Source of the DNA: Puteibacter caeruleilacunae
GTDB taxonomy: Bacteria; Bacteroidota; Bacteroidia; Bacteroidales; Prolixibacteraceae
NCBI GenBank assembly: GCA_005217565.1
Contig: SJCO01000004.1
Span: 62,001 to 126,000 of the forward strand
Direction: 5' to 3'
DNA: 64,000 nucleotides
Position numbers and translations under genes: made by a program. The notes under the pieces were generated by a model. It was not told the DNA's origin, did not search any database, and was given only the letters and a program-made list of their open reading frames with translations. Below are positions 1 through 64,000 of the stretch, piece after piece (position 1 is the stretch's first letter; every line of letters begins with the position of its first letter).

Positions 1-444
1 ATTATCTCCGAAGCTGGCTGTCCGGGTGTAGCCGATCCAGGAGCCGATGTGGTAAAAATAGCACACACCAAAAACCTGCAAGTAGTACCACTAGTAGGAC
101 CATCATCCATTCTATTGGCACTTATGGCCTCAGGAATGAACGGACAAAACTTTGCTTTCAACGGATACATTCCGGTGAAGAAACCAGAGCGCGCCCGTAA
201 ACTTAAAGAGTTGGAGAAACGCTCAGCCATTGAAAACCAGACACAGATATTTATCGAGGCACCATATCGCAACATGCAATTAATGGAAGACATTCTTGCA
301 TCTTGCAGTCCGTCAACGCGACTATGCATTGCGTGCGATTTAACCCTCGAAACAGAAATAGCAGTAACAAAAACAGTAGCACAATGGAAAGGTAAATTGC
401 CACAAATACATAAACGTCCGGCAATCTTCCTTATTCAGAAGTAA
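1..444 (+). CDS. RsmI-like SAM-dependent methyltransferase, C-terminal part
   Basis: The reading frame is open from the first base and ends with TAA at 442-444, so the N-terminus lies outside the window; about 147 residues are present. The start of the visible part reads SEAGCPGVADPG, and GPSSILLALMASG follows. These match the SAM-binding and substrate motifs of the tetrapyrrole-methylase fold (SDAGTPxxSDPG and GPxxxxxALxxSG in RsmI). RsmI methylates the ribose of C1402 in 16S rRNA. Many Bacteroidota also carry a second, shorter RsmI-like paralogue, and the Cys in the first motif suggests this may be that paralogue, so no symbol is given. The gene converges on the LytTR gene, with a hairpin terminator between them. 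Confidence 0.8.
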   Translation: MISEAGCPGVADPGADVVKIAHTKNLQVVPLVGPSSILLALMASGMNGQNFAFNGYIPVKKPERARKLKELEKRSAIENQTQIFIEAPYRNMQLMEDILASCSPSTRLCIACDLTLETEIAVTKTVAQWKGKLPQIHKRPAIFLIQK

Positions 445-453
445 AATATTATC

Positions 454-502
454 AAAAAAAAGTAGCGGTACGATGTTGAAATCCATCAACATCATCCGCT
501 AC
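454..502 (-). terminator. Intrinsic terminator between convergent genes
   Basis: Two stacked stems, GTAGCGG/CCGCTAC and GATGTTG/CAACATC (462-502), with a small internal loop. On the minus strand the stem is followed by eight U residues (454-461). It ends the LytTR transcript (stop at 589) and may also slow read-through from the plus-strand methyltransferase gene. Confidence 0.75.
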
Positions 503-588
503 CCGATATCACCCACTACCACAATAACATCCAAGTAGGTAACAATACTTAAACTCATAATTCAATATCCCTAAAACCAAGCTCTCTC

Positions 589-1308
589 CTACGGCTCTTG
601 AAGTTCAGCCTGTAGTTCACTCAATTTCAACGAAAATTCCAACACAATCGATCCTTCACTATAGTCCATATGGCATTTCTTATCCTTATGGTTAATGAAG
701 GTCAGGTAACTCGTATTGATAGCATACTTGCGACTAATACGGATGAAGTTACGATCATCAATAGCCTCAAGGCACTTCCCCAGGTTCAGACTCGAATGTA
801 ACTCCTTATCCTCGCAAACAATACGTGTATACGCCCCATCGGCCTCCAAATAAACAATATCCTTACTATCCAGGTAATGGGATCCATTCAGACTCTTAAA
901 CAACACCTTTTGGTAAGGCACAACCGCCGGCACCCTAATTTTCGACTCACACAAACGTTTCACAACCTGTCCCACTTCACTACCATCCAAGGGTTTCAAC
1001 ACAAAGTCGAAAGCCTCATTCCGAAACGCCTCAATCGCATAATCGGGAAAAGCAGTAACACACACCACCTTCACATCCGGTTTGAAATAACGAATCTGTT
1101 TCAATAGCTCAATACCATTCAACTTCGTCATCTTAATAGCGATAAATGCAATATCGATTTTCTTCTTTAAAATCGCATTCAACCCCCTCTCAGGATCATT
1201 GTATATCGCCACAATATCAACACAAGAATAAGGCTTCAAACGGCTTTCTAAAAGCTTTCCTGCCTCGTGATCATCATCTATAATAAGGGCTGTCTGTATC
1301 TCTAACAT
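589..1308 (-). CDS. LytTR-family response regulator with an Asp-less receiver
   Basis: A 239-residue protein with an N-terminal CheY-like receiver (about 6-120) and a C-terminal LytTR DNA-binding domain (about 140-237). ATG at 1308 is chosen over an upstream in-frame TTG at 1332, because it places the first beta strand (ALIIDDD) as in the paralogue at 23257. The acidic pocket (D11-D13), T85 and K105 are kept. The phosphoacceptor position is Ala (A57, codon GCT) inside AFIAIKM, where the paralogue has VFMDIRM with D57. Classical phosphorylation at that site is therefore not possible. No kinase gene is adjacent. The protein probably binds DNA constitutively, or is controlled by dimerisation or a ligand. 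A minus-strand terminator lies 90 bp downstream. Confidence 0.88.
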   Translation of the reverse strand: MLEIQTALIIDDDHEAGKLLESRLKPYSCVDIVAIYNDPERGLNAILKKKIDIAFIAIKMTKLNGIELLKQIRYFKPDVKVVCVTAFPDYAIEAFRNEAFDFVLKPLDGSEVGQVVKRLCESKIRVPAVVPYQKVLFKSLNGSHYLDSKDIVYLEADGAYTRIVCEDKELHSSLNLGKCLEAIDDRNFIRISRKYAINTSYLTFINHKDKKCHMDYSEGSIVLEFSLKLSELQAELQEP

Positions 1309-1345
1309 GTCACTAATCTCTTGTTTCTTCAAAATACTCTTAACT

Positions 1346-3148
1346 CTAAAAATGATGGGTAATTGACGATCGATACGAAAGGATCTTCATCTCAGTTCGC
1401 CTATTCAATCGATGTTCCTCTTCGGTACAATCAATACCATCGTCACAATGATTAATCAGCTGTGTTTCGCCGTACCCCTTCGACTTAATTCTACGCCTAT
1501 CAATACCTCGCTCAACGATATAAGCAATGATCGACTCAGCACGTTTCTCCGAAAGACGCATATTATACTTATCACTCCCCCTACAGTCGGTATGCGATCC
1601 CATCTCAAAGGTCAGCTCAGGATTATCATTCATAATCTTCACCAACTTATCCAGCTCAGTCTTCGATGCAGGCAACAAATCCCACTTATTAAACTCGTAG
1701 TAAATATTCTCAATCACGAAAGTCTTCTCAATCTCAATGCGGAACATATACACCGTATCACGCACAATACCAGGCGGGCGATTAAAGGTAGTAACACTCA
1801 TAAAGCGGCGCAGATAATCCTTCTTCAGCACCTTAACATTATAATTCTTCGCAGGCTCAAGATCCATCTTCACCAATCCCTGATCATCAGTCAGCATAGC
1901 CGAATTATTAATGAATACCTCCTCTCCAGGCATAGGCTCTTTGGTCGATTTATCAAGCACAGCCAACTCCAGTTTATACTCACCCATCAACTGAAGCTCA
2001 ACGAAATCTTCATCCTTAATCTGCTTTTCCGCACCAATATAAAAAGGTTTCGATCCACTCACTCTATAGGTACGCCCTTTATATATTTCAAATGAAAACT
2101 TACCAGCACCATCACTCAGAGTCTCCTCAACAACAGCACCGTTTTCATCCTGCAACTGCACAATAGCCTCAGGCAACGGATTACCATTATGGTCAATCAC
2201 ATTCCCCTTCAAGGTTAGCAGTGCCTCTCTGATTCTCAACTTATAAATATCATCATCCCCCATACCACCTTCACGGTTAGAAGCAAAATAGCCAAGCTTA
2301 TGGCTAGGGTGAATAATTAAACCAAAGTCATCACCAGCAGAATTCACCGAAGGACCAAAATTCACCACCTTCGATGCCTCGTTATTCATGTCTTTATAAA
2401 ACAGATCCATTCCTCCAGAACCTCCTCTACCATTCGATGAAAAAACCAATACCCCATCATCGGTAAGATAAGGAAACATATCACCTTCTGCGGTATTCAC
2501 TGAAGGGCCAAGATTTACAGGATCAGACCAACCATTTTCGGTACGGTGACTCTTATAAATATCACTTCCCCCCATACCGCCAGGGCGATTACTGGTAAAA
2601 TACAACACCTGCCCGTCACTACTAATCGCAGGATGCCCGGTAGAATATCTAGGATTGTTATAAGGGAACTCCTCTACAATCTTCCATTCGCCTTGCTGTT
2701 TTTTCGCAATAACGATCTTCAATTCATAGCTATTTTTTCGAGTGATGTACCCCTTCTTCTTCTCCGGATTTTCCCAATTCGAGCTTGTCATAAACAACTC
2801 ACCCGTAGCCTCACAATAAGCCACCGGTCCTTCGTGCAGTTTAGTATTCACATTACCAAACCTACACTTCTCTCCAACAACCTCTCCATGTTGGTCGACC
2901 ATAGCGCCAAACATCACGTAGAACAAGTGATGCTTATATCCCTTCACCTTCCACTTTCGACCTGTTTGATCCAATGAATTAAACAACAACTGGTCACCCA
3001 CCAATGCAGGACCAAAATCACTGTTTTCAGAATTCACCTCCATCGGTTCGACAGCATAAGTAACTCCTTCAAAAACATTCCTTATTTTCCCCTGTCCGAA
3101 AATTTCAAGACAGCAGAACAATCCTAGTAAGAATAGGGATAATTTCAT
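1346..3148 (-). CDS. OmpA-family protein with PD40 beta-propeller and Cna/CarD-like domain
   Basis: About 600 residues. ATG at 3148 is preferred to a more upstream ATG because it begins a clear signal peptide (MKLSLFLLGLFCCLEIFGQ) and leaves a 16-bp gap to the preceding stop. PD40/WD40-like strands (SSDGQVLYFTSNRPGGMGG and similar) fill about residues 50-310. A carboxypeptidase-regulatory-like or Ig-like segment lies at about 320-400 (GNVIDHNGNPLPEAIVQLQD). An OmpA peptidoglycan-binding domain lies near the C-terminus (SHTDCRGSDKYNMRLSEKRA). The protein is probably periplasmic or outer-membrane and anchors the neighbouring secretion component to peptidoglycan. It is third in the adhesin-PorP/SprF-OmpA operon, and the domain plan resembles PorE-type T9SS accessory proteins but lacks the TPR part. 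Confidence 0.88.
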   Translation of the reverse strand: MKLSLFLLGLFCCLEIFGQGKIRNVFEGVTYAVEPMEVNSENSDFGPALVGDQLLFNSLDQTGRKWKVKGYKHHLFYVMFGAMVDQHGEVVGEKCRFGNVNTKLHEGPVAYCEATGELFMTSSNWENPEKKKGYITRKNSYELKIVIAKKQQGEWKIVEEFPYNNPRYSTGHPAISSDGQVLYFTSNRPGGMGGSDIYKSHRTENGWSDPVNLGPSVNTAEGDMFPYLTDDGVLVFSSNGRGGSGGMDLFYKDMNNEASKVVNFGPSVNSAGDDFGLIIHPSHKLGYFASNREGGMGDDDIYKLRIREALLTLKGNVIDHNGNPLPEAIVQLQDENGAVVEETLSDGAGKFSFEIYKGRTYRVSGSKPFYIGAEKQIKDEDFVELQLMGEYKLELAVLDKSTKEPMPGEEVFINNSAMLTDDQGLVKMDLEPAKNYNVKVLKKDYLRRFMSVTTFNRPPGIVRDTVYMFRIEIEKTFVIENIYYEFNKWDLLPASKTELDKLVKIMNDNPELTFEMGSHTDCRGSDKYNMRLSEKRAESIIAYIVERGIDRRRIKSKGYGETQLINHCDDGIDCTEEEHRLNRRTEMKILSYRSSITHHF

Positions 3149-3164
3149 AACTCCAACTATTAGC

Positions 3165-4139
3165 TTAAAAATATCGAGGAGAACGAACGGTATTACGCTC
3201 CCACTTAAATTCATATGTAATCATAATCTCATGCACTCCAGAGTGATTATTCTTCAACTCCGATGTTGTAAAGTCCATTGCATAGCCAATTCGCAGACTT
3301 TTATCAAACATCCATTGACCAATCACACCGAAGGAATCTCCCGTACGATACATACCTCCCAGCCACAATTTATCCTTCAAAAGGAAATTCGCATTGATGT
3401 CGACCTGAACAGGTGAATTACCAACAACCTTCACCAATGTTGATGGCTTAAACTTGATATCCTCATTCACATTAAATACAGCTCCTCCCATTATGTAAAT
3501 ATGCCTATTTTCTGCCTTAACTTTATCTGAAATCTGAGAATTATTAAAACCATTCTCCAACAATTTAGGAACTGACAATCCCACATAATAACGCTCGGAA
3601 TGCAGGTAAGCACCTATTCCAAAATTAGGCATCATCTTACTCACCACGCCCTGAAACATTGGATCACTCCTTCCATCCTTCTCTAACGTATATTCATTTA
3701 AATTGTTCTGATATTGCATGAATCCCCCCTTCAAACCCAATCGAAGAGACGTTTCTTCATTCAATTTCAATCGATATGAGTAATCAGCAAAAAAGGCAAA
3801 ACGCTTCTCCAGACCAGTCTTATCATGCATCACAGAAAGACCAACTCCCACGTTATCATGATTAGGCACATATGATTGCACCGAGAAGGTATTTGTTTGA
3901 GGGTGGCCCTCAAAGCCCACCCATTGCTGTCGCGTTAAAAACATAAATCCTAATGTATTCCAACTACCCACATAACCAGGATTTATAGCCTGTGTATTGA
4001 ACATGTACTGCGTATACATTGGATCCTGCTGAGCGTAACTTTTGATACTCATACCACCAATCAACACCAACAACACTACCAGCACATCAAATCGAAGTCT
4101 CATTACTTTCGCTTTTCCGTTTCTTAATATCTTATGCAT
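3165..4139 (-). CDS. PorP/SprF-family T9SS outer-membrane protein
   Basis: A 324-residue beta-barrel precursor with the family signature just after the signal peptide (QQDPMYTQYMFNTQAINPGY). The start at 4139 is supported by an unusually good Shine-Dalgarno site, AGGAGG, 8 nt upstream; an internal ATG at 4103 is the alternative. PorP/SprF proteins are outer-membrane components paired with individual T9SS substrates carrying type-B (CHU_C) sorting domains; in Flavobacterium, SprF is needed to secrete the SprB adhesin. Here the gene directly follows a giant type-B substrate (12-bp gap), so it is inferred to be the dedicated exporter partner of that protein. Confidence 0.92.
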   Translation of the reverse strand: MHKILRNGKAKVMRLRFDVLVVLLVLIGGMSIKSYAQQDPMYTQYMFNTQAINPGYVGSWNTLGFMFLTRQQWVGFEGHPQTNTFSVQSYVPNHDNVGVGLSVMHDKTGLEKRFAFFADYSYRLKLNEETSLRLGLKGGFMQYQNNLNEYTLEKDGRSDPMFQGVVSKMMPNFGIGAYLHSERYYVGLSVPKLLENGFNNSQISDKVKAENRHIYIMGGAVFNVNEDIKFKPSTLVKVVGNSPVQVDINANFLLKDKLWLGGMYRTGDSFGVIGQWMFDKSLRIGYAMDFTTSELKNNHSGVHEIMITYEFKWERNTVRSPRYF

Positions 4140-4151
4140 TTCTCCGTCCTC

Positions 4152-7100
4152 CTACTTATTGATGAATACCGATCCTTTATAAGGCTCCATGCCCGGCTTT
4201 AAATAGATGATATAATAGTAAGTAGCAGAAGGTAACTTCTTACTTCCAATTGTCAATCCAGTATCAGCCTCACCATTCCAATAAGCATCGGCACCCCATG
4301 TTTCCTCATTACCATAATCAGTCTGTTCAAACACCTTATTACCCCATCGGTTAAAGATCACCACTCGAGCATGTGGGTAAGGTGTCAGACCATCAATCAC
4401 CCAGCGATCGTGAATACCATCTTCATTAGGAGAGAAACCATTAGGAATAACCAACTCACAGTCGTCATCCTCATCCAGATAATTCTTCACACCATCAAGG
4501 TCACAATCATCATTTGTAGGATCACCATTATCATCATCATCCTCAAGCGTTGCAGTAGGTTTACCATCGCCATCATCATCCACATCGCGCCAGTCAGGCT
4601 GACCGTCATTATCGGTATCCTGAACAGGAGCATTTGAACCTTCCGGATTATCCTCAAGGAAGAAACCATCAACAGTATCGAAAGCATCGTCAAGACCATC
4701 ACCATCAGTATCACTATTTAGTGGATCAGTATCAGCCGAAGCACTCTGATCATCATCATGTCCCTCAATAGAATCAGGCACGTGATCCTCATCACTATCC
4801 AAATCACGATAATCAGGAGTACCATCACCATCAGTATCCACAGGCACTACCTCACTACCACCATCATCAGGATCGAACACATTATCCAGTCCGTCGCCAT
4901 CATGATCAAGGTTAGAAATTCTCACAGCAGGAGAAGGCTGACCTTCCATCACATCAGGAATACCGTCATTATCAGAATCGATATCCACGCTATCAGGATG
5001 TCCATCTTTATCGGTATCAACAGCACCATCACCTTCAACAGTATCAAGAATACCATCATCATCGTCATCCACATCATCGCGATCAGGAATACCATCACCA
5101 TCAGTATCGATCAATACATGGATCACCACTCTTGCTGTAGCACTCAACTTAGGCGTACCAGTATCGAATACCTGATATTCAAAAGCATCATCTCCAACAA
5201 AAGCAGGTTCAGGAGTATAAGTCAAGTCACCGTTATTATCCAAAGTGATCTGTCCGTGACTTGCCTCCGTTAACACCACACATTCCAATTTATCGTCATT
5301 AGGATCCGAATCGTTAGTCTCAACATTCTTACGCAGTTCCAAACGCTGAGCAACCTCATACTCATCAGGCACAGCGATAGGCGCCTGGTTAGTGTACACC
5401 TTAAGTTTAACCACCGCCTCATCAGTCAGACCATCAGCGTCAGTAATCTTATACTTAAACTCATCATCGCCATTGTAACCACCAATAGCAGTATAAGTAA
5501 CCATACCGTTATTGTCGACCAATGCCGAACCATGTTCAGGCTCATCGATAATCGTCACACTAGCCGGAACAATATTATCATCACAGTCGGTATCATTATT
5601 CAACACATCCAATGTACTGTGCAATCCGTTCACCTTGATATAGTCATCGGTAGCCACTGGCACCGCTTGCACATCAACCTGCTGTTCACAAGTAGACACA
5701 TTACCCGAAGCATCCGTTGCAGTCCACGTTACTACTGTAACCCCCAATGGGAACACAGCAGGAGCATTGTTAGTCACTACAGGCGTACCACAATTATCAG
5801 CGGCCGAAGCATTACCAAGTTCAACATCATTAGCCTCGCAAGTCTCCTGATTAGCCATCACAACCAAGTCGGCAGGACAAGTAATCGTAGGTGGAGTGTT
5901 ATCCCTCACTGTTATTTCCTGCATCTGATCAGCAGCACTATTGCCGCAGTTATCAACCAAACTCCACTTACGATTTATAATTACAACAGATGGATTATCA
6001 TCATTAATATCATCAACAAACGTAGCCTCTCCAACACCATAGTTGTCATCCTCGTTAGTCACATCACCAGTCGCAGCTACCGAAGCATCGTAATTACAGT
6101 CGGCATCTTTATAGATGGTGATATCGGCAGGAGCAGTAAAGGTTGGAATCGTATTATCGCGAACGGTAATCACCTGCACCTGTTCAGCAGCAGCGTTACC
6201 ACAATCATCACTTAAGCTCCAAGTACGAGTAATGATCACCCCACAAGGATCGGTATCATTAATTGCATCAACAAACGTAGCCTCACCTACGCCGCAATTA
6301 TCAGCCTCATCAGTCACGTCACCCACAGCCGCAACCGAGCTATCAAATGCACCATGAGCATCTCTGAAGATCACCTTATCGGCAGGAACAGTAAATGTAG
6401 GAGGTGTATTATCACGAACACTAATTGTCTGCACCTTAAACTGACGGTTACCACAATCATCTTCCAATGTCCATCCGCGTAAGATTGTCAACTCACCGGC
6501 ACATTCACCAGGAGTAATCACCTGCTCATAAGTCGCGTCAAGAGATGTATCACAATTATCCGACTCATCAGTCACATCACCAGTCACAGCCATCGATGCA
6601 TCATACTCACAATTCTCATCCTTATAGATAACGATATCAGCAGGAACAGTAAAGTTAGGCTTGATGGTATCCTTCACCACAATCACCTGCACCTGATCCT
6701 CTGCAGCATTGCCACAATCATCAGCCAAGCTCCAGGTACGAGAAATCACTTGCTCACCCTCACACGAACCATCAGCAATCACATCGGCAAATGTAGCCTC
6801 ACCCACATTACAATTATCAGCCTCATCAGTAACATCACCAGTCACCGCAACAGCAGCATCGAAATTACCATCCTTATCCTTGTAGATAGTTATTGCGTCA
6901 GGAGCAGTAAACGTAGGAATCGTGTTATCACGAACAGTTATCGTCTGGACCTTCTGCGTTACATTACCGCAATTATCAGTCAATGTCCACGTACGCTTGA
7001 TAATCACCTCGCACGCATCAGTATCATTAATATTATCAGTAAACACAGCCTCACCAGCGCCACAGTTATCAGCCTCATCAGTCACATCGCCAGTAGCAGT

Positions 7101-10100
7101 TATTGTAGCATCATAGCTACAAGCAGCATCATGGTAGATAACGATATCGGCAGGAACAGTAAATGTAGGAGGCGTATTATCGCGAACAGTAATTGTCTGC
7201 ACCTGATCAGGAGCAGCATTACCACAATGGTCAACCAGACTCCAGGTACGCGTAATAACCACATTACAGTCGTCAGATGCATCAACAACATCAACAAAAG
7301 TAGCCTGTTCAACACTAAAGTTATCATGCTCATCAGTCACATCGCCAGTCGCCGTTACCGATGCATCATAGTTACAATCAGCATCACGATAGATAACGAT
7401 ATCGGCAGGAGCTGTAAATGTAGGCGGAGCATCATCGCGCACCGTAATGCGTTGCACCTGATCGGCAGCCTTATTACCACAATGGTCAACCAGACTCCAG
7501 GTACGTTTAATCACCACATTACAATCATCCGACAAGTCGATATCGTCAACATAAGTCGCCTGTCCCACATCACAGTTATCAGCCTCATCCTCTACATCGC
7601 CAGTCGCCGATGTTGCAGCATTATATTTACCTACAGCATCACAATAAATAACGATATCAGCAGGAGCAGTAAACGTAGGAGGAGTGTTATCACGAACAGT
7701 AATAGTCTGCACCTGAGGAGCAGCAGCATTACCACAATTATCACTCAAGCTCCAAGTACGCGTAATCACAATCTCACAAGGATCAGCCGCATCCACAACA
7801 TCCGAATAAGCAGCATCGCCCACACCGAAATTATCAGCCTCGTCGGTCACATCACCAGTAAACGCAATCGAAGCATCATACTTACAATCACCATCCTTAT
7901 AGATAACGATATCAGCAGGAGCTGTAAAAGTAGGAGCAGTATTATCAAGGATCGTGATTACCTGCACCTGATCGGCAGCCTTATTATCACAGTCATCCTT
8001 TAAACTCCAGGTACGTGTAATCACTACATTACAAGGATCGCTATCATTAACCACATCGTTAAATGAAGCCTCACCAACTCCCAGGTTATCCGCCTCATCA
8101 GTCACATCGCCAGTCACTGCAATCGCAGCATCATAGCTACCAGCAGCATCACGATAAAGAGTAATATCATCAGGGGCAGTAAATGTAGGAACAGTATTAT
8201 CTTCAACAGTAATCGTCTGCACTTGAGGAGCAGCAGCATTACCACAATCATCACTTAAAATCCAGGTACGTTTAATCACCACGCTACACTTATTTGTAGC
8301 ATCCACAGCATCTGTAAACGTAGCCTCATCACTCACCGCCAGATTATCATCCTCATCAGTAACATCACCAGTCGCGGCAGTTGTTACATCATAATGACCA
8401 TGAGGATCATAATAAACAGTCACATCGGCAGGAGCAGTAAATGAAGGAGGCGTATTATCGCGAGCAGTAATTGTTTGCACCTGATCGGCAGCAGCATTAC
8501 CACAACCATCAATCAGACTCCAGGTACGTTTAATGGTCACCTCACAAGCAACCCGATCATCGACCACATCAACAAACGTAGCCTCATTACCATTAAAGTT
8601 ATCATGCTCATCAGTCACGTCACCAGTCGCTGCGATTGATTTATCATATGTACCATCCGCTTTACGATAGATTGTTATATCAGCAGGAGCAGTAAACGTA
8701 GGCAAAGTATTATCGATAACAGTAATTGTCTGCATTTGAGGAGCAGCCGCATTTCCACAATCATCACTCAAGCTCCAGGTACGTTTAATCACAATACCAC
8801 ACTCATCAGAATTATCGATTGTCTCGGTAAACGAAGCTTCACCCACATTAAAATTATCATCCTCATCAGTAACATCACCAGTCACTGCGATGGATGCATC
8901 ATAACTACCATCAGCCTTACGATGCACAGTCACATCAGCAGGAGCAGTAAACGTAGGAGCAGTATTATCTCTGATAGTAATCGTCTGTACCTGAGGCACA
9001 GCAGCATTACCACAATTATCACTCAAAGTCCATGTACGCTTGATAGTCACATCACACACATCAGAATCGTCAACCACATCAGTAAAAGCAGCCTTACCAA
9101 CACCGAAGTTATCAGCCTCATCCTCCACCTTACCAGTCACAGCAGTAGAAGCATCATAAGAACCATCAGTCTTTCTATAGATCGTCAAATCACCAGGGGC
9201 AGTAAATGTAGGAGGCGTATTATCACGAACAGTGATCACCTGAACCTGATCAGCAGCATCATTGCTACAATTATCAGTCAGACTCCACGTACGCGTAATC
9301 ACCACATTACAATCATCCGATTGATCAATCACATCAACAAACGTAGCCTCACCAACACCACAATTATCAGTCTCATCAGTCACATCGCCAGTCGCCGCCA
9401 CAGTAGAATCATAATGACCAGCAGCATCGCGGTAGATCGTCAGACTAACAGGGGCGGTAAATGTAGGCGGCGTATTATCACGAACAGTGATCACCTGAAT
9501 CTGATCAGCCGCCTTATTGTCACAATCATCTTTCAAACTCCATGTACGCGTGATTACCACTTCACAAGGATTAGAAGCATCAACCGCATCAGAATATGTA
9601 GCCTCACCAACACCATGGTTATCCGCCTCGTTGGTCACATCACCGGTAACCGCTACCGAAGCATCATAGCTACAATCCGCTTCTCTATAGATAGCAATAT
9701 CAGCAGGAGCAGTAAACGTAGGAATAGTATTATCACGAATAGTAATTGTCTGCACCTGATCAGCGGCAGCATTACCACAATTATCGCTCAAGCTCCAGTT
9801 ACGCTTAATCACCACCTCACACTCATTAGAATCATCAAGGTCGTCGCTAAATGTAGCCTCACCAACACCAAAGTTATCCTTCTCATTGGTAACATCGCCA
9901 GTCACAGCAACCGACACATCATAATTTCCAGCGGCATCTCGATACAACACCTGATCAGCAGGAGCAGTAAACGTAGGAGCAGTATTATCTCTGATAGTAA
10001 TTGTCTGCACCTGATCAGCAGCAGGATTACCACACTCATCATGCAGACTCCAGGTACGCTTGATCACCACCTCACATTCATTCGAGTCATCAATATCATC

Positions 10101-12692
10101 ATGGAACGTAGCCTCACCAACACCACAATTATCAGCCTCATCAGTCACATCGCCAGTCACAGCCACCGTTGCATCATAATTTCCTGAGGCATCACGATAC
10201 AACACCTGATCGGCAGGAACAGTAAATGTAGGAGCAATAATATCAGTAACATGAATTGTTTGCACCTTCAAAACATTATTACCACAATCATCCTCAAGTG
10301 TCCAACCACGAATAATCGTCAGCTCACCTGCACACTTACCAGGCGTGATCACCTGATCATAAGTAGCATCCAAAGAGGTATCACAGTTATCATGCTCATC
10401 AGTCACATCACCAGTAACAGCCACCGATGCATCATAGTTACAATCTTTATCCTTATAGATAGTAATATCTGCAGGCACTGTAAAGTCAGGCGCTTCATTA
10501 TCCTTCACCGTAATCACCTGCACCTGGTCGGCCGCAGCATTACCGCAATTATCAACCAAACTCCACGTACGAGAAATAATCTCTTCGCCCTCACAAGCAC
10601 CTGGAGCAACAACATCCTTAAACGTAGCCTGTCCGACACCACAATTATCAGCCTCATTGGTAACATCACCAGTCACCGCAATTGAAGCATCAAAACCACC
10701 AGTTGAATTCTTATAGATTGTTAATCCCAAAGGAGCAGTAAATGTAGGAGGCGTATTATCAACCACCCTAATGGTCTGCGTTTTCACAGTAGCATTACCA
10801 CACACATCAGTCAGTGTCCATGTACGCGTGATCACGATCTCACAAGGATCTGCATCATTAGTAGCATCAGAGAACAAAGCCTCACCAGCACCACAATTAT
10901 CAGCCTCATCAGTCACATCGCCAGTCACCGCTGTAGTCACATTATAATTACAACTAGCATCACGAGCCACCACAATATCGGCAGGCACAGTAAAAGTAGG
11001 AGGTGTATTATCCTGTACAGTAATTGTCTGCACCTGATCAGGTGCGTCGTTACCACAATTATCTCTTAAGCTCCAGGTACGTTTAATGATGATCTCACAA
11101 GGATTAGAATTATCTACATTATCAGTATACGTAGCCTGACCTACTCCAAAATTATCGGCCTCATCAGTCACATCACCCGTAGCCGACACTGATTTATCGT
11201 AACTACAATTAGCATCCTTATAAATTGTAATATCAGCAGGAGCAGTAAAAGTAGGTAAAGTATTATCCTTAATGGTGATCGTCTGCACCTGTGCAAACGA
11301 TTCGTTATCATTATTATCGATTACTGTCCATGTTCTTTTAATAATCAGCTCACAAGGATCAGAATCGTTCAAATCATCAACATGATTAATTTCACGAATG
11401 CCACAATTATCCGCTGCATCAGTCACATCACCAGCAGCAGCCACCGAAGCATCATATGATCCATCAGCCTTTCGTGAGATTTCAATATCAGCAGGAACAG
11501 TAAAAGTAGGTTTCTGATAATCAACCACCTCAACAGTAGCCTTCTTACTTTCAGCCACATTACCATTAACATCCTCCACTACAAGCGTCACAAACTGCAT
11601 TCCCACATCATCACACGAGAAGCTAGCAGGCGAAGAAGTCATCGTTTTTACACCACAGTTATCTGAACTTCTATTATTAATCTGATTAGTAGGAACAACA
11701 GCCACACCATTTTCATCCAAAGGAATCTTAATGATGTTAGGCTTCACCTTCGCGATAGGCTTAATGGCATCTTCAACGGTCACGATCACCTTACAATCAT
11801 CGAAATTACCCGACTTATCATAAACTGTTAAAGTGACTTCATTTTCCCCAACATCATCACAATCGAATAACATTTTAGAAAGGTACATTCCTTGAATACT
11901 ACAATTATCAGAACTACCGTCATCAACATCTTTTGCATCAACACTGGCATTTCCAAATTCATCAAGATATATTGTAATATCATTTGCTCGGGCCACAGGT
12001 CTGATGTGATCAACAACAGTTACCATAGCCATACACTGAGAAGTATTACCACTCGCGTCACGCACCTTCATATCTATATGCTGAAAACCGACCTCATCGC
12101 ACACAAACTCCGTCTCACTCAAAGTAATTCCATCGGCAGGAATACCACAATTATCGAAACTACCATAGTTGATATCGTCTACAGAAAGGGTACCATGCCC
12201 CATAGCATCCAGTTCTAGTGTATATGGACTACAACTTGCATTGGGCTTTATGTTGTCTTCCACTACAATTCGAACGTCTTTACTCTTCTGATGTCCGTCA
12301 TTATCGGTAACTGTAAACTGGATAATATTATCTCCAAGATCGGCACATGAGAAGTCGGTTTGCGAAAGACTCATGCTTTTAATTCCGCTGGGAGCAGAAC
12401 TAGCGATTTCAACATCATCAACCGAGATACTACCTTCACCTCTGTTATTCAGAGCAAGAGCTACCTCTTCCTGACACACAATCTGGATAGGATTTATTTC
12501 TCCACTCAGCCTGATGTATTCATTGTCCTTGGGGTTGTTTATATAGCTTAAGTTCCGCGGGGAAGACTCAATCGCCTCATTTCTCGCAACACCTATATTG
12601 GCATTTACACCAATACTATATAAACCTAATATAAAGGACAGCAATACCTTGTGGGCATACATTTGTACACCTCTACTAACTATTCCCTTCAT
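4152..12692 (-). CDS. Giant repetitive T9SS type-B surface adhesin
   Basis: A 2846-residue secreted protein with a signal peptide in the first ~32 residues. ATG at 12692 is used; an internal ATG at 12662, preceded by AGAGGT, is also possible. Domains in order: four HYR-like beta-sandwich repeats of one class (about 65-390); 22 close repeats of ~85 residues (about 393-2263) with the core PTFTAPADITIYKDA and TGDVTDEADN; one canonical HYR domain (about 2263-2345); two Ig/cadherin-like domains (about 2346-2527); a run of thrombospondin type-3-like Ca-binding motifs DTDGDGIPD (about 2528-2748); and a type-B (CHU_C) T9SS sorting domain at the end (PNGFSPNEDGIHDRW, IFNRWGNKVFE). It resembles SprB-type gliding or adhesion filaments. 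The repeats are Asp-rich and probably calcium-stabilised. The gene heads an operon with PorP/SprF and OmpA genes. Confidence 0.93.
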   Translation of the reverse strand: MKGIVSRGVQMYAHKVLLSFILGLYSIGVNANIGVARNEAIESSPRNLSYINNPKDNEYIRLSGEINPIQIVCQEEVALALNNRGEGSISVDDVEIASSAPSGIKSMSLSQTDFSCADLGDNIIQFTVTDNDGHQKSKDVRIVVEDNIKPNASCSPYTLELDAMGHGTLSVDDINYGSFDNCGIPADGITLSETEFVCDEVGFQHIDMKVRDASGNTSQCMAMVTVVDHIRPVARANDITIYLDEFGNASVDAKDVDDGSSDNCSIQGMYLSKMLFDCDDVGENEVTLTVYDKSGNFDDCKVIVTVEDAIKPIAKVKPNIIKIPLDENGVAVVPTNQINNRSSDNCGVKTMTSSPASFSCDDVGMQFVTLVVEDVNGNVAESKKATVEVVDYQKPTFTVPADIEISRKADGSYDASVAAAGDVTDAADNCGIREINHVDDLNDSDPCELIIKRTWTVIDNNDNESFAQVQTITIKDNTLPTFTAPADITIYKDANCSYDKSVSATGDVTDEADNFGVGQATYTDNVDNSNPCEIIIKRTWSLRDNCGNDAPDQVQTITVQDNTPPTFTVPADIVVARDASCNYNVTTAVTGDVTDEADNCGAGEALFSDATNDADPCEIVITRTWTLTDVCGNATVKTQTIRVVDNTPPTFTAPLGLTIYKNSTGGFDASIAVTGDVTNEADNCGVGQATFKDVVAPGACEGEEIISRTWSLVDNCGNAAADQVQVITVKDNEAPDFTVPADITIYKDKDCNYDASVAVTGDVTDEHDNCDTSLDATYDQVITPGKCAGELTIIRGWTLEDDCGNNVLKVQTIHVTDIIAPTFTVPADQVLYRDASGNYDATVAVTGDVTDEADNCGVGEATFHDDIDDSNECEVVIKRTWSLHDECGNPAADQVQTITIRDNTAPTFTAPADQVLYRDAAGNYDVSVAVTGDVTNEKDNFGVGEATFSDDLDDSNECEVVIKRNWSLSDNCGNAAADQVQTITIRDNTIPTFTAPADIAIYREADCSYDASVAVTGDVTNEADNHGVGEATYSDAVDASNPCEVVITRTWSLKDDCDNKAADQIQVITVRDNTPPTFTAPVSLTIYRDAAGHYDSTVAATGDVTDETDNCGVGEATFVDVIDQSDDCNVVITRTWSLTDNCSNDAADQVQVITVRDNTPPTFTAPGDLTIYRKTDGSYDASTAVTGKVEDEADNFGVGKAAFTDVVDDSDVCDVTIKRTWTLSDNCGNAAVPQVQTITIRDNTAPTFTAPADVTVHRKADGSYDASIAVTGDVTDEDDNFNVGEASFTETIDNSDECGIVIKRTWSLSDDCGNAAAPQMQTITVIDNTLPTFTAPADITIYRKADGTYDKSIAATGDVTDEHDNFNGNEATFVDVVDDRVACEVTIKRTWSLIDGCGNAAADQVQTITARDNTPPSFTAPADVTVYYDPHGHYDVTTAATGDVTDEDDNLAVSDEATFTDAVDATNKCSVVIKRTWILSDDCGNAAAPQVQTITVEDNTVPTFTAPDDITLYRDAAGSYDAAIAVTGDVTDEADNLGVGEASFNDVVNDSDPCNVVITRTWSLKDDCDNKAADQVQVITILDNTAPTFTAPADIVIYKDGDCKYDASIAFTGDVTDEADNFGVGDAAYSDVVDAADPCEIVITRTWSLSDNCGNAAAPQVQTITVRDNTPPTFTAPADIVIYCDAVGKYNAATSATGDVEDEADNCDVGQATYVDDIDLSDDCNVVIKRTWSLVDHCGNKAADQVQRITVRDDAPPTFTAPADIVIYRDADCNYDASVTATGDVTDEHDNFSVEQATFVDVVDASDDCNVVITRTWSLVDHCGNAAPDQVQTITVRDNTPPTFTVPADIVIYHDAACSYDATITATGDVTDEADNCGAGEAVFTDNINDTDACEVIIKRTWTLTDNCGNVTQKVQTITVRDNTIPTFTAPDAITIYKDKDGNFDAAVAVTGDVTDEADNCNVGEATFADVIADGSCEGEQVISRTWSLADDCGNAAEDQVQVIVVKDTIKPNFTVPADIVIYKDENCEYDASMAVTGDVTDESDNCDTSLDATYEQVITPGECAGELTILRGWTLEDDCGNRQFKVQTISVRDNTPPTFTVPADKVIFRDAHGAFDSSVAAVGDVTDEADNCGVGEATFVDAINDTDPCGVIITRTWSLSDDCGNAAAEQVQVITVRDNTIPTFTAPADITIYKDADCNYDASVAATGDVTNEDDNYGVGEATFVDDINDDNPSVVIINRKWSLVDNCGNSAADQMQEITVRDNTPPTITCPADLVVMANQETCEANDVELGNASAADNCGTPVVTNNAPAVFPLGVTVVTWTATDASGNVSTCEQQVDVQAVPVATDDYIKVNGLHSTLDVLNNDTDCDDNIVPASVTIIDEPEHGSALVDNNGMVTYTAIGGYNGDDEFKYKITDADGLTDEAVVKLKVYTNQAPIAVPDEYEVAQRLELRKNVETNDSDPNDDKLECVVLTEASHGQITLDNNGDLTYTPEPAFVGDDAFEYQVFDTGTPKLSATARVVIHVLIDTDGDGIPDRDDVDDDDDGILDTVEGDGAVDTDKDGHPDSVDIDSDNDGIPDVMEGQPSPAVRISNLDHDGDGLDNVFDPDDGGSEVVPVDTDGDGTPDYRDLDSDEDHVPDSIEGHDDDQSASADTDPLNSDTDGDGLDDAFDTVDGFFLEDNPEGSNAPVQDTDNDGQPDWRDVDDDGDGKPTATLEDDDDNGDPTNDDCDLDGVKNYLDEDDDCELVIPNGFSPNEDGIHDRWVIDGLTPYPHARVVIFNRWGNKVFEQTDYGNEETWGADAYWNGEADTGLTIGSKKLPSATYYYIIYLKPGMEPYKGSVFINK
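5905..11515 (-). repeat. 22 tandem ~255-bp coding repeats
   Basis: Tandem in-frame repeats inside the giant adhesin gene, about 5.6 kb in all. I counted 22 units by their PTFTxP starts; nearly all end in VRDNT or a close variant. Units differ by point changes but keep length near 84-86 codons. Units 3-5 and 18-20 share matching unusual variants, which points to an older block duplication. Array length is expected to vary between strains through recombination and is prone to assembly collapse. Confidence 0.93.
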
Positions 12693-14028
12693 TCTGGTAA
12701 ACTAAGAGTATTAACTTTATTCCTGTTTAATTTAACTCACTGAAAACCAAATCGCACAAACGCAATCTCCCTCCCTCAATTAAATGAGATGGTTATACTG
12801 TAAGCCTTATTTATATATATTATTATGCTGCTGAGAATTATTCACTGCAAATGTCGGGTTTTAGAACATAATACCAAAATATTCTAACATAAAATATTTC
12901 ATTCTGTTCTTTTTTAACATTTCTTAACAGGGGATTCGCCTCATTATCTGCACGTTACACTCACCTACCAAATCAGACCAGTTTAATTTAAGCACGAAAA
13001 TCTGATAAACAGTATATTTTTTTTGCCACATTCTAAAAAACATCTATAGCACTATCTTTCTGCCACTTAAGCATCACCTCCTCACATTACCAACTCTACA
13101 TTGCTCTTCTTTTGCTGACCTTCTTCTACTCCTCAATAAGCTCATAACCTACACCACCTCTTTCTGTTTACAAAAGTGCAATTAACCTAACAACAACTAA
13201 TCAAATCAACTAGAAAAAGGGATAACAACTGATAGCAAGGTAAGAAAAACCCCGCCGACTGATAATTAAGCACTATTGAAAAAGGTATGTGTAAGTGTCG
13301 GCGGGGGCCTGTATAAAAGCTCCTCAATTAAGTCTTAAAAAGATTATCTTTCTCAGACTTAATATAAACGCAAATATATTCCATTTAGCATATTTTAAGA
13401 CCAGCAATTTCCATCAAATTATGAATGGTCTATTTTCGCCAACGAATCCCCTCTTTCACTTAGTGAGATCATACAATCACCTCCTCAATCAAAGGAAAAA
13501 ACAAACAACAATATAATTTTTATCCCCAAACAAATACTACACACACCAAATATCCAACATTCAATCCTCAACAAAATGCGCAGCATAAACATTCTCATGA
13601 GAATAATGCTCCTCGTCGACGGTGGTGAAATAAGGCAGTAATAAGGCTGTCGACGAGGAACGGGGTAATAATATATTTAGTGGAATAAGTTATTGCCAGT
13701 TAAAACTTTTGTCTTGGTTCAAATCTGAAATCGCTACAAAGGTAAATACATAATATATAAATATCATAATAATTAATTCACCATCTGATAAACCATACAT
13801 ATTCACAAATGAACCCGCATTTTGAGCAAATAAAAAGGGAAAAATGACAGACAATTTATTTCTGATTATTGTTTTCAAACTTTCGTATAGCTATCATAAT
13901 TTTAACAGCTTAACCTTTACACTCATGCTTTTCGCCCAAACAGCACATCTATTAAAACGTCATAACAACTCGACAATCACCTAATATCATGAACATTACA
14001 AATCATCGACCAATTATTTATGACACAC
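12693..14028. other. 1.3-kb AT-rich non-coding region with two long-loop inverted repeats
   Basis: No convincing gene is seen. It contains a perfect 10-bp inverted repeat, CCCCGCCGAC (13250-13259) with GTCGGCGGGG (13297-13306), which on the minus strand is followed by UUUUUC and could end a minus-strand transcript. A second, perfect 11-bp inverted repeat pairs TCCTCGTCGAC (13610-13620) with GTCGACGAGGA (13649-13659). A minus-strand open frame at 13690-13878 begins only with TTG and encodes one hydrophobic stretch; it is not called as a gene. Confidence 0.6.
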
Positions 14029-14059
14029 TTTGCTATAACAACAAAAACTCCTATATTTA
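14029..14059 (+). promoter_or_regulatory. Bacteroidota-type promoter of the PocR histidine kinase gene
   Basis: TTTG at 14029-14032 and TATATTTA at 14052-14059 are separated by 19 nt. They match the Bacteroidota -33 TTTG / -7 TAnnTTTG pattern with one mismatch in the last -7 base. The start codon follows about 46 nt downstream. Confidence 0.5.
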
Positions 14060-14105
14060 ACAAAAGAAAATAATCTACTAAACAAACTAAATCCAACTAA
14101 CAGCA

Positions 14106-16178
14106 ATGGACAGTGTGGTTGATACAGTAGAACAATCAAAAATATCAATATATGATGTTTTTGATATAGCTGAACTTCAAAGCTTACAAGACATGTTTGC
14201 CGAACTACATCAGATAGGGTCAATCATTACCCTACCTGATGGCACGCCAGTCACTAAGCCGTCAAATTTTTGTTCGCTTTGCAAACATATTATACGCCCT
14301 TCGAAGAAAGGAGCAATAAACTGTCGTAAATCCGATTCTGCACTAGGACGTCTTAATCCATATGGACCGTCGTTGCGACGTTGCATTAATGCAGGGTTAT
14401 GGGATGCTTCGGTAAGTATTACTTTTGGTGATACACATATAGGAGATTGGCTCATTGGTCAGGTTCGTACTGAAACATACTCAAAACAAGTAGTCTATAA
14501 ATATGCCCATCAATTAGATCTTGATCCAGAATTATTCTACCAGGCCTATTTAAAAGTCCCAACTATGCCACTGGTGCATTTTCAACGCATCAACAAGATG
14601 TTATACAAATTTGTAAAAAATCTGTGTGACAATGCTTACAAAAATCATCAACTAAAACTTGAAAGAGATTACAATCAAAGACAGGAAAGATATTATAGAT
14701 TATTGATAAATCATAGCACTGATGGTATTTCAATATTAAATACAAATGGATCAATCAAATTCTTAAGCAAATCAGGAAACAACATTTTAGGGTATACAAC
14801 GGAAGAGCTTAGCGATACCAAAGTTTTTAACATCATACATCCTAACGATCTAAATAAGTGTTATCGAATTCTGGACAATATCTTACAACACCCTGGAAAA
14901 GAGGAGCATTTCAACATACACATTCAACACAAGAACAGGAGCTGGGTTTGCATAGAGGGAGCTGTTAAGAATTTGCTTCATATTCCTGAGATAAAAGGTA
15001 TTGTTGCCTCGTATCATGACGCAACTCTACAGCTACAGCGCGAAAGAGAGCTTAAACGAGCAAAACAAAGAGTAGAACAAAGCGAGCAACGATTCCGACA
15101 GTTAATTGAGAATCTACCGAGCGGTATTGCTGTGTATCGCCCCATCAACAAAGGACAAAACTTTATGATTGTCGACTTCAACAAAGCAGCCGAACAAATC
15201 AGTAATATCCCAAAAGAAAAGATTATTGGTCAATCATTTCTACAGCAATTTCCTAATATGAAAGACAAACCGCTTTACAATGCACTTAAACAAGTAACTC
15301 AAAGCGGTAATAAAATGCATATTCCTCCATTTTATTATGAAGATGACACACGTAAAGGATGGCGAGAAAACCATGTTTATCAGCTTCCCACAAAAGAGGT
15401 AGTTGCAATCTTCAATGATGTTAGTGAACTAAAAAAAGCGGAAGAACATCTTCAACAGCAAAACGAGCAACTACAAGCTGCAAAAACAAAAGCAGAAGAA
15501 TCAGACAGACTAAAATCGGCATTCCTAGCCAATATGAGTCATGAAATTCGTACTCCCATGAATGGCATTATAGGATTCCTTGAACTCATGCAAGATCCTC
15601 ACTTAACCATAGAGGAACGAGATGACTACCTACAAACAGTTATTCAGAGTGGTGAGCGATTGTTAAAAACCATTAATGATCTAATTGAGTTTTCAAAGAT
15701 TGAAGCTGGTGACATACCTGTAGTGTTAGGAGAGGTAAGAATTAACCAAACCTTGCAATCGCACCTCAGCTTCTTTTCTCCCGAAGCACAGTTAAAAGAT
15801 ATACACCTGAAATTGGATATACCTGAAGAAGAAACAATTATTACAACCGACAAAAACAAACTGGATTCAATACTTACGAACCTCATAAAAAATGCACTAA
15901 AGTTCACTACGGCTGGCTATATCCGGATTGGCTACCAGCGCATTGACGGAGCACTACAGTTTTACGTAAAAGATTCTGGATGTGGAATATCGCAAAAACA
16001 ACTCTCTGTGATCTTCGAACGATTCAGACAAATTGAAACCTCTAATCCCAATCAAAAGGAAGGATCGGGCCTTGGTCTATCAATTTGTAAATGGTATGTT
16101 GAGAAACTAGGAGGAAAAATATGGGTGGAGTCTCATCCGGGCCTCGGTAGCACATTCCATTTCACAATAAAAGGATAA
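14106..16178 (+). CDS. PocR-PAS-PAS sensor histidine kinase
   Basis: A 690-residue cytoplasmic kinase with no membrane segment seen. An N-terminal PocR-type ligand-binding domain (about 17-180) carries a Cys cluster in NFCSLCKH and INCRKSD, then two PAS domains (about 195-320 and 330-445), a coiled linker, a HisKA domain with the phosphorylated His at about 479 (NMSHEIRTPMNG) and a HATPase_c domain with DSGCGI and GSGLGL boxes. There is no receiver domain, so its response regulator must be encoded elsewhere. In other bacteria PocR domains sense small molecules such as 1,2-propanediol-like ligands, but the ligand here is unknown. It has its own promoter and converges on the barrel gene 23 bp downstream. 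Its HisKA region closely resembles the other two PAS kinases nearby. Confidence 0.9.
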   Translation: MDSVVDTVEQSKISIYDVFDIAELQSLQDMFAELHQIGSIITLPDGTPVTKPSNFCSLCKHIIRPSKKGAINCRKSDSALGRLNPYGPSLRRCINAGLWDASVSITFGDTHIGDWLIGQVRTETYSKQVVYKYAHQLDLDPELFYQAYLKVPTMPLVHFQRINKMLYKFVKNLCDNAYKNHQLKLERDYNQRQERYYRLLINHSTDGISILNTNGSIKFLSKSGNNILGYTTEELSDTKVFNIIHPNDLNKCYRILDNILQHPGKEEHFNIHIQHKNRSWVCIEGAVKNLLHIPEIKGIVASYHDATLQLQRERELKRAKQRVEQSEQRFRQLIENLPSGIAVYRPINKGQNFMIVDFNKAAEQISNIPKEKIIGQSFLQQFPNMKDKPLYNALKQVTQSGNKMHIPPFYYEDDTRKGWRENHVYQLPTKEVVAIFNDVSELKKAEEHLQQQNEQLQAAKTKAEESDRLKSAFLANMSHEIRTPMNGIIGFLELMQDPHLTIEERDDYLQTVIQSGERLLKTINDLIEFSKIEAGDIPVVLGEVRINQTLQSHLSFFSPEAQLKDIHLKLDIPEEETIITTDKNKLDSILTNLIKNALKFTTAGYIRIGYQRIDGALQFYVKDSGCGISQKQLSVIFERFRQIETSNPNQKEGSGLGLSICKWYVEKLGGKIWVESHPGLGSTFHFTIKG

Positions 16179-16201
16179 GCCGGTCCAGCTGAAGGACAAG
16201 A

Positions 16202-17071
16202 TTATCTCAAATTCTCAGGAGCCCATGGTAAGTACAATCCTCCACGGTTACCTGATCTCTTTCTCGACGAACTTTTGTCTCCACTATTACTATGCAAACG
16301 AAAAGTCAGTCCAGCTTTTGCACTCCAATAGTTACCAACCACATTAGTCATTTGGTCTCCAGTATTGTAGTTCGGAACCGCATCCAAAGCATCGGTTTGA
16401 ATCAAAGAAGTAGTACCCATTCCAAAAATAGAAATCCGATCAGTTATAGCATACGATAAACCGCCACCAATACCCAGCTTTACTTCTTTTACAGCAGGAC
16501 TCGTTTTACTATAAGTATCTGACCACTCACTACCTTTCTGTTCAATAATCACCTTATTAGTATTAGCATTCACCAATTGGGTTTTTATGATACCATATCC
16601 TAATTTTGCGTTAGCAAAAGCACTAATTCGTCTCCAGATAGGTCGACTATATTCAAACACTAAGTTATGTGCTGTAATATTTGTTTCAGAAATCACAGGA
16701 GTACTAAACGGCAAAGATCCCAGAATACTATGACCATTAACCATAGCACTGAATGTAGGTGTAGGATTATTCCCCTTCAGCTTATCAATTTCCAACTCAT
16801 ATCCTATAGAAAAATAATTGGCTACTGGCTTTGCTATTGCAAATGAAAAAGCATTTGAAGTTTCCATATTCATTTCCAAGGGCAATTGCTGAAGTGAAGT
16901 CGTAAACTCAGCATTAAAGGAGGCGACACCGCCTGCGAAACTCACATTCCAAGTTTTCCAATCAAATTCAAAATCATTATCCTTCTTCCGCTGTGCCGAT
17001 ACAATATTCATCCCCATTAGGCTAATCAATAACACACACCACAGACTTCGCCAGAATCTTTTCATAACCAT
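16202..17071 (-). CDS. Predicted outer-membrane beta-barrel protein, paralogue A
   Basis: A 289-residue exported protein of unrecognised family with a signal peptide (about 1-26, ending IVSAQ). It has alternating-pattern strands such as YFSIGYELEIDKLKG and LGIGGGLSYAITDRISIFG, and a basic, Ser-rich C-terminal tail before LPWAPENLR. A paralogue (26312-27193) has the same length, the same motifs and the same LPWAP tail. The barrel fold is inferred from strand pattern only. The start may be this ATG or the ATG two codons later. It sits between two sensor kinase genes, downstream of the PAS kinase on the same strand (151-bp gap). The function is unknown. Confidence 0.7.
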   Translation of the reverse strand: MVMKRFWRSLWCVLLISLMGMNIVSAQRKKDNDFEFDWKTWNVSFAGGVASFNAEFTTSLQQLPLEMNMETSNAFSFAIAKPVANYFSIGYELEIDKLKGNNPTPTFSAMVNGHSILGSLPFSTPVISETNITAHNLVFEYSRPIWRRISAFANAKLGYGIIKTQLVNANTNKVIIEQKGSEWSDTYSKTSPAVKEVKLGIGGGLSYAITDRISIFGMGTTSLIQTDALDAVPNYNTGDQMTNVVGNYWSAKAGLTFRLHSNSGDKSSSRKRSGNRGGLYLPWAPENLR

Positions 17072-17222
17072 TAAATCTTACTACTTAAATTACCACCTTA
17101 TACTGGCCGACAAAATTAACTTTTTCGATGAGAATCCACCTATGAAATTGAGAAAATATTTACCATAACGCATAATTATTCCACAATTACGGTAACAAAT
17201 CACACCAAGAAAACGTAGTCCA

Positions 17223-19028
17223 TTAGTTCTCGGCAACATTAGGAATAGTAAAATAGAATTTCGAGCCTTTACCCAGTTCACTTTCAACCCAAATTTGCCC
17301 CCCAAGTCGCTCAACAAAAGCCTTCGCAATAGTTAATCCAACTCCAACACCTTCGTACTGTCGTGTATTTCCAAAATCAATTTGCTCAAAACGATTAAAG
17401 ATATTATCAATCTTGTCTTTAGGAATTCCAATACCCGTGTCAGCTATACAAAACTCAACAAAACCTTCCCGGGGAATACAACTCACAGCAATCTCACCAG
17501 AAGGAGTAAATTTGATAGCATTATTTATGAGGTTAGAAATTACACTTTCTATCTTGGCCTCATCAGTCCAGATCCAACGATTCTCTTTTAATAATTTCAA
17601 TTGTGAAACAATAACTAAGTCAGATTTCTCGAGTTTTACAGTAAACATCCTAATCATAAGATCAATCATACACACTAGATCTACTTTAGTCCGTTCAATC
17701 TGAATTTCAGCAGTCTCTATCTTGGCAGTCTCTATAATATCATCAATTGTACGTAGCAATCGTTCACTACTTTGATGAATCAACTCTACAAACTCATCAG
17801 TAACAACGCTATCAGCAGAGCTCTCCTTTAGAAGATCGGAAAAACCGATAATCCCATTTAAAGGAGTACGGATTTCATGACTCATGCTAGCCAGGAAAGC
17901 CGATTTTAAGCGATCACTCTCTTCAGCCTTATCTTTTGCTCTACGCAGCTCTGCAACTAATTTCACATACTTAGTCACATCCTCTTTAACAGCTAAATAG
18001 TGCGTAATAACACCATCATTATTTTTAATTGGAGAGATCACCGCCTCCTCCCAATAGTATTCGCCCGATTTCTTTCTATTTCTAAATTCACCCGACCAGC
18101 TTTTTCCTCTTTCTAGTGTAGTCCATAAATCCTCGTAAAATCTTTTATCATGATAACCCGATCGTAAAACAGAGATTTTTCTACCTAATAACTCGCCAGT
18201 CTTATATTGTGAAATACGAGCACATGCTGCATTCACATATTCAATTACACCGTCAGTATCAGTAATAACAACCGAAACAGAAGATTGATCAACCGCCGCA
18301 CTCAACAACTTCACCCTATCTTCAGCACATTTTTTACGCGTAATATCATAAATAACAATGTGTAGTAGCCATTTACCATCTTGATGAATTCGGTTAATCA
18401 TTACCTCCACATCAACCTCACTACCGTCGGCTTTTCGATGTTTCGACTCATACTTAACACTTTCATGCAATAAGGCCTCTTTTATCTTCTTCTGAAATCG
18501 AGGAAGTGGAGCAATCACCACTTTCTCAAGCTTCATCCCCTTAATTTCATTGAACGAATATCCATAAAATTTTTCCGCAGCACTGTTAGCCCTTACAATT
18601 TGCATCGTATCAGGATCAAAAACAACCATTACCGCTGGATGCTTCGCAAACCAATTGAAATAGTTTCTTTTTGATGTCACTTCCCTTGATATCTCCCTAA
18701 GTGTAACTAAAAAACCAATCACTTTTTGTTGATCATCACGTACATGAATAATCTTGGCTTCACACCAAATATGCTTTTTCTCCTTTGTTCTCAGTTCTAC
18801 AACCTTTTCTTGAGCACCCTCACTAACCAGATCAAGTTCATTTTGAATATCGATAAAGTTGACATATTTGGGATATAAGAAGGAAGTCTTCTGTTCAATA
18901 ATTTCATCTTTCTTGTAGCCAAAAAGTTGTTCAAATGCTTTATTACACGTCACAACCATCCGATCCAACGATACCAACAACGTTGAATAAGGAAAATTAT
19001 CTATTAAATGATGATAATCAATTCCCAT
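17223..19028 (-). CDS. Multi-PAS sensor histidine kinase
   Basis: A 601-residue soluble kinase: three PAS/PAC units (about 5-120, 125-240 and 245-360; for example NSAAEKFYGYSFNEIKG), a coiled segment, HisKA with His at about 384 (SMSHEIRTPLNG) and HATPase_c with DTGIGIPKDK and GVGLTIAK. No transmembrane segment and no receiver domain are seen, so it needs a partner regulator in trans. It closely resembles the two neighbouring PAS kinases around the phosphorylation site, consistent with local duplication. The stop (17223-17225) is followed 151 bp later by the barrel gene on the same strand, which may be co-transcribed. Confidence 0.9.
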   Translation of the reverse strand: MGIDYHHLIDNFPYSTLLVSLDRMVVTCNKAFEQLFGYKKDEIIEQKTSFLYPKYVNFIDIQNELDLVSEGAQEKVVELRTKEKKHIWCEAKIIHVRDDQQKVIGFLVTLREISREVTSKRNYFNWFAKHPAVMVVFDPDTMQIVRANSAAEKFYGYSFNEIKGMKLEKVVIAPLPRFQKKIKEALLHESVKYESKHRKADGSEVDVEVMINRIHQDGKWLLHIVIYDITRKKCAEDRVKLLSAAVDQSSVSVVITDTDGVIEYVNAACARISQYKTGELLGRKISVLRSGYHDKRFYEDLWTTLERGKSWSGEFRNRKKSGEYYWEEAVISPIKNNDGVITHYLAVKEDVTKYVKLVAELRRAKDKAEESDRLKSAFLASMSHEIRTPLNGIIGFSDLLKESSADSVVTDEFVELIHQSSERLLRTIDDIIETAKIETAEIQIERTKVDLVCMIDLMIRMFTVKLEKSDLVIVSQLKLLKENRWIWTDEAKIESVISNLINNAIKFTPSGEIAVSCIPREGFVEFCIADTGIGIPKDKIDNIFNRFEQIDFGNTRQYEGVGVGLTIAKAFVERLGGQIWVESELGKGSKFYFTIPNVAEN

Positions 19029-19465
19029 AACTACATTTTCTGATTTCTTTAATAATAATCAAACCCGTGTAAAACTGCCAAGAGAAATAAACACAGCAAC
19101 TAATTTACATAACTTCATTCAAATTTCTAACAAAAAACAATCAATGCATCATAAAAATTAACAAATGCAGGTACTGAAACAACAAACGTAATGCAACTAA
19201 GGTTCCAGGCTGCGTGGATACACCTTTTAGTGTCCGAAGGAGCTGGAAGCGTGTTGCTGATAGAAAGACTGAAAGGACACTCCCGCTTTAACCCATATCA
19301 AAATACCAGTAAACAATGGATACCATCATCACAAATCACCGCATCGCCGATCTGACAAACCTCACAATGAAAATCCCAAAAACCATTGGCGTAACTCACC
19401 ATCCCCCTCTTGCGACCTAACAAAATATATTGTATTATTGATGTCCAATCCTAAAAACGAACAAT
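19029..19465. other. Intergenic region between divergent genes, with repeat fragments
   Basis: This 437-bp stretch separates the divergent PAS kinase and hydrolase genes. It holds one copy of the AACAC-type palindrome (19219-19255) and one copy of a ~43-bp sequence (19349-19391) found again at 62684-62726 with 37 of 43 bases identical. No gene is seen. Confidence 0.6.
19219..19255. repeat. Dispersed palindrome, family gamma, copy 1
   Basis: Stem CAC/GTG plus CTTTTAG/CTGGAAG with G-U pairs and a bulged C on the right arm. It shares the right arm CTGGAAGCGTGTT with the copy at 20641 and the general stem with the copies at 32185 and 41929. Confidence 0.5.
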
Positions 19466-20515
19466 ATGAGTATTTATATCATTAGTAATCGAGAGGTTAC
19501 CACCGATCAAGCCGGAAAAGAACAATTCAAAGAAGGCGGTACTGAACACGCCCTACCAACCTTCCGCATTGCCGAATACAACGAGGACGGAACATACGAT
19601 ATCATCAACGACCATTTTCCATCTGATTATTCAGCAGTATCAAAAGCAGTAAGCGACAACCAGGGAGCAGATAAACTAGGAGGAACAAGCAAAATGCTCT
19701 TCAACCTATACAAGAACCTATTAGACGATAAAGAGCCTGCCGATGTACTCTTCTTCATTCACGGTTTTGCCAACTCATTCGAGTCGAACGTTGACAATAT
19801 CGAAAGATTAAAAGAGCGCTTCATCGACGATCAATCATCACCAATCAAACACCTTGTATACTTATCGTGGCCAACACGCAGCAACTACCTACACTATCAC
19901 GACGATCAGAAGGATGCCCGTGTAACCGGAATGGTGCTGGCACGACTATATGACCAGCTACTTGATTTCTTTATTGAGATGTTCAAAAACAACTCTCACG
20001 CACACTGCGGACACAAAATTCACTTGGCTGCACACTCTATGGGTAACCAAGTATTAAAGCACATGCTCATGAATCTTCATGGCAAGTTATACCCATTTTT
20101 CGGCGAAGTATTGCTACTTCATTCAGATGTAGAAGACGATGTGTTTGAACCAAGACAACCATTCTGTAAGTTAGAAGCCCTTGCCGAGCGCACACATATG
20201 TATATTCACAAAAGCGACGACGCCCTATGGATATCATGTATGACCAAGAATTTCAATAAACGATTAGGTAAACGAGGCCCTAAAAATATGGCCAACCTCA
20301 ATGACGAAACCTTTGTGATCGATACTACCAATGTACCATCGGGCGATAATTTCAAGGAAAGAAAGATCGATCATTGGGGATATATTGAAAGTGATATAGA
20401 AGTTGCCGATATCATCAAAGTGTTAAACGGAAAAGATGATGAGGACATTTCACATCGTAAAAAACGTAGCGACAAATATTACATCCTCACCGAAAAGAAA
20501 AAAAAGAAGAAATAA
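19466..20515 (+). CDS. Alpha/beta hydrolase, DUF900-like
   Basis: A 349-residue cytoplasmic protein. FFIHGFANS forms the oxyanion-strand HG motif, AAHSMGNQ is the nucleophile elbow with the catalytic Ser, HSDVEDDVF holds a candidate acid, and KIDHWGY a candidate catalytic His. This matches the alpha/beta hydrolases of the DUF900 group, whose substrates are mostly unknown. There is no signal peptide. The C-terminus ends in a run of Lys residues. The gene stands alone on the plus strand between two minus-strand kinase genes. A family-gamma palindrome lies about 125 bp past its stop. Confidence 0.8.
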   Translation: MSIYIISNREVTTDQAGKEQFKEGGTEHALPTFRIAEYNEDGTYDIINDHFPSDYSAVSKAVSDNQGADKLGGTSKMLFNLYKNLLDDKEPADVLFFIHGFANSFESNVDNIERLKERFIDDQSSPIKHLVYLSWPTRSNYLHYHDDQKDARVTGMVLARLYDQLLDFFIEMFKNNSHAHCGHKIHLAAHSMGNQVLKHMLMNLHGKLYPFFGEVLLLHSDVEDDVFEPRQPFCKLEALAERTHMYIHKSDDALWISCMTKNFNKRLGKRGPKNMANLNDETFVIDTTNVPSGDNFKERKIDHWGYIESDIEVADIIKVLNGKDDEDISHRKKRSDKYYILTEKKKKKK

Positions 20516-20640
20516 ACAATTGGCTTTATCAAAAAACTCACCAATAATCACACACAGTCAGGTCTACCAACGCTAACAGGTGTTCATTGCAGTCGAAAAA
20601 CACCATTCAAGTGTAAGATAAAACCAAAGGCATGACATGT

Positions 20641-20683
20641 AAAAACACCTTTCAGCGCCCGCGAGGGTCTGGAAGCGTGTTTT
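20641..20683. repeat. Dispersed palindrome, family gamma, copy 2
   Basis: Stem AAAACAC/GTGTTTT plus CTTTCAG/CTGGAAG with one bulged C. It lies between the convergent hydrolase and PAS kinase genes and could act as a bidirectional transcript end. Short flanking repeats related to AACTCACCAAT (20532-20560 and 20721-20752) surround it. Confidence 0.55.
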
Positions 20684-20749
20684 ACACCACAGACACTTAG
20701 CTCCAGGGGCCAGCAACGCCAAAAACCTCACCAACTATCCCACACACTG

Positions 20750-22426
20750 TCATGAGACCTCAGCACCACCAATCGTAAAATAAAAAGTAGTGCCTTTTCC
20801 TGGCTCAGACTCCAACCAGATCTCACCACCCAAAATTTCAACACAAGCCTTCGCAATAGACAAACCAAGACCAGTGCCACCAAATCTCTTCAAAGAAAGA
20901 CCAGAATTATTAGTCCCCTCTACAACCGTATTTAACTGATAAAATCGATAAAATACCTCTTCTTGCTTATCTTTAGGGATTCCAACTCCTGTATCATTCA
21001 CATAAAATACATTAGTCCCTTCGTTAAATTTATATCCAAAAGTAATTGCTCCTCTTTCGGTAAACTTCAACGCATTCCCCAACAAGTTAACAAAAACCTG
21101 TCGCAGCCGGGTTCTATCAGTTGTTACCACAATATTATTCCGAGGCAAATCAACAACTATATCTAACTCCTTTTTTTGTGTGATTCTGTTATGCCTGCAA
21201 AAAGCAGCATTCAGTTCCTGTAAAAACGCCCCTAAATCAATTGGCTCAAAAGATACAGATAACTCTCCCGACTCAATTTTAGAAACATCCATAATATCAC
21301 TAATCAACGCCAATAAATGTTCTCCACTATTTGAAATGATCGAAACATATTCCTTAATCTCATTCAACTCAACATCACTATCATTGATCAATGTTGAATA
21401 ACCAATAATCGCATTTAAAGGAGTTCTAATCTCGTGACTCATATTCGACAGAAAAGCCGACTTCAATCGGTCACTCTCTTCAGCTTTATCTTTGGCATGC
21501 TGTAACTGCGTTTCTGTCTTTTTAAGGCTAGTTATATCATCCAATACCACAAGCACCGTCATATCAGGTTTCTCAGTCAGCACAATCGACGATACAAGCA
21601 GATTATAATCCTCTAACTTTCCATCGCGTAGTACTGTTAACTTAGCCTCCACTTTATGATTCGATCGTTTATTTTCAAAAGTATCAGCAACCGTATTTTT
21701 GATTTTACAGTTCGCACACGCCTTCCCATCACCTGCCCCATTCTTTTTTCTCTGAGCATGCACACAACCAAAAGCTTCTCCTCCGCGCTTTTTTATTGAT
21801 TCCTCAAAAGTACCACCTCCAAATTCAAGCCCCGTCTGATTTATATTAATTATCCTCTTCTCGTCATTGAGCACCAACATCACCGCAGGTGAATTATTAA
21901 ACACATGCTGAAGTTGTCGCTGACTTTCCTTAAGACTTTGCTCCATTTGCATACGCTCAGTAACCTCATGTTGTATACCGCATATACCAACAATTCGGTT
22001 ATCTTCGTTATATATACAACTATAATCCCCTTTCACAATCATTGGAATACCATCAAACTTAAGTTCTGCAGTATTAATGTGTAGCTTTCCTTTATCAAAC
22101 AGCTTACGTATAATACTTTTCCCATATTCAATATCATGTCTAAAGAAATCGCGGGGGGTAAGACCAATAAAATCCTCTTCTCGGGCATTATACAATTCCA
22201 TCATTTTATTGTTCGCCCTAAAAATCCGCTGGTGATCAAAAACATACTCCAGAATTTCATCCTTATCAACCGAGTCGTTCCATTCAATGGGATTGTCGAT
22301 CATCATAAAAAAGAAGCCATTTACCGATTGTTCAAAGAACAATTCCAAAAGACTATTATCTTCTGTCATTGAGAACATTCCTAATGAACTATTAACAGAG
22401 CGTGTATTATTAAGCTTACATTCCAT
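20750..22426 (-). CDS. PAS sensor histidine kinase with Cys-rich PAS domain
   Basis: A 558-residue soluble kinase. A PAS domain (about 25-165) is followed by a second PAS domain (about 170-305) containing GCVHAQRKKNGAGDGKACAN and CKIKNTV. This is the GCxHx(n)CxxC insert seen in a subset of bacterial PAS kinases and is possibly a metal, haem or redox site. HisKA follows with His at about 331 (NMSHEIRTPLNA), then HATPase_c with DTGVGIPKDK and GTGLGLSIAK. No receiver domain is present. The gene lies downstream, on the same strand, of the two candidate small RNAs; read-through from them could make them its leader. Confidence 0.9.
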   Translation of the reverse strand: MECKLNNTRSVNSSLGMFSMTEDNSLLELFFEQSVNGFFFMMIDNPIEWNDSVDKDEILEYVFDHQRIFRANNKMMELYNAREEDFIGLTPRDFFRHDIEYGKSIIRKLFDKGKLHINTAELKFDGIPMIVKGDYSCIYNEDNRIVGICGIQHEVTERMQMEQSLKESQRQLQHVFNNSPAVMLVLNDEKRIININQTGLEFGGGTFEESIKKRGGEAFGCVHAQRKKNGAGDGKACANCKIKNTVADTFENKRSNHKVEAKLTVLRDGKLEDYNLLVSSIVLTEKPDMTVLVVLDDITSLKKTETQLQHAKDKAEESDRLKSAFLSNMSHEIRTPLNAIIGYSTLINDSDVELNEIKEYVSIISNSGEHLLALISDIMDVSKIESGELSVSFEPIDLGAFLQELNAAFCRHNRITQKKELDIVVDLPRNNIVVTTDRTRLRQVFVNLLGNALKFTERGAITFGYKFNEGTNVFYVNDTGVGIPKDKQEEVFYRFYQLNTVVEGTNNSGLSLKRFGGTGLGLSIAKACVEILGGEIWLESEPGKGTTFYFTIGGAEVS

Positions 22427-22605
22427 AGCAATCAGATCAATTTAATGTAGTTACCTCAAACCACACTCATATCTTCCGCCACTGTAGTTATCCATTAAAG
22501 TTACAACATTTTCTTAAATAATTATTTATAATATAAACGACAATCAAATTATTCAATCCACTATAATACAATGGCATGTCAACAAAAAACCTCATAAAAC
22601 AACAT

Positions 22606-22735
22606 AAAAAAAGCCTGTAACTCCCTCAAATCACAGACTCCTAAAGCCACCATGGCTAATCAAATCAGCGCGCTAATTGCCGTTTGTTATAATTATTTAA
22701 AAAGTATTATATTCTCACATCCTTTAAATTACCAC
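22606..22735 (-). ncRNA. Candidate small RNA 1 of a tandem pair
   Basis: A minus-strand unit of about 130 nt with no open frame. It is bounded by a TAACTTTG -7 box (22741-22748) and an intrinsic terminator: the stem 22613-22638 pairs over ten positions with some G-U, then seven U (22606-22612). A short AGCCA/TGGCT hairpin lies just before the terminator. The 3' part (TGATTTGA, AGCC hairpin, terminator) and the promoter region are both similar to those of the next copy. The alternative is an attenuator leader for the kinase gene starting at 22426. Confidence 0.45.
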
Positions 22736-22740
22736 TACAT

Positions 22741-22748
22741 CAAAGTTA
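22741..22748 (-). promoter_or_regulatory. -7 promoter box for candidate small RNA 1
   Basis: TAACTTTG on the minus strand, an exact match to TAnnTTTG. A TTG lies 20 nt further upstream at the -33 position. The same TAACTTT core recurs before the kinase at 22426 (22496-22503), where the last base is A. Confidence 0.45.
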
Positions 22749-22888
22749 GTCCATTCACAAGCAAACAACAATACCCACCAACAAACATTTGACTAACAAC
22801 ACCTTATCATCCACCAAATGCCATTTCATATACATAAAGCAATCAATGGTCACGAAAAACTCCCTATAAATAGATAACTACAGTACAT

Positions 22889-23036
22889 AAAAAAGTCTGC
22901 AATTCCCTCAATTGCAGACTCACCAGGCTATTACTCTGGCTCAAATCAACATAAACCTCGATCACTGTCTTGTCATGTGATAAACACAAAAATAAATACT
23001 CGAAAAAACAATCTAACTAAACTCTGTTTTTACTAC
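22889..23036 (-). ncRNA. Candidate small RNA 2 of a tandem pair
   Basis: A minus-strand unit of about 148 nt ending in a textbook terminator: a perfect 10-bp stem GTCTGCAATT/AATTGCAGAC (22895-22919) with loop GAGGG, then six U (22889-22894). The promoter-like box TAACTTCG is at 23043-23050. It is similar to unit 1 in the promoter region, in the TGATTTGA segment and in the terminator, but diverged in the 5' half. No coding frame is evident. Confidence 0.45.
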
Positions 23037-23042
23037 CATTAA

Positions 23043-23050
23043 CGAAGTTA
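23043..23050 (-). promoter_or_regulatory. -7 promoter box for candidate small RNA 2
   Basis: TAACTTCG on the minus strand, one mismatch from TAnnTTTG. It is placed at the same relative position as the box of unit 1, and flanking bases are also similar (AAGTTA then CCACAAACAAA versus CACAAGCAAA on the plus strand). Confidence 0.35.
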
Positions 23051-23256
23051 CACTATCCACAAACAAATTACCAGAAACAACACAATGATTTAGCAAAGCC
23101 CACAAATATCCCAACCAAGCCCTATTATTATCAAACCAACATCACATTAACACTCTTAATTGACACACCTGTTTATAAAAAATCTTTAACTTTATGTCGC
23201 GAAAACAGAGAGAAATAGAAATACAAATCGTAACCTACAACCTAATTACGAACAAG

Positions 23257-24063
23257 ATGAATTTAGACTTAACAACCCTCATCATTGATGATGAGCCCCT
23301 TAATGTACAATTGCTTGAAGCTTTATTAAAACCCTATCCGTTCCTAAAGGTCAAGGCAACTTATACCGATCCGGAGGAAGGACTAAACGCCATACTTCAG
23401 GATCAAATTGACGTTGTATTTATGGACATCAGAATGCCGGGACAAACAGGCATCGACCTACTGAAACAAATCAACAGTTTCAAACCCAATACGCTTGTCA
23501 TCTTTGTCACAGCCTATATTGGCTATACAATTGAAGCTATACGCAACCGAGCATTCGATTACCTCACAAAGCCAGTCGATAGGAAAGAGCTACGCACAGT
23601 AATACAACGTGTAACCGACTATTACAAATCACAGACATCACCAAACAATCAAATTACACAACCGGTAATAAATGCAACACCTAATACTGATCCCCATATT
23701 CCGATAATTACACATCACGACACGCCCAAATTCCTCATAAAAAGTGTACGGGGCACTCATTATCTTCATTACGATGAAATAGTATACCTCGAAGCCGATG
23801 GAACATACACCAAAATAAGGACTATTGACGAAGAGATTTTAACCAGTCACAACCTAGGCAAATGTTTGCAAACCATCAACGCGCCATGTTTTGTTCGCAT
23901 CAGCCGCAAGCATGCCATCAACACAAGTTACCTGTCGTTCATAAATAATCGCGACAAGACCTGCAGTATGAAGCTTGGAGATAAAAATATAATCCTCGAA
24001 TATTCAATAAAACTAAGTGAACTAAAAGCGACACTACAAGAGTGCCCAAATGCTCGAAATTAG
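23257..24063 (+). CDS. LytTR-family response regulator
   Basis: 268 residues: a CheY-like receiver (about 6-120) with D11/D12, phosphoacceptor D57 in VFMDIRM, T85 and K105, a Thr/Pro/His-rich linker, and a LytTR DNA-binding domain (about 165-262). ATG at 23257 is preferred over the upstream ATG at 23194 because it places the first receiver strand (LTTLIIDDEP) a few residues in. The gene is followed 8 bp later by a LytS-type kinase, so they form a two-component pair. It is the intact paralogue of the Asp-less regulator at 589-1308, with the same KLSEL ending. A TAACTTTA box lies about 65 bp upstream of the chosen start. Confidence 0.92.
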   Translation: MNLDLTTLIIDDEPLNVQLLEALLKPYPFLKVKATYTDPEEGLNAILQDQIDVVFMDIRMPGQTGIDLLKQINSFKPNTLVIFVTAYIGYTIEAIRNRAFDYLTKPVDRKELRTVIQRVTDYYKSQTSPNNQITQPVINATPNTDPHIPIITHHDTPKFLIKSVRGTHYLHYDEIVYLEADGTYTKIRTIDEEILTSHNLGKCLQTINAPCFVRISRKHAINTSYLSFINNRDKTCSMKLGDKNIILEYSIKLSELKATLQECPNARN

Positions 24064-24071
24064 TATTTCAG

Positions 24072-26234
24072 ATGAAGCACCCATCAGATAGCAATACAAG
24101 TAACAACAACGGTCATGCAACATCGCTCCGCAAGGTGTTCAGTAACAGTTATATCCAATGTGCAATATTAGCATTGGCCATTTCTGCATTTCTTATTGCA
24201 CTGTGGGAAGCCCCCATAAAGCGCTACACGCTTAAAATTAACCCATTACTCCGGCAGATATCTGATGAGCTATATTGGTTAGCCGACGATTTTGATGGAG
24301 ATGGCAATACCGAGCGACTTCGCTGTTACAACTCTTCACTCTCTGAAATGTTTGAGGTAGTAACTTACGATCACCGAGGACACCTCATTGAAGTATGGCA
24401 CCTCACCAAATCAAAATGGCACCATAAATACAACCCCTCCATTGTTGATCTTAACAGCGACGGACAAAAGGAATTGGTATTCATTTCACAACGTAATGAT
24501 TCACTATTCCTCAATGCATTAAACCTCGTAACACTGCAACCTGAAATCGATCACCTCTACTTCAACACATTTCAGCGTAAAACCAAGCGTTATGCATCAT
24601 CAGCATGCTTTTATCCCACAGGCAATTCCAACAACAGCAAGAATAAAACATTATTCTTTTCATTCGATGCAGGATTTGGTTTACATCCCCGTGGAATATA
24701 CAAATACAATCATCAAACCAAGCAAATAACCTCTCATCCAAAGGTCTACAGTCCATTCAGACTTCACCCCTACCACAACAACCATTCATCCTCCCCATAC
24801 TTCTACATCACCAATTATGCCCCTTGCAACATCAATTTCCCATGTCGATACCCCGATACACAAAGTTATATAACAGTGCTCGATCACGATCTAAACTTTT
24901 TATTCCCACCAATAGCTGTTGAACAAGGATTCTCATCAGTACAAACCATTCCAGATCAGCAACACTCCGATCGTTTCTATGCCCTTATCATGAATCGATC
25001 AAAAAGCGATATCCCTGTACAGATAAGAGTAATGAACCATAAAGGACATACTATTACGCAAAAACAATGGACCAACATCGACAATCCTGAAAATTTAAGT
25101 GCAAGCGTATTTTATATCAATAATACCCCATACATCGCATTTCGTAACATTGGACGGTTTAAACTCGACACCGAACTATCACATCTTCCCAACCAATTAA
25201 AGCCCTTAACCAATAATCTTGACAAGTTCACATATTCAGTAGATTTCAATGATGACGGATACGCTGAAAGTGTAACCTGGACCAACAAAGATGAGATAAC
25301 CATATTCAATGAAAAAGAGAACACGCAACTATCGTTCATTTCTCCTATTGATATCAGGCATTATGTACACTTTTACCCAATCTATAACAGTGGTAAACTT
25401 GTCAAAACCATGGTATCGACCAATGGAGGATTCTTCTATATCCAATACCACCGGAATCCGTGGTATTTCACATTGTATTTAATCTACCTTTCCATTTATT
25501 GTGGAGTTTGTGGCTCCCTCATATTTGTGGTAAACAGTCAGAAACGAAGGATAGAAAGGAAATGGCAATTAGAGAAAACACTCAGTGAGTTACAATTCAA
25601 TACCATCCGTAATCAACTCGATCCCCACTTCGTATTCAATGCCATGAGTACCATAGGATCAATGATTGCAGCAGACAGAAAAGAAGAGGCGTACGACCTA
25701 CTTACAGCTAATGCTCATATGATCAGGAGAACGCTTCAAGATACAAAATCGGTAAAACGAACATTGAATGATGAGATAGAATTCACCAAGCATTATCTCA
25801 CCATTCAGCAATTCCGTTTCCTCAACAAATTCGAAGTCAACATCAATATCGATACTGATGTTGACCTAACCACCGAGGTACCCAAAATGGTTCTTCATAC
25901 TTACGCAGAGAATGCCATCAAACATGGCTTTAGAAAAATAAAATACAAAGGAATCTTAACTATTAACATAGCGCAAAACCATAACACGTTAGAATTGACA
26001 GTTAGTGATAACGGCATAGGACGAGAACAAGCTCAACAAGCAGATTTAGAAGAAAGATCATACAACAATCAGGATACAATGCCAACCAGCACTGGTCAGG
26101 GCCTTAAAATCATGGAAGAATACTATCAACTTTTCGAGAAGTACCATGGCTACCAAATCCAAACCTATATCACCGATAATCCACTCCCCCTACAAACAGG
26201 TACCGAAGTAACCATCACCATAGCAAAACAATAA
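24072..26234 (+). CDS. LytS-type sensor histidine kinase with FG-GAP-like sensor region
   Basis: 720 residues from ATG 24072, 8 bp after the regulator's stop; an ATG at 24042 overlapping the regulator is possible. A transmembrane helix lies at about 20-37, then a long extracytoplasmic region to about 455 containing calcium-loop-like FG-GAP/VCBS motifs (DDFDGDGNTERL, DLNSDGQKEL, DFNDDGYAES). A second transmembrane helix follows at about 460-485 (YLIYLSIYCGVCGSLIFVV), then a His_kinase domain with His at about 519 (NQLDPHFVFNAM) and HATPase_c with DNGIGREQA and GQGLKIME. A beta-propeller-like sensor in a LytS kinase suggests sensing of a polysaccharide or surface ligand, which is an inference. 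Confidence 0.9.
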   Translation: MKHPSDSNTSNNNGHATSLRKVFSNSYIQCAILALAISAFLIALWEAPIKRYTLKINPLLRQISDELYWLADDFDGDGNTERLRCYNSSLSEMFEVVTYDHRGHLIEVWHLTKSKWHHKYNPSIVDLNSDGQKELVFISQRNDSLFLNALNLVTLQPEIDHLYFNTFQRKTKRYASSACFYPTGNSNNSKNKTLFFSFDAGFGLHPRGIYKYNHQTKQITSHPKVYSPFRLHPYHNNHSSSPYFYITNYAPCNINFPCRYPDTQSYITVLDHDLNFLFPPIAVEQGFSSVQTIPDQQHSDRFYALIMNRSKSDIPVQIRVMNHKGHTITQKQWTNIDNPENLSASVFYINNTPYIAFRNIGRFKLDTELSHLPNQLKPLTNNLDKFTYSVDFNDDGYAESVTWTNKDEITIFNEKENTQLSFISPIDIRHYVHFYPIYNSGKLVKTMVSTNGGFFYIQYHRNPWYFTLYLIYLSIYCGVCGSLIFVVNSQKRRIERKWQLEKTLSELQFNTIRNQLDPHFVFNAMSTIGSMIAADRKEEAYDLLTANAHMIRRTLQDTKSVKRTLNDEIEFTKHYLTIQQFRFLNKFEVNINIDTDVDLTTEVPKMVLHTYAENAIKHGFRKIKYKGILTINIAQNHNTLELTVSDNGIGREQAQQADLEERSYNNQDTMPTSTGQGLKIMEEYYQLFEKYHGYQIQTYITDNPLPLQTGTEVTITIAKQ

Positions 26235-26238
26235 TATA

Positions 26239-26291
26239 TCCCCCTAAAACAACTCCCTCCTGTAGCGGCGCTAGTTGCTACAGGGGGGGTG
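26239..26291. terminator. Hairpin terminator, family beta copy 1, between convergent genes
   Basis: CCCCCTAAAACAAC precedes a stem of CTCCCTCCTGTAGC with GCTACAGGGGGGG around the loop GGCGCTAGTT. On the minus strand it is followed by UUGUUUUAG. It separates the LytS kinase gene from the convergent barrel gene. The core CTGTARCGGCGCTAGYTGCT and the leading CCCCCTAAAA recur at 27447-27499. Confidence 0.6.
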
Positions 26292-26311
26292 ATAAATATT
26301 TACATCACAAC

Positions 26312-27193
26312 CTATCTTAAATGCTTAGGAGCCCACGGCAAGTACTCCCCACCACTATTACCATACCTTCTCTTCCTCGAACTTCTACTGCGCCCCTTAT
26401 CTTTCCCTTGCAGTCGAAAAGTCAAACCACCCTTAGCACTCCAGTAGTTACCAATCACATTAGTCATCTGACTGCCGGTATTATAATTAGGCACACCATC
26501 CAGAATATCAGTCTGCACCAACGAAGTAGAAACCATTCCAAAAACAGAGAAACGCTCGCTAATAGCGTACGACAAACCTCCCCCCACAGCAACCTTAAGT
26601 TCCTTAGCCGATGGATAAGTTTTATCAATACTACTCACCCGCTCACTACCTTTGTGCTCAAAAACCACCTCTCCAGTATTTCCATTAGTCAATTCAGTGC
26701 TAATAATGCTAAAGCCAAACTTAGCCATACCAAACGCACTCAACCTCTTCCACACGGGGCGTTCATAGCTAGTCACTATATTATGAGCAACAATACGCGT
26801 TTCAGAAAGCATCGGAGTATATGGCGGAACCAACCGAAGCACGGGATGCCCATTAGCCATTGCAGTAAGTAATGCTCTCGGATTACTTCCTTTGAGTTTA
26901 TCAATTTCTAGCTCGTAACCGATAGAGAAATATTTCACCACAGGTTTACTAATCATTATTGAAAATGCAGTCGACGCTTCCATATCCATCTCCGACGGTA
27001 ATCCCTGCACCTTAACAGTAGCAGTACCTTCAGCAAAAAAAGAAGCCATACCAGCAGCAATACTCACATCCCAAGTTTCCCAATCAAATTCGAAATCATC
27101 ATTCTTTTTTCCTTTAGCCGATACTATATTCCCCCAACAAAGGCTCACCAAAAACAAACCACACATACTCCGCCAAAATCTAATCATCACCAT
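26312..27193 (-). CDS. Predicted outer-membrane beta-barrel protein, paralogue B
   Basis: A 293-residue exported protein with a signal peptide (about 1-26). It is clearly paralogous to 16202-17071: shared DFEFDWxTW near the mature N-terminus, YFSIGYELEIDKLKG in the middle, GGGLSYAI and YWSAKxGLTFRL near the end, and the basic tail ending LPWAPKHLR. No family is recognised; the barrel assignment rests on strand periodicity. It lies next to the LytTR/LytS pair, just as paralogue A lies next to PAS kinases, so both may be regulated or sensing partners of these systems (inference). Confidence 0.7.
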   Translation of the reverse strand: MVMIRFWRSMCGLFLVSLCWGNIVSAKGKKNDDFEFDWETWDVSIAAGMASFFAEGTATVKVQGLPSEMDMEASTAFSIMISKPVVKYFSIGYELEIDKLKGSNPRALLTAMANGHPVLRLVPPYTPMLSETRIVAHNIVTSYERPVWKRLSAFGMAKFGFSIISTELTNGNTGEVVFEHKGSERVSSIDKTYPSAKELKVAVGGGLSYAISERFSVFGMVSTSLVQTDILDGVPNYNTGSQMTNVIGNYWSAKGGLTFRLQGKDKGRSRSSRKRRYGNSGGEYLPWAPKHLR

Positions 27194-27320
27194 TCAAATA
27201 TTACAATCATTACCACCTTACCAGTGCACAAAAATAACTTTTTTAATAATGATTTCCTGATACACCCCTAATAATCATCTAATAAAGAATGGTTTCAGAG
27301 AAATCATAATCAGACAAAAG

Positions 27321-27373
27321 CACGGCACAAGTGTGCACTTTATTTATCCCATGATGAACCTTTGCGAGTCGTG
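27321..27373 (+). repeat. Two-hairpin repeat, family alpha, copy 1
   Basis: GCAC..GTGC hairpin, a T-rich spacer, then CCATGA/TCGTGG hairpin. It has the same arrangement as four copies at 60232-60286, 62425-62479, 62504-62555 and 62601-62653. This is the most diverged copy. Confidence 0.4.
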
Positions 27374-27451
27374 GCACGCTGCCCCTTAGGGCAGTCAATG
27401 TCTGTAGCCCTGGATGAAGCGAAGCAAATCCGAGATTAAAACGCATCCCCC

Positions 27452-27499
27452 TAAAAAAACACCAGCCTGTAACGGCGCTAGCTGCTACAGGCTGGTGTT
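27452..27499 (-). terminator. Intrinsic terminator of the HAD hydrolase gene, family beta copy 2
   Basis: A perfect 14-bp stem AACACCAGCCTGTA (27458-27471) with TACAGGCTGGTGTT (27486-27499), followed on the minus strand by a U tract and AGGGGG. It lies 74 bp past the stop of the HAD hydrolase gene. Confidence 0.8.
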
Positions 27500-27572
27500 G
27501 CAATAAAAAAAGCGACATAGTAGGGATTATGCCGCTTAAATAACCTTAGTGTGATTAGATAGGAATGGGAAG

Positions 27573-27965
27573 TTACCTAAATAATCGTCCGAGGCCTTTT
27601 TTCTTTCTGCGCTCGAAGCGCGTTAAGTCAATACCTTCAATTTGCCGATATATATCGCCCCAGTCGGGTAGACCGCCCAGGTTCATATCATCAATGTAAA
27701 TGTCGGCTTTAATTTTGCGGCTAATTCTATCGTCATATACCTCCTCGGGGTAGTTCTTGTTCACTGCGTAGAATTCAAGCCCCTGAGAGCGACAAAACTC
27801 CACTGCATCGTCAAGTTCACGACCTGCGCGGTAAGTCCACAAAATTAGTTGATGCCCATTAGCCTGAAGCATCTTCAACGTGTCAATAGCAAACGGTAAT
27901 TCACGTCCAATTTTAGGATACCGCTGCTCCACAATAGTTCCATCAAAGTCGACTGCAATAATCAT
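27573..27965 (-). CDS. Small HAD-superfamily hydrolase
   Basis: 130 residues. The N-terminal motif VDFDGTIV carries the nucleophile D6 and D8, LWTYRAG supplies motif II, and KADIYIDDMN supplies the Lys and the acidic motif IV. The short cap-less form resembles small Bacteroides HAD phosphatases of unknown substrate. The product is cytoplasmic with a basic tail (RRKKKGLGRLFR). It has a strong terminator downstream. It lies after the YjbH-like gene on the same strand with a 208-bp gap, so it is probably an independent unit. Confidence 0.88.
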   Translation of the reverse strand: MIIAVDFDGTIVEQRYPKIGRELPFAIDTLKMLQANGHQLILWTYRAGRELDDAVEFCRSQGLEFYAVNKNYPEEVYDDRISRKIKADIYIDDMNLGGLPDWGDIYRQIEGIDLTRFERRKKKGLGRLFR

Positions 27966-27993
27966 ATCTGAAATTTTTTTTCAAAAAATATAA

Positions 27994-28038
27994 GGGTAAA
28001 TGGTAAAAGGGAAAAGGTAGAACGGATTCGCTCCGTTC
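27994..28038. repeat. Purine-rich intergenic motif (family delta) with GAACGGA hairpin
   Basis: GGTAAATGGTAAAAGGGAAA followed by a GAACGGA/TCCGTTC hairpin (28020-28038). Related purine-rich GGTAAA-type strings occur at 32291-32329 and 35804-35823 (reverse), 38991-39027 and 59911-59930, all between genes. Confidence 0.45.
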
Positions 28039-28173
28039 AAAGTTGCTCTATATTTTCTTCTAATCTCTTATATTTATTGGGTACTAACGAATACTTTCAC
28101 CGCCTTCGGCACACTAACGAAAACCGTTCTTCCTTTCCACCGTTCTCCGTTTTCCACGAGCGGTACGCGAGTC

Positions 28174-28917
28174 TTACTTCTTTCTACGACCTCCGAGCGT
28201 TATCTTGTAAGCCACACCTCCCACGAAATTCTTCATATCGTGCATAAATCCTTGCAGGTATAGATGATCCCATAACAACAAAGTAGCTCCAGTGTTAAAC
28301 ACATTACTATCATACTCGCCTATCAGAGATAAATTATGAGCAAACCAAGGAGACCACGAAACACCACCAAATACACCATCCAAGTGACCATTGTTAAAAT
28401 CACTAAATCCTGATCCAACAGTAAAGCCAAACTCCGAATCTGCCCATTTTAGATGCTTTGTAGCAACACCATAAACGGTTCGATAAAAACGGTTACCTTT
28501 AATATCAGTATCACCCGATAAAACATCTCTTTTTCCAGGAGTTGAACTAAACAAATCATTACCACCAACAACAACGGCGGGGAGCCAGGTGGATTCTTCT
28601 AATAAACGTCCACGAACAGAAAATGAACGATCCTGATTGTGGTACTTACCATTATCCTTCATTTTCATTAGGGTACAACGATAAGTAACCTCAAAAAAGG
28701 AAAACATGGTCAAATTCAAAAAATAGTTACCTGTATTATAACTAAAATAATCCGGAGTAAAATCTTCAGGAAGGTAGTTTCCACCAAAAACAAACGAACC
28801 ATCCTTTTGCATCTCAGCACTAGGAACATTTAATAGTCCCGTATTACCAGAGGTCAACTGTGCAACCGAAAAAAAGGGTATAAATAAAAAAGGTAGGATG
28901 TAAAAAAGTCGTTTCAT
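28174..28917 (-). CDS. YjbH/GfcD-like outer-membrane protein, N-terminal-barrel half
   Basis: 247 residues from ATG 28917. This start is preferred over 28962 because the latter lies inside the terminator of the upstream gene and the shorter form begins with a clean signal peptide (MKRLFYILPFLFIPFFSVAQ). The mature start TSGNTGLLNVPSAEMQKDGS resembles the conserved opening of YjbH/GfcD-family proteins (GxxGLxxxPxAxxxxxGxL), outer-membrane double barrels linked to exopolysaccharide secretion. Only about a third of the usual ~700-residue length is present. A separate protein at 30886-32094 carries the remaining type of sequence. It is the last gene of a four-gene envelope module downstream of Wza/Wzc. 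Confidence 0.75.
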   Translation of the reverse strand: MKRLFYILPFLFIPFFSVAQLTSGNTGLLNVPSAEMQKDGSFVFGGNYLPEDFTPDYFSYNTGNYFLNLTMFSFFEVTYRCTLMKMKDNGKYHNQDRSFSVRGRLLEESTWLPAVVVGGNDLFSSTPGKRDVLSGDTDIKGNRFYRTVYGVATKHLKWADSEFGFTVGSGFSDFNNGHLDGVFGGVSWSPWFAHNLSLIGEYDSNVFNTGATLLLWDHLYLQGFMHDMKNFVGGVAYKITLGGRRKK

Positions 28918-28942
28918 AAGATAAATATGGAAACCTGAAAAT

Positions 28943-28988
28943 AAAAAAAAGGCGCCCACCATACTTGCTCCTCCTGGTTGGGCGCCTT
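28943..28988 (-). terminator. Intrinsic terminator of the small outer-membrane barrel gene
   Basis: Stem AAGGCGCCCA/TGGGCGCCTT (28949-28958 and 28979-28988) with a 20-nt loop, followed on the minus strand by a long U tract (28943-28950). Confidence 0.88.
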
Positions 28989-29003
28989 ACAAATTATATG
29001 ATC

Positions 29004-29651
29004 TTAGAATTTGTATCCTACAGAAATTGTAAACTGAGGACCAGTGATTTTGTTATCATACTTAGCAGCACCGTCTTCCTGCTCATACTTACCAATAGGT
29101 AAAGCAAACTCAGCACCAACCAAAATATTATCACCAAAAACCTTATCCAAACCGATAACTGGAGCAATAGCAACATCGTTACCACTCAATTCAGCAGTAG
29201 TAGCATTGTTATTATCCATCATCATGTCAATATCAGTATTGATGTCGTAGTAAAAGAATTCCAAACCAGCATACGCCTGGAAACCATCGCCGAACGACAA
29301 AGCTTCAGGTGCATAAAAACCACCTAATGAAAATCGAGTAAATGAAACATCTACTTTCTGTAAACCAATACTAGCAGTTCTGCTCACATCATTGCTCCAT
29401 GCTGAGATACCAACACGAGCTCTGAAGTCTTCCAATACATTAAACGTAACGTTACCACCAAACACCATACTACTACCAAAATCATCAGTAGCCTCAGCAT
29501 TAGGCAAATATACGTCATTAAAATAATCCATTTTAGGTGAATAAACACCTGCAGTAAGGTTAACACTATGAATAGTTATCACCTTATCTTGAGCCTGCGC
29601 ACCAAAAGCAGCAACAACAGCCAATAAAACGATTAAAATCTTCTTACTCAT
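29004..29651 (-). CDS. Outer-membrane beta-barrel protein (porin-like)
   Basis: 215 residues from ATG 29651, which begins a standard signal peptide (MSKKILIVLLAVVAAFGAQAQ); a longer in-frame start adds a hydrophilic extension and is less likely. Alternating aromatic strands and a C-terminal barrel ending in aromatic F (FTISVGYKF) suggest an 8-stranded OmpX/OmpW-like outer-membrane protein. A strong terminator follows. It lies between the surface lipoprotein gene and the YjbH-like gene on the same strand. The specific role is unknown. Confidence 0.8.
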   Translation of the reverse strand: MSKKILIVLLAVVAAFGAQAQDKVITIHSVNLTAGVYSPKMDYFNDVYLPNAEATDDFGSSMVFGGNVTFNVLEDFRARVGISAWSNDVSRTASIGLQKVDVSFTRFSLGGFYAPEALSFGDGFQAYAGLEFFYYDINTDIDMMMDNNNATTAELSGNDVAIAPVIGLDKVFGDNILVGAEFALPIGKYEQEDGAAKYDNKITGPQFTISVGYKF

Positions 29652-29773
29652 AATTTCGTTTTTTTTGAGATTCAATTTTGAAGAAAGCAACCGAAGCCCG
29701 ATTGATTGATTTTTGATTGTGTATATGACTCCAATTGCTACCTTATATTTATCAGATCAATGTCTAAATTCCA

Positions 29774-30889
29774 TTAGTTACCAGAACCACCTGAGTGTCC
29801 AACAAACTTATACTCAGCCTCACTCCAGTCAACTACCCCAGTTACAGATTCAATAGGAGAACCTACGCTTGGTGTTAGCACAAAGATCTCGTATCTTACC
29901 TGAATTTCAACCTTATGATCTGCACGTTTAGCATACTCCTGACCATCAACATCAAATGTATATGACACGTTATCACCACCAACAGCAAATGTAACAGTCT
30001 TGTTAAAATTAGGAGTAAAGTCTTTATTCACCTGACCTGTTAAAGTAGTCCATGTAGACCATTTCTTAGAAGTAGTCCAGGTAATAGGTTCTGTAAGATG
30101 CCAATCAGAGAAGTGAGGAACTTTAGCCGTTCCAGTAGTACCATCAACACTCTTTTCAACATCAACCTCTTCCCAAGCACCATCCTTAAATGTAGATAGT
30201 TTCAAATCTCCTGCAACATCAGGAATAGGGAATGAAATTTCCATCTCCTTATCCTCTGTAAACACCAATCCATCTGGTTGAAAATTGAATGTTCTCAAAG
30301 GTACTTTACCTTCTACAACTTCCACCTCACCACTTTCTTCTGCAACCTCTACAGCTGTAGGAGTCTCAGTAATAGTAATATTCTCCTCCTTAGCTACACT
30401 ACCAACAGGGAACACAGCTGTCGCTTCTGACTCTTCAACATCTACTTGTTTCTCTTCTGACGGAGTAACAACAACAGGGTCATTTGCTTCGGTCATCAGC
30501 ACAACCGATTCGAAAGTCCAGTCTGCATTTTTATTATCACGCTGAATAGTTACTTCAGCATCCGATTCAATGAAACCATCCTTAGTAAAAGCAATCTTCA
30601 GAAGACCATCCTGCTTCTCTTTTACGTTCAAATTTAGAACGCCATTGCTTCCTACAGGCTCATTTTTAGGAGAACTCTCTCCTGGATACGTCACAGCAGC
30701 CGACACACCACCTAGTGCAGGCTTACCATCTTTATCTTCTTTCACTGTAATTGTTACAGTATGCGCAGCTTCCGGCACATAGTAAGGTACCGGAGAAACA
30801 CTTTTTTTACACCCCTGGAACGTGCCCAGCGTCGCAACAAATGCGATCAAGGTTAAAAAAGCCGAAATTTTAAAAACTCGATTTTTCAT
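29774..30889 (-). CDS. Exported lipoprotein with ZU5-like domain
   Basis: 371 residues. A signal peptide with lipobox-like LGTFQGC (Cys at about 27) precedes an Ig/carboxypeptidase-regulatory-like domain (about 45-135: HTVTITVKEDKDGKPALGGV) and a ZU5/GAIN-like segment (about 140-270: AVFPVGSVAKEENITITE, PHFSDWHL). A Gly-rich C-terminus ends the protein. It starts inside the stop of the YjbH-like gene (ATGA overlap, 30886-30889), which indicates translational coupling. It is probably a surface or periplasmic partner of that barrel; function inferred from context only. Confidence 0.78.
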   Translation of the reverse strand: MKNRVFKISAFLTLIAFVATLGTFQGCKKSVSPVPYYVPEAAHTVTITVKEDKDGKPALGGVSAAVTYPGESSPKNEPVGSNGVLNLNVKEKQDGLLKIAFTKDGFIESDAEVTIQRDNKNADWTFESVVLMTEANDPVVVTPSEEKQVDVEESEATAVFPVGSVAKEENITITETPTAVEVAEESGEVEVVEGKVPLRTFNFQPDGLVFTEDKEMEISFPIPDVAGDLKLSTFKDGAWEEVDVEKSVDGTTGTAKVPHFSDWHLTEPITWTTSKKWSTWTTLTGQVNKDFTPNFNKTVTFAVGGDNVSYTFDVDGQEYAKRADHKVEIQVRYEIFVLTPSVGSPIESVTGVVDWSEAEYKFVGHSGGSGN

Positions 30890-32094
30890 AAAAAATTAAT
30901 TAATTGAGATTTGATATAAATGGGATTAAAATTATTCTCAGTTCTGTTTGCATTAGGGCGCGATTCATAATACTGCCCCTTTACAAATTCAGTACCTGCC
31001 TGATATTCCCAATCGAAGAAACGCGCAGGCACTACCCTCACACTCTTCTCTCTTTTTCGTTTCTTAAAAGCCAATGGAAAATCAAAGTGAAAACCACCAT
31101 TCGATTCTCCTCCGGCATAAACAGCGAAAAAACCCACCGAAACGGGTCCAAAATGACGAGTCAAGTCACCTCTCACACCATAATCGCCGTTAATATATCT
31201 ACCAAAGCTAATATCAGCCTGGGCTCTATACTTTGCATTCAGGTAACGCGATTTAACAAACCATGTTACATCCTTCACATCCGATCGCCACCATCGACCA
31301 TTATTAAAAACCGATGAACCGGTTAATCCAATATTGGCCTCAAGCTCAATATGATTATTCCAAATCACCTTATACACCGAAGCATCCACTCCGTAGCGAT
31401 TTGCATTAAAGTTTCCTAAAGTAATTCTCCCCCATGAAGACTTCCCAAGATGCATTTCCTGAGCAACTGTTACAAAGCCAGGACGAATATTGTCCCCCTC
31501 TTCACCTAATTCATTGTATATAGGAAAAATAAGTTGACCTGTAAATTGCATTCCCTTCCAAAGGTCTACTTCCATAGAAGGAGCCAGATTAAACTGCGTT
31601 TCATAAATCTGACTCAATTTGGCATTACTAATTGACACCTGAGGATAAACAACAAAATCAACTTTGTTTAAGTTCGTATTCACCTGATCTGCATCATTCA
31701 GTAAAAGATAATCATCATCTATACCGCTCTGAACCTTTAAATATTCCTCTAGAAACTCAACCTCAAGTTCTCCAGCTCTTACCTGTTTCCAAATACCAGC
31801 CTTAACCATTACCTGCACTCGAGGGATTCCATGTTTTAGCAAATAAAACGAAAGCTCCTTATCTGATGACACTGAGTTGGCAGTAATATCCAATGCTTTC
31901 CCTAATCCATCAACATCCCAGAGATACACATTATTTTCAATAGCCACTAAAACACGATTATCAGCTTGCTGAACATTTACATTTTCAAAGCCTATATCCT
32001 GAAGTTTCTGCTTCAGCAACGATACCTCTTCACTACAAAATCCTGGAATATTTAAACCCACTAAGCAAGCAAATAGCAGGCCTCTCAAAATCAT
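30886..32094 (-). CDS. YjbH/GfcD-like protein, C-terminal-barrel half
   Basis: 402 residues from ATG 32094; an in-frame GTG at 32100 is two codons earlier. After a signal peptide (about 1-20) comes a small alpha/beta region (LLKQKLQDIGFENVNVQQ, ENNVYLWDVDGLGKAL), then a barrel (QVSISNAKLSQIYETQFNLA to the C-terminus). The order alpha/beta domain then barrel, and sequences such as NRYGVDASVYKV and YRAQADISFGRYINGDYGV, resemble the C-terminal half of YjbH/GfcD exopolysaccharide proteins. The N-terminal barrel half appears to be the separate product at 28174-28917. Overlaps the lipoprotein gene by 4 nt. A TATATTTG box lies 64 bp upstream. Confidence 0.75.
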   Translation of the reverse strand: MILRGLLFACLVGLNIPGFCSEEVSLLKQKLQDIGFENVNVQQADNRVLVAIENNVYLWDVDGLGKALDITANSVSSDKELSFYLLKHGIPRVQVMVKAGIWKQVRAGELEVEFLEEYLKVQSGIDDDYLLLNDADQVNTNLNKVDFVVYPQVSISNAKLSQIYETQFNLAPSMEVDLWKGMQFTGQLIFPIYNELGEEGDNIRPGFVTVAQEMHLGKSSWGRITLGNFNANRYGVDASVYKVIWNNHIELEANIGLTGSSVFNNGRWWRSDVKDVTWFVKSRYLNAKYRAQADISFGRYINGDYGVRGDLTRHFGPVSVGFFAVYAGGESNGGFHFDFPLAFKKRKREKSVRVVPARFFDWEYQAGTEFVKGQYYESRPNANRTENNFNPIYIKSQLINFL

Positions 32095-32157
32095 CTTCAC
32101 GCAGTCTAGGGCTGTTAATTACATCACACTTCTATAATATTATACTCAAAACTGAAT

Positions 32158-32165
32158 CAAATATA
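32158..32165 (-). promoter_or_regulatory. -7 promoter box of the YjbH-like/lipoprotein operon
   Basis: TATATTTG on the minus strand, an exact TAnnTTTG match about 64 bp before the start codon. No clear -33 TTTG is visible, so support is moderate. Confidence 0.4.
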
Positions 32166-32184
32166 ATAATATTATTTTATTCCT

Positions 32185-32223
32185 ACACACCTGTCAGCGT
32201 ACGAAGCACCTGACAGCGTGTTA
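32185..32223. repeat. Dispersed palindrome, family gamma, copy 3
   Basis: Stem ACAC/GTGT plus CTGTCAG (32191-32197)/CTGACAG (32210-32216) with one bulged C. It lies in the gap between the Wzc gene and the YjbH-like operon. Confidence 0.6.
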
Positions 32224-32340
32224 TATTTTTATATATGGAAATCTATACTACGATAAAACGATACTACGAAGTACAGGCCAAGGCATACTAACCATACCTT
32301 TTCACCTTCCAACCCTTTTCCTTTCTACCGTCGGAACGAC

Positions 32341-34779
32341 CTAGTTCCGACTAAACTTCGCTTTTACCCTAGCTCTAAAACCTTGCTTCGAGTGGTCGTC
32401 ATCATAATACCCATAGCCATTACCGTAGCCACCGTAACCACCATAGCCACCATAGCCGTAACCATAACCACCATAGCCATAACCTTTATACAATGCATCA
32501 TTAAGAATAACACCAACTTGTGGCATCTTTTTCTCCTCAGAAATCTGATTAATAAAGTTAACCTGTTTCTTATGACTATAATTCTGACGTAGCACAAACA
32601 AGTTTGCATCAGCATGCTTACCGGTCAAAACACCATCCGTAACTAGCGTTACAGGTGCATTATCTAAAACTATATAATCATACTCACATTTAACTTGTTC
32701 AATCAATTTTCCAAATTCATCACCACCAAGAAGCTCTGCTGGATTTGGAGGAATAGGCCCTGAGTTCATGAACTTCAAATTATCAACTTTAGTAGAATGA
32801 ACGATATCTTTTAGCTCGTCTCTACCTATTAAGAAAGTAGATAAACCTGATTTATTGGGTTCATTAAAAATACTATGCAAACGTGGTTTACGCATATCAC
32901 ATCCTATCAACAACACTTTATGCTTATTCATCGCCAACACAATAGCCAAATTAAGCGCATTGAAGGTCTTACCTTCACCTGGTATCATTGAGTGAACAGC
33001 CAATACTCTACCTTCACCATTAACACCTTTAAACATATATTGTAAATTGGTTCGCAATCCCCTAAACGATTCAGCCAATCCCGAGCGAGGGTGATCCAAT
33101 ATAGCAAGTTCCCCTTTATAATTATTATGAGCAACCTCTCCAATCACCGGTAATTTACTTTCACGCTCCAAGTATTCTCGTGATGGTATCGTATCGTTAA
33201 AGAAATCGCCAACGACAATTATAACAAAAGGGAAGGCCAAACCAAGTATTAAACCAACCAATACATTCAACACCAATTTAGGACCAACAGGTACAGCTGT
33301 TTCAACTCTCGCTTCATCTAACACCTGGGCATCCGATACATTCGATGCAGTTGTGATTTGTGCTTCTGCACGCTTTTGTAATAAAAAAGTATACAACTCA
33401 TTATTCAAATCAAACCTACGCTTGATATTAATCAGCTCCTGTTCCGTTTGAGGTAAACCGGTCAACTCCATGTTAATCTTCTTCAAACGGCTATTCAGAC
33501 TTCTAAGCTCTGCCACCGCATTTTTAAAGAGGTTATTTACATTCTCCTCCAACGACTGCAACGTATTATTGATATCCTGATTCAAAATCCTCAAAGCTGG
33601 ATTCTTTTCCTTCGCAATCTCAGACAACGTAGATTTCCGACTGTACAATTCTCCTAGCTTCACTACTTGTGCATTTAATGCAGCATCCGCAATGCCAACC
33701 ACTGAAGGAGCAACCATCAGTTTCATCTGGTCGGCATCATCCATATATTTTTGTAGACTCTTAAAATACTCTACTCTTCGCTCAGCCACAGCTTTCTCAG
33801 ATTCAAGTTTTTCAAGTTTTTCAACAACAATGCCAGCCTCCTGGCTCAAATCAACAATACCCTTTTCTGCACGAAATTCGGTAAAATGCTGCCCTGCAAC
33901 ATTCAACGAATCGACAATACCAGAAAGCTGTGCATCAATAAATTTAACAGTATTCTCTGAAGTACGATTTTTTTCATGCAAACCATAATTCATATATACT
34001 TTCACCAACTCATTCAGGTAATCAACTTCGCGCTGAGGTACATTCCCTACAATACTAAGTTTTACACCTTCCGCTTTTTTTGATGCCAATGCCACATTTA
34101 AGTTACCAACGTATTCCTTAACTAAAGCATCTGGATCATTAAATTTCAAGTAATAAGGATCAGAAAAGTTCCCTGCAAATCCCTTTGCTGGGGTCAACGT
34201 AAAAGCAAAGTAATCATTTTTAAACTCTTTTCCATATTTGGCATTCGCCGAAAACTTTATTTGATATTCCGCTCCATCTTGAACATATATCGCATCCACA
34301 TCTATGTGGTAACTATCCTTATTCAATCTGGTTATATTAACTGGAACACCTGTTAAGTTTCTAGCTTTCTCATTCTGTTCTACCCGATATGGAACATGTT
34401 TATATAGACTCGCATCTTTAAATGTTCCCCTTTTAAACCATGAAATTCCCCAATTTAAATTATCAAGCGCCTCCTTGTTCATGGTGTAAGATTTCAACAT
34501 CAGAATATGATTCTCAATGTTGGTTTTTCCTCCCATATCAAAACCATCAAACAATTGACTTACATCCATTCCCGAAGATTCTTCCTGTACAAGCACCGTA
34601 CTTGACACTTTAAACGTAGGCTGCATCGTACGTGTCAAGAAGTACGCTCCTGCTACACCTACAAATCCAAAAAATGCAAACCAATACCATTTCGACAACA
34701 ATTTAAAGACAAACTCTTTTATGCTCGCCCCTTCATCTTGCTGCTCAAAATATTCCATCATGTCATTCACATTCTGCAT
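32341..34779 (-). CDS. wzc: Wzc-like polysaccharide co-polymerase / BY-kinase
   Basis: An 812-residue inner-membrane protein: N-terminal transmembrane helix (about 33-50), long Wzz-type periplasmic coiled region, second transmembrane helix (about 500-525), then a bacterial tyrosine-kinase domain with Walker A (IPGEGKT, about 598), Walker A' (IGCDMRKPR) and Walker B (IVLDNAP). The C-terminal tail is a Gly-Tyr tract with about a dozen Tyr, the autophosphorylation cluster. It controls chain length and export together with Wza, whose gene lies 55 bp upstream. Its stop codon lies in the loop of a GTCGGAAC/GTTCCGAC hairpin (32330-32351). Confidence 0.94.
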   Translation of the reverse strand: MQNVNDMMEYFEQQDEGASIKEFVFKLLSKWYWFAFFGFVGVAGAYFLTRTMQPTFKVSSTVLVQEESSGMDVSQLFDGFDMGGKTNIENHILMLKSYTMNKEALDNLNWGISWFKRGTFKDASLYKHVPYRVEQNEKARNLTGVPVNITRLNKDSYHIDVDAIYVQDGAEYQIKFSANAKYGKEFKNDYFAFTLTPAKGFAGNFSDPYYLKFNDPDALVKEYVGNLNVALASKKAEGVKLSIVGNVPQREVDYLNELVKVYMNYGLHEKNRTSENTVKFIDAQLSGIVDSLNVAGQHFTEFRAEKGIVDLSQEAGIVVEKLEKLESEKAVAERRVEYFKSLQKYMDDADQMKLMVAPSVVGIADAALNAQVVKLGELYSRKSTLSEIAKEKNPALRILNQDINNTLQSLEENVNNLFKNAVAELRSLNSRLKKINMELTGLPQTEQELINIKRRFDLNNELYTFLLQKRAEAQITTASNVSDAQVLDEARVETAVPVGPKLVLNVLVGLILGLAFPFVIIVVGDFFNDTIPSREYLERESKLPVIGEVAHNNYKGELAILDHPRSGLAESFRGLRTNLQYMFKGVNGEGRVLAVHSMIPGEGKTFNALNLAIVLAMNKHKVLLIGCDMRKPRLHSIFNEPNKSGLSTFLIGRDELKDIVHSTKVDNLKFMNSGPIPPNPAELLGGDEFGKLIEQVKCEYDYIVLDNAPVTLVTDGVLTGKHADANLFVLRQNYSHKKQVNFINQISEEKKMPQVGVILNDALYKGYGYGGYGYGYGGYGGYGGYGNGYGYYDDDHSKQGFRARVKAKFSRN

Positions 34780-34834
34780 AATCCTATACCTTAATAATCT
34801 TTTTATAATTCTTTCTTAACTCTTCTTAACAACA

Positions 34835-35620
34835 CTAAATTACATTGATGATCAGTACAATTGTTGAAATAGTTGACAAAAACAATGTATACATTGGAGA
34901 ATTTAACTTCACATTCTTGTACTTGTCAGGCTCAACATAAACCACATCATTCGGTTGTAAATAAAATGCTTCTGATGTCAAAAATTTTTTCTTGCTCAAG
35001 TCTAAACGGTAGGTTTTTGTCCCTTTTTCTGTAGGCCTCACCACCAATACTTTCTGAATTCTACTATAATCGGTTTCTCCTCCGGCCATACTAATACCTT
35101 CAAGAATAGTCATGTAATTATTGTAGTTATAATAAACTCCAGGCTTCTTTACCTCACCCATAACTGTTATTTTAAAACTCAGCAGTTTTACTTTCACAGA
35201 ACCATCCTTAATATATTCATCAGCCTTAGCTTGAATTGCAGCTTGAGCTTCATTAACTGTCAATCCTGCAACATGAACCTTGCCAATAACAGGCAATGCC
35301 ACATTACCTCCTAGATCAACTTGAAAGCCATTCAAATACTGTCCTGACAGTTGCCCATAATTTTGAGATGTTCCTCCTGTTGTAGAATTAGTATTCTTTG
35401 CAGGATTAAATAAAGCATTAATTTCAGGGCTCAATGATTGCACATCAATATACAGGTTGTCATTTACCTTCACTTTATACTCTGCGAAAGGTTGCGGTAC
35501 TCCGGCCTGAAACTCCTGGTCCTGAATATCATTCAGGTAAACCATATCCTTACTCGTTTTACACGACGACAAATACAGCCCCAACAAGGCTATGCAAAGT
35601 ACAATAAAGTTCTTTTTCAT
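34835..35620 (-). CDS. wza: Wza-like polysaccharide export lipoprotein
   Basis: 261 residues with a lipoprotein signal (LYLSSCKTSKD, Cys at about 20). A polysaccharide-export domain (YKVKVNDNLYIDVQSL) and SLBB-type segments (GEVKKPGVYYNYNNYMTILE) follow, and a hydrophobic C-terminal helix spans the outer membrane (LFLSTISTIVLIINVI). It forms the outer-membrane export channel. A promoter with a perfect TATCTTTG box lies about 60 bp upstream, so Wza-Wzc probably form a transcription unit within the larger locus. Confidence 0.93.
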   Translation of the reverse strand: MKKNFIVLCIALLGLYLSSCKTSKDMVYLNDIQDQEFQAGVPQPFAEYKVKVNDNLYIDVQSLSPEINALFNPAKNTNSTTGGTSQNYGQLSGQYLNGFQVDLGGNVALPVIGKVHVAGLTVNEAQAAIQAKADEYIKDGSVKVKLLSFKITVMGEVKKPGVYYNYNNYMTILEGISMAGGETDYSRIQKVLVVRPTEKGTKTYRLDLSKKKFLTSEAFYLQPNDVVYVEPDKYKNVKLNSPMYTLFLSTISTIVLIINVI

Positions 35621-35677
35621 TCTATTATTTTTATGTATTTAGGGATCATAAAATCTTTACATACTTATTCAAGCTCG

Positions 35678-35685
35678 CAAAGATA
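35678..35685 (-). promoter_or_regulatory. -7 promoter box upstream of the Wza gene
   Basis: TATCTTTG on the minus strand followed by CGAGC, the common Bacteroidota promoter form. It would give a ~50-nt 5' leader for the Wza gene. No clean -33 box at standard spacing. Confidence 0.55.
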
Positions 35686-35829
35686 ATCAAATAACTGCAT
35701 CAATAATAAACAAACACAACCAACAAGTAAACGTAATCGTTCATCTAACAACCGTAAACAAACGCACAGAATCTTTCTCCCGTTCACTTAATACTAACCA
35801 ATCACCTTTTATCCTTTCTACCCGAAGTT

Positions 35830-37776
35830 TTAATTTTCCGACAACTCCATTTTTTCAACCTCAATAGTAGCAATGATGTCAGCTGCATCATGGTCAAGAA
35901 CTTCGTACTTTGAATTCTTCGATACAAACTCCGGGACCAATTCCTTAATCCTTCTCACCATTTCCATACTTCGTTCTGTATCCAGATTATCCAATAACTC
36001 AGTAATCTTACCATTCACATAATCAAAATCATGCTTACGCACTTTTCCAATCATAATTTTACTGTTATGTGTAGGCATCGTATTTTCTTTGGTTGCCAAT
36101 AACTCTTCATAAAGCTTCTCACCAGGTCTTAAACCACTATACTTAATCTCAATATCTTCGCCCAACTTCAATCCTGACAACTTAATCATCCGTTTCGCCA
36201 AATCTGCGATTTTCACAGGTTGTCCCATGTCAAACACAAAAATTTCGCCACCTTGGCCCATAAAACCAGCCTCTAACACCAACTGACAAGCCTCTGGTAT
36301 AGTCATGAAATATCTAGTAATATCAGGGTGAGTGACCGTAATAGGACCTCCTTTTTCAATTTGCTTTCTAAACAACGGAACCACAGATCCATTAGAACCT
36401 AGCACATTACCAAAACGAGTGGTTATAAAAGATGTCTTTGTTTCCTTTTTTTGAGCCAAAGCCTGAATATAAATTTCACATAAACGTTTAGATGCTCCCA
36501 TTACATTTGTAGGATTCACCGCCTTATCTGTCGAAACCATTACAAACTTCTTAACGCCATACTTTATTGATAAATCAGCTAAGTTTTTTGCACCACGAAC
36601 ATTCACATTCATCGCCTCATAAGGATTAATCTCCATTAAAGGTACATGCTTATATGCCGCTGCATTAAATACAACTTGCGGATCAAAATATTGGAACATC
36701 TTCTCCATTCGCTCCAGATTTGAAACATCAGCCACCACCAATTCATAAAAATCAGGAACTCCATTAGCTATCAATTCTTGTTGTAAATCATACAACGCCG
36801 ATTCAGCTTGATCAAGTAATATCAACCTCTTCAAAGGATATTTCACCAATTGACGAACAATCTCTGACCCAATAGAACCAGCAGCTCCAGATACTAATAC
36901 TACCTTATCCTTCAAACCCGCTTTAATTCTATCTAAATCGAGTTGAATTTGATCGCGACCTAACAGATCCTCAATCTTCAAATTACGAATATTTCTCTCT
37001 GCCTCTTTCTGCTGCATCCAATTCTCAAAAGCAGGCAACACCTTCACCTCCACATCATGCTCTAAACAATATTCTGTAATTTTTCTAATTTTACGTTTAG
37101 GTAGATTAGCAATAGCTAGTACAACCATATCAACACCATTCTCTTCAGCCTTCGACATTGCTTTTTCAAAATTGCAGACAGGAATATCTCTCAGCAATGT
37201 CTTACACTTTCGAGCATCATCATCAATAAAACCAACAACCTTTACTCGATCTGCACGTTCTTTTTCTAAAGCCTTTAAGGCTAATAATCCAAGATCTCCA
37301 GCACCATATACGTATGCTTTCCTTGATGGTTTGGTAACAGTCAAAAACTGATAGGCTTGACGAACAACCAACCTAAATCCAGATAACAGAATGAGGTTAA
37401 TAATAAAACTCACAATAATAGCCAAACGAGGTACAACAGGCCATCCAAAATTAAATACGTCATTACTATAATTTTGGACAAATAATAATACTGATGCTGT
37501 ACTCGTGGCAAGTAATATTCGACCTAACTCTTGAACATCTGTTTGGCGGATGACTCCTCTAAAACTTTTGAATAATAAATAACATAATCCATAAACACTA
37601 ACCGCAAGGCCACCTGTTTTCATTACCTCCCATGCAGACAAATCCACCAAAGAATAATTCATTCTTATAATATAAGCAGCAAGAAAGCCACCCGATGTAA
37701 GCATCAAATCAATCACTAAAATCCACCATGGAGATACTATATGACGATTTGCTAATTTTGAAAGTTGCTTTTTCAT
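35830..37776 (-). CDS. CapD/PglF-like nucleotide-sugar 4,6-dehydratase
   Basis: A 648-residue membrane protein: four N-terminal transmembrane helices (about 15-135), a first Rossmann-like CoA-binding-type domain (YGAGDLGLLALKAL, about 153), and a catalytic SDR domain (VSGAAGSIGSEIVRQL, about 294; TDKAVNPTNVMGASKR, about 420), where Met replaces the usual Tyr as in WbpM/PglF. Such enzymes convert UDP-GlcNAc to the 4-keto-6-deoxy sugar. With the aminotransferase, acetyltransferase and phosphosugar transferase encoded at 44305-46738, it could supply a bacillosamine-like initiating sugar (inference). Confidence 0.92.
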   Translation of the reverse strand: MKKQLSKLANRHIVSPWWILVIDLMLTSGGFLAAYIIRMNYSLVDLSAWEVMKTGGLAVSVYGLCYLLFKSFRGVIRQTDVQELGRILLATSTASVLLFVQNYSNDVFNFGWPVVPRLAIIVSFIINLILLSGFRLVVRQAYQFLTVTKPSRKAYVYGAGDLGLLALKALEKERADRVKVVGFIDDDARKCKTLLRDIPVCNFEKAMSKAEENGVDMVVLAIANLPKRKIRKITEYCLEHDVEVKVLPAFENWMQQKEAERNIRNLKIEDLLGRDQIQLDLDRIKAGLKDKVVLVSGAAGSIGSEIVRQLVKYPLKRLILLDQAESALYDLQQELIANGVPDFYELVVADVSNLERMEKMFQYFDPQVVFNAAAYKHVPLMEINPYEAMNVNVRGAKNLADLSIKYGVKKFVMVSTDKAVNPTNVMGASKRLCEIYIQALAQKKETKTSFITTRFGNVLGSNGSVVPLFRKQIEKGGPITVTHPDITRYFMTIPEACQLVLEAGFMGQGGEIFVFDMGQPVKIADLAKRMIKLSGLKLGEDIEIKYSGLRPGEKLYEELLATKENTMPTHNSKIMIGKVRKHDFDYVNGKITELLDNLDTERSMEMVRRIKELVPEFVSKNSKYEVLDHDAADIIATIEVEKMELSEN

Positions 37777-37813
37777 GATATTAGGTATTTTGTTTGATCA
37801 AACTTCTATATGC

Positions 37814-38923
37814 TTAGTCCTTGCCATTAAATAAGTTGGCAAACCCTCTAATTTCTTGCTCATTTTTTTTATCACAAATCATCAGAGTCTCTTTGCTCTC
37901 TGCAACAATGTAATTTTTCAATCCTTGTATGACTACACGTTTTCCTTCAGGAACATGAACTATACACTCTTCCGCATCAATCATCTTCACTTGCTCTCCC
38001 ACAATAGCATTCGATCCTTGGTTTTTTGGCAAGCGATCATACAAGGATCCCCAGGTCCCCAAATCACTCCAGCCAAAATCTGCAGGATAAACATGAATAT
38101 TTTCTGCCTTTTCCATGATCCCATAGTCTACAGAAATCTTCTCACAGTTTGGAAATTGCTGATTAATGAAACCCAGCTCTTGGTCTGTTGACCAACACTC
38201 ATCCCCTCCATCAAAGAGTTCAGCCATATTCGGCAAATACTGTCGATAAACCTTTTCAACAGTCGATGCTTCCCAAATAAAAATCCCTGCATTCCAAAAA
38301 TAGTTTCCATCAGCCAAATACTTCTTAGCAGTCTCCAAATCAGGCTTTTCTTTAAACGCTTCTACTGGATATATTTCGTTGCTATTTTTCACAATTGAAT
38401 CATCAACGCACTCCCTTTTCCGGTCTCCCATTTCCGCTCTCCGTTGAACATATCCATACCCAGTCTCCGGTCTACTAGGCTTTATGCCCAACGTTACAAT
38501 ATGGTCACTACCTTTTGTAAACTCCAGACTTTCATTAATCACTCTTTGAAACTCACATGTGTTTAACACAATATGATCAGCAGGAGAAATTACCAAATTT
38601 GCATCAGGACACTGCTTCTTAATCTTCCATGCAGCATAAGCAATACACGGAGCTGTATTACGCATACAAGGCTCTAACAATATTTGATTGGGAGATAACT
38701 GAGGTAGTTGTTCTAATGTTAATTCTTTATATTTTTCAGAGGTTACAATCCACACATTTTCAGGAGGGCATATTCCTTCAAAACGTTCAACAGTTAGTTG
38801 AAGCAAGCTTTTCCCAATTCCTAAAATATCCAGAAATTGTTTCGGAGTCTCAACAGTACTCATAGGCCAGAATCGAGAACCGATTCCTCCAGCCATTATG
38901 ATTAAGTGGTTGTTGTTTTTCAT
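37814..38923 (-). CDS. manC: Mannose-1-phosphate guanylyltransferase
   Basis: 369 residues. The nucleotidyltransferase signature IMAGGIGSRFWPMSTVETPK (about 9-28) is followed by the metal and sugar motifs NTAPCIAYAAW, ISPADH and FGWSDLGTW (about 290). It makes GDP-mannose from mannose-1-phosphate and GTP, the precursor for Gmd/Fcl. Only the transferase domain is present, not the fused isomerase of longer ManC/AlgA forms. It lies in the sugar-nucleotide block with Fkp, Fcl and Gmd. Confidence 0.93.
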   Translation of the reverse strand: MKNNNHLIIMAGGIGSRFWPMSTVETPKQFLDILGIGKSLLQLTVERFEGICPPENVWIVTSEKYKELTLEQLPQLSPNQILLEPCMRNTAPCIAYAAWKIKKQCPDANLVISPADHIVLNTCEFQRVINESLEFTKGSDHIVTLGIKPSRPETGYGYVQRRAEMGDRKRECVDDSIVKNSNEIYPVEAFKEKPDLETAKKYLADGNYFWNAGIFIWEASTVEKVYRQYLPNMAELFDGGDECWSTDQELGFINQQFPNCEKISVDYGIMEKAENIHVYPADFGWSDLGTWGSLYDRLPKNQGSNAIVGEQVKMIDAEECIVHVPEGKRVVIQGLKNYIVAESKETLMICDKKNEQEIRGFANLFNGKD

Positions 38924-38990
38924 CGTTGCAATTTTTTTCTATACGAAAGTTTTTTCTTAACCATTTTTACCTCACTAGCACTTATCAACA

Positions 38991-39027
38991 GGTAGAAAGG
39001 TAAACGGTTAAAAGGTTGAAAGGTGGG
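38991..39027. repeat. Purine-rich intergenic motif, family delta
   Basis: GGTAGAAAGGTAAACGGTTA and AAAGGTTGAAAGGTGGG lie immediately after the Fkp stop. See the related strings at 27994, 32291, 35804 and 59911. Confidence 0.4.
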
Positions 39028-39028
39028 C

Positions 39029-41893
39029 TTATGATCTTGTGACTTGGAAACCTGTTTGAGATAATTCCATATCAACAAATCGAGCCCTATTATTTGGAGG
39101 ATTACTATTTAATCTGCTTTTTATTTTTGCAGCTGCTTCTGGATCTTTGGCGATGATGTACATGTAACCTCCACCTCCTGCTCCGGGAAGTTTATAACCT
39201 AATGCCAAATCATTTATTTGTGCTATTAACTGTTGTATTGCTGGTGGATTCGTCCCTGTATCAATCTGCTGCTTTTGTTGCCATGTATATGCTACACAAT
39301 CTGCCAACTCATTGAAACTTCCACGCTGCAATACATCAAAAGTATGCAGTGCATGCTCATTCATATCTTGAAGTATGGATAAATGATTAGATGAATTCAA
39401 GAACATGCCTCGAACTATCTCTGCCAAAATACTCTTTGCTGTGCGTGTAATTCCAGTATAATACAACAGCATGCAGGCTTTATACTCTGGTCGGGTGAAT
39501 AGAAAATCAGGAGTCCATCGAACTGATGGTAACTGATTAATCCCTTGCTTAGTTTCCAATAATTTGACTCCTGGAAAAACACCGCCATATTGATCCTGCC
39601 AACCACCGCCAGTAGTTAGTAGTTGTTCAAGAATTAAAGTACGCTGACAAATTTCATTATTATCCCATCCTAATCCACAGAAATCTGCAAGAGCTCCCAA
39701 TACAGTTGATGCCAATACAGAGCTTGTTCCTAATCCAGATCCTTTCGGTATGGCAGCCAACATTGATATTTCGATCCCACATCCGAATGCTTTTAACTGA
39801 TGTATTAAAGAACTATACTGCTGCTCACAGTATTCCGGATGAAATCCACATAGGCACAATGCAGCTTTAGGGATCGAAAATGCTGATCCCACAAGATTGT
39901 ATGCTGCCAATTGTTCCCAATTCGTAACATCTTCTCTTGTTCCAAGATCAATCGATCTAATTATTATCTTGTGCTCCTCACAAGGCTTCACAAATGCTTG
40001 TAAAGGAGGTTGTCCATTCAAATTAATAGCCAGGTTAACCACTTTCCCTCCTTCTAAGATACAGTACGGAGGAGTATCAGTCCAGCCTCCGGCAAGGTCA
40101 ATACGCACCGGACTACGTCCCCATACGATTTGATCTTGATATACATTTAAGGCTGGTAATTGTTTCTTGTGCTTGGCTGGCTCAACTACACGCTGGCGTA
40201 AAACTTCGAAAGCTCCCTTCTCTTCTGAATCAAATGCTTCTCCCTTATACTGCTTTATTCGGGCTTTAAACATCTGTTCGTGCATCTGAGTCACAGGATG
40301 TGATACTTTTACATCCTCTTCTGATACGGGGATATCTAAACGTGCAAAATCTTGTGCTGCGTGATCAAGATTTAATTGATAAAACACACTCTTATCATGA
40401 TTCTTTCTAAGCAATGACCAATTGTCTTTTCTAAACTCCTCACGTTGAGCATATAGTCGACTTAAGTTCGCCTTCTCAGAGATTAAATCTGCAGATAATC
40501 GCTCCGCTTCCAAATAAATCTCTTTATATTGAGCACCCTTTCCAAATAACATCCAATTTATAAACTCTGATGTCATCTGCTCTCTTTTTATTAGAGGAAA
40601 AATCTCAGCACTCTGGATATCAATATTCGCTTCAATCTTAGCTTCTTCAAGAGAAATCCCTCTATTCTCAAACCAAGATTTTACTGAAGCATTCATCCAT
40701 TGTGTTTTCTCTTCAACTATTGGACCTCTAAATTGGTCATGTAAAGCATACGGACGTATTGCATAATGCTCCTCTCCTACAGGAACAATATCCAAACACA
40801 TCTCTTCTGGTAAATTTAGTTCCCAATTATTATTTGGTATACCAGTCAATATGTGATGATGTTTTAAGCTCCAATCCTTGCCAAGTGTACTATTTTCAAT
40901 CCATAATTGCTGATGTTCTCCATTAATAGGAATCTTTACATCTGCATTTTGAATAAAGATAGATGGATGAGGTTTATTGTCTTTATGAAGAATTGAACGT
41001 TGATCTGTAATTCTATTCTGAATCTTTAACGTTGAAGAGATTAACTCTCTGCTTGTTCCGTAATGGTAAAACTCACCACCAGGTAATGGTAAAATAGCTA
41101 CAGATAGCTCATTTAAAGCTTCATCTTTTACTGCAGGATCCGTACCTAAGGTTAATCCAAATTCAGAATACAAATCATAAAAAGCAGGATTTTCAGGTGC
41201 CGAATAGTCACCTTCTACATTGTATCCCGAACGTTCCATTAGTAATTTAACGGCCCTATCACTTAGCAGCCAAATACCAATATCCATCAGAAATAGATGA
41301 TTCCGCGATACATCCTGTAGTTTCTCTTGTGAAGGCTTTTGTAACATATGAAGCAACCTCTGTTGGTCATACTTATCACAAACAAAGACACCATGATTTG
41401 TTGCCAATGAAGGATCAGCCCACAGACCATAGCATACCACATCTGCGTCAGGAATATTCTGTAACGTTTCTTCAGCCCTAATGAAGACATCACCACTTGC
41501 AATCAAAGTGTTGATATTTGCCGGAGTCTTTGCCATGATTTTCTCATACAAAGGAATCTGCAAATCCAACAAATTCTGATTTAATCGCTGACCGCGTTCC
41601 CATCGAAACACAGGAATTGGAGACAACACCTTACCAGAAGGAGCATATCCAGGTAAACGGCGACTTTGACCACCAGCATGAATCAAGATCTTCTTATCCT
41701 GACTCAACCAACCATCAATAGCTTCAGTACTTTCTTCCTTACGACATTCAGCCAAAAGCCAAGCCGTACCTCCTCCGGAACCTACTCTTGCCCCAACAGG
41801 ATCAGAAGTACAAAACCATTCCTTTCGATCTTTCCCCTCAATATCATGAAAACACGATACCAAATTTGGTGGTAGTGATAGTAATTTCTTCAT
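39029..41893 (-). CDS. fkp: Bifunctional fucokinase / fucose-1-phosphate guanylyltransferase
   Basis: 954 residues, the usual length of Fkp (949 in Bacteroides fragilis). The N-terminal GDP-fucose pyrophosphorylase half contains GSGGGTAWLL (about 38-47) and HAGGQSRRLPGYAPSGK (about 72-88). The C-terminal GHMP kinase half contains PVRIDLAGGWTDTPPY, PKGSGLGTSSVLAST (about 720-735) and LPGAGGGGYMY (about 904). It salvages free L-fucose to GDP-fucose in two steps. The de novo enzymes Gmd and Fcl are encoded just upstream, so the locus has both routes. Confidence 0.96.
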   Translation of the reverse strand: MKKLLSLPPNLVSCFHDIEGKDRKEWFCTSDPVGARVGSGGGTAWLLAECRKEESTEAIDGWLSQDKKILIHAGGQSRRLPGYAPSGKVLSPIPVFRWERGQRLNQNLLDLQIPLYEKIMAKTPANINTLIASGDVFIRAEETLQNIPDADVVCYGLWADPSLATNHGVFVCDKYDQQRLLHMLQKPSQEKLQDVSRNHLFLMDIGIWLLSDRAVKLLMERSGYNVEGDYSAPENPAFYDLYSEFGLTLGTDPAVKDEALNELSVAILPLPGGEFYHYGTSRELISSTLKIQNRITDQRSILHKDNKPHPSIFIQNADVKIPINGEHQQLWIENSTLGKDWSLKHHHILTGIPNNNWELNLPEEMCLDIVPVGEEHYAIRPYALHDQFRGPIVEEKTQWMNASVKSWFENRGISLEEAKIEANIDIQSAEIFPLIKREQMTSEFINWMLFGKGAQYKEIYLEAERLSADLISEKANLSRLYAQREEFRKDNWSLLRKNHDKSVFYQLNLDHAAQDFARLDIPVSEEDVKVSHPVTQMHEQMFKARIKQYKGEAFDSEEKGAFEVLRQRVVEPAKHKKQLPALNVYQDQIVWGRSPVRIDLAGGWTDTPPYCILEGGKVVNLAINLNGQPPLQAFVKPCEEHKIIIRSIDLGTREDVTNWEQLAAYNLVGSAFSIPKAALCLCGFHPEYCEQQYSSLIHQLKAFGCGIEISMLAAIPKGSGLGTSSVLASTVLGALADFCGLGWDNNEICQRTLILEQLLTTGGGWQDQYGGVFPGVKLLETKQGINQLPSVRWTPDFLFTRPEYKACMLLYYTGITRTAKSILAEIVRGMFLNSSNHLSILQDMNEHALHTFDVLQRGSFNELADCVAYTWQQKQQIDTGTNPPAIQQLIAQINDLALGYKLPGAGGGGYMYIIAKDPEAAAKIKSRLNSNPPNNRARFVDMELSQTGFQVTRS

Positions 41894-41928
41894 AAGTTAT
41901 AGTTGGTAATAATACCTCTTCTTCAAAG

Positions 41929-41964
41929 AACACCTGTCAGCGTCGTTAGACCTGACAGCGTGTT
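41929..41964. repeat. Dispersed palindrome, family gamma, copy 4
   Basis: AACAC/GTGTT plus CTGTCAG/CTGACAG (41934-41940 and 41952-41958) with one bulge and a CGTCGTTAGAC loop. It lies in the 88-bp gap between the Fcl and Fkp genes, within a same-strand gene series. Confidence 0.6.
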
Positions 41965-41981
41965 AATTTATAATGTATATC

Positions 41982-43082
41982 TTACTTCAAATAATGCTCA
42001 TACATTAACTTAATCCCCTCTTCCAACTCAATACGGTGTTTCCACCCCAATTTGTGAAGTTTTGAAGGATCAGTAAGTTTACGCATTGTTCCATCAGGTT
42101 TAGTAACATCAAATTCGATGATACCTTTGAAACCAATCTCATTTTGAATCGCCTCAGATAACTCTCGAATAGTGATTTCTTTACCTGTTCCAATATTAAT
42201 ATGGGTATTTCGAACCTCTTTCGTTCCAGCAGTCTCACCTTGTGATTCCTCAACGACATCAGCAAAGTCCCTATTTTCCAATAGGAATACACAAGCATCA
42301 GCCATGTCTTCTGACCACAGAAACTCTCGCATTGGCTTTCCTGTCCCCCAAAGATTCAAGGTCACACTCTCCTCTGTCTGCTCAATACCATATTTGTTTA
42401 GCATGGCTAGAATCTCAAATTCTTGAGATTCTCCATTAACACCTTCAACTGGTCTTCTATTTAAATCCTCACGGATCACATCCCAATTATTATCCTCCAA
42501 AGCATTTGCTAAATGAATCTTTCTAACCATCGCAGGCAACACATGCGAAGTCTCCAGGTTAAAATTATCATTCGGACCATACAGATTGGTTGGCATCACT
42601 GAAATAAAGTTGGTACCATACTGCAGATTGTATGATTCACACATCTTCAATCCTGCAATCTTTGCAATAGCATATGGTTCATTAGTGTACTCCAATGTAT
42701 CAGTCAATAAACAATCCTCTGGCATTGGCTGTGGAGCCATCTTTGGGTAGATGCAAGTTGATCCCAAGAATAACAACTTCTTCACACCATGTACATACGA
42801 CTGGTGGATCACGTTATTCTGAATCTGCAAATTCTCATAGATAAACTGACCTCTATAGGTATTATTAGCAACAATACCTCCAACCTTAGCTGCAGCCAAG
42901 ATCACATATTCAGGTTTCTCTTCCTCGAAGAATTGTTGAACTGCAACCTGATCTGTCAAATCTAATTCCTCAAAAGAACGCGATACAAGATTATCGTATC
43001 CCTTTAATTTTAGATTCTTTGTAATTGCAGAGCCAACTAATCCTAGATGGCCTGCAACATATATCTTTGAATTCTTTTCCAT
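41982..43082 (-). CDS. fcl: GDP-L-fucose synthase
   Basis: 366-residue SDR-family epimerase/reductase. The NADP-binding motif [13 protein letters not shown] (about 9-21), [15 protein letters not shown] and the [10 protein letters not shown] active-site Tyr-Lys pair are present. It turns GDP-4-keto-6-deoxymannose into GDP-L-fucose. The protein is longer than the E. coli form owing to an insert around residues 210-245, as is usual in Bacteroidota. It directly follows Gmd (14-bp gap). Confidence 0.95.
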
Positions 43083-43096
43083 AAGAGGTGAAAGGT

Positions 43097-44257
43097 CTAT
43101 TCGAAATAATTCAAGACTTGGTAACCACCAGCTTTCAGATACGCATCTTTCTTGAACAACTTCACATCACTCTGCATCATATCTTCAACCAACCCTGCTA
43201 AGTCATATTCTGGTTCCCAACCTAGAACTGTTTTCGATTTTGTTGGATCTCCAATTAACAAATCAACTTCAGTTGGACGGAAATATTGAGGATCAACACC
43301 TACAACGACCTCATTATTAGCAACACGAGCTTTTATTGCTTCTAGGTATTCTTTTCCAACTTTTTCGACAAACTTATTTTCGTCAACTGCAACTAAATAT
43401 CCTTCCTCTTCAACTCCTTCTCCTTTGAATTCGATGGTCAAACCAACTTCTTCACCTGCTAACTTAATAAAGTCGCGAATGGTAGTAGTTATTCCTGTTG
43501 CAATTACATAATCAGAAGGTTCATCCTGCTGTAGGATTAAGTGCATCGCTTTGATATAGTCCTTAGCGTGTCCCCAATCACGTTTTGAGCTCAAGTTACC
43601 CATATAAGTCTGCTCTTGCATACCTAAAGCTATTCTTGCCATGGCACGTGTAACCTTACGTGTTACGAAAGTCTCTCCTCTAATCGGAGATTCATGGTTA
43701 AATAAAATACCATTAGATGCGTGCATTTTATATGCCTCGCGATAGTTGACAGTAATCCAGTATCCATATAACTTAGCTACTGCGTAAGGGGAACGAGGAT
43801 AGAATGGAGTAGTTTCCTTTTGTGGCACTTCCTGTACTAATCCGTATAGCTCAGAGGTAGATGCCTGGTAAATACGTGTTTTCTCAGTCAATCCTAACAA
43901 ACGAACTGCTTCTAAAATACGCAATGTTCCTAGACCATCAGCATTACCTACATATTCAGGAGTATCGAAACTTACCTTCACATGACTCATTGCTGCCAGG
44001 TTATAAATCTCATCTGGCTGAACCTCTTGAATAATACGCGTAATGTTCATACTATCGGTCAAATCACCATAATGCAAGATAAAATTACGATCCTCCACAT
44101 GAGGATCCTGATAGATATGATCAATTCGATCAGTATTAAACAATGAAGAACGACGTTTCATTCCATGAACGATATACCCTTTTTTCAATAGGTACTCAGC
44201 AAGATATGCTCCATCTTGACCGGTAACTCCTGTTATAAGCGCTACTTTTTTTGACAT
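43097..44257 (-). CDS. gmd: GDP-mannose 4,6-dehydratase
   Basis: 386-residue SDR enzyme. [16 protein letters not shown] (about 9-24) binds [19 protein letters not shown] carries catalytic Ser/Glu, and [12 protein letters not shown] carries the Tyr-Lys pair. It forms GDP-4-keto-6-deoxymannose, the substrate of the next enzyme, Fcl. It is preceded by the aminotransferase gene after a 47-bp gap. Confidence 0.96.
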
Positions 44258-44304
44258 TACTTAAAAAAATTGTTGGTTGTACGGTTCTGCTATATTTCAA
44301 GCAT

Positions 44305-45465
44305 TTATTCTTGAGTAACAGAAGCACTATGAAATACTTCCGTTAATACTTTTTTTATCCTATTGAGGTCTTCACTTGTGAGGTTACTTCCAGAAGGCAG
44401 GCAAAGTCCATTTTCAAACATCTCCTCCGCTACATTGCCTCCATAATAAGGGCAATCCGCAAAGACTGGTTGCATATGCATTGGTTTCCACAATGGGCGA
44501 GACTCAATATTTTCTTTTTCCAAAGCCAGTCTTAAATCTTCTCGAGTGATGCCTCCTGTTTGTTTTGGATCAACTAAAATTGAAGTCAACCAATAATTAG
44601 AATAATAATCATTAGTTGGTTCTGTTTGAAAACTAATTCCAGGAATATCCTTTAAAATATTTTTATACCAAGCATTAACTTCTCTTCTCTTTTCAACATG
44701 ATCATCTAGCACCTCCATTTGTCCGCGACCAATACCAGCAGTTATATTACTCATTCGGTAATTATATCCAACATGGGTGTGCTGATAGTGTGGCGCATTA
44801 TCACGTGCTTGAGTCGCTAAGAATCTTGATTTCGCAATCAGCTCTTCATCCTCTGATAATAAAGCACCACCACCTGAAGTAGTAATAATCTTATTACCAT
44901 TAAAAGATAAAATACCAAATTTCCCCCAGGTTCCCATCTTTTTATCATCCAATGAGCTACCGAGTGCCTCTGCCGCATCTTCAACTACAGGAATCTCATA
45001 TTCATCGGCAATAGCATTTATTGCCTTCATATTTGATGGCATACCGTATAAATGCACAGGAATAATGGCTTTAGGCTTATTCCCTTTCGCCATTCTATCT
45101 TCAATAGCTTCTTTCAATGCCAATGGGCACATATTCCACGTCTGCTCTTCAGAATCAACAAGAACCGGAGTTGCTCCCAAATAAGTAATAGGATTTACCG
45201 TTGCAGAAAAAGTAAAACTCTGTGCAATCACCTCATCTCCTGCTCCAACACCAAGAAGAATTAAAGCCAAATGAATTGCAGCTGTTCCAGCGCTTAATGC
45301 TGAAGCATGACCTATACCATTATACGACTCAAGATCCTTCTCAAAACCATTTACATTAGGTCCTAAAGGGGCTACCCAATTGGTATCATACGCCTCTTGT
45401 ATATATTTCATCTCTGTTCCCCCCATATGTGGAGAAGAGAGCCAAATTTTTGATTTATTACTCAC
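44305..45465 (-). CDS. DegT/DnrJ/EryC1 sugar aminotransferase (PglE-like)
   Basis: 386 residues starting with GTG at 45465; the family opening KIWLSSPHMGGTE follows at once, which supports this start. PLP-dependent fold-I enzyme with Schiff-base Lys at about 192 (SFNGNKIITTSGGG) and ALSAGTAAIHLAL. It probably aminates the 4-keto-6-deoxy sugar made by the CapD/PglF-like enzyme. The next two genes encode a PglD-like acetyltransferase and a PglC-like transferase, so the trio resembles bacillosamine synthesis and loading; the exact product sugar is inferred. Confidence 0.9.
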   Translation of the reverse strand: MSNKSKIWLSSPHMGGTEMKYIQEAYDTNWVAPLGPNVNGFEKDLESYNGIGHASALSAGTAAIHLALILLGVGAGDEVIAQSFTFSATVNPITYLGATPVLVDSEEQTWNMCPLALKEAIEDRMAKGNKPKAIIPVHLYGMPSNMKAINAIADEYEIPVVEDAAEALGSSLDDKKMGTWGKFGILSFNGNKIITTSGGGALLSEDEELIAKSRFLATQARDNAPHYQHTHVGYNYRMSNITAGIGRGQMEVLDDHVEKRREVNAWYKNILKDIPGISFQTEPTNDYYSNYWLTSILVDPKQTGGITREDLRLALEKENIESRPLWKPMHMQPVFADCPYYGGNVAEEMFENGLCLPSGSNLTSEDLNRIKKVLTEVFHSASVTQE

Positions 45466-45514
45466 AATTAAAGATTTTATCTAATGACTACATCTTGGAA
45501 AGTATTAATATAGC

Positions 45515-46114
45515 CTATCGTTTCAACTTTCTCATAACTTTTGCAGGATTACCTACAACCATCACATTATCTGGTACACTTTTTCGAATTAAAGATCCTG
45601 CACCAACCATAACATTCTTCCCAACAGTTACACCCTGAATAATAGTACTACCAGCACCGATCCAAGAACCATCTCCAATATTTACATTTCCACAAAGTGT
45701 AACGCCGGGAGAGACATGAACATAGTCGCCAATAACACAATCATGATCAACTGATGCCCTAGTATTGATAATACACTGTTTTCCAATAGTTGATCCTGCC
45801 TGAACAACGGCATTATGAAATACGACAGTACCTTCCTCTATTTTAGCTCTTTTAGATACTACTGCCGAAGGATGAATGGCCAATGGAGAATTAAATTTAA
45901 ACTTCTCCGATAATGTTTTTCTAATTTCGTTACTCCCGATCCCAAAAACAACCACTGCAGTATCATCTATTTCTGATGAACGCAAGACTGGCAAATCCAT
46001 GAAAGCATTCTTAGCTGCATCATCATCAACAAATCCATTCACTTCAATTTCATTAGCCTCAAGACAATCAAGTATTACCTTACCATGCCCACTTGCACCA
46101 TAAATATATGTCAT
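45515..46114 (-). CDS. PglD/NeuD-family sugar O/N-acetyltransferase
   Basis: 199 residues. The Rossmann-like N-terminal part YIYGASGHGKVILDCLEAN (about 3-21) is followed by left-handed beta-helix hexapeptide repeats (VHVSPGVTLCGNVNIG, WIGAGSTIIQGVTVG). PglD acetylates UDP-4-amino-sugars. The gene lies between the PglC-like transferase (6-bp gap) and the aminotransferase on the same strand. Confidence 0.92.
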   Translation of the reverse strand: MTYIYGASGHGKVILDCLEANEIEVNGFVDDDAAKNAFMDLPVLRSSEIDDTAVVVFGIGSNEIRKTLSEKFKFNSPLAIHPSAVVSKRAKIEEGTVVFHNAVVQAGSTIGKQCIINTRASVDHDCVIGDYVHVSPGVTLCGNVNIGDGSWIGAGSTIIQGVTVGKNVMVGAGSLIRKSVPDNVMVVGNPAKVMRKLKR

Positions 46115-46120
46115 GATTAT

Positions 46121-46738
46121 TTAGTTAGATCCAACAAATTTTTCCATTGTAGCACTTCCATCTGCACTAATCCCTTCACTTACAAAAACTTTTTTTATTG
46201 TCGTAAAAATGATTTTAAGATCCATCATAAAGGAAATGTTATCAACATATTCAACGTCCAAACGAAATTTTTCCTCCCAGCTAATAGCATTTCTCCCATT
46301 CACCTGAGCCCAACCTGTAATGCCAGGTTTCACTTCATGTCTTCTTGCTTGTTCTTCGTTATACAAAGGCAGATATTCCATTAATAGTGGACGAGGACCA
46401 ACCAGGCTTATGTCACCTATCAAGACATTTAGTAACTGTGGTAATTCATCAATAGAGGTCTTTCTTACAAATAAACCTATTGGAGTCAGTCTATCTGCAT
46501 CAGGTAAAAGAATTCCATTTGAATCTTTTTTATCATTCATTGTCTTGAATTTAATAATACGAAATTCCTTTCCTTTAAAACCCGGTCGCGACTGAATAAA
46601 AAACACTCCAGATTCCTTATTTGCAATGTATAAAAAAACTATCACAATCAACAATATAGGCGAGGCCAACAACAAACCAATCAATGCAATAACAAAATCA
46701 AAAACCCTCTTTAAGAACAACTTATACATATTTCTCAT
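46121..46738 (-). CDS. PglC-like phosphoglycosyl transferase (sugar transferase)
   Basis: 205 residues: one N-terminal re-entrant membrane helix (about 12-38), then the catalytic core with the D97-E98 dyad (TSIDELPQLLNVLIGD) and GPRPLL, and KPGITGWAQVNGRN. This monotopic class transfers a sugar phosphate to undecaprenyl phosphate and starts the repeat unit. The start codon overlaps the deacetylase stop by 4 nt (ATGA). It is the short PglC form rather than the five-helix WbaP/WcaJ form. Confidence 0.94.
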   Translation of the reverse strand: MRNMYKLFLKRVFDFVIALIGLLLASPILLIVIVFLYIANKESGVFFIQSRPGFKGKEFRIIKFKTMNDKKDSNGILLPDADRLTPIGLFVRKTSIDELPQLLNVLIGDISLVGPRPLLMEYLPLYNEEQARRHEVKPGITGWAQVNGRNAISWEEKFRLDVEYVDNISFMMDLKIIFTTIKKVFVSEGISADGSATMEKFVGSN

Positions 46739-47586
46739 ACATTAATAATGTCCGTTTTATTCCAATCAATCATCGTATCTGCTCTTTCTAAGCTAACAAA
46801 CTCATTCTCTCTAATCAACTTTTCAAATTTTGAAAAACATGAATTCAATCCGTAATAATTTTTGAAATAACGCAATATTAAATTTTCACCATCCACTAAT
46901 TTCGTCTTTCGCTCTTGTTCCTTATCAAAATCTCGAAGATGAAAATATGTCATTACATAATCACTTCTGTTTATGATCTTATTTATCTTGCTATAAGGGA
47001 AAAGTCTAAAATATCCCCCTCCAGAATAAGCAATTCTTTTACCCAACATATCAGTTAATGAAATAGGGAATTCTTTCATAGTAATACCATTATATTTAAC
47101 AATAGCTGGCCTATCTGTATTGTAACTTGGAAATCCACCAAAACTCCTTATGGCTGGGAAAATAGAACAATCAAATAATATCCCATTTTGGGCTAGTACT
47201 TCTAATGCCCACTTATTCTTCTCTGATATTGAAAAAGCGGGAGCTCTATAAGCAGTAACTTTATTACCTGCTATATTTTCTAATATAGAAATCGCCTTAC
47301 AAGTATCCTCTTCAAATTCCTCCCTTGATACATCCGACAAGAATTGATGACCATATGAATGACAACCTATTTGATGTCCCCTATCTGCAATAAGCTTTAT
47401 TACTTCAGGATATCTTTCTGCCATGATCCCTAAACAGAAAAACGTAGCTTTAAAGCCTCGCTCATCCAATAGATCTAATATTTGATTTAGATAAGAGTCT
47501 AATCGTGGAATATAATCCTCTTTATTACCTATCTTATAATGATCATACACCCACAGGTCTTCTATATCAAATGTCAATATATTCAT
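46735..47586 (-). CDS. Polysaccharide deacetylase (NodB/DUF3473-type)
   Basis: 283 residues. TFDIED holds the catalytic Asp (D7) and an acidic pair; GCHSYGHQ holds metal ligands H76 and H80; AYRAPAFS is the next NodB motif. The C-terminal DUF3473-like part (GGGYFRLFPYS) resembles deacetylases of exopolysaccharide loci. It is expected to remove N-acetyl groups from the polymer or its precursor. There is no signal peptide, so it may act in the cytoplasm. It overlaps the PglC-like gene by 4 nt. Confidence 0.9.
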   Translation of the reverse strand: MNILTFDIEDLWVYDHYKIGNKEDYIPRLDSYLNQILDLLDERGFKATFFCLGIMAERYPEVIKLIADRGHQIGCHSYGHQFLSDVSREEFEEDTCKAISILENIAGNKVTAYRAPAFSISEKNKWALEVLAQNGILFDCSIFPAIRSFGGFPSYNTDRPAIVKYNGITMKEFPISLTDMLGKRIAYSGGGYFRLFPYSKINKIINRSDYVMTYFHLRDFDKEQERKTKLVDGENLILRYFKNYYGLNSCFSKFEKLIRENEFVSLERADTMIDWNKTDIINV

Positions 47587-47592
47587 AACACG

Positions 47593-48168
47593 TTACTTGT
47601 CTTTTCTTTCTTCTATTTTCTTAACCACTCGAGCAGGTCGACCAGTCGCAATTGTCCAAGCCGGAATATCCTTTGTAACCAAAGAACCTGCCCCTACAAT
47701 TGCTCCTTCACCTACCGTAACACCTGGAAGTACAAAACATTCCATTCCAATTAAACAACCTTTTTTTAAATGAATGCCTCTTGTTATATATCCTAGTTTG
47801 GCATAATCATCGCCTTTATGATAGTTACGCAAATCTCTCTGATGACATAAAAGTCGAACTCCGCCAGCAATATGGACATGGTCTTCAAGAGTTATCAAGT
47901 GGGAGTATCCAGAATCTACGATTACATGATCACCTATAAAAACATCTTTCCCTACATTACAACCTATTGTCTTGAAAACCCAAGGTCGTAATTTTCTTGG
48001 AGATAGAGGAGACAAGAGAACTGAGTTCATAAAGTACTTAAGTAAAAAAGCATCTCGATATGTTTTAAATACCTTTTTAATAACCGTATGCGCAGAAACA
48101 TCTCCGTATTGTGTTTCTGAGTAATTCAGTCCAATCTTTCGAAGAAACTTAAATGTAAAACTAGCCAT
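47593..48168 (-). CDS. Hexapeptide-repeat acyltransferase (WcaF/WbbJ-like)
   Basis: 191 residues. Left-handed beta-helix repeats (VFIGDHVIVDSGYSHLITLE, GCLIGMECFVLPGVTVGEGA, IVGAGSLVTKDIP) place it among LbH acyltransferases that O-acetylate polysaccharides. The N-terminal ~60 residues are helical and less conserved. It is packed 6 bp from the deacetylase gene and 4 bp from the GT2 gene, as one operon. Confidence 0.88.
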   Translation of the reverse strand: MASFTFKFLRKIGLNYSETQYGDVSAHTVIKKVFKTYRDAFLLKYFMNSVLLSPLSPRKLRPWVFKTIGCNVGKDVFIGDHVIVDSGYSHLITLEDHVHIAGGVRLLCHQRDLRNYHKGDDYAKLGYITRGIHLKKGCLIGMECFVLPGVTVGEGAIVGAGSLVTKDIPAWTIATGRPARVVKKIEERKDK

Positions 48169-48172
48169 AATG

Positions 48173-48934
48173 TTATTTGATAAACGCCGCTAATACAAAT
48201 TGCTTAATTTTCCTAATTAACTTAATATATACAAGGCCACAAGGCGGATTTTCTCCATTTATTCTCCAGCATTGTTTTATCTGATTTTTTGATTCACTCT
48301 TCAGCCTACTAGTATAACTTTGTGTACTAATGCCTCCTAAAGAAAAATATATAATATACTCGTTTAGTCTTTTTATTCTTGCCTTGTTAAAATAAAAGTA
48401 CCTCAAAAACCATTCATAATCGGAACTTGGATGTAAATCCAAATTATAATATCCAAATTTACTAATCAACTCTGTTTTTACATATATACTTTGATGTGAT
48501 GGCATCCATCCTCTACGAACTAAAGATCTAGTAAATTCAGGACTCTTGTTAACTCTAATAGATTGTCCTTTTTCATTTACAATTTTACTATTACCATAAG
48601 ATATATCAATATTATACCTATTAAAATGTTCAACTATCTTTTTTATTGTATCATTAGAATACAACCGATCTCCAGCATGAATTAGCCCTACAATATTACC
48701 AGTGGCACACCTTAGTCCTTTATTAATTGCATCGTACAATCCATTATCTTCTTCAGAAATTAATTTAGTAATATGAGAACTGTGCTTTTCTATCAGTGAT
48801 AATGTATCATCTGTCGAACCTCCATCAACAACAATATATTCAATATCGGTATAATTTTGATTTATGACAGAGAGTAAGGTATCTTCGATATCCCGTTCAT
48901 TATTGTAGCAAATAGTTATTATACTAACCTTCAT
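48173..48934 (-). CDS. Family 2 glycosyltransferase (WcaE-like)
   Basis: 253 residues. The GT-A opening MKVSIITICYNNERDIEDTL, the nucleotide-sugar motif VVDGGSTDDTL (about 35-45) and AGDRLY (in place of the common DxD) are present. The sequence NGLYDAINKGLRCATGNIVG is typical of the WcaE-like GT2 group. It adds one sugar of the repeat unit; donor and linkage cannot be read from sequence. Confidence 0.92.
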   Translation of the reverse strand: MKVSIITICYNNERDIEDTLLSVINQNYTDIEYIVVDGGSTDDTLSLIEKHSSHITKLISEEDNGLYDAINKGLRCATGNIVGLIHAGDRLYSNDTIKKIVEHFNRYNIDISYGNSKIVNEKGQSIRVNKSPEFTRSLVRRGWMPSHQSIYVKTELISKFGYYNLDLHPSSDYEWFLRYFYFNKARIKRLNEYIIYFSLGGISTQSYTSRLKSESKNQIKQCWRINGENPPCGLVYIKLIRKIKQFVLAAFIK

Positions 48935-48943
48935 TTTTCATAC

Positions 48944-49591
48944 TTATTTTATAATATTTTTGAATTCTCTAATATTTTCTAAATTCACTTCCTCTGCGAA
49001 TAATTTCAAGTTACGTTTCAAACATTTTTCTTCTAAGTTCCACCATTTTAAATCGCATAACTCTTTGATTATGTCGTCTCTAAAACGATATCTTACAATT
49101 CGACCAGGAATTCCGACCACAATTGCATAATCAGGAACATCTTTAGTTACAATTGCTCCTGCTCCAATTATTGCTCCATTACCTATTTCGACTCCACCCA
49201 TTATTATTGCCTTGGTTCCAATCCACACATCATTACCAATATTGACCTTTTGCACTGGATCATATGAATCATTCTCAACCCAACGATGTTTGGTTGAATT
49301 CTTCCTCGCGGTAAAAATTGGCGATGTGGACATAAAATAATGACTATGAGAAGCTAATCCAATAGAACAGTCACTTGCAATAGAAACAAACTTACCAATT
49401 GATGCATTCACAACTTTGCTTCTAGGCCCAATATAGGTGTAAGCGGAGACATTCGAAGAGAAAACTTTAACTTGGTGACAAATACGAGCTCTTTTATTAA
49501 TATTAGAACGATAATCAATAAATGCTAATTTTGAAATCTTTAGATTCAAAATATACCTAATCAGCCCCAACACATAAGATAATTTTCCCAT
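48944..49591 (-). CDS. CatB-like hexapeptide acetyltransferase
   Basis: 215 residues. LbH repeats and the xenobiotic-acyltransferase-type motif NDVWIGTKAIIMGGVEIGNG, IIGAGAIVTKDVPDYAIVVG are seen, with a loop SHSHYFMSTSPIFTARK after the first coils. It is probably a polysaccharide O-acetyltransferase of this locus. It lies 4 bp after GT4 number 1 and 9 bp before the GT2 gene. Confidence 0.9.
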   Translation of the reverse strand: MGKLSYVLGLIRYILNLKISKLAFIDYRSNINKRARICHQVKVFSSNVSAYTYIGPRSKVVNASIGKFVSIASDCSIGLASHSHYFMSTSPIFTARKNSTKHRWVENDSYDPVQKVNIGNDVWIGTKAIIMGGVEIGNGAIIGAGAIVTKDVPDYAIVVGIPGRIVRYRFRDDIIKELCDLKWWNLEEKCLKRNLKLFAEEVNLENIREFKNIIK

Positions 49592-49595
49592 ATTC

Positions 49596-50699
49596 CTAAT
49601 TAAGATATTTTTTTAAAACTTCTATTTGATAATTTGGATTATATTTCTCATCAATTACTTCGAAGCATTTTTTTCGAACACTCTCTCGATCAACCTCGCT
49701 ACTTAGCCAAAATTTAATACCATCAACTAACGAACTTAGATCGCCATATTTAAAAAAAGCACCAGTAACACCTTCCTTTATAGCCTCAAACTCTGGCATT
49801 TGAAGAGGGAAGCAATCATGTGTAATTACAGGAGTACCATACCCCATAACATGCATTGCCGTCAAACCAACATTTCCTGGAGAAACACACAGATCCGCAT
49901 TGTATAATAACTCTGCAATTTTCAATTCATCGTAGCAAGGCCCATAAAACCAAATATACTTTTCCAACCTATACTTGGCAACCAAATCTTTCAATTCATT
50001 CTCCATTTCCCCTCCACCAACAAATGTCAAATTAACTTCTATGTTCCTCTCTCTAAGCACAGAAACAGCATTTACTAATAAAGGCAGTTGTTTAATTGTT
50101 GTTAATCGACCAATAAAAATTAAATTACTGAAATTATTATTAAAGTGATTCGCAAATATTTCCGTTTCTTTCAACTTTTTACGATGATTGCGTTGCTCCA
50201 AATAGTTCATCGAATTATAAATCACATGTAGCTTATCTTTTTTTATACCTTGGTCCATCATAAGGTTCTTTGCATGCTTTCCATACAAAAACACACCTTG
50301 TGCGAGTGAAAAAAAGATCTTTTTCATAAAACTTCTCATCATCGATTCTTTCCCATACCATCCATGAGACCACAAATAAATCCTCTTTTTTGTAAATTTT
50401 GCCAATATCAACATTAACCATGTACTAACGCAAATGGATTCTCCCAACATAAGATAAATAGTGTACTCTTCATGAAGCAAAGACAAAATACCTTTCTGAT
50501 AATAAAGAGGATATCTGACAAACTTGACATTTTTCACCTCTTTTTTGAATCCCTTCAAATCCTCATAGTTCATTTTTTTTATATCCGACAACTTATCGCC
50601 GAATACAAAATCGCAATTCATATCCCTATCCATTAGACAGAATATATCCTTCCTATAATGTTGCGCATAATTATATATAACACAAATTTTTGTTGACAT
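49596..50699 (-). CDS. Family 4-type glycosyltransferase 1
   Basis: 367 residues, GT-B fold. The C-terminal nucleotide-binding half carries FIGRLTTIKQLPLLV, FVGGGEMENELKDL, and SPGNVGLTAMHVMGYGTPVI. The usual E-x7-E motif is altered: Asn replaces the first Glu. The N-terminal acceptor half is hydrophobic and Lys-rich, typical of inner-face membrane association. Part of the contiguous minus-strand assembly block. Confidence 0.87.
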   Translation of the reverse strand: MSTKICVIYNYAQHYRKDIFCLMDRDMNCDFVFGDKLSDIKKMNYEDLKGFKKEVKNVKFVRYPLYYQKGILSLLHEEYTIYLMLGESICVSTWLMLILAKFTKKRIYLWSHGWYGKESMMRSFMKKIFFSLAQGVFLYGKHAKNLMMDQGIKKDKLHVIYNSMNYLEQRNHRKKLKETEIFANHFNNNFSNLIFIGRLTTIKQLPLLVNAVSVLRERNIEVNLTFVGGGEMENELKDLVAKYRLEKYIWFYGPCYDELKIAELLYNADLCVSPGNVGLTAMHVMGYGTPVITHDCFPLQMPEFEAIKEGVTGAFFKYGDLSSLVDGIKFWLSSEVDRESVRKKCFEVIDEKYNPNYQIEVLKKYLN

Positions 50700-50735
50700 A
50701 AACTTTTGAATGATATTTAATACTAACCTGATTAT

Positions 50736-51884
50736 TTACATACCGTAATCTATTAAAGATTTCATTCTTTCAACACCAGCATTAAAGCTAAATTTCTTTA
50801 AATATTCCTTCTGAATAAAATCTTTTTTCACTGCTTTACTATTTATATCAACAATGAGTCTATCCAATGCCTTTCGAAAAGATTTTGGAGAATCAAAACC
50901 ATAAAAGAAATTAGTGTTTTGAAATGAATCAAATCCCCTACATGAAATGTTATGAGATATAACAGGAAGTCCCAATCTCAATCCATCCATAATTCGCAAT
51001 TTCAATCCTCCTCCAACTCTCGTCGGACATATATAGATATCACCATTCGCGATAATCTCAGAGATATTCTGGGGATTTGGAATCAACCTCACATTGTTAT
51101 ACTTTTCACACAAACCAACTATTGATTCTGTGGGCTGTCTTCCAGCAATTACGATTTCCACGTCTTCAGGTAAATACGCGTACAACTCTGAAAAGAAATA
51201 ATCAATAGCATCTATTGTCTGTACAGTACATAAAGAACCTGTAATCACCAATTTTAATCTTGTGTTAAAATTTGAGTCTAAAATAGAGTAAATCCTTTCA
51301 TTTTGACACTCACTGCAGCCAATGACTCCATTTATTCCATTGTTTGAGCCGTATGTTTTGATAAATTTATCTTTATCTGCATTGGTTAAAAATAAATTAT
51401 ATCTACTTTCCAAATAAGCTTTTTTCTGATTTATCTTAACGTGTTGAAGAAGCAAAAAGTCTCTAATTAAATTTGTTCTATTATCCCAAAAATATTCAGG
51501 TTCATAATTATGGTGTATTGTAATAGTTTTGAGTCCTAATTTATTAACATAGTCCACTAATGATGCCGAAATACTACTGTGATCAAAAACACAATATTCA
51601 TATTCCTTATGATTATCCTTTAAATAAGAACGAACAAAATTGGTAAACCGATGCATTTCACCAGTAAATAAAGAACAACATTTTGATAATATTGACCTAG
51701 GTCCTACCCCCAATAATCTATCGTATTTAATATTACTTTCTCCAACATTACAACTTTTTGAAAGGCACAGATCAATATTCCCTTCGCTAATCGCGCTGAG
51801 CATTTCAATATACGATCTAGTTGCTAAACCACCACCAGATGGTTTACAGGGATTATGTTTGGATATAAAAAGTATCTTAGACAT
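50736..51884 (-). CDS. Family 4-type glycosyltransferase 2
   Basis: 382 residues from ATG 51884; an ATG at 51896 adds four residues. Opening SKILFISKHNPCKPSGGGLA has the N-terminal Gly-rich loop of GT-B enzymes. The C-terminal half has VITGSLCTVQTIDAIDYF, IVIAGRQP and GGGLKLRIMDGLRLGLPVIS. It overlaps the preceding glycosyltransferase gene by 8 bp. The substrate is not predictable. Confidence 0.87.
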   Translation of the reverse strand: MSKILFISKHNPCKPSGGGLATRSYIEMLSAISEGNIDLCLSKSCNVGESNIKYDRLLGVGPRSILSKCCSLFTGEMHRFTNFVRSYLKDNHKEYEYCVFDHSSISASLVDYVNKLGLKTITIHHNYEPEYFWDNRTNLIRDFLLLQHVKINQKKAYLESRYNLFLTNADKDKFIKTYGSNNGINGVIGCSECQNERIYSILDSNFNTRLKLVITGSLCTVQTIDAIDYFFSELYAYLPEDVEIVIAGRQPTESIVGLCEKYNNVRLIPNPQNISEIIANGDIYICPTRVGGGLKLRIMDGLRLGLPVISHNISCRGFDSFQNTNFFYGFDSPKSFRKALDRLIVDINSKAVKKDFIQKEYLKKFSFNAGVERMKSLIDYGM

Positions 51885-53052
51885 AACAAAGTTCATTTAC
51901 GATTTCCACAAATTCCTGACAAACGACCGCCCAGTTCTTCTTACGTAGGTCATATTCATATCTTTGTTCCTCACAACCAATGGAATCTTGTATTGCAACA
52001 ATAAAATCATTTTCACTATAACTAACAGAAACAGACAGTTTTTCAAGTTCAATAGTATCATGATACGCAACAATAGGTTTTCTAGCGGCCATAGCTTGAT
52101 AATACTTTGCTGTAATCCCCCAAGGTTTATCTTGATATCTATCCTCAGGATTTGGAACAATGATCAAATCTGCATTTGTAACCCACTTTGGAACATCCTC
52201 GGACAATACACCTGGAACAAAACACAAATTCCTTATATTCTCAAATTCCTTCTTATATTTATCATCTGGCATTTCTGGACAAACTATTACAAAATTTACA
52301 TTAGTTAATGCTTTAGCAGCTTTAATAATTAACTGCCAATTAGGTGCTAATGCTCCCATATATAAGGCAGTATTCGCTTTTTGCAGTGCAACAGGCTTTT
52401 TATACTGTTTTTCAAACAAACAAGTATCTACACCATTAGACAACACTTTATATGTAACGTTATTTTTAAATCCAGAAACTACCTTCTCATACAACTGTAA
52501 GCCCTGCTCATTTACTGGTAACACAATATCTGCTAAATTCAAAATTTCCTTTTCAAAAATACACTTAGCTTCCGAGATATTGCTATTAGCGATAATAGGA
52601 TCTGAAGGACGATAAATTATTTTACTATTAGGGAATAACTTTTTAATCTTATTTATTAAAAATACAGATTCATTAGATTCAAATACAAAAACATCGGTAC
52701 CTTTAAAATAATTTCTCGCAAATTTAGAAAAAGATTTTACTGAATTAGTTATTAACCATGTATTTAGCCTATCAGGTACAAACGTTCTAAGAGGCCCCGG
52801 AAGTGCTAATGTTGGAAATGTTATGTTTAACAGCGTGTTGCCTCCCAATTTATACTTCTTCCCTCCTACTAATTTTTTTAGAACACCTTTATTTAATCTC
52901 TCACTTTTTTTAAAATAAATATAATAAGGCCGAGAAAAACTAAAAAATACGGTTTCCATCCCTTTTTCACAACAGTACTCTGCAAATTTATGAAAACCAC
53001 CCAATCTTTTCGTTTCCCAATTATGAAACGTTATAAACACAACTTTTGCCAT
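51877..53052 (-). CDS. Glycosyltransferase (TuaH-like GT-B)
   Basis: 391 residues from ATG 53052, where MAKVVFITFHNWETKRLGG begins a GT-B domain; ATGs at 53103 and 53160 would add a non-conserved extension overlapping the polymerase gene even more. The C-terminal part includes ALYMGALAPNWQLI, VTNADLIIVPNPEDRY and PWGITAKYYQAMAARKPIVA, as in TuaH-like teichuronic/EPS glycosyltransferases. It overlaps the polymerase gene by 32 bp. Confidence 0.82.
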   Translation of the reverse strand: MAKVVFITFHNWETKRLGGFHKFAEYCCEKGMETVFFSFSRPYYIYFKKSERLNKGVLKKLVGGKKYKLGGNTLLNITFPTLALPGPLRTFVPDRLNTWLITNSVKSFSKFARNYFKGTDVFVFESNESVFLINKIKKLFPNSKIIYRPSDPIIANSNISEAKCIFEKEILNLADIVLPVNEQGLQLYEKVVSGFKNNVTYKVLSNGVDTCLFEKQYKKPVALQKANTALYMGALAPNWQLIIKAAKALTNVNFVIVCPEMPDDKYKKEFENIRNLCFVPGVLSEDVPKWVTNADLIIVPNPEDRYQDKPWGITAKYYQAMAARKPIVAYHDTIELEKLSVSVSYSENDFIVAIQDSIGCEEQRYEYDLRKKNWAVVCQEFVEIVNELCYV

Positions 53053-54274
53053 ACACTTGTGACATTTTATATTTAGTGAATTTATCTTTACTTTTTGAGA
53101 CATAGGCCAAGATGCAAAATGGGAACAAATAATGCATTGAGAAAAAAATGATCTCAACATTCATTAATATGACAATTATCAAAAACATTGCAAATCTAAG
53201 CGTACTATCCTCCTTATTATAGGCTATCTTCCAAAACAATAATAATACAATACAAAGTAAGGAAAATCCAACTATCCCATAATCTACAAGACACAATAAG
53301 TAAACATTATGAGGAGAAAACATATCCCTGGAATAAGCCCCAATATTTCTTCCTCTAATGTATGGATTTATGTAACCACTCCCATTTCCAATAATTGGAC
53401 TTTCTTTAAATAACTCATAAGCCATTTCCCACCTTTCTGTTCTACCTGAAGTAATATCGCCAGATTCAATTGAGTTATTAAATCTCTCCTTGAAACCTTC
53501 CATAACTTTCAGTTCTTTTATACTTCTACTAAAGAAAACAACTCCAATCAAACACAGTGCGAAAACAAAAACGCTTCTTTGTTTTTTTAAATGACGGATC
53601 CACTTGAAAGAAAGAAACAAAACAAACAATACTTGCGCAAGCAAAGCCCCCCTAGAAAATGTAAAAATAATCGCAACCGTAGTAAAACAAACAGAACCAA
53701 CTCTTATTGTCCGATTTATTTTAAAACAATGATATACAATAGTACCCACTATGAATAAAACAACAGCAGTCCCTGTTGATCCCCCCACTGTAGAACTTAT
53801 ACGAGTAATACCACCATACTCCTGTCTATCCTGCATTCCAGAATATGTTATTACTGTTGAAAATAATACAATTTCTATCCCTAATAAAACTAAAGCTCCC
53901 AATAATATCCACTTTAAATATGGAATGTGCTTGGTTTTAATAGGAAAGAGTCCAAACATAAGTGTTGTCAGAAAAAAGTCACTTCCTCCTAAAAAATTTA
54001 TAACTGGATTAGGAAAAGAATTCCAAACACACCCAATATAAACAAAAATCAATCCTATTATTGATACAGTGACTAATTTAATATTCCGCCCTTTAACTTG
54101 AGGAAAAAAAATTACCATCAATAAAAAGGAAAGTTCAGGAAGGAAAAGTGGATAGTTAAATAAATTATACGTAAACCTAGTCTCCCAAGAATCTAAGAAA
54201 AACCATCGGCATAAAACAGGAAAAACCAAAAGAAAAACATATATACAATCTACAATTCTAAATTCCTTTCTCAT
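53021..54274 (-). CDS. wzy: Wzy-type O-antigen/EPS polymerase
   Basis: A 417-residue integral membrane protein with about 10-12 helices and the O-antigen ligase/polymerase loop (GNGSGYINPYIRGRNI, FSPHNVYLLCLVDYGIVGFS) following the FTFSRGALLAQ helix. It joins flipped repeat units in the periplasm. The start is one base pair from the flippase stop, so the two are coupled. Such proteins are poorly conserved; the call rests on topology and the PHN loop. Confidence 0.87.
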   Translation of the reverse strand: MRKEFRIVDCIYVFLLVFPVLCRWFFLDSWETRFTYNLFNYPLFLPELSFLLMVIFFPQVKGRNIKLVTVSIIGLIFVYIGCVWNSFPNPVINFLGGSDFFLTTLMFGLFPIKTKHIPYLKWILLGALVLLGIEIVLFSTVITYSGMQDRQEYGGITRISSTVGGSTGTAVVLFIVGTIVYHCFKINRTIRVGSVCFTTVAIIFTFSRGALLAQVLFVLFLSFKWIRHLKKQRSVFVFALCLIGVVFFSRSIKELKVMEGFKERFNNSIESGDITSGRTERWEMAYELFKESPIIGNGSGYINPYIRGRNIGAYSRDMFSPHNVYLLCLVDYGIVGFSLLCIVLLLFWKIAYNKEDSTLRFAMFLIIVILMNVEIIFFSMHYLFPFCILAYVSKSKDKFTKYKMSQVYGKSCVYNVS

Positions 54275-54275
54275 A

Positions 54276-55811
54276 TTATCTTACACTAAATCGCCTTTGT
54301 AGAACATTTTTCAATATGTTATTAATATATAATCTCTCATCTGGGTATGCACCAATATAATAAACGAATACAATAGTCGAAAGAACTGTCGTAAATAAAA
54401 TACTAATCAATCGCACAAATCCTTCATCAATTGCGAAATATATAGGTAGATTACAAATAAATATTGACAAAACTACTACGATTCCATTTATAAATACCTT
54501 CCCAATCCAGCTTCTTAGAGACAAACCAATTAGCGATCTTAGAAAAATTAATCGAACCACTCCAACAATAACTGTGAAGCAAATATTAGATACAATTACC
54601 GTTACTGAACCTAAGCCTATTCTTAACAGAATGTACATGACAGGTAGATTCAGCAGAAAAATAGATCCTGAACAAAGTTGGTAATATTTTATCCTTGCTG
54701 TTGCTTGTATTGCTGTAATTAGTGGTCCAATAATAGTTTCAATCAATGCACCAATAATAATAACACGTGAAAATACTAAAGTATATTCAGGCACCTCATC
54801 TAACCATGTTTTCAAAATATAATTCATTTCAAGAAACAATGGAATTGCAATTAATGAAAACAAGTATAGAGAAAAACGGCTACTAACGAACATCAATTTT
54901 ATCATTTTATCTCTATCTCCTTCTCCATAGTTTTTGACAATCGCTGGATTAACTGCTTTTAGTACTGTCAACGAAAAAATACCTATTTGATTCGCAATTT
55001 GATTCGCAATACCAAAGGCAGCATTAATAACTGGCCCAAAAAATATATTCAATACAATTGTTGCTCCCTGTTTTTTAATTAGAGATGCTAACGATCCAAA
55101 TATTGTCCAGCCTGCAAAAAAAGCCAATTTTTTATACATTTCCTTAGAGATAGAGTTCAATCCAATTCTACACTCTGAGTACTTCTTCAGAGAATAAAAC
55201 ATATAAACACAGGCAACACAGGCAGCTAACACAACCATTAAACTACTATAAGCACTTAACCTATCGTCCATAAAAACAATACAGTATGCACAAGCTAAGC
55301 GCCCAAACGATTCTATTATGCCTGTTATTGCAATGATATGCATATCTTCCTTTGCATTTATAAATGCTTGAAAGGGAATTGAACAAATATTTACAACAAA
55401 GATCAGTAAAACACAATGATATACAATCATTGCAGAGTTTAAACGAGCTTCAGGAATATTTAATAACTCTCGAACAAACATTGATCCAAGGATATTTCCT
55501 ATTATAAAAATACCGATCGCAAGTAAAATGTGAATTCTAAAACTTGCATTAAATGTATTTTGAACATTTACTCTATTTGCCATATCGAATGACAGATGCC
55601 TTTGAGTACTAGATGTCATTGCATTGTTAACAAATGCCAATAACATAATTACTCCAGCAACAACATTGTATATACCAAAATCAATTATCCCCAAATTTCT
55701 AAGAACAATCCTAGTAGACAAAAGAGTAATAATGGTAGTTATTATCATTCGAAAATACAAAAAGACCGTATTACTAAGGATCTTTGTATTACCTGCTTTA
55801 TTAATAATCAT
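54276..55811 (-). CDS. wzx: Wzx-type oligosaccharide flippase
   Basis: 511 residues from ATG 55811 (an in-frame TTG lies three codons upstream). About 14 transmembrane helices and the MATE/MOP opening LSNTVFLYFRMIITTIITLL then LGIIDFGIYNVVAGVI identify a polysaccharide flippase that moves lipid-linked repeat units across the inner membrane. The gene is followed directly by the polymerase gene and preceded by UDP-glucose dehydrogenase after a 129-bp gap. Confidence 0.9.
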   Translation of the reverse strand: MIINKAGNTKILSNTVFLYFRMIITTIITLLSTRIVLRNLGIIDFGIYNVVAGVIMLLAFVNNAMTSSTQRHLSFDMANRVNVQNTFNASFRIHILLAIGIFIIGNILGSMFVRELLNIPEARLNSAMIVYHCVLLIFVVNICSIPFQAFINAKEDMHIIAITGIIESFGRLACAYCIVFMDDRLSAYSSLMVVLAACVACVYMFYSLKKYSECRIGLNSISKEMYKKLAFFAGWTIFGSLASLIKKQGATIVLNIFFGPVINAAFGIANQIANQIGIFSLTVLKAVNPAIVKNYGEGDRDKMIKLMFVSSRFSLYLFSLIAIPLFLEMNYILKTWLDEVPEYTLVFSRVIIIGALIETIIGPLITAIQATARIKYYQLCSGSIFLLNLPVMYILLRIGLGSVTVIVSNICFTVIVGVVRLIFLRSLIGLSLRSWIGKVFINGIVVVLSIFICNLPIYFAIDEGFVRLISILFTTVLSTIVFVYYIGAYPDERLYINNILKNVLQRRFSVR

Positions 55812-55940
55812 TGTATTCAATTAACTAAACCTTGCAATCAATAATGAATTCCATATATTAAGTTTAAGAGCATCCCAGATAGATTACCTTAGCTAACTAA
55901 TATCACATTTCATTAAAAATCAACTCATCCTAAATTGGAT

Positions 55941-57380
55941 CTATCCCTCGTTAACTCCGGATCCAATTGAATAATACTCAAATCCAATATTTAAATCTAG
56001 CTTCTCCAATATCTTTCTTCCATCAAAGACAAATGCCGGTTTATGCATTTTTGCATACACTTTATCCCAATCATATGTCTTAAACTCATCCCATTCTGTA
56101 AGCACTGCAATTGCATGAGCGTCATCCATCGCAGCATAAGGATCGTTATGCACTGTAATAAGATTTTTTATTTCTTTCATCGACATTAACTCTCCTTGTT
56201 CTACATATTGACCTACGCGATGTGTCTGAAGATATTCCATATCAGCATAGATTTGTTCTGCTGTTACTTTAGGATCAAAAACGTGGATTTCTGCTCTATC
56301 TTGTAGTAATTCATCTGCCACATAAATAGCTGCAGATTCACGAGTATCATTTGTGTCTTTCTTAAAGGCCCACCCTAAAAATGTGATTTTCTTTCCGGAC
56401 ACAGTATTGAAAAGTGTATCAATAATGTTTTTCGCAAATCGATGTTTTTGATAATCGTTCATCTTCACTACTTGCTCCCAGTAATCTGCAACTTCTGGTA
56501 AATTGAAATGACGACATAAATAAACCAAATTTAAGATATCCTTTTGAAAACATGAACCGCCAAATCCTACTGATGACTTTAAGAATTTAGAACCAACACG
56601 ACTATCCATTCCAATTGCATGAGCAACTTCATCAACATCTGCACCAGTCTGCTCACACAAAGCTGATATTGCATTAATTGAAGAAACACGTTGAGCAAGA
56701 AAAGCATTAGCTGTAAGCTTTGACAACTCTGAAGACCACACTCTTGTTGTTACAATCTGATCTAGAGGCACCCAATTATTATATACCTCAACCAATGATT
56801 CAATTGCCGCTTGCCCTGCTTCATCGTCACCTCCACCGATCAATACACGATCAGGGTTATGCAAATCATCAACCGCCGTTCCTTCTGCTAAGAATTCAGG
56901 ATTCGACAATACCTGAAATTTCACGCCATTACCAGTAGAGTCTAAAATATTTCTAATCGCTTGAGCTGTTCGGACAGGTAATGTTGATTTTTCAACAACA
57001 ACCTTATCTTTTTTTGCAACTTTAGCAATCTGACGAGCACATAACTCAACAAATTTTAAATCGGCCGCCATACCTTTTCCAACACCATATGTCTTTGTTG
57101 GTGTATTTACAGAGATAAAAATCATCTCTGCCTGGTCAATTGCTTTCTCAATATCTGTTGAGAAAAACAAGTTACGACCTCTTGCCTCTTTTACAACGTC
57201 AGCCAAGCCAGGTTCATATATAGGGAGTTTATCTAAATCCTCATCATTCCAAGCGTCAATACGCTGTTGATTTACATCTACAATATTAACGTTAATGTGG
57301 GGGCACTTTTGTGCAATAACAGCCATTGTTGGGCCTCCTACATATCCTGCTCCAATACAACAAATGTTTTTTATCTTCAT
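55941..57380 (-). CDS. ugd: UDP-glucose 6-dehydrogenase
   Basis: 479 residues. The NAD-binding opening [17 protein letters not shown] (about 7-23), [31 protein letters not shown], and the active-site Cys in [12 protein letters not shown] (about 276) resemble the eukaryote-type UGDH branch rather than short bacterial Ugd. It oxidises UDP-glucose to UDP-glucuronate for the polymer. A TAATTTTG box lies about 31 bp upstream. Confidence 0.94.
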
Positions 57381-57410
57381 GCTCTTATCTTAGACTTATG
57401 ATTTAATTAA

Positions 57411-57418
57411 CAAAATTA
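57411..57418 (-). promoter_or_regulatory. Possible -7 promoter box before UDP-glucose dehydrogenase
   Basis: TAATTTTG on the minus strand matches TAnnTTTG about 31 bp before the start codon. No -33 box is visible, so it is only suggestive. Confidence 0.3.
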
Positions 57419-57449
57419 TTCGTAAAACTACCTCATCCCAGGCAGCTAA

Positions 57450-58745
57450 CTACAATCGTCCATCGACTACATCTCTATCCAGAACTCCTTTGATATCATA
57501 TATTACGGAATTAGTTCCATTACATAATTCAGACAATGACACATTCACAAACTCATCATGAGCAACTGCCAATAAAATAGCATTATATTTGGATGATTCT
57601 AATACATCGATACAAGGAACAATTCTTAGATTATACTCTTCTTTTACTTCTTCTTTATTCGCCCATGGATCACATACATCCACATTACAACCATAATCTT
57701 CTAATTCTGAAATAACATCAATAACCTTTGTATTTCTGATATCAGGACAATTCTCTTTAAAGGTGATACCAAGCACCAAAACGTTACTATCTTTGATTCT
57801 ATGACCTTTTTGAATCATTAATTTCACCATTTTCTCCGCAACAAATCGCCCCATCATATCATTAACCCGTCTACCTGAACTTATAACATCAGGTTGATAT
57901 CCTAGCTGTTCTGCTTTCCACTTCAGATAATACGGATCGACACTAATACAGTGCCCTCCCACTAAGCCTGGTTTATATTTTAAGAAGTTCCATTTTGATC
58001 CAGCTGCGTCAATTACTTCACTCGTATCAATTCCAATACGATCAAAAATTAAAGCCAGTTCATTTACAAATGAAATATTTAAATCCCTTTGTGCGTTTTC
58101 TATTACCTTGGAAGCTTCTGCTACTTTTAATGAAGAAGCTTTATGTGTTCCATTCTTCAGGATTGAGTTATATAATCTATCTACATAGTCTGCAACTTCT
58201 TCTGTTGAGCCAGATGTGACCTTCTTAATCGTAGTTAAAGTATTTACTTTATCCCCAGGATTAATTCTTTCTGGAGAATACCCTGCATAAAAATCTTCAT
58301 TAAACACCAATCCAGATGATTTCTCTACTTCTGGCAAACACACTTCCTCTGTTGCCCCTGGATAAACAGTAGACTCATAAATTACCACATCTCCTTTGGA
58401 AATCACTTTCCCTACAGTTTGTGAAGATTTTATTAAAGGAGTCATATCCGGTCTTCTATCTTCCGTTATCGGAGTCGGAACAGTAACAATATATACATTG
58501 CACTCCTTAATTTCGTCCAAATTCGTAGTGAGCAACAATCCGCCATCCTTACTATTCCCCAGCACTGATTGCAAGTTAGTATCATCAACTTCCAATGTTG
58601 AATCTGTACCACCATTAAGTTCTGCTACTCGATCTTCCTTGATATCGAAACCAACTACTGGGAATTTCTTGGCAAACTCGACCGCCAATGGTAGACCTAC
58701 ATATCCAAGGCCAATTACTGCAATTTTAGGATTATTGTTGTTCAT
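57450..58745 (-). CDS. tviB: Nucleotide-sugar dehydrogenase, TviB/WbpA-type
   Basis: 431 residues. VIGLGYVGLPLAVEFAKK (about 10-27), VTVPTPITEDRRPDMTPL, and the catalytic Cys in VGGHCISVDPYYLKWKA (about 270) identify a UDP-GlcNAc/UDP-GalNAc 6-dehydrogenase of the TviB (VipA) branch, giving a hexosaminuronate precursor. The TviC epimerase is not in the window. It is the first gene of the minus-strand polysaccharide locus; the long non-coding leader region lies upstream. Confidence 0.92.
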   Translation of the reverse strand: MNNNNPKIAVIGLGYVGLPLAVEFAKKFPVVGFDIKEDRVAELNGGTDSTLEVDDTNLQSVLGNSKDGGLLLTTNLDEIKECNVYIVTVPTPITEDRRPDMTPLIKSSQTVGKVISKGDVVIYESTVYPGATEEVCLPEVEKSSGLVFNEDFYAGYSPERINPGDKVNTLTTIKKVTSGSTEEVADYVDRLYNSILKNGTHKASSLKVAEASKVIENAQRDLNISFVNELALIFDRIGIDTSEVIDAAGSKWNFLKYKPGLVGGHCISVDPYYLKWKAEQLGYQPDVISSGRRVNDMMGRFVAEKMVKLMIQKGHRIKDSNVLVLGITFKENCPDIRNTKVIDVISELEDYGCNVDVCDPWANKEEVKEEYNLRIVPCIDVLESSKYNAILLAVAHDEFVNVSLSELCNGTNSVIYDIKGVLDRDVVDGRL

Positions 58746-60150
58746 CTTGTTTTGAGAAAATATCAGATCCAGACAAAACCGAATCTATTGTTATTAATTT
58801 TTGTTTGCTTATTATTTGAGATCCTATCTTTTAAATCTCTTGCTGTAGTTCTTTGATTTTTGAAAATACTTCTGGGAAAGCTATCCGAGCGGTTTTGTTA
58901 TCAGCTTGATACAGCTCCGCCTCCTCAGTCCCATTCTTCTACAGTACTGTTATTCGTTTTTTTGAGTATATTTTATTCTAAAGTAAGCCCAACAGGTTAA
59001 TTAAACTACTTTCGTAATTTAACATTCTGCCGGGCTTACATATATAACAGTGTGGGGCCCTCAAGCCACTACCCCCCCAACTGTTATTCTGTTAAAGTAT
59101 TTGAGTTTCAACCCAAGTCATAAAGGGACCTTCCAGAATCCTCCAACTTCTAACCAAGTATCAGTCTTCACCTTCTTCTCCAACTTCATTAGACTTCTCG
59201 CCTACTTAAAATATGTTCATATCTTCCCCGGTGCACCAATATTTTGGCACATCATCCCGATTCCTTCTTACTATTTTAAAAATGATATTTCCGACTAGTT
59301 TATCTTCTTCAGTTAGGCTCTCTCTCGTATCAAGTCGAAATATGATTATCCTCATTTTTTTCGAGTACAAAAGAAGCAAAATATGGGTGAACGGTCAACT
59401 TTTCTGGGTAAATTATTTGTAAACTTTAGTGAGCGTAGCGTTTTTGTCAGTAAACGTATTGTTTTACCGAATAATAGTAGCAGTTTAACAGATATTCGTT
59501 ATTGCATTAAATGTATCCGCAATGTTAATTATTAAGTTTTCCTTCTCTTAACGTTAGTTATTCCTAAAATTTTGTTATGATTTATAATAATTTCTAATTC
59601 ATACTTATTTCCAAACAAATACACACATATACTTAGTTGCATATAATATTTCTTTACTTTTACAAAGAGAAATCCCCTTGCTTTTTGGCATTATCTGCTA
59701 ACTAAAAAGTGTGCTAGTTTGCTTTGAATTTGCAGTGATCTTTATTGACATCAACAACATCAAACAATTGATCAATTCTGCATCATGAAATTACTGTATT
59801 TTTGTTCATTTTTTGCATCGTTCTTCATATCACTTGATGAAGCCCTGCTATGCTTTAATGAAGAGGCGATTTTTAAAAATAAAAGAAGTAACGAGGCCCT
59901 GCCGGTTATGTGGTAAATGGTAAAAGGTGGAAAAACCGACAGGGCAAGGTGAATATCTTTATTTTGTTCAAATCTTTAAATATGCATCAAGTGGTTTTGA
60001 CGATGGCAAATGTACAACATAATGTAGCTTTATAGATAAATAGAGGGGGTCGTTATGACGAATGACGGTTTTGGAGAGATTAACGAACGGATACTATTGA
60101 TAAAAGCACATTATTATATGATGAACGATTGTTGGAATTGGTTGTTTTAT
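58746..60150. other. 1.4-kb non-coding region upstream of the polysaccharide locus
   Basis: No convincing gene. It contains a GTAAGCCC/GGGCTTAC inverted repeat (58983-59039), an adjacent hairpin ATAACAGT/ACTGTTAT with an inner GGGG/CCCC stem (59044-59087), and a 12-bp, one-mismatch stem GCCCTGCCGGTT/AACCGACAGGGC (59896-59945) whose loop holds a family-delta purine string. The first two face the minus-strand locus and could be leader or attenuator structures. No NusG-like (UpxY) gene and no ops/JUMPstart match were found. Confidence 0.55.
58983..59087 (-). promoter_or_regulatory. Two adjacent hairpins in the polysaccharide-locus leader
   Basis: On the minus strand the hairpin 59087-59044 (ATAACAGT stem with G-rich/C-rich inner stem) comes first, then GTAAGCCC/GGGCTTAC (59039-58983) with a 41-nt loop, about 240 bp before the first gene. 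A role in attenuation is inferred from position only. Confidence 0.35.
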
Positions 60151-60267
60151 GGTATTTCCGCCAACAGGAAAGGTAGTGCGTTGTAGGTTATGGGATGAAA
60201 TGGCGGTGATGGAAGATGCTGTTAAATTAATCCCATGATTCGCTAAAGCTCATCATGGGCAAAAAAG
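60151..60267. repeat. Left ~117-bp direct repeat flanking the TIR-NACHT gene
   Basis: Begins GGTATTTCCGCCAACAGGAA and ends in the CCCATGAT/ATCATGGG hairpin plus GGGCAAAA. A closely similar copy in the same orientation is at 62344-62460. The stop codon and last codons of the TIR-NACHT gene lie inside this copy. Confidence 0.8.
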
Positions 60268-60286
60268 AAAATGTCCCGCTGGGACA
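60232..60286 (-). repeat. Two-hairpin repeat, family alpha, copy 2
   Basis: On the minus strand: TGTCCC/GGGACA hairpin (60272-60286), T-rich spacer, then CCCATGAT/ATCATGGG hairpin (60232-60259). Confidence 0.6.
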
Positions 60287-62079
60287 CGCTTCGAGGTTAT
60301 AAAGTTAAAATCATCAACCACAGCGTCGTACTTTTGTGCATTGAGGAAATGCTGAGGCATATGCTTCAAGGCGTAGGCTCTATTATCGATAGTCATCCCC
60401 TTCTTTGCAATCATCTGATCCCCGTCAACACGGTCGACAAAGTACATGTCTGATCTTTCTTCATCAAGCAACCAGTCGTACAGCGACAAATGAAATGGCA
60501 CAACCTTGTCGTTACTATTGATCGACAACATCGATCCCATGGCTTTTAGGAATTTCTTCAACTTACGCTTGTTCCAATCCAACAGTCCTTGCAGTTCTTC
60601 TGCAGTCATCGGCTCATATACCGCCAACAAGATCGACAATACCGGTAAGATATCGTCTTCATACATATCTTCATCAGGAAATCGGGATAAGAAATACTGA
60701 CTGTAAATCCCACCTAATCCTGCTGGCAACTCTGCAGGTGCATTTTCAGCAAAATGATCCTTATTGATCACCTCGCACACATAAGCAACATAAAGAAACA
60801 CCCCTTCCGATTTATCGAGAATCTCCTTTTTCAACTGAGCATATCCAGGATGCTTGCAATAACCACTCAACCGCTTGTCGATGTAACTACTGATATCTGC
60901 CATGTTATCGACCGACTCGGTATCTAATCGCCATGGCTCAAAAGCCTGCAATGGCAGCATCACTTCAGCATCAGGGCGACTGGTAACAATTAGGCGCACC
61001 CACTCAGGAAGCTTCTTGAACTCGGAGCCGAGAAACTGAGCGATCACATTCTTGCCATCGCGACTAGCCTCATCGAGTCCGTCGATCAATATCACGATCT
61101 GCTCATTGCTTTTATTCTGCTCGCGACTCAGTGGTTGTACAATCAATACATCAAAAAGGGCCACCTCATTGCATCGGGCAAGCTCTTTCTGAATATCTAT
61201 CTGGATTAACCTTTCGCGATAACCAGGAAGCTGCGTACATAATTGAAAGGCTATTGTACACACCAGGCAATGCGCCGAAGCCTTCTCACTATCTCCCCGC
61301 TTACACAAATGAAATGCCGCAAGATTTGGTAGCTTATTGATGAGATTACTGGCAATGGCCGATTTTCCTGTACCTGGCAGTCCAACCAGCCAGAACAGCT
61401 TACTGGCATCTTGATCGCCCAGCCATTGATTGATCCTCTCCTTCACCCACTCGCGACCGGTATAATATGCTATATTATTTCGCAGATCCGCACTAAAGTC
61501 GAGCGGCTCCAACTGGTTACTTAAAGCATTGGTCACGCCTGTCTCGTTTAAGAAACTCTCATTCTCGAGTGCCTTACAGATCTTTTCAAAGTCATGAACC
61601 AATGTATCGGTGATGTGCAGTTTATTATCTGAGTTTTGTAGATCGAGGTACTGCAAGCGATAGATCGACAGCGGTGGTGTTGCCCACACCAGCATCACTG
61701 GCACAATTTGCATGCTATTATCCAGTGCTTTCGCAATTTCATTCAAGCAATAACCTTTTGGTCGGCGTACCGAGTGCGGTGTCATGATCAATAAAATGCG
61801 GCCCCGACTTTTATCTTCGCCTACCCATTCCAATCCTTCTTCGATGTAGCGTTCCCACTCGGTTCCATCTTTCAGTCGCTCTTCATCGAACCACACTTCG
61901 TGATCTCTTGCCTTTAGCTCATTCGCCACATTCTTCGCAAATCCCATGTATTCATCGTGACCGTAAGAGACGAAGACACGGAGGGGGGGAGGGGGCTTCG
62001 GGGGAGGTTGATTGGGCGGTGGTGGCTTCGAGGATGGTTGGTTCTTTGGCTGCTGCAGCTGCGGCTGGCTCTTTTGCAT
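60253..62079 (-). CDS. TIR-NACHT (STAND) signalling protein, possibly C-terminally truncated
   Basis: 608 residues. After a Gln/Pro-rich leader (1-32) comes a TIR domain (about 33-165: LRVFVSYGHDEY, WFDEERLKDGTEW, and candidate catalytic E114 in YCLNEIAKAL), which in active family members cleaves NAD. A NACHT NTPase follows with Walker A GLPGTGKS (233-240), Walker B VILIDGLDEA (329-338) and sensor TSRPD (366-370), then a winged-helix-like region to ~560. Relatives usually continue into WD40 or TPR sensor repeats; here the frame ends inside a repeat copy soon after that region. Such STAND proteins act in phage defence or regulated cell death. Ala/Pro tracts upstream raise a frame question (see 61952-62215). 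Confidence 0.85.
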   Translation of the reverse strand: MQKSQPQLQQPKNQPSSKPPPPNQPPPKPPPPLRVFVSYGHDEYMGFAKNVANELKARDHEVWFDEERLKDGTEWERYIEEGLEWVGEDKSRGRILLIMTPHSVRRPKGYCLNEIAKALDNSMQIVPVMLVWATPPLSIYRLQYLDLQNSDNKLHITDTLVHDFEKICKALENESFLNETGVTNALSNQLEPLDFSADLRNNIAYYTGREWVKERINQWLGDQDASKLFWLVGLPGTGKSAIASNLINKLPNLAAFHLCKRGDSEKASAHCLVCTIAFQLCTQLPGYRERLIQIDIQKELARCNEVALFDVLIVQPLSREQNKSNEQIVILIDGLDEASRDGKNVIAQFLGSEFKKLPEWVRLIVTSRPDAEVMLPLQAFEPWRLDTESVDNMADISSYIDKRLSGYCKHPGYAQLKKEILDKSEGVFLYVAYVCEVINKDHFAENAPAELPAGLGGIYSQYFLSRFPDEDMYEDDILPVLSILLAVYEPMTAEELQGLLDWNKRKLKKFLKAMGSMLSINSNDKVVPFHLSLYDWLLDEERSDMYFVDRVDGDQMIAKKGMTIDNRAYALKHMPQHFLNAQKYDAVVDDFNFITSKRVPAGHFLFCP

Positions 62080-62215
62080 TGGCAGCTGGAGAATGGTCTG
62101 AGGTTTCTGTTGCTTGGATTGCTGATGCGATTGGGGCTGCCACTTGCATTACTGAATGGTCAGCGTTTGCGATTTCGCTCACATGCTTATCCTGTTGATT
62201 GTTTTTTGAGTTCAT
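61952..62215 (-). other. Alternative N-terminal frame joined to the TIR-NACHT gene by a C7 tract
   Basis: An 87-codon ATG frame begins at 62215 (MNSKNNQQDKHVSEIANADH), runs through an Ala-rich segment and a Pro-rich stretch, and leaves the TIR frame only near a run of seven C on the coding strand (61983-61989). Loss of one C there would fuse it to the TIR-NACHT frame, giving about 653 residues. It may be the true N-terminus with a slippage, a phase-variable switch or a sequencing error. Confidence 0.45.
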
Positions 62216-62343
62216 TAGGCTAATAGTTATTGGTTGTCATTCACCGCACCAGCGGTCATCCAAAAATAACGAACACATCGATAAATCACAATAATTGGTT
62301 GGAAAAGGGGGAAGGCTTCTCCTGATTCAATAATCTTGCCTCT

Positions 62344-62460
62344 GGTATTTCCGCCAACAGGAAAGGTGGTGCGGTGGAGGTTATGGGATGCAGTGGCGGT
62401 GGAGGAAGATGATGCATTCATTGTCCCATGATTCGTTGCACTTATCATGGGCAAAACAGA
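62344..62460. repeat. Right ~117-bp direct repeat flanking the TIR-NACHT gene
   Basis: Same orientation as 60151-60267, starting GGTATTTCCGCCAACAGGAA and ending with the CCCATGAT/ATCATGGG hairpin. It lies about 130 bp upstream of the alternative start at 62215. Confidence 0.8.
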
Positions 62461-62479
62461 GTGCATACCTCCGGCATGC
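62425..62479 (-). repeat. Two-hairpin repeat, family alpha, copy 3
   Basis: GCAT/ATGC hairpin around ACCTCCGGC (62463-62479), T-rich spacer and CCCATGAT/ATCATGGG hairpin (62425-62451). It overlaps the end of the right direct repeat and is tandem with copy 4. Confidence 0.6.
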
Positions 62480-62503
62480 TGTTGCTGATTGTGATCTGGA
62501 TAT

Positions 62504-62555
62504 CCTATGATTCGCTGCGCTCATCATTGGTAAAAGAGTGCACACCTCCGGCGTG
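62504..62555 (-). repeat. Two-hairpin repeat, family alpha, copy 4
   Basis: GCAC/GTGC hairpin around ACCTCCGGC and CCTATGAT/ATCATTGG hairpin with one mismatch. It is a tandem, diverged copy of 62425-62479, offset by about 79 bp. Confidence 0.6.
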
Positions 62556-62600
62556 CTGAGCGTTGATGTTATGAAATTAGATCAGCAACATTGGAGCTTT

Positions 62601-62653
62601 GTCACGGATGTGACATTTTCTTTTTAACCCACGACAAGGCTACGAGTCGTGGG
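62601..62653 (+). repeat. Two-hairpin repeat, family alpha, copy 5 (opposite orientation)
   Basis: GTCAC/GTGAC hairpin, ATTTTCTTTTTAA spacer, then a perfect 8-bp CCCACGAC/GTCGTGGG hairpin (62628-62653). Confidence 0.6.
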
Positions 62654-62683
62654 ATTATGCGATCACAAACGGGAAACACCGTC

Positions 62684-62726
62684 GATCTGATAAACCTCAC
62701 CATGAAAAGCCCCAAAACCATCGACG
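62684..62726. repeat. Short dispersed repeat shared with 19349-19391
   Basis: Begins GATCTGATAAACCTCACCAT; 37 of 43 bases match the copy at 19349-19391, and flanking bases are also similar. No coding frame is shared. Confidence 0.5.
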
Positions 62727-62789
62727 GAAAAAACAACACCACATAAAAAATCTACCGAAGAATCAATTACAATCTCCGGCAGGTTCAAA

Positions 62790-63116
62790 TTAATCTTTAA
62801 TACACCTTATCCACATTCCTAGTTTCTTACTTACCTCATTTTTACCTATCCTACTTTTATCATAAGCAATAAATCTATAATAAGCGGTAGATCCGGTAGT
62901 CAGACTCTCTCCTCCCAAATAATTTACGAACTCATCCCGCCCTACATCGCTTGGTATATACCATCCTTCCGGACATATTCCGTGCACACCTCTTGATCTA
63001 CCTGAGCTGCTAACTGATCCGTTCATGACTACCAACCAATTATATAAAACACCGTAACTCGCGTTATTCTGAACACTATGGCTATAATAACAAAAAGCCT
63101 TGTCTGTACTCGTCAA
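62790..63116 (-). pseudogene. FISUMP-domain protein remnant
   Basis: About 108 codons with only a TTG available as start and a stop just upstream. The middle (SYGVLYNWLVVMNGSVSSSG, GICPEGWYIPSDVGRDEF) matches the Fibrobacter succinogenes major paralogous domain found in secreted Bacteroidota proteins. The end (YYRFIAYDKSRIGKNEVSKK then MWIRCIKD) matches its C-terminus, but about 60-70 residues normally between these parts are missing, as is the N-terminal signal region. It is therefore read as a decayed fragment with an internal deletion. Confidence 0.65.
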
Positions 63117-63272
63117 AGCTTGTCAGGTAGAAGATGACTCAACCTATCAATTAAAAATTATTGGACAGAGTTCAGATTACACTCCCTTGCCTTGTGGTCA
63201 AATAGACGTGCAAGCACACCGATTTACTATTTAACCTATCACAAAGCCCCAATCTCGATCGACACAAGATCA

Positions 63273-64000
63273 TTATAACCTGGCACTATCGCAACTACAA
63301 CTTATCAAAGCAAACTTACCATCGCCACAATTCACCTCCTGCCCAATCAGTTTATCTACTCCGACAATCTTTGCTTGTTTAGCAAAACACTTCTGCCAAT
63401 CATCATCATTCGTGAAAATTTTATTCTTCCCATCATCCATATCTGCCACATTCAAAAAACCCAGATACATCAACACCACAGGAATACTCTTACTAGCCAA
63501 CCACCAGGCATGAGCGACCCTATTCGAAAGTTGATAACACTTATCTATTGAAATATCCACCTTACCGTAAGAATGGGTTATTCCCACTTTTGCCATTTCA
63601 ATTGCCTTACCAATTTGCTCATGATTTCTCCTACTAGTATCAGAAGCATCCTTTTTCAGCTTCTTCCCTGCTTTATGTAATTCACCCACATGCGCTTTAA
63701 CCTCTACAAGAAGGATCCCGTCCTCACCACCTATTTTACATTCAGAGATTAAATCCCAGTTAGGTGTTCTAAAACTTTTTCCACCCACACCGAACCACCA
63801 TTCACTAACTTCGTCTGCAATTTTAGGCGCTAATGCAGAAAAACTAGTCTTCCTCAAGAATGTCTTCAACTCAACTTCCTTCCCGCCATTCTCTTTATTA
63901 GGAAAATATACATCATCCTCAGCAATCTTAACTTCCAGCTCTAGACCAACCTCCGAGAATGATGATTTAAGCAATTTGTTAATCTCATCACAATAAGAAT
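63273..64000 (-). CDS. Hypothetical protein with PD-(D/E)XK-like motif, 5' end outside the window
   Basis: At least 241 residues; the frame is open to the last base, so the true start lies beyond 64000 (a TTG at 63974 is the only candidate inside). No family is recognised with certainty. NWDLISECKIGG followed by ILLVEVKAH has the D-x(n)-E-x-K pattern of restriction-endonuclease-fold nucleases. A following segment reads SDTSRRNHEQIGKAIEMAK. The C-terminal half contains several Trp and Cys. It sits beside a TIR-NACHT gene, so a defence role is possible but unproven. Confidence 0.6.
   Translation of the reverse strand, partial: SYCDEINKLLKSSFSEVGLELEVKIAEDDVYFPNKENGGKEVELKTFLRKTSFSALAPKIADEVSEWWFGVGGKSFRTPNWDLISECKIGGEDGILLVEVKAHVGELHKAGKKLKKDASDTSRRNHEQIGKAIEMAKVGITHSYGKVDISIDKCYQLSNRVAHAWWLASKSIPVVLMYLGFLNVADMDDGKNKIFTNDDDWQKCFAKQAKIVGVDKLIGQEVNCGDGKFALISCSCDSARL

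What the first reader, a model, noticed from the sequence alone, without database searches (positions are those of the whole stretch)
60151..62460. TIR-NACHT gene bracketed by ~117-bp direct repeats
Two nearly identical same-orientation repeats (60151-60267 and 62344-62460) enclose exactly one gene, a TIR-NACHT STAND protein. The gene's final codons and stop lie inside the left repeat, and its usual C-terminal sensor repeats are missing. This could be a cassette that moves or excises by repeat recombination, or a truncation created by the repeat. With a possible PD-(D/E)XK nuclease next door, it is the best candidate for an undescribed defence-type unit here.
Basis: partly seen in the sequence, partly recalled or inferred. 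Interest (0 to 1): 0.65.

Follow-up and report, generated by a model that had tools for sequence, protein, structure and literature searches.

The report
Hairpin repeats truncating a TIR-NACHT gene
The two repeats are scattered copies of a small hairpin-bearing DNA element, one of which forms the cut-off end of a bacterial immune-type gene, and they lead to a broader result: transposase-like genes of a kind listed as having no such repeats are usually surrounded by short hairpins of one recognisable form.

Summary
The repeats are real (83% over 120 bp with gaps, E 2e-28) but are not a cassette boundary. They belong to a modular, hairpin-bearing, REP-like family with at least 48 matches in this genome, mostly beside unrelated genes and densest around a Y1 HUH TnpA gene about 8.6 kb away. 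The left copy encodes about the last 11 residues and the stop of a TIR-NPHP3_N-wHTH protein. Three good homologues run at least ~220 residues further, two into WD40 repeats. Codon preference also switches frame near the start. I read the gene as degraded, not as a new defence unit.

The repeats led further. The TnpA has the Y---Q--HH signature of 'subclass 1.2', listed in print as without REPs. A hairpin rule (RNNNC/GNNNY stem, 3-nt loop) drawn from 30 loci was tested on new ones. In 79 named loci it occurs at 3.5/kb within 500 nt of tnpA and 0.19/kb beyond 1 kb; 50 of 62 loci have two or more, against 1 of 56 controls. Flanking repeats, mostly direct, are enriched too. Spread beyond tnpA is clear here and in one of three relatives sampled. 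That TnpA acts on the hairpins is inferred.

The parts
60253..62079 (-). Truncated TIR-NPHP3_N(NACHT)-wHTH gene, 608 aa in the open frame; lacks the C-terminal region that follows in homologues
   Evidence: Pfam TIR_2 1.8e-16, NPHP3_N 4.7e-27, HTH_TANC1 2.8e-10; alignment with 3 homologues
60150..60287 (+). Left REP-like unit: module A (TTCCGCC...GGCGG), module B (8-bp stem hairpin CCCATGAT...ATCATGGG), module C (triloop hairpin GTCCC-GCT-GGGAC)
   Evidence: R1 match at C100:122231-122287 = window 60231-60287, E 9e-19; the only RNNNC-type triloop (stem GC>=3) in the 64-kb window
60253..60288 (-). Repeat-encoded tail of the TIR-NACHT ORF, RVPAGHFLFCP plus TGA stop
   Evidence: direct reading of the sequence against the repeat units; the same GHFLFCP end closes an unrelated ORF, L009 12366-12716
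62343..62654 (+). Right REP-like array: A-B-C unit at 62343-62479, a second B-C unit at 62503-62556, an inverted unit at 62600-62654
   Evidence: C100:124424-124479, 124503-124556, 124600-124654
61952..62215 (-). 87-aa ORF in another frame, probably the original N-terminal part of the TIR-NACHT gene, separated from it by a frame switch at a C-tract (about 61980-61995)
   Evidence: codon preference +0.24 and +0.37 per codon in this frame against -0.56 and +0.01 in the TIR frame upstream of the tract; the TIR frame is at +0.18 after it
62790..63116 (-). 108-aa FISUMP (Fib_succ_major) ORF between the repeat array and the next gene pair; probably a partial gene
   Evidence: Pfam PF09603 2.8e-12, best stretch at profile positions 33-90 of 187
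63273..64000 (-). Neighbouring ORF (258 aa in full, runs off the window), PD-(D/E)XK-like by eye; about 70 bp from a 1576-aa AAA_16-like NTPase, so it more likely pairs with that gene than with TIR-NACHT
   Evidence: no Pfam hit for the 258-aa protein; AAA_16 1.1e-5, below cut-off, for the 1576-aa one

Best explanation
The 117-bp repeats are copies of a dispersed, modular, REP-like hairpin element. Its family is densest around a single-strand-DNA (HUH, Y1) TnpA gene of subclass 1.2, about 8.6 kb away on the same contig. One unit lies at the 3' end of what was a longer TIR-NACHT(NPHP3_N)-wHTH-sensor gene: the sequence that followed residue ~597 is gone, and the repeat now encodes the last ~11 residues and the stop. 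The most likely history is insertion of the unit, or a deletion ending in it, with loss of the sensor; the gene is probably degraded. Shown: the repeat family and its dispersal, the repeat-encoded tail, the longer homologues, the clustering around tnpA, and, across Bacteroidota loci examined, the association of subclass-1.2 tnpA genes with RNNNC-NNN-GNNNY hairpins and flanking repeats. Inferred: that TnpA cuts and moves the units, and that the TIR-NACHT product no longer works as a sensor.
For: At least 48 model matches in the genome at E<=0.01 (150 of 3845 candidates scored), 43 of them at E<=1e-5, both strands, 11 contigs; 8 of the 43 lie within 1.4 kb of the tnpA at C100:132691-133158. Weak single hits in only 6 of 60 related genomes, under stricter filters. 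Only two Y1_Tnp genes found in the genome; the second (55% identical) has its own repeat family with 44 genome matches, the best of them around that gene. Homologues G149 and G156 have TIR_2, NPHP3_N and WD40 repeats, and the 34%-identical paralogue runs to 817 aa, where ours ends at DDFNFITSK plus repeat-encoded residues. A second gene (C204:245414-246658) likewise gets its last codons and stop from a unit. Subclass-1.2 association: flanking repeats E<=1e-10 in 17/30 loci (13 genomes) vs 1/36 controls, in 12/29 new loci (all direct) vs 0/20, in 23/62 named loci (20 with a direct pair, 4 with an inverted one). RNNNC triloops within 500 nt: 2.8/kb in the 29 new loci, 3.53/kb in 79 named loci vs 0.19/kb beyond 1 kb in the same loci and 0.09/kb in 56 controls.
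Against: The two TnpA loci of this genome have only one perfect triloop each within the flanks held, so the family studied here is a weak example of the general rule. The long direct repeats were not dispersed in three relatives sampled at 20 x 20 kb each; short hairpin units were clearly dispersed in one of the three. The hairpins do not carry a canonical GT[AG]G foot. No empty site and no TnpA activity could be tested. 13 of 30, 17 of 29 and 39 of 62 tnpA loci show no flanking repeat pair at E<=1e-10. Some loci are not independent (L049/L058 are one tandem duplication; L153/L157 nearly identical proteins).
Confidence: 0.75

Rival explanations
1. The repeats bound a mobile or excisable defence cassette: recombination between the two direct copies inserts or removes the TIR-NACHT gene.
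For: Two same-orientation copies enclose exactly one gene; 83% identity over 120 bp could in principle support recombination.
Against: Units occur singly and in arrays beside many unrelated genes; better matches to the left copy than the right copy lie around tnpA (86% at C100:131397 against 83%); one copy invades the coding sequence instead of bounding it.
Confidence: 0.06
2. The short TIR-NACHT-wHTH protein is a natural, functional sensor-less form, and the repeat only overlaps its stop by accident.
For: The 608-codon frame is open with TIR, P-loop NTPase and wHTH intact; REPs supplying stop codons to flanking ORFs are described (PMC3733652, section 15 read).
Against: The 3 good homologues found are longer and two of them are alignable up to the junction; codon preference indicates a frame switch near the N-terminus; no homologue with this end was found among 61 related genomes (E<=0.001) and 395 of the phylum (E<=1e-20), where good matches were few (3 of 395, own included).
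Confidence: 0.15
3. The hairpin enrichment near subclass-1.2 tnpA reflects generic intergenic features such as terminators, and tnpA simply sits in repeat-rich intergenic DNA.
For: Control stretches were taken without regard to coding and are probably mostly coding; in G076 the RNNNC triloops also occur in other intergenic regions (0.77/kb of intergenic DNA, TnpA window included).
Against: The excess is specific to 3-nt and less so 4-nt loops and to the RNNNC stem (3.53 and 1.38/kb against 0.40, 0.21, 0.07 and 0.12 for loops 5-8); intergenic rates were 0.08 and 0.38/kb in G192 and G012; locus-specific flanking repeats accompany it.
Confidence: 0.15
4. The repeats are ends or decay products of an IS200/IS605 insertion sequence, not a REP-like system.
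For: TnpA matches Y1_Tnp (1e-23) and transposase structures in the PDB (2xm3, 1.7e-7; that these are IS200/IS605-type is recalled).
Against: Two diverged copies (55%), each with a different repeat family; modular arrays in place of two fixed ends; Y---Q--HH signature of a subclass described as not sharing IS properties (PMC6006769).
Confidence: 0.1

Closest known systems
REP / BIME elements and REPtrons with TnpA_REP (RAYT), class 2 of the TnpA-Y1 classification (PMC6006769; PMC2817692; PMC3733652)
   Same: Short dispersed, mostly intergenic hairpins in arrays and on both strands; densest at a low-copy HUH Y1 tnpA gene; each tnpA with its own repeat family; units supply stop codons to neighbouring ORFs.
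   Different: TnpA here is Y---Q--HH (class 1, subclass 1.2), not Y---NP; no GT[AG]G foot at the hairpins; flanking repeats often long (about 56-476 nt) and mostly direct.
TnpA-Y1 subclass 1.2 (PMC6006769)
   Same: Y---Q--HH, WQ, about 150 aa, low copy number, Bacteroidota.
   Different: That paper's Table 1 gives 'no' under REP and its text calls the subclass generally without typical terminal IS200 structures; here most loci have hairpins of one form, and about 37-57% have flanking repeats.
TIR-STAND/NLR-like conflict proteins with NACHT and WD40 repeats (Avs and bNACHT systems recalled; PMC7159879 seen only in a search listing with the start of its abstract)
   Same: TIR, NPHP3_N/NACHT, TANC-type winged helix; homologues G149 and G156 carry WD40 repeats.
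   Different: The window gene has lost the C-terminal region; PADLOC matches are weak and partial (best E 3.9e-8, Avs1b).

Membership tests
REP elements (canonical) | palindromic hairpin unit | tested here: met
   8-bp and 5-bp stems in modules B and C
REP elements (canonical) | dispersed, mainly intergenic | tested here: met
   at least 48 matches; of 40 mapped units 2 overlap an ORF >=120 aa
REP elements (canonical) | GT[AG]G tetranucleotide at the hairpin foot | tested here: not met
   by inspection of the units printed; GTAG occurs in module A, not at the foot of B or C
REP elements (canonical) | usually more than 100 copies (PMC2817692, start of abstract) | tested here: inconclusive
   48 (150 of 3845 candidates scored) and 44 (40 of 48 scored) matches are lower bounds, in a draft of 220 contigs
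REPtron (TnpA_REP class 2) | tnpA flanked by its own repeat family, copies elsewhere in the genome | tested here: met
   both tnpA genes of this genome; in relatives dispersal was shown in 1 of 3
REPtron (TnpA_REP class 2) | Y---NP motif in TnpA | tested here: not met
   Y---Q--HH instead, in both own genes; Y---Q--HH in 30/30, 29/29 and 76/79 loci (the pattern also allowed N for Q, but all printed motifs have Q)
TnpA-Y1 subclass 1.2 | Y---Q--HH and WQ motifs, low copy number | tested here: met
TnpA-Y1 subclass 1.2 | no associated REP-like sequences (as published) | tested here: not met
   the published statement is
IS200/IS605 insertion sequence | several near-identical copies with fixed ends | tested here: not met
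   two copies, 55% identical, different flanking repeats
TIR-STAND (NLR-like) defence protein | TIR effector plus NACHT/STAND NTPase | tested here: met
TIR-STAND (NLR-like) defence protein | C-terminal sensor repeats | tested here: not met
   ends at the repeat junction; no remnant by tblastn in window 55-64 kb
TIR-STAND (NLR-like) defence protein | NADase activity and phage protection | not testable with these tools
   needs a bench test
Repeat-bounded mobile cassette | repeats specific to the cassette | tested here: not met
Repeat-bounded mobile cassette | empty site with one copy in relatives | not testable with these tools
   no strain close enough among those searched

The most novel reading that the evidence does not exclude
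Subclass-1.2 TnpA genes, so far described as neither insertion-sequence nor REP-associated, are the enzymes of a separate REPtron-like system widespread in Bacteroidota. Each TnpA processes its own family of triloop hairpins (RNNNC-NNN-GNNNY, often in direct-repeat modules); in some genomes the units spread, and here one reached and cut short an immune-type TIR-NACHT gene.
Probability: 0.5. Interest if true: 0.62.

Novelty: new variant of a known kind. Interest (0 to 1): 0.5.

Why it matters
For the gene, it warns that an apparent repeat-bounded defence unit is a REP-like truncation. For the repeats, it gives a set of 'orphan' HUH proteins (108 of 395 genomes sampled across the phylum have a relative at E<=1e-25) a likely DNA substrate, which can be tested directly with purified protein and short hairpins. 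It would also extend REP-type biology to class-1 TnpA proteins.

Tried and rejected
Cassette reading: rejected because the repeat is a genome-wide family. Looking for the lost C-terminus downstream: tblastn of three homologues against window 55-64 kb gave only the known gene and chance hits. Close relatives of the TIR-NACHT gene: none in genome contigs by single-protein scan, none in viral contigs, only partial 22-31% matches in 6 plasmid records. REP B-core by regular expression near 28 relatives' tnpA genes: 0 of 28, so this repeat family is lineage-specific and the general link had to be sought by structure. Dispersal of the long repeats in relatives: negative in 3 of 3 genomes at the sampled depth. 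Rfam was not searched and no structure was predicted: not needed for the question. One search's printout of the Y motif was wrong for many rows (first match in the protein); one search replaced it. One search stopped with an error on an orientation check after printing the control result and was rerun.

Papers: PMC6006769 sections 12, 17, 18 and passages; PMC3733652 section 15 and passages; PMC12306157 one passage; PMC2817692 and PMC7159879 only as search listings with the start of the abstract. That a REP link of subclass 1.2 is not in print rests on Table 1 of PMC6006769 and on the searches in an open-access library only.
Full report
OBSERVATION. The two repeats exist at 60150-60268 and 62343-62460, same orientation, 83% identical over 120 bp with gaps (E 2e-28) and 89% over the first 72 bp. 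Between them lies one gene, 60253-62079 (-), whose 608-aa frame matches TIR_2 (residues 35-151), NPHP3_N (213-368) and HTH_TANC1 (466-586) in Pfam. The stop codon and last codons are inside the left repeat. 'Nearly identical' is too strong, and the repeat is larger than stated: the left unit runs to about 60287 and the right copy is the first of an array to about 62654.

WHAT THE REPEAT IS. The window is C100:62001-126000 of a 7.97-Mb, 220-contig genome, not named by the tools. The repeat has 18 DNA matches there. Compared units show modules: A, TTCCGCC...GGCGG; B, an 8-bp-stem hairpin CCCATGAT...ATCATGGG; C, a small hairpin such as GTCCC-GCT-GGGAC or a GTGC...GCAC variant; and an inverted B-type hairpin CCCACGAC...GTCGTGGG. 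A covariance model of B+C built from 21 units finds 48 matches at E<=0.01, 43 of them at E<=1e-5, on both strands and on 11 contigs. Only 150 of 3845 first-look candidates were scored, so 48 is a lower bound. Among 60 related genomes, under stricter filters, 6 have a match, single and weak (best 3e-4). I mapped the surroundings of 40 of the 43: only two overlap an ORF of 120 aa or more, in both cases at its 3' end: the TIR-NACHT gene, and C204:245414-246658, whose last codons (YPTTH and stop) are unit-encoded. The rest lie between genes of unrelated kinds or in short, probably spurious ORFs.

THE tnpA LINK. Eight of the 43 units lie within 1.4 kb of a 155-aa Y1 transposase-like gene at C100:132691-133158, about 8.6 kb from the TIR-NACHT gene and 6.7 kb beyond the window end. 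One other Y1_Tnp gene was found in the genome, 9.6 kb further on and 55% identical. That gene is bracketed by its own 445-nt direct repeat (84%), whose family has 44 matches in the genome, the best ones next to the gene. So there are two tnpA genes and two separate dispersed repeat families.

THE TRUNCATION. On the minus strand the ORF reads ...DDFNFITSK and then RVPAGHFLFCP-stop; the last stretch is translated from modules C and B, and an unrelated ORF ends in the same GHFLFCP. Three good homologues were found: a paralogue in the same genome (34%, 817 aa), G149 (35%) and G156 (33%). All three continue at least about 220 residues past that point; G149 and G156 carry WD40 repeats there (Pfam 6e-47 and 4e-22), while no Pfam domain was reported in the last part of the paralogue. 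No remnant of the missing part was found in window 55-64 kb, so loss of the sequence, not simple insertion, has occurred at some stage. Codon preference adds a second lesion: upstream of a C-tract at about 61985 the coding signal is in the frame of an 87-aa ORF (+0.24 and +0.37 per codon against -0.56 and +0.01), after it in the TIR frame (+0.18). An assembly error in the tract is possible. I conclude that the gene is degraded or at best de-regulated; a working sensor-less form is not excluded.

FOLLOWING THE tnpA FAMILY. The TnpA carries Y---Q--HH and WQ, the signature of subclass 1.2 in PMC6006769, which reports low copy number, Cyanobacteria and Bacteroidetes, and 'no' in its REP column (sections read). 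I asked whether other loci of this family have repeats. In 30 loci (2 own, 28 from relatives), all 30 have the motif. Seventeen, from 13 genomes, have a repeat pair flanking the gene at E<=1e-10 (nearly all direct), against 1 of 36 control stretches from many of the same genomes (Fisher p 6e-7). The repeat families differ between loci by inspection. Their common feature is a hairpin with a 5-bp stem and a 3-nt loop: 2.28/kb in the flanks against 0.59/kb in controls and 0.37/kb after shuffling, while loops of 4-8 nt stay at 0.67-0.88/kb. Of 174 such hairpins, 166 begin with a purine, 160 close with C, and 133 lie within 500 nt of the gene, giving the rule RNNNC-NNN-GNNNY.

HELD-OUT TESTS. In 29 loci from a phylum-wide sample: 29/29 have the motif; 12/29 have flanking repeats, all direct, against 0/20 controls (p 6e-4); 103 of 119 triloops fit the rule (loop 4: 42 of 65; loops 5-8: 3/40, 7/45, 5/30, 3/31). 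In 79 named loci, nearly all titled Bacteroidota or allied groups (the best 80 of 575 confirmed, less one duplicate): 76/79 have the motif. Rule-fitting triloops stand at 3.53/kb within 500 nt against 0.19/kb beyond 1 kb in the same loci (4-nt loops 1.38 against 0.10). At least two are present in 50 of the 62 loci with both flanks, against 1 of 56 controls. Flanking repeat pairs occur in 23 of 62, 20 with a direct pair and 4 with an inverted one. On a tree of 59 TnpA proteins the flanking-repeat label needs 16 changes, at least 12 on well-supported branches, so it is not one lineage's trait.

RESULTS AGAINST. The two loci of this genome have only one perfect triloop each. In three relatives (G192, G076, G012; 20 x 20 kb each) the long direct repeats were found only at the tnpA window. 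Short hairpin units were clearly scattered in G076 but not in G192 and not convincingly in G012. Intergenic DNA of G076 has the rule-fitting triloops at 0.77/kb (TnpA window included), so some background exists. Control stretches were not restricted to intergenic DNA. Many loci lack flanking repeats (13 of 30, 17 of 29, 39 of 62), and some loci are near-copies. The canonical GT[AG]G foot is not met; copy number is inconclusive.

MECHANISM. By analogy with REP systems, an HUH TnpA would recognise a small hairpin in single-stranded DNA and cut and rejoin beside it; arrays would arise by repeated insertion or by slippage between direct modules. Binding and cutting are inferred. For the TIR-NACHT gene the unit acted as a genome lesion, not as a part of a defence system.

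VERDICT. The finding as given is an ordinary REP-like truncation of an immune-type gene. What it leads to, a regular hairpin and repeat association of subclass-1.2 tnpA genes, appears undescribed in the papers I could search and is the part worth following.

Noticed in passing
L009 4273-5049 and 5119-9849 (C100:125273-130849; the first runs into window 63273-64000): A 258-aa ORF with a D...EVK (PD-(D/E)XK-like, by eye) motif sits about 70 bp from a 1576-aa AAA_16-like large NTPase, same strand, no PADLOC match at E<=0.01: a possible two-gene conflict system unrelated to the TIR-NACHT gene.
   Followed up: partly
L103 (C150:438617-454915): The longer TIR-NACHT paralogue lies directly after a 1227-aa ORF with a P-loop-like motif and a run of ORFs that look like a type I restriction system (all by eye): a likely defence island, with units of the same repeat family about 17-25 kb away.
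   Followed up: no
window 61952-62215 and C-tract near 61985: Codon preference switches frame at a C-tract inside the proline-rich N-terminal region of the TIR-NACHT gene: frameshift, phase variation or assembly error.
   Followed up: partly
L009 12928-15612 (C100:133928-136612): Four consecutive ORFs of about 150-213 aa, some alike by eye; the one scanned matches DUF6266 weakly (E 0.002, below cut-off).
   Followed up: no
L231 489-705 and L227 9528-10650 (G076): Hairpins about 50 nt apart, often with TTCTAC or GTAGAA roughly 8-10 nt from the stem; similar words occur in G012 and L060. Might correspond to the GTAG guide of canonical REPs; not tested.
   Followed up: no
L049/L058 (G026): Two copies (identical proteins) of a subclass-1.2 tnpA in a 1.3-kb tandem duplication (97.5%), each within direct repeats: possible recent amplification by repeat recombination.
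   Followed up: no
window 62790-63116: A 108-aa FISUMP-domain ORF that looks like a partial gene beside the right repeat array.
   Followed up: no
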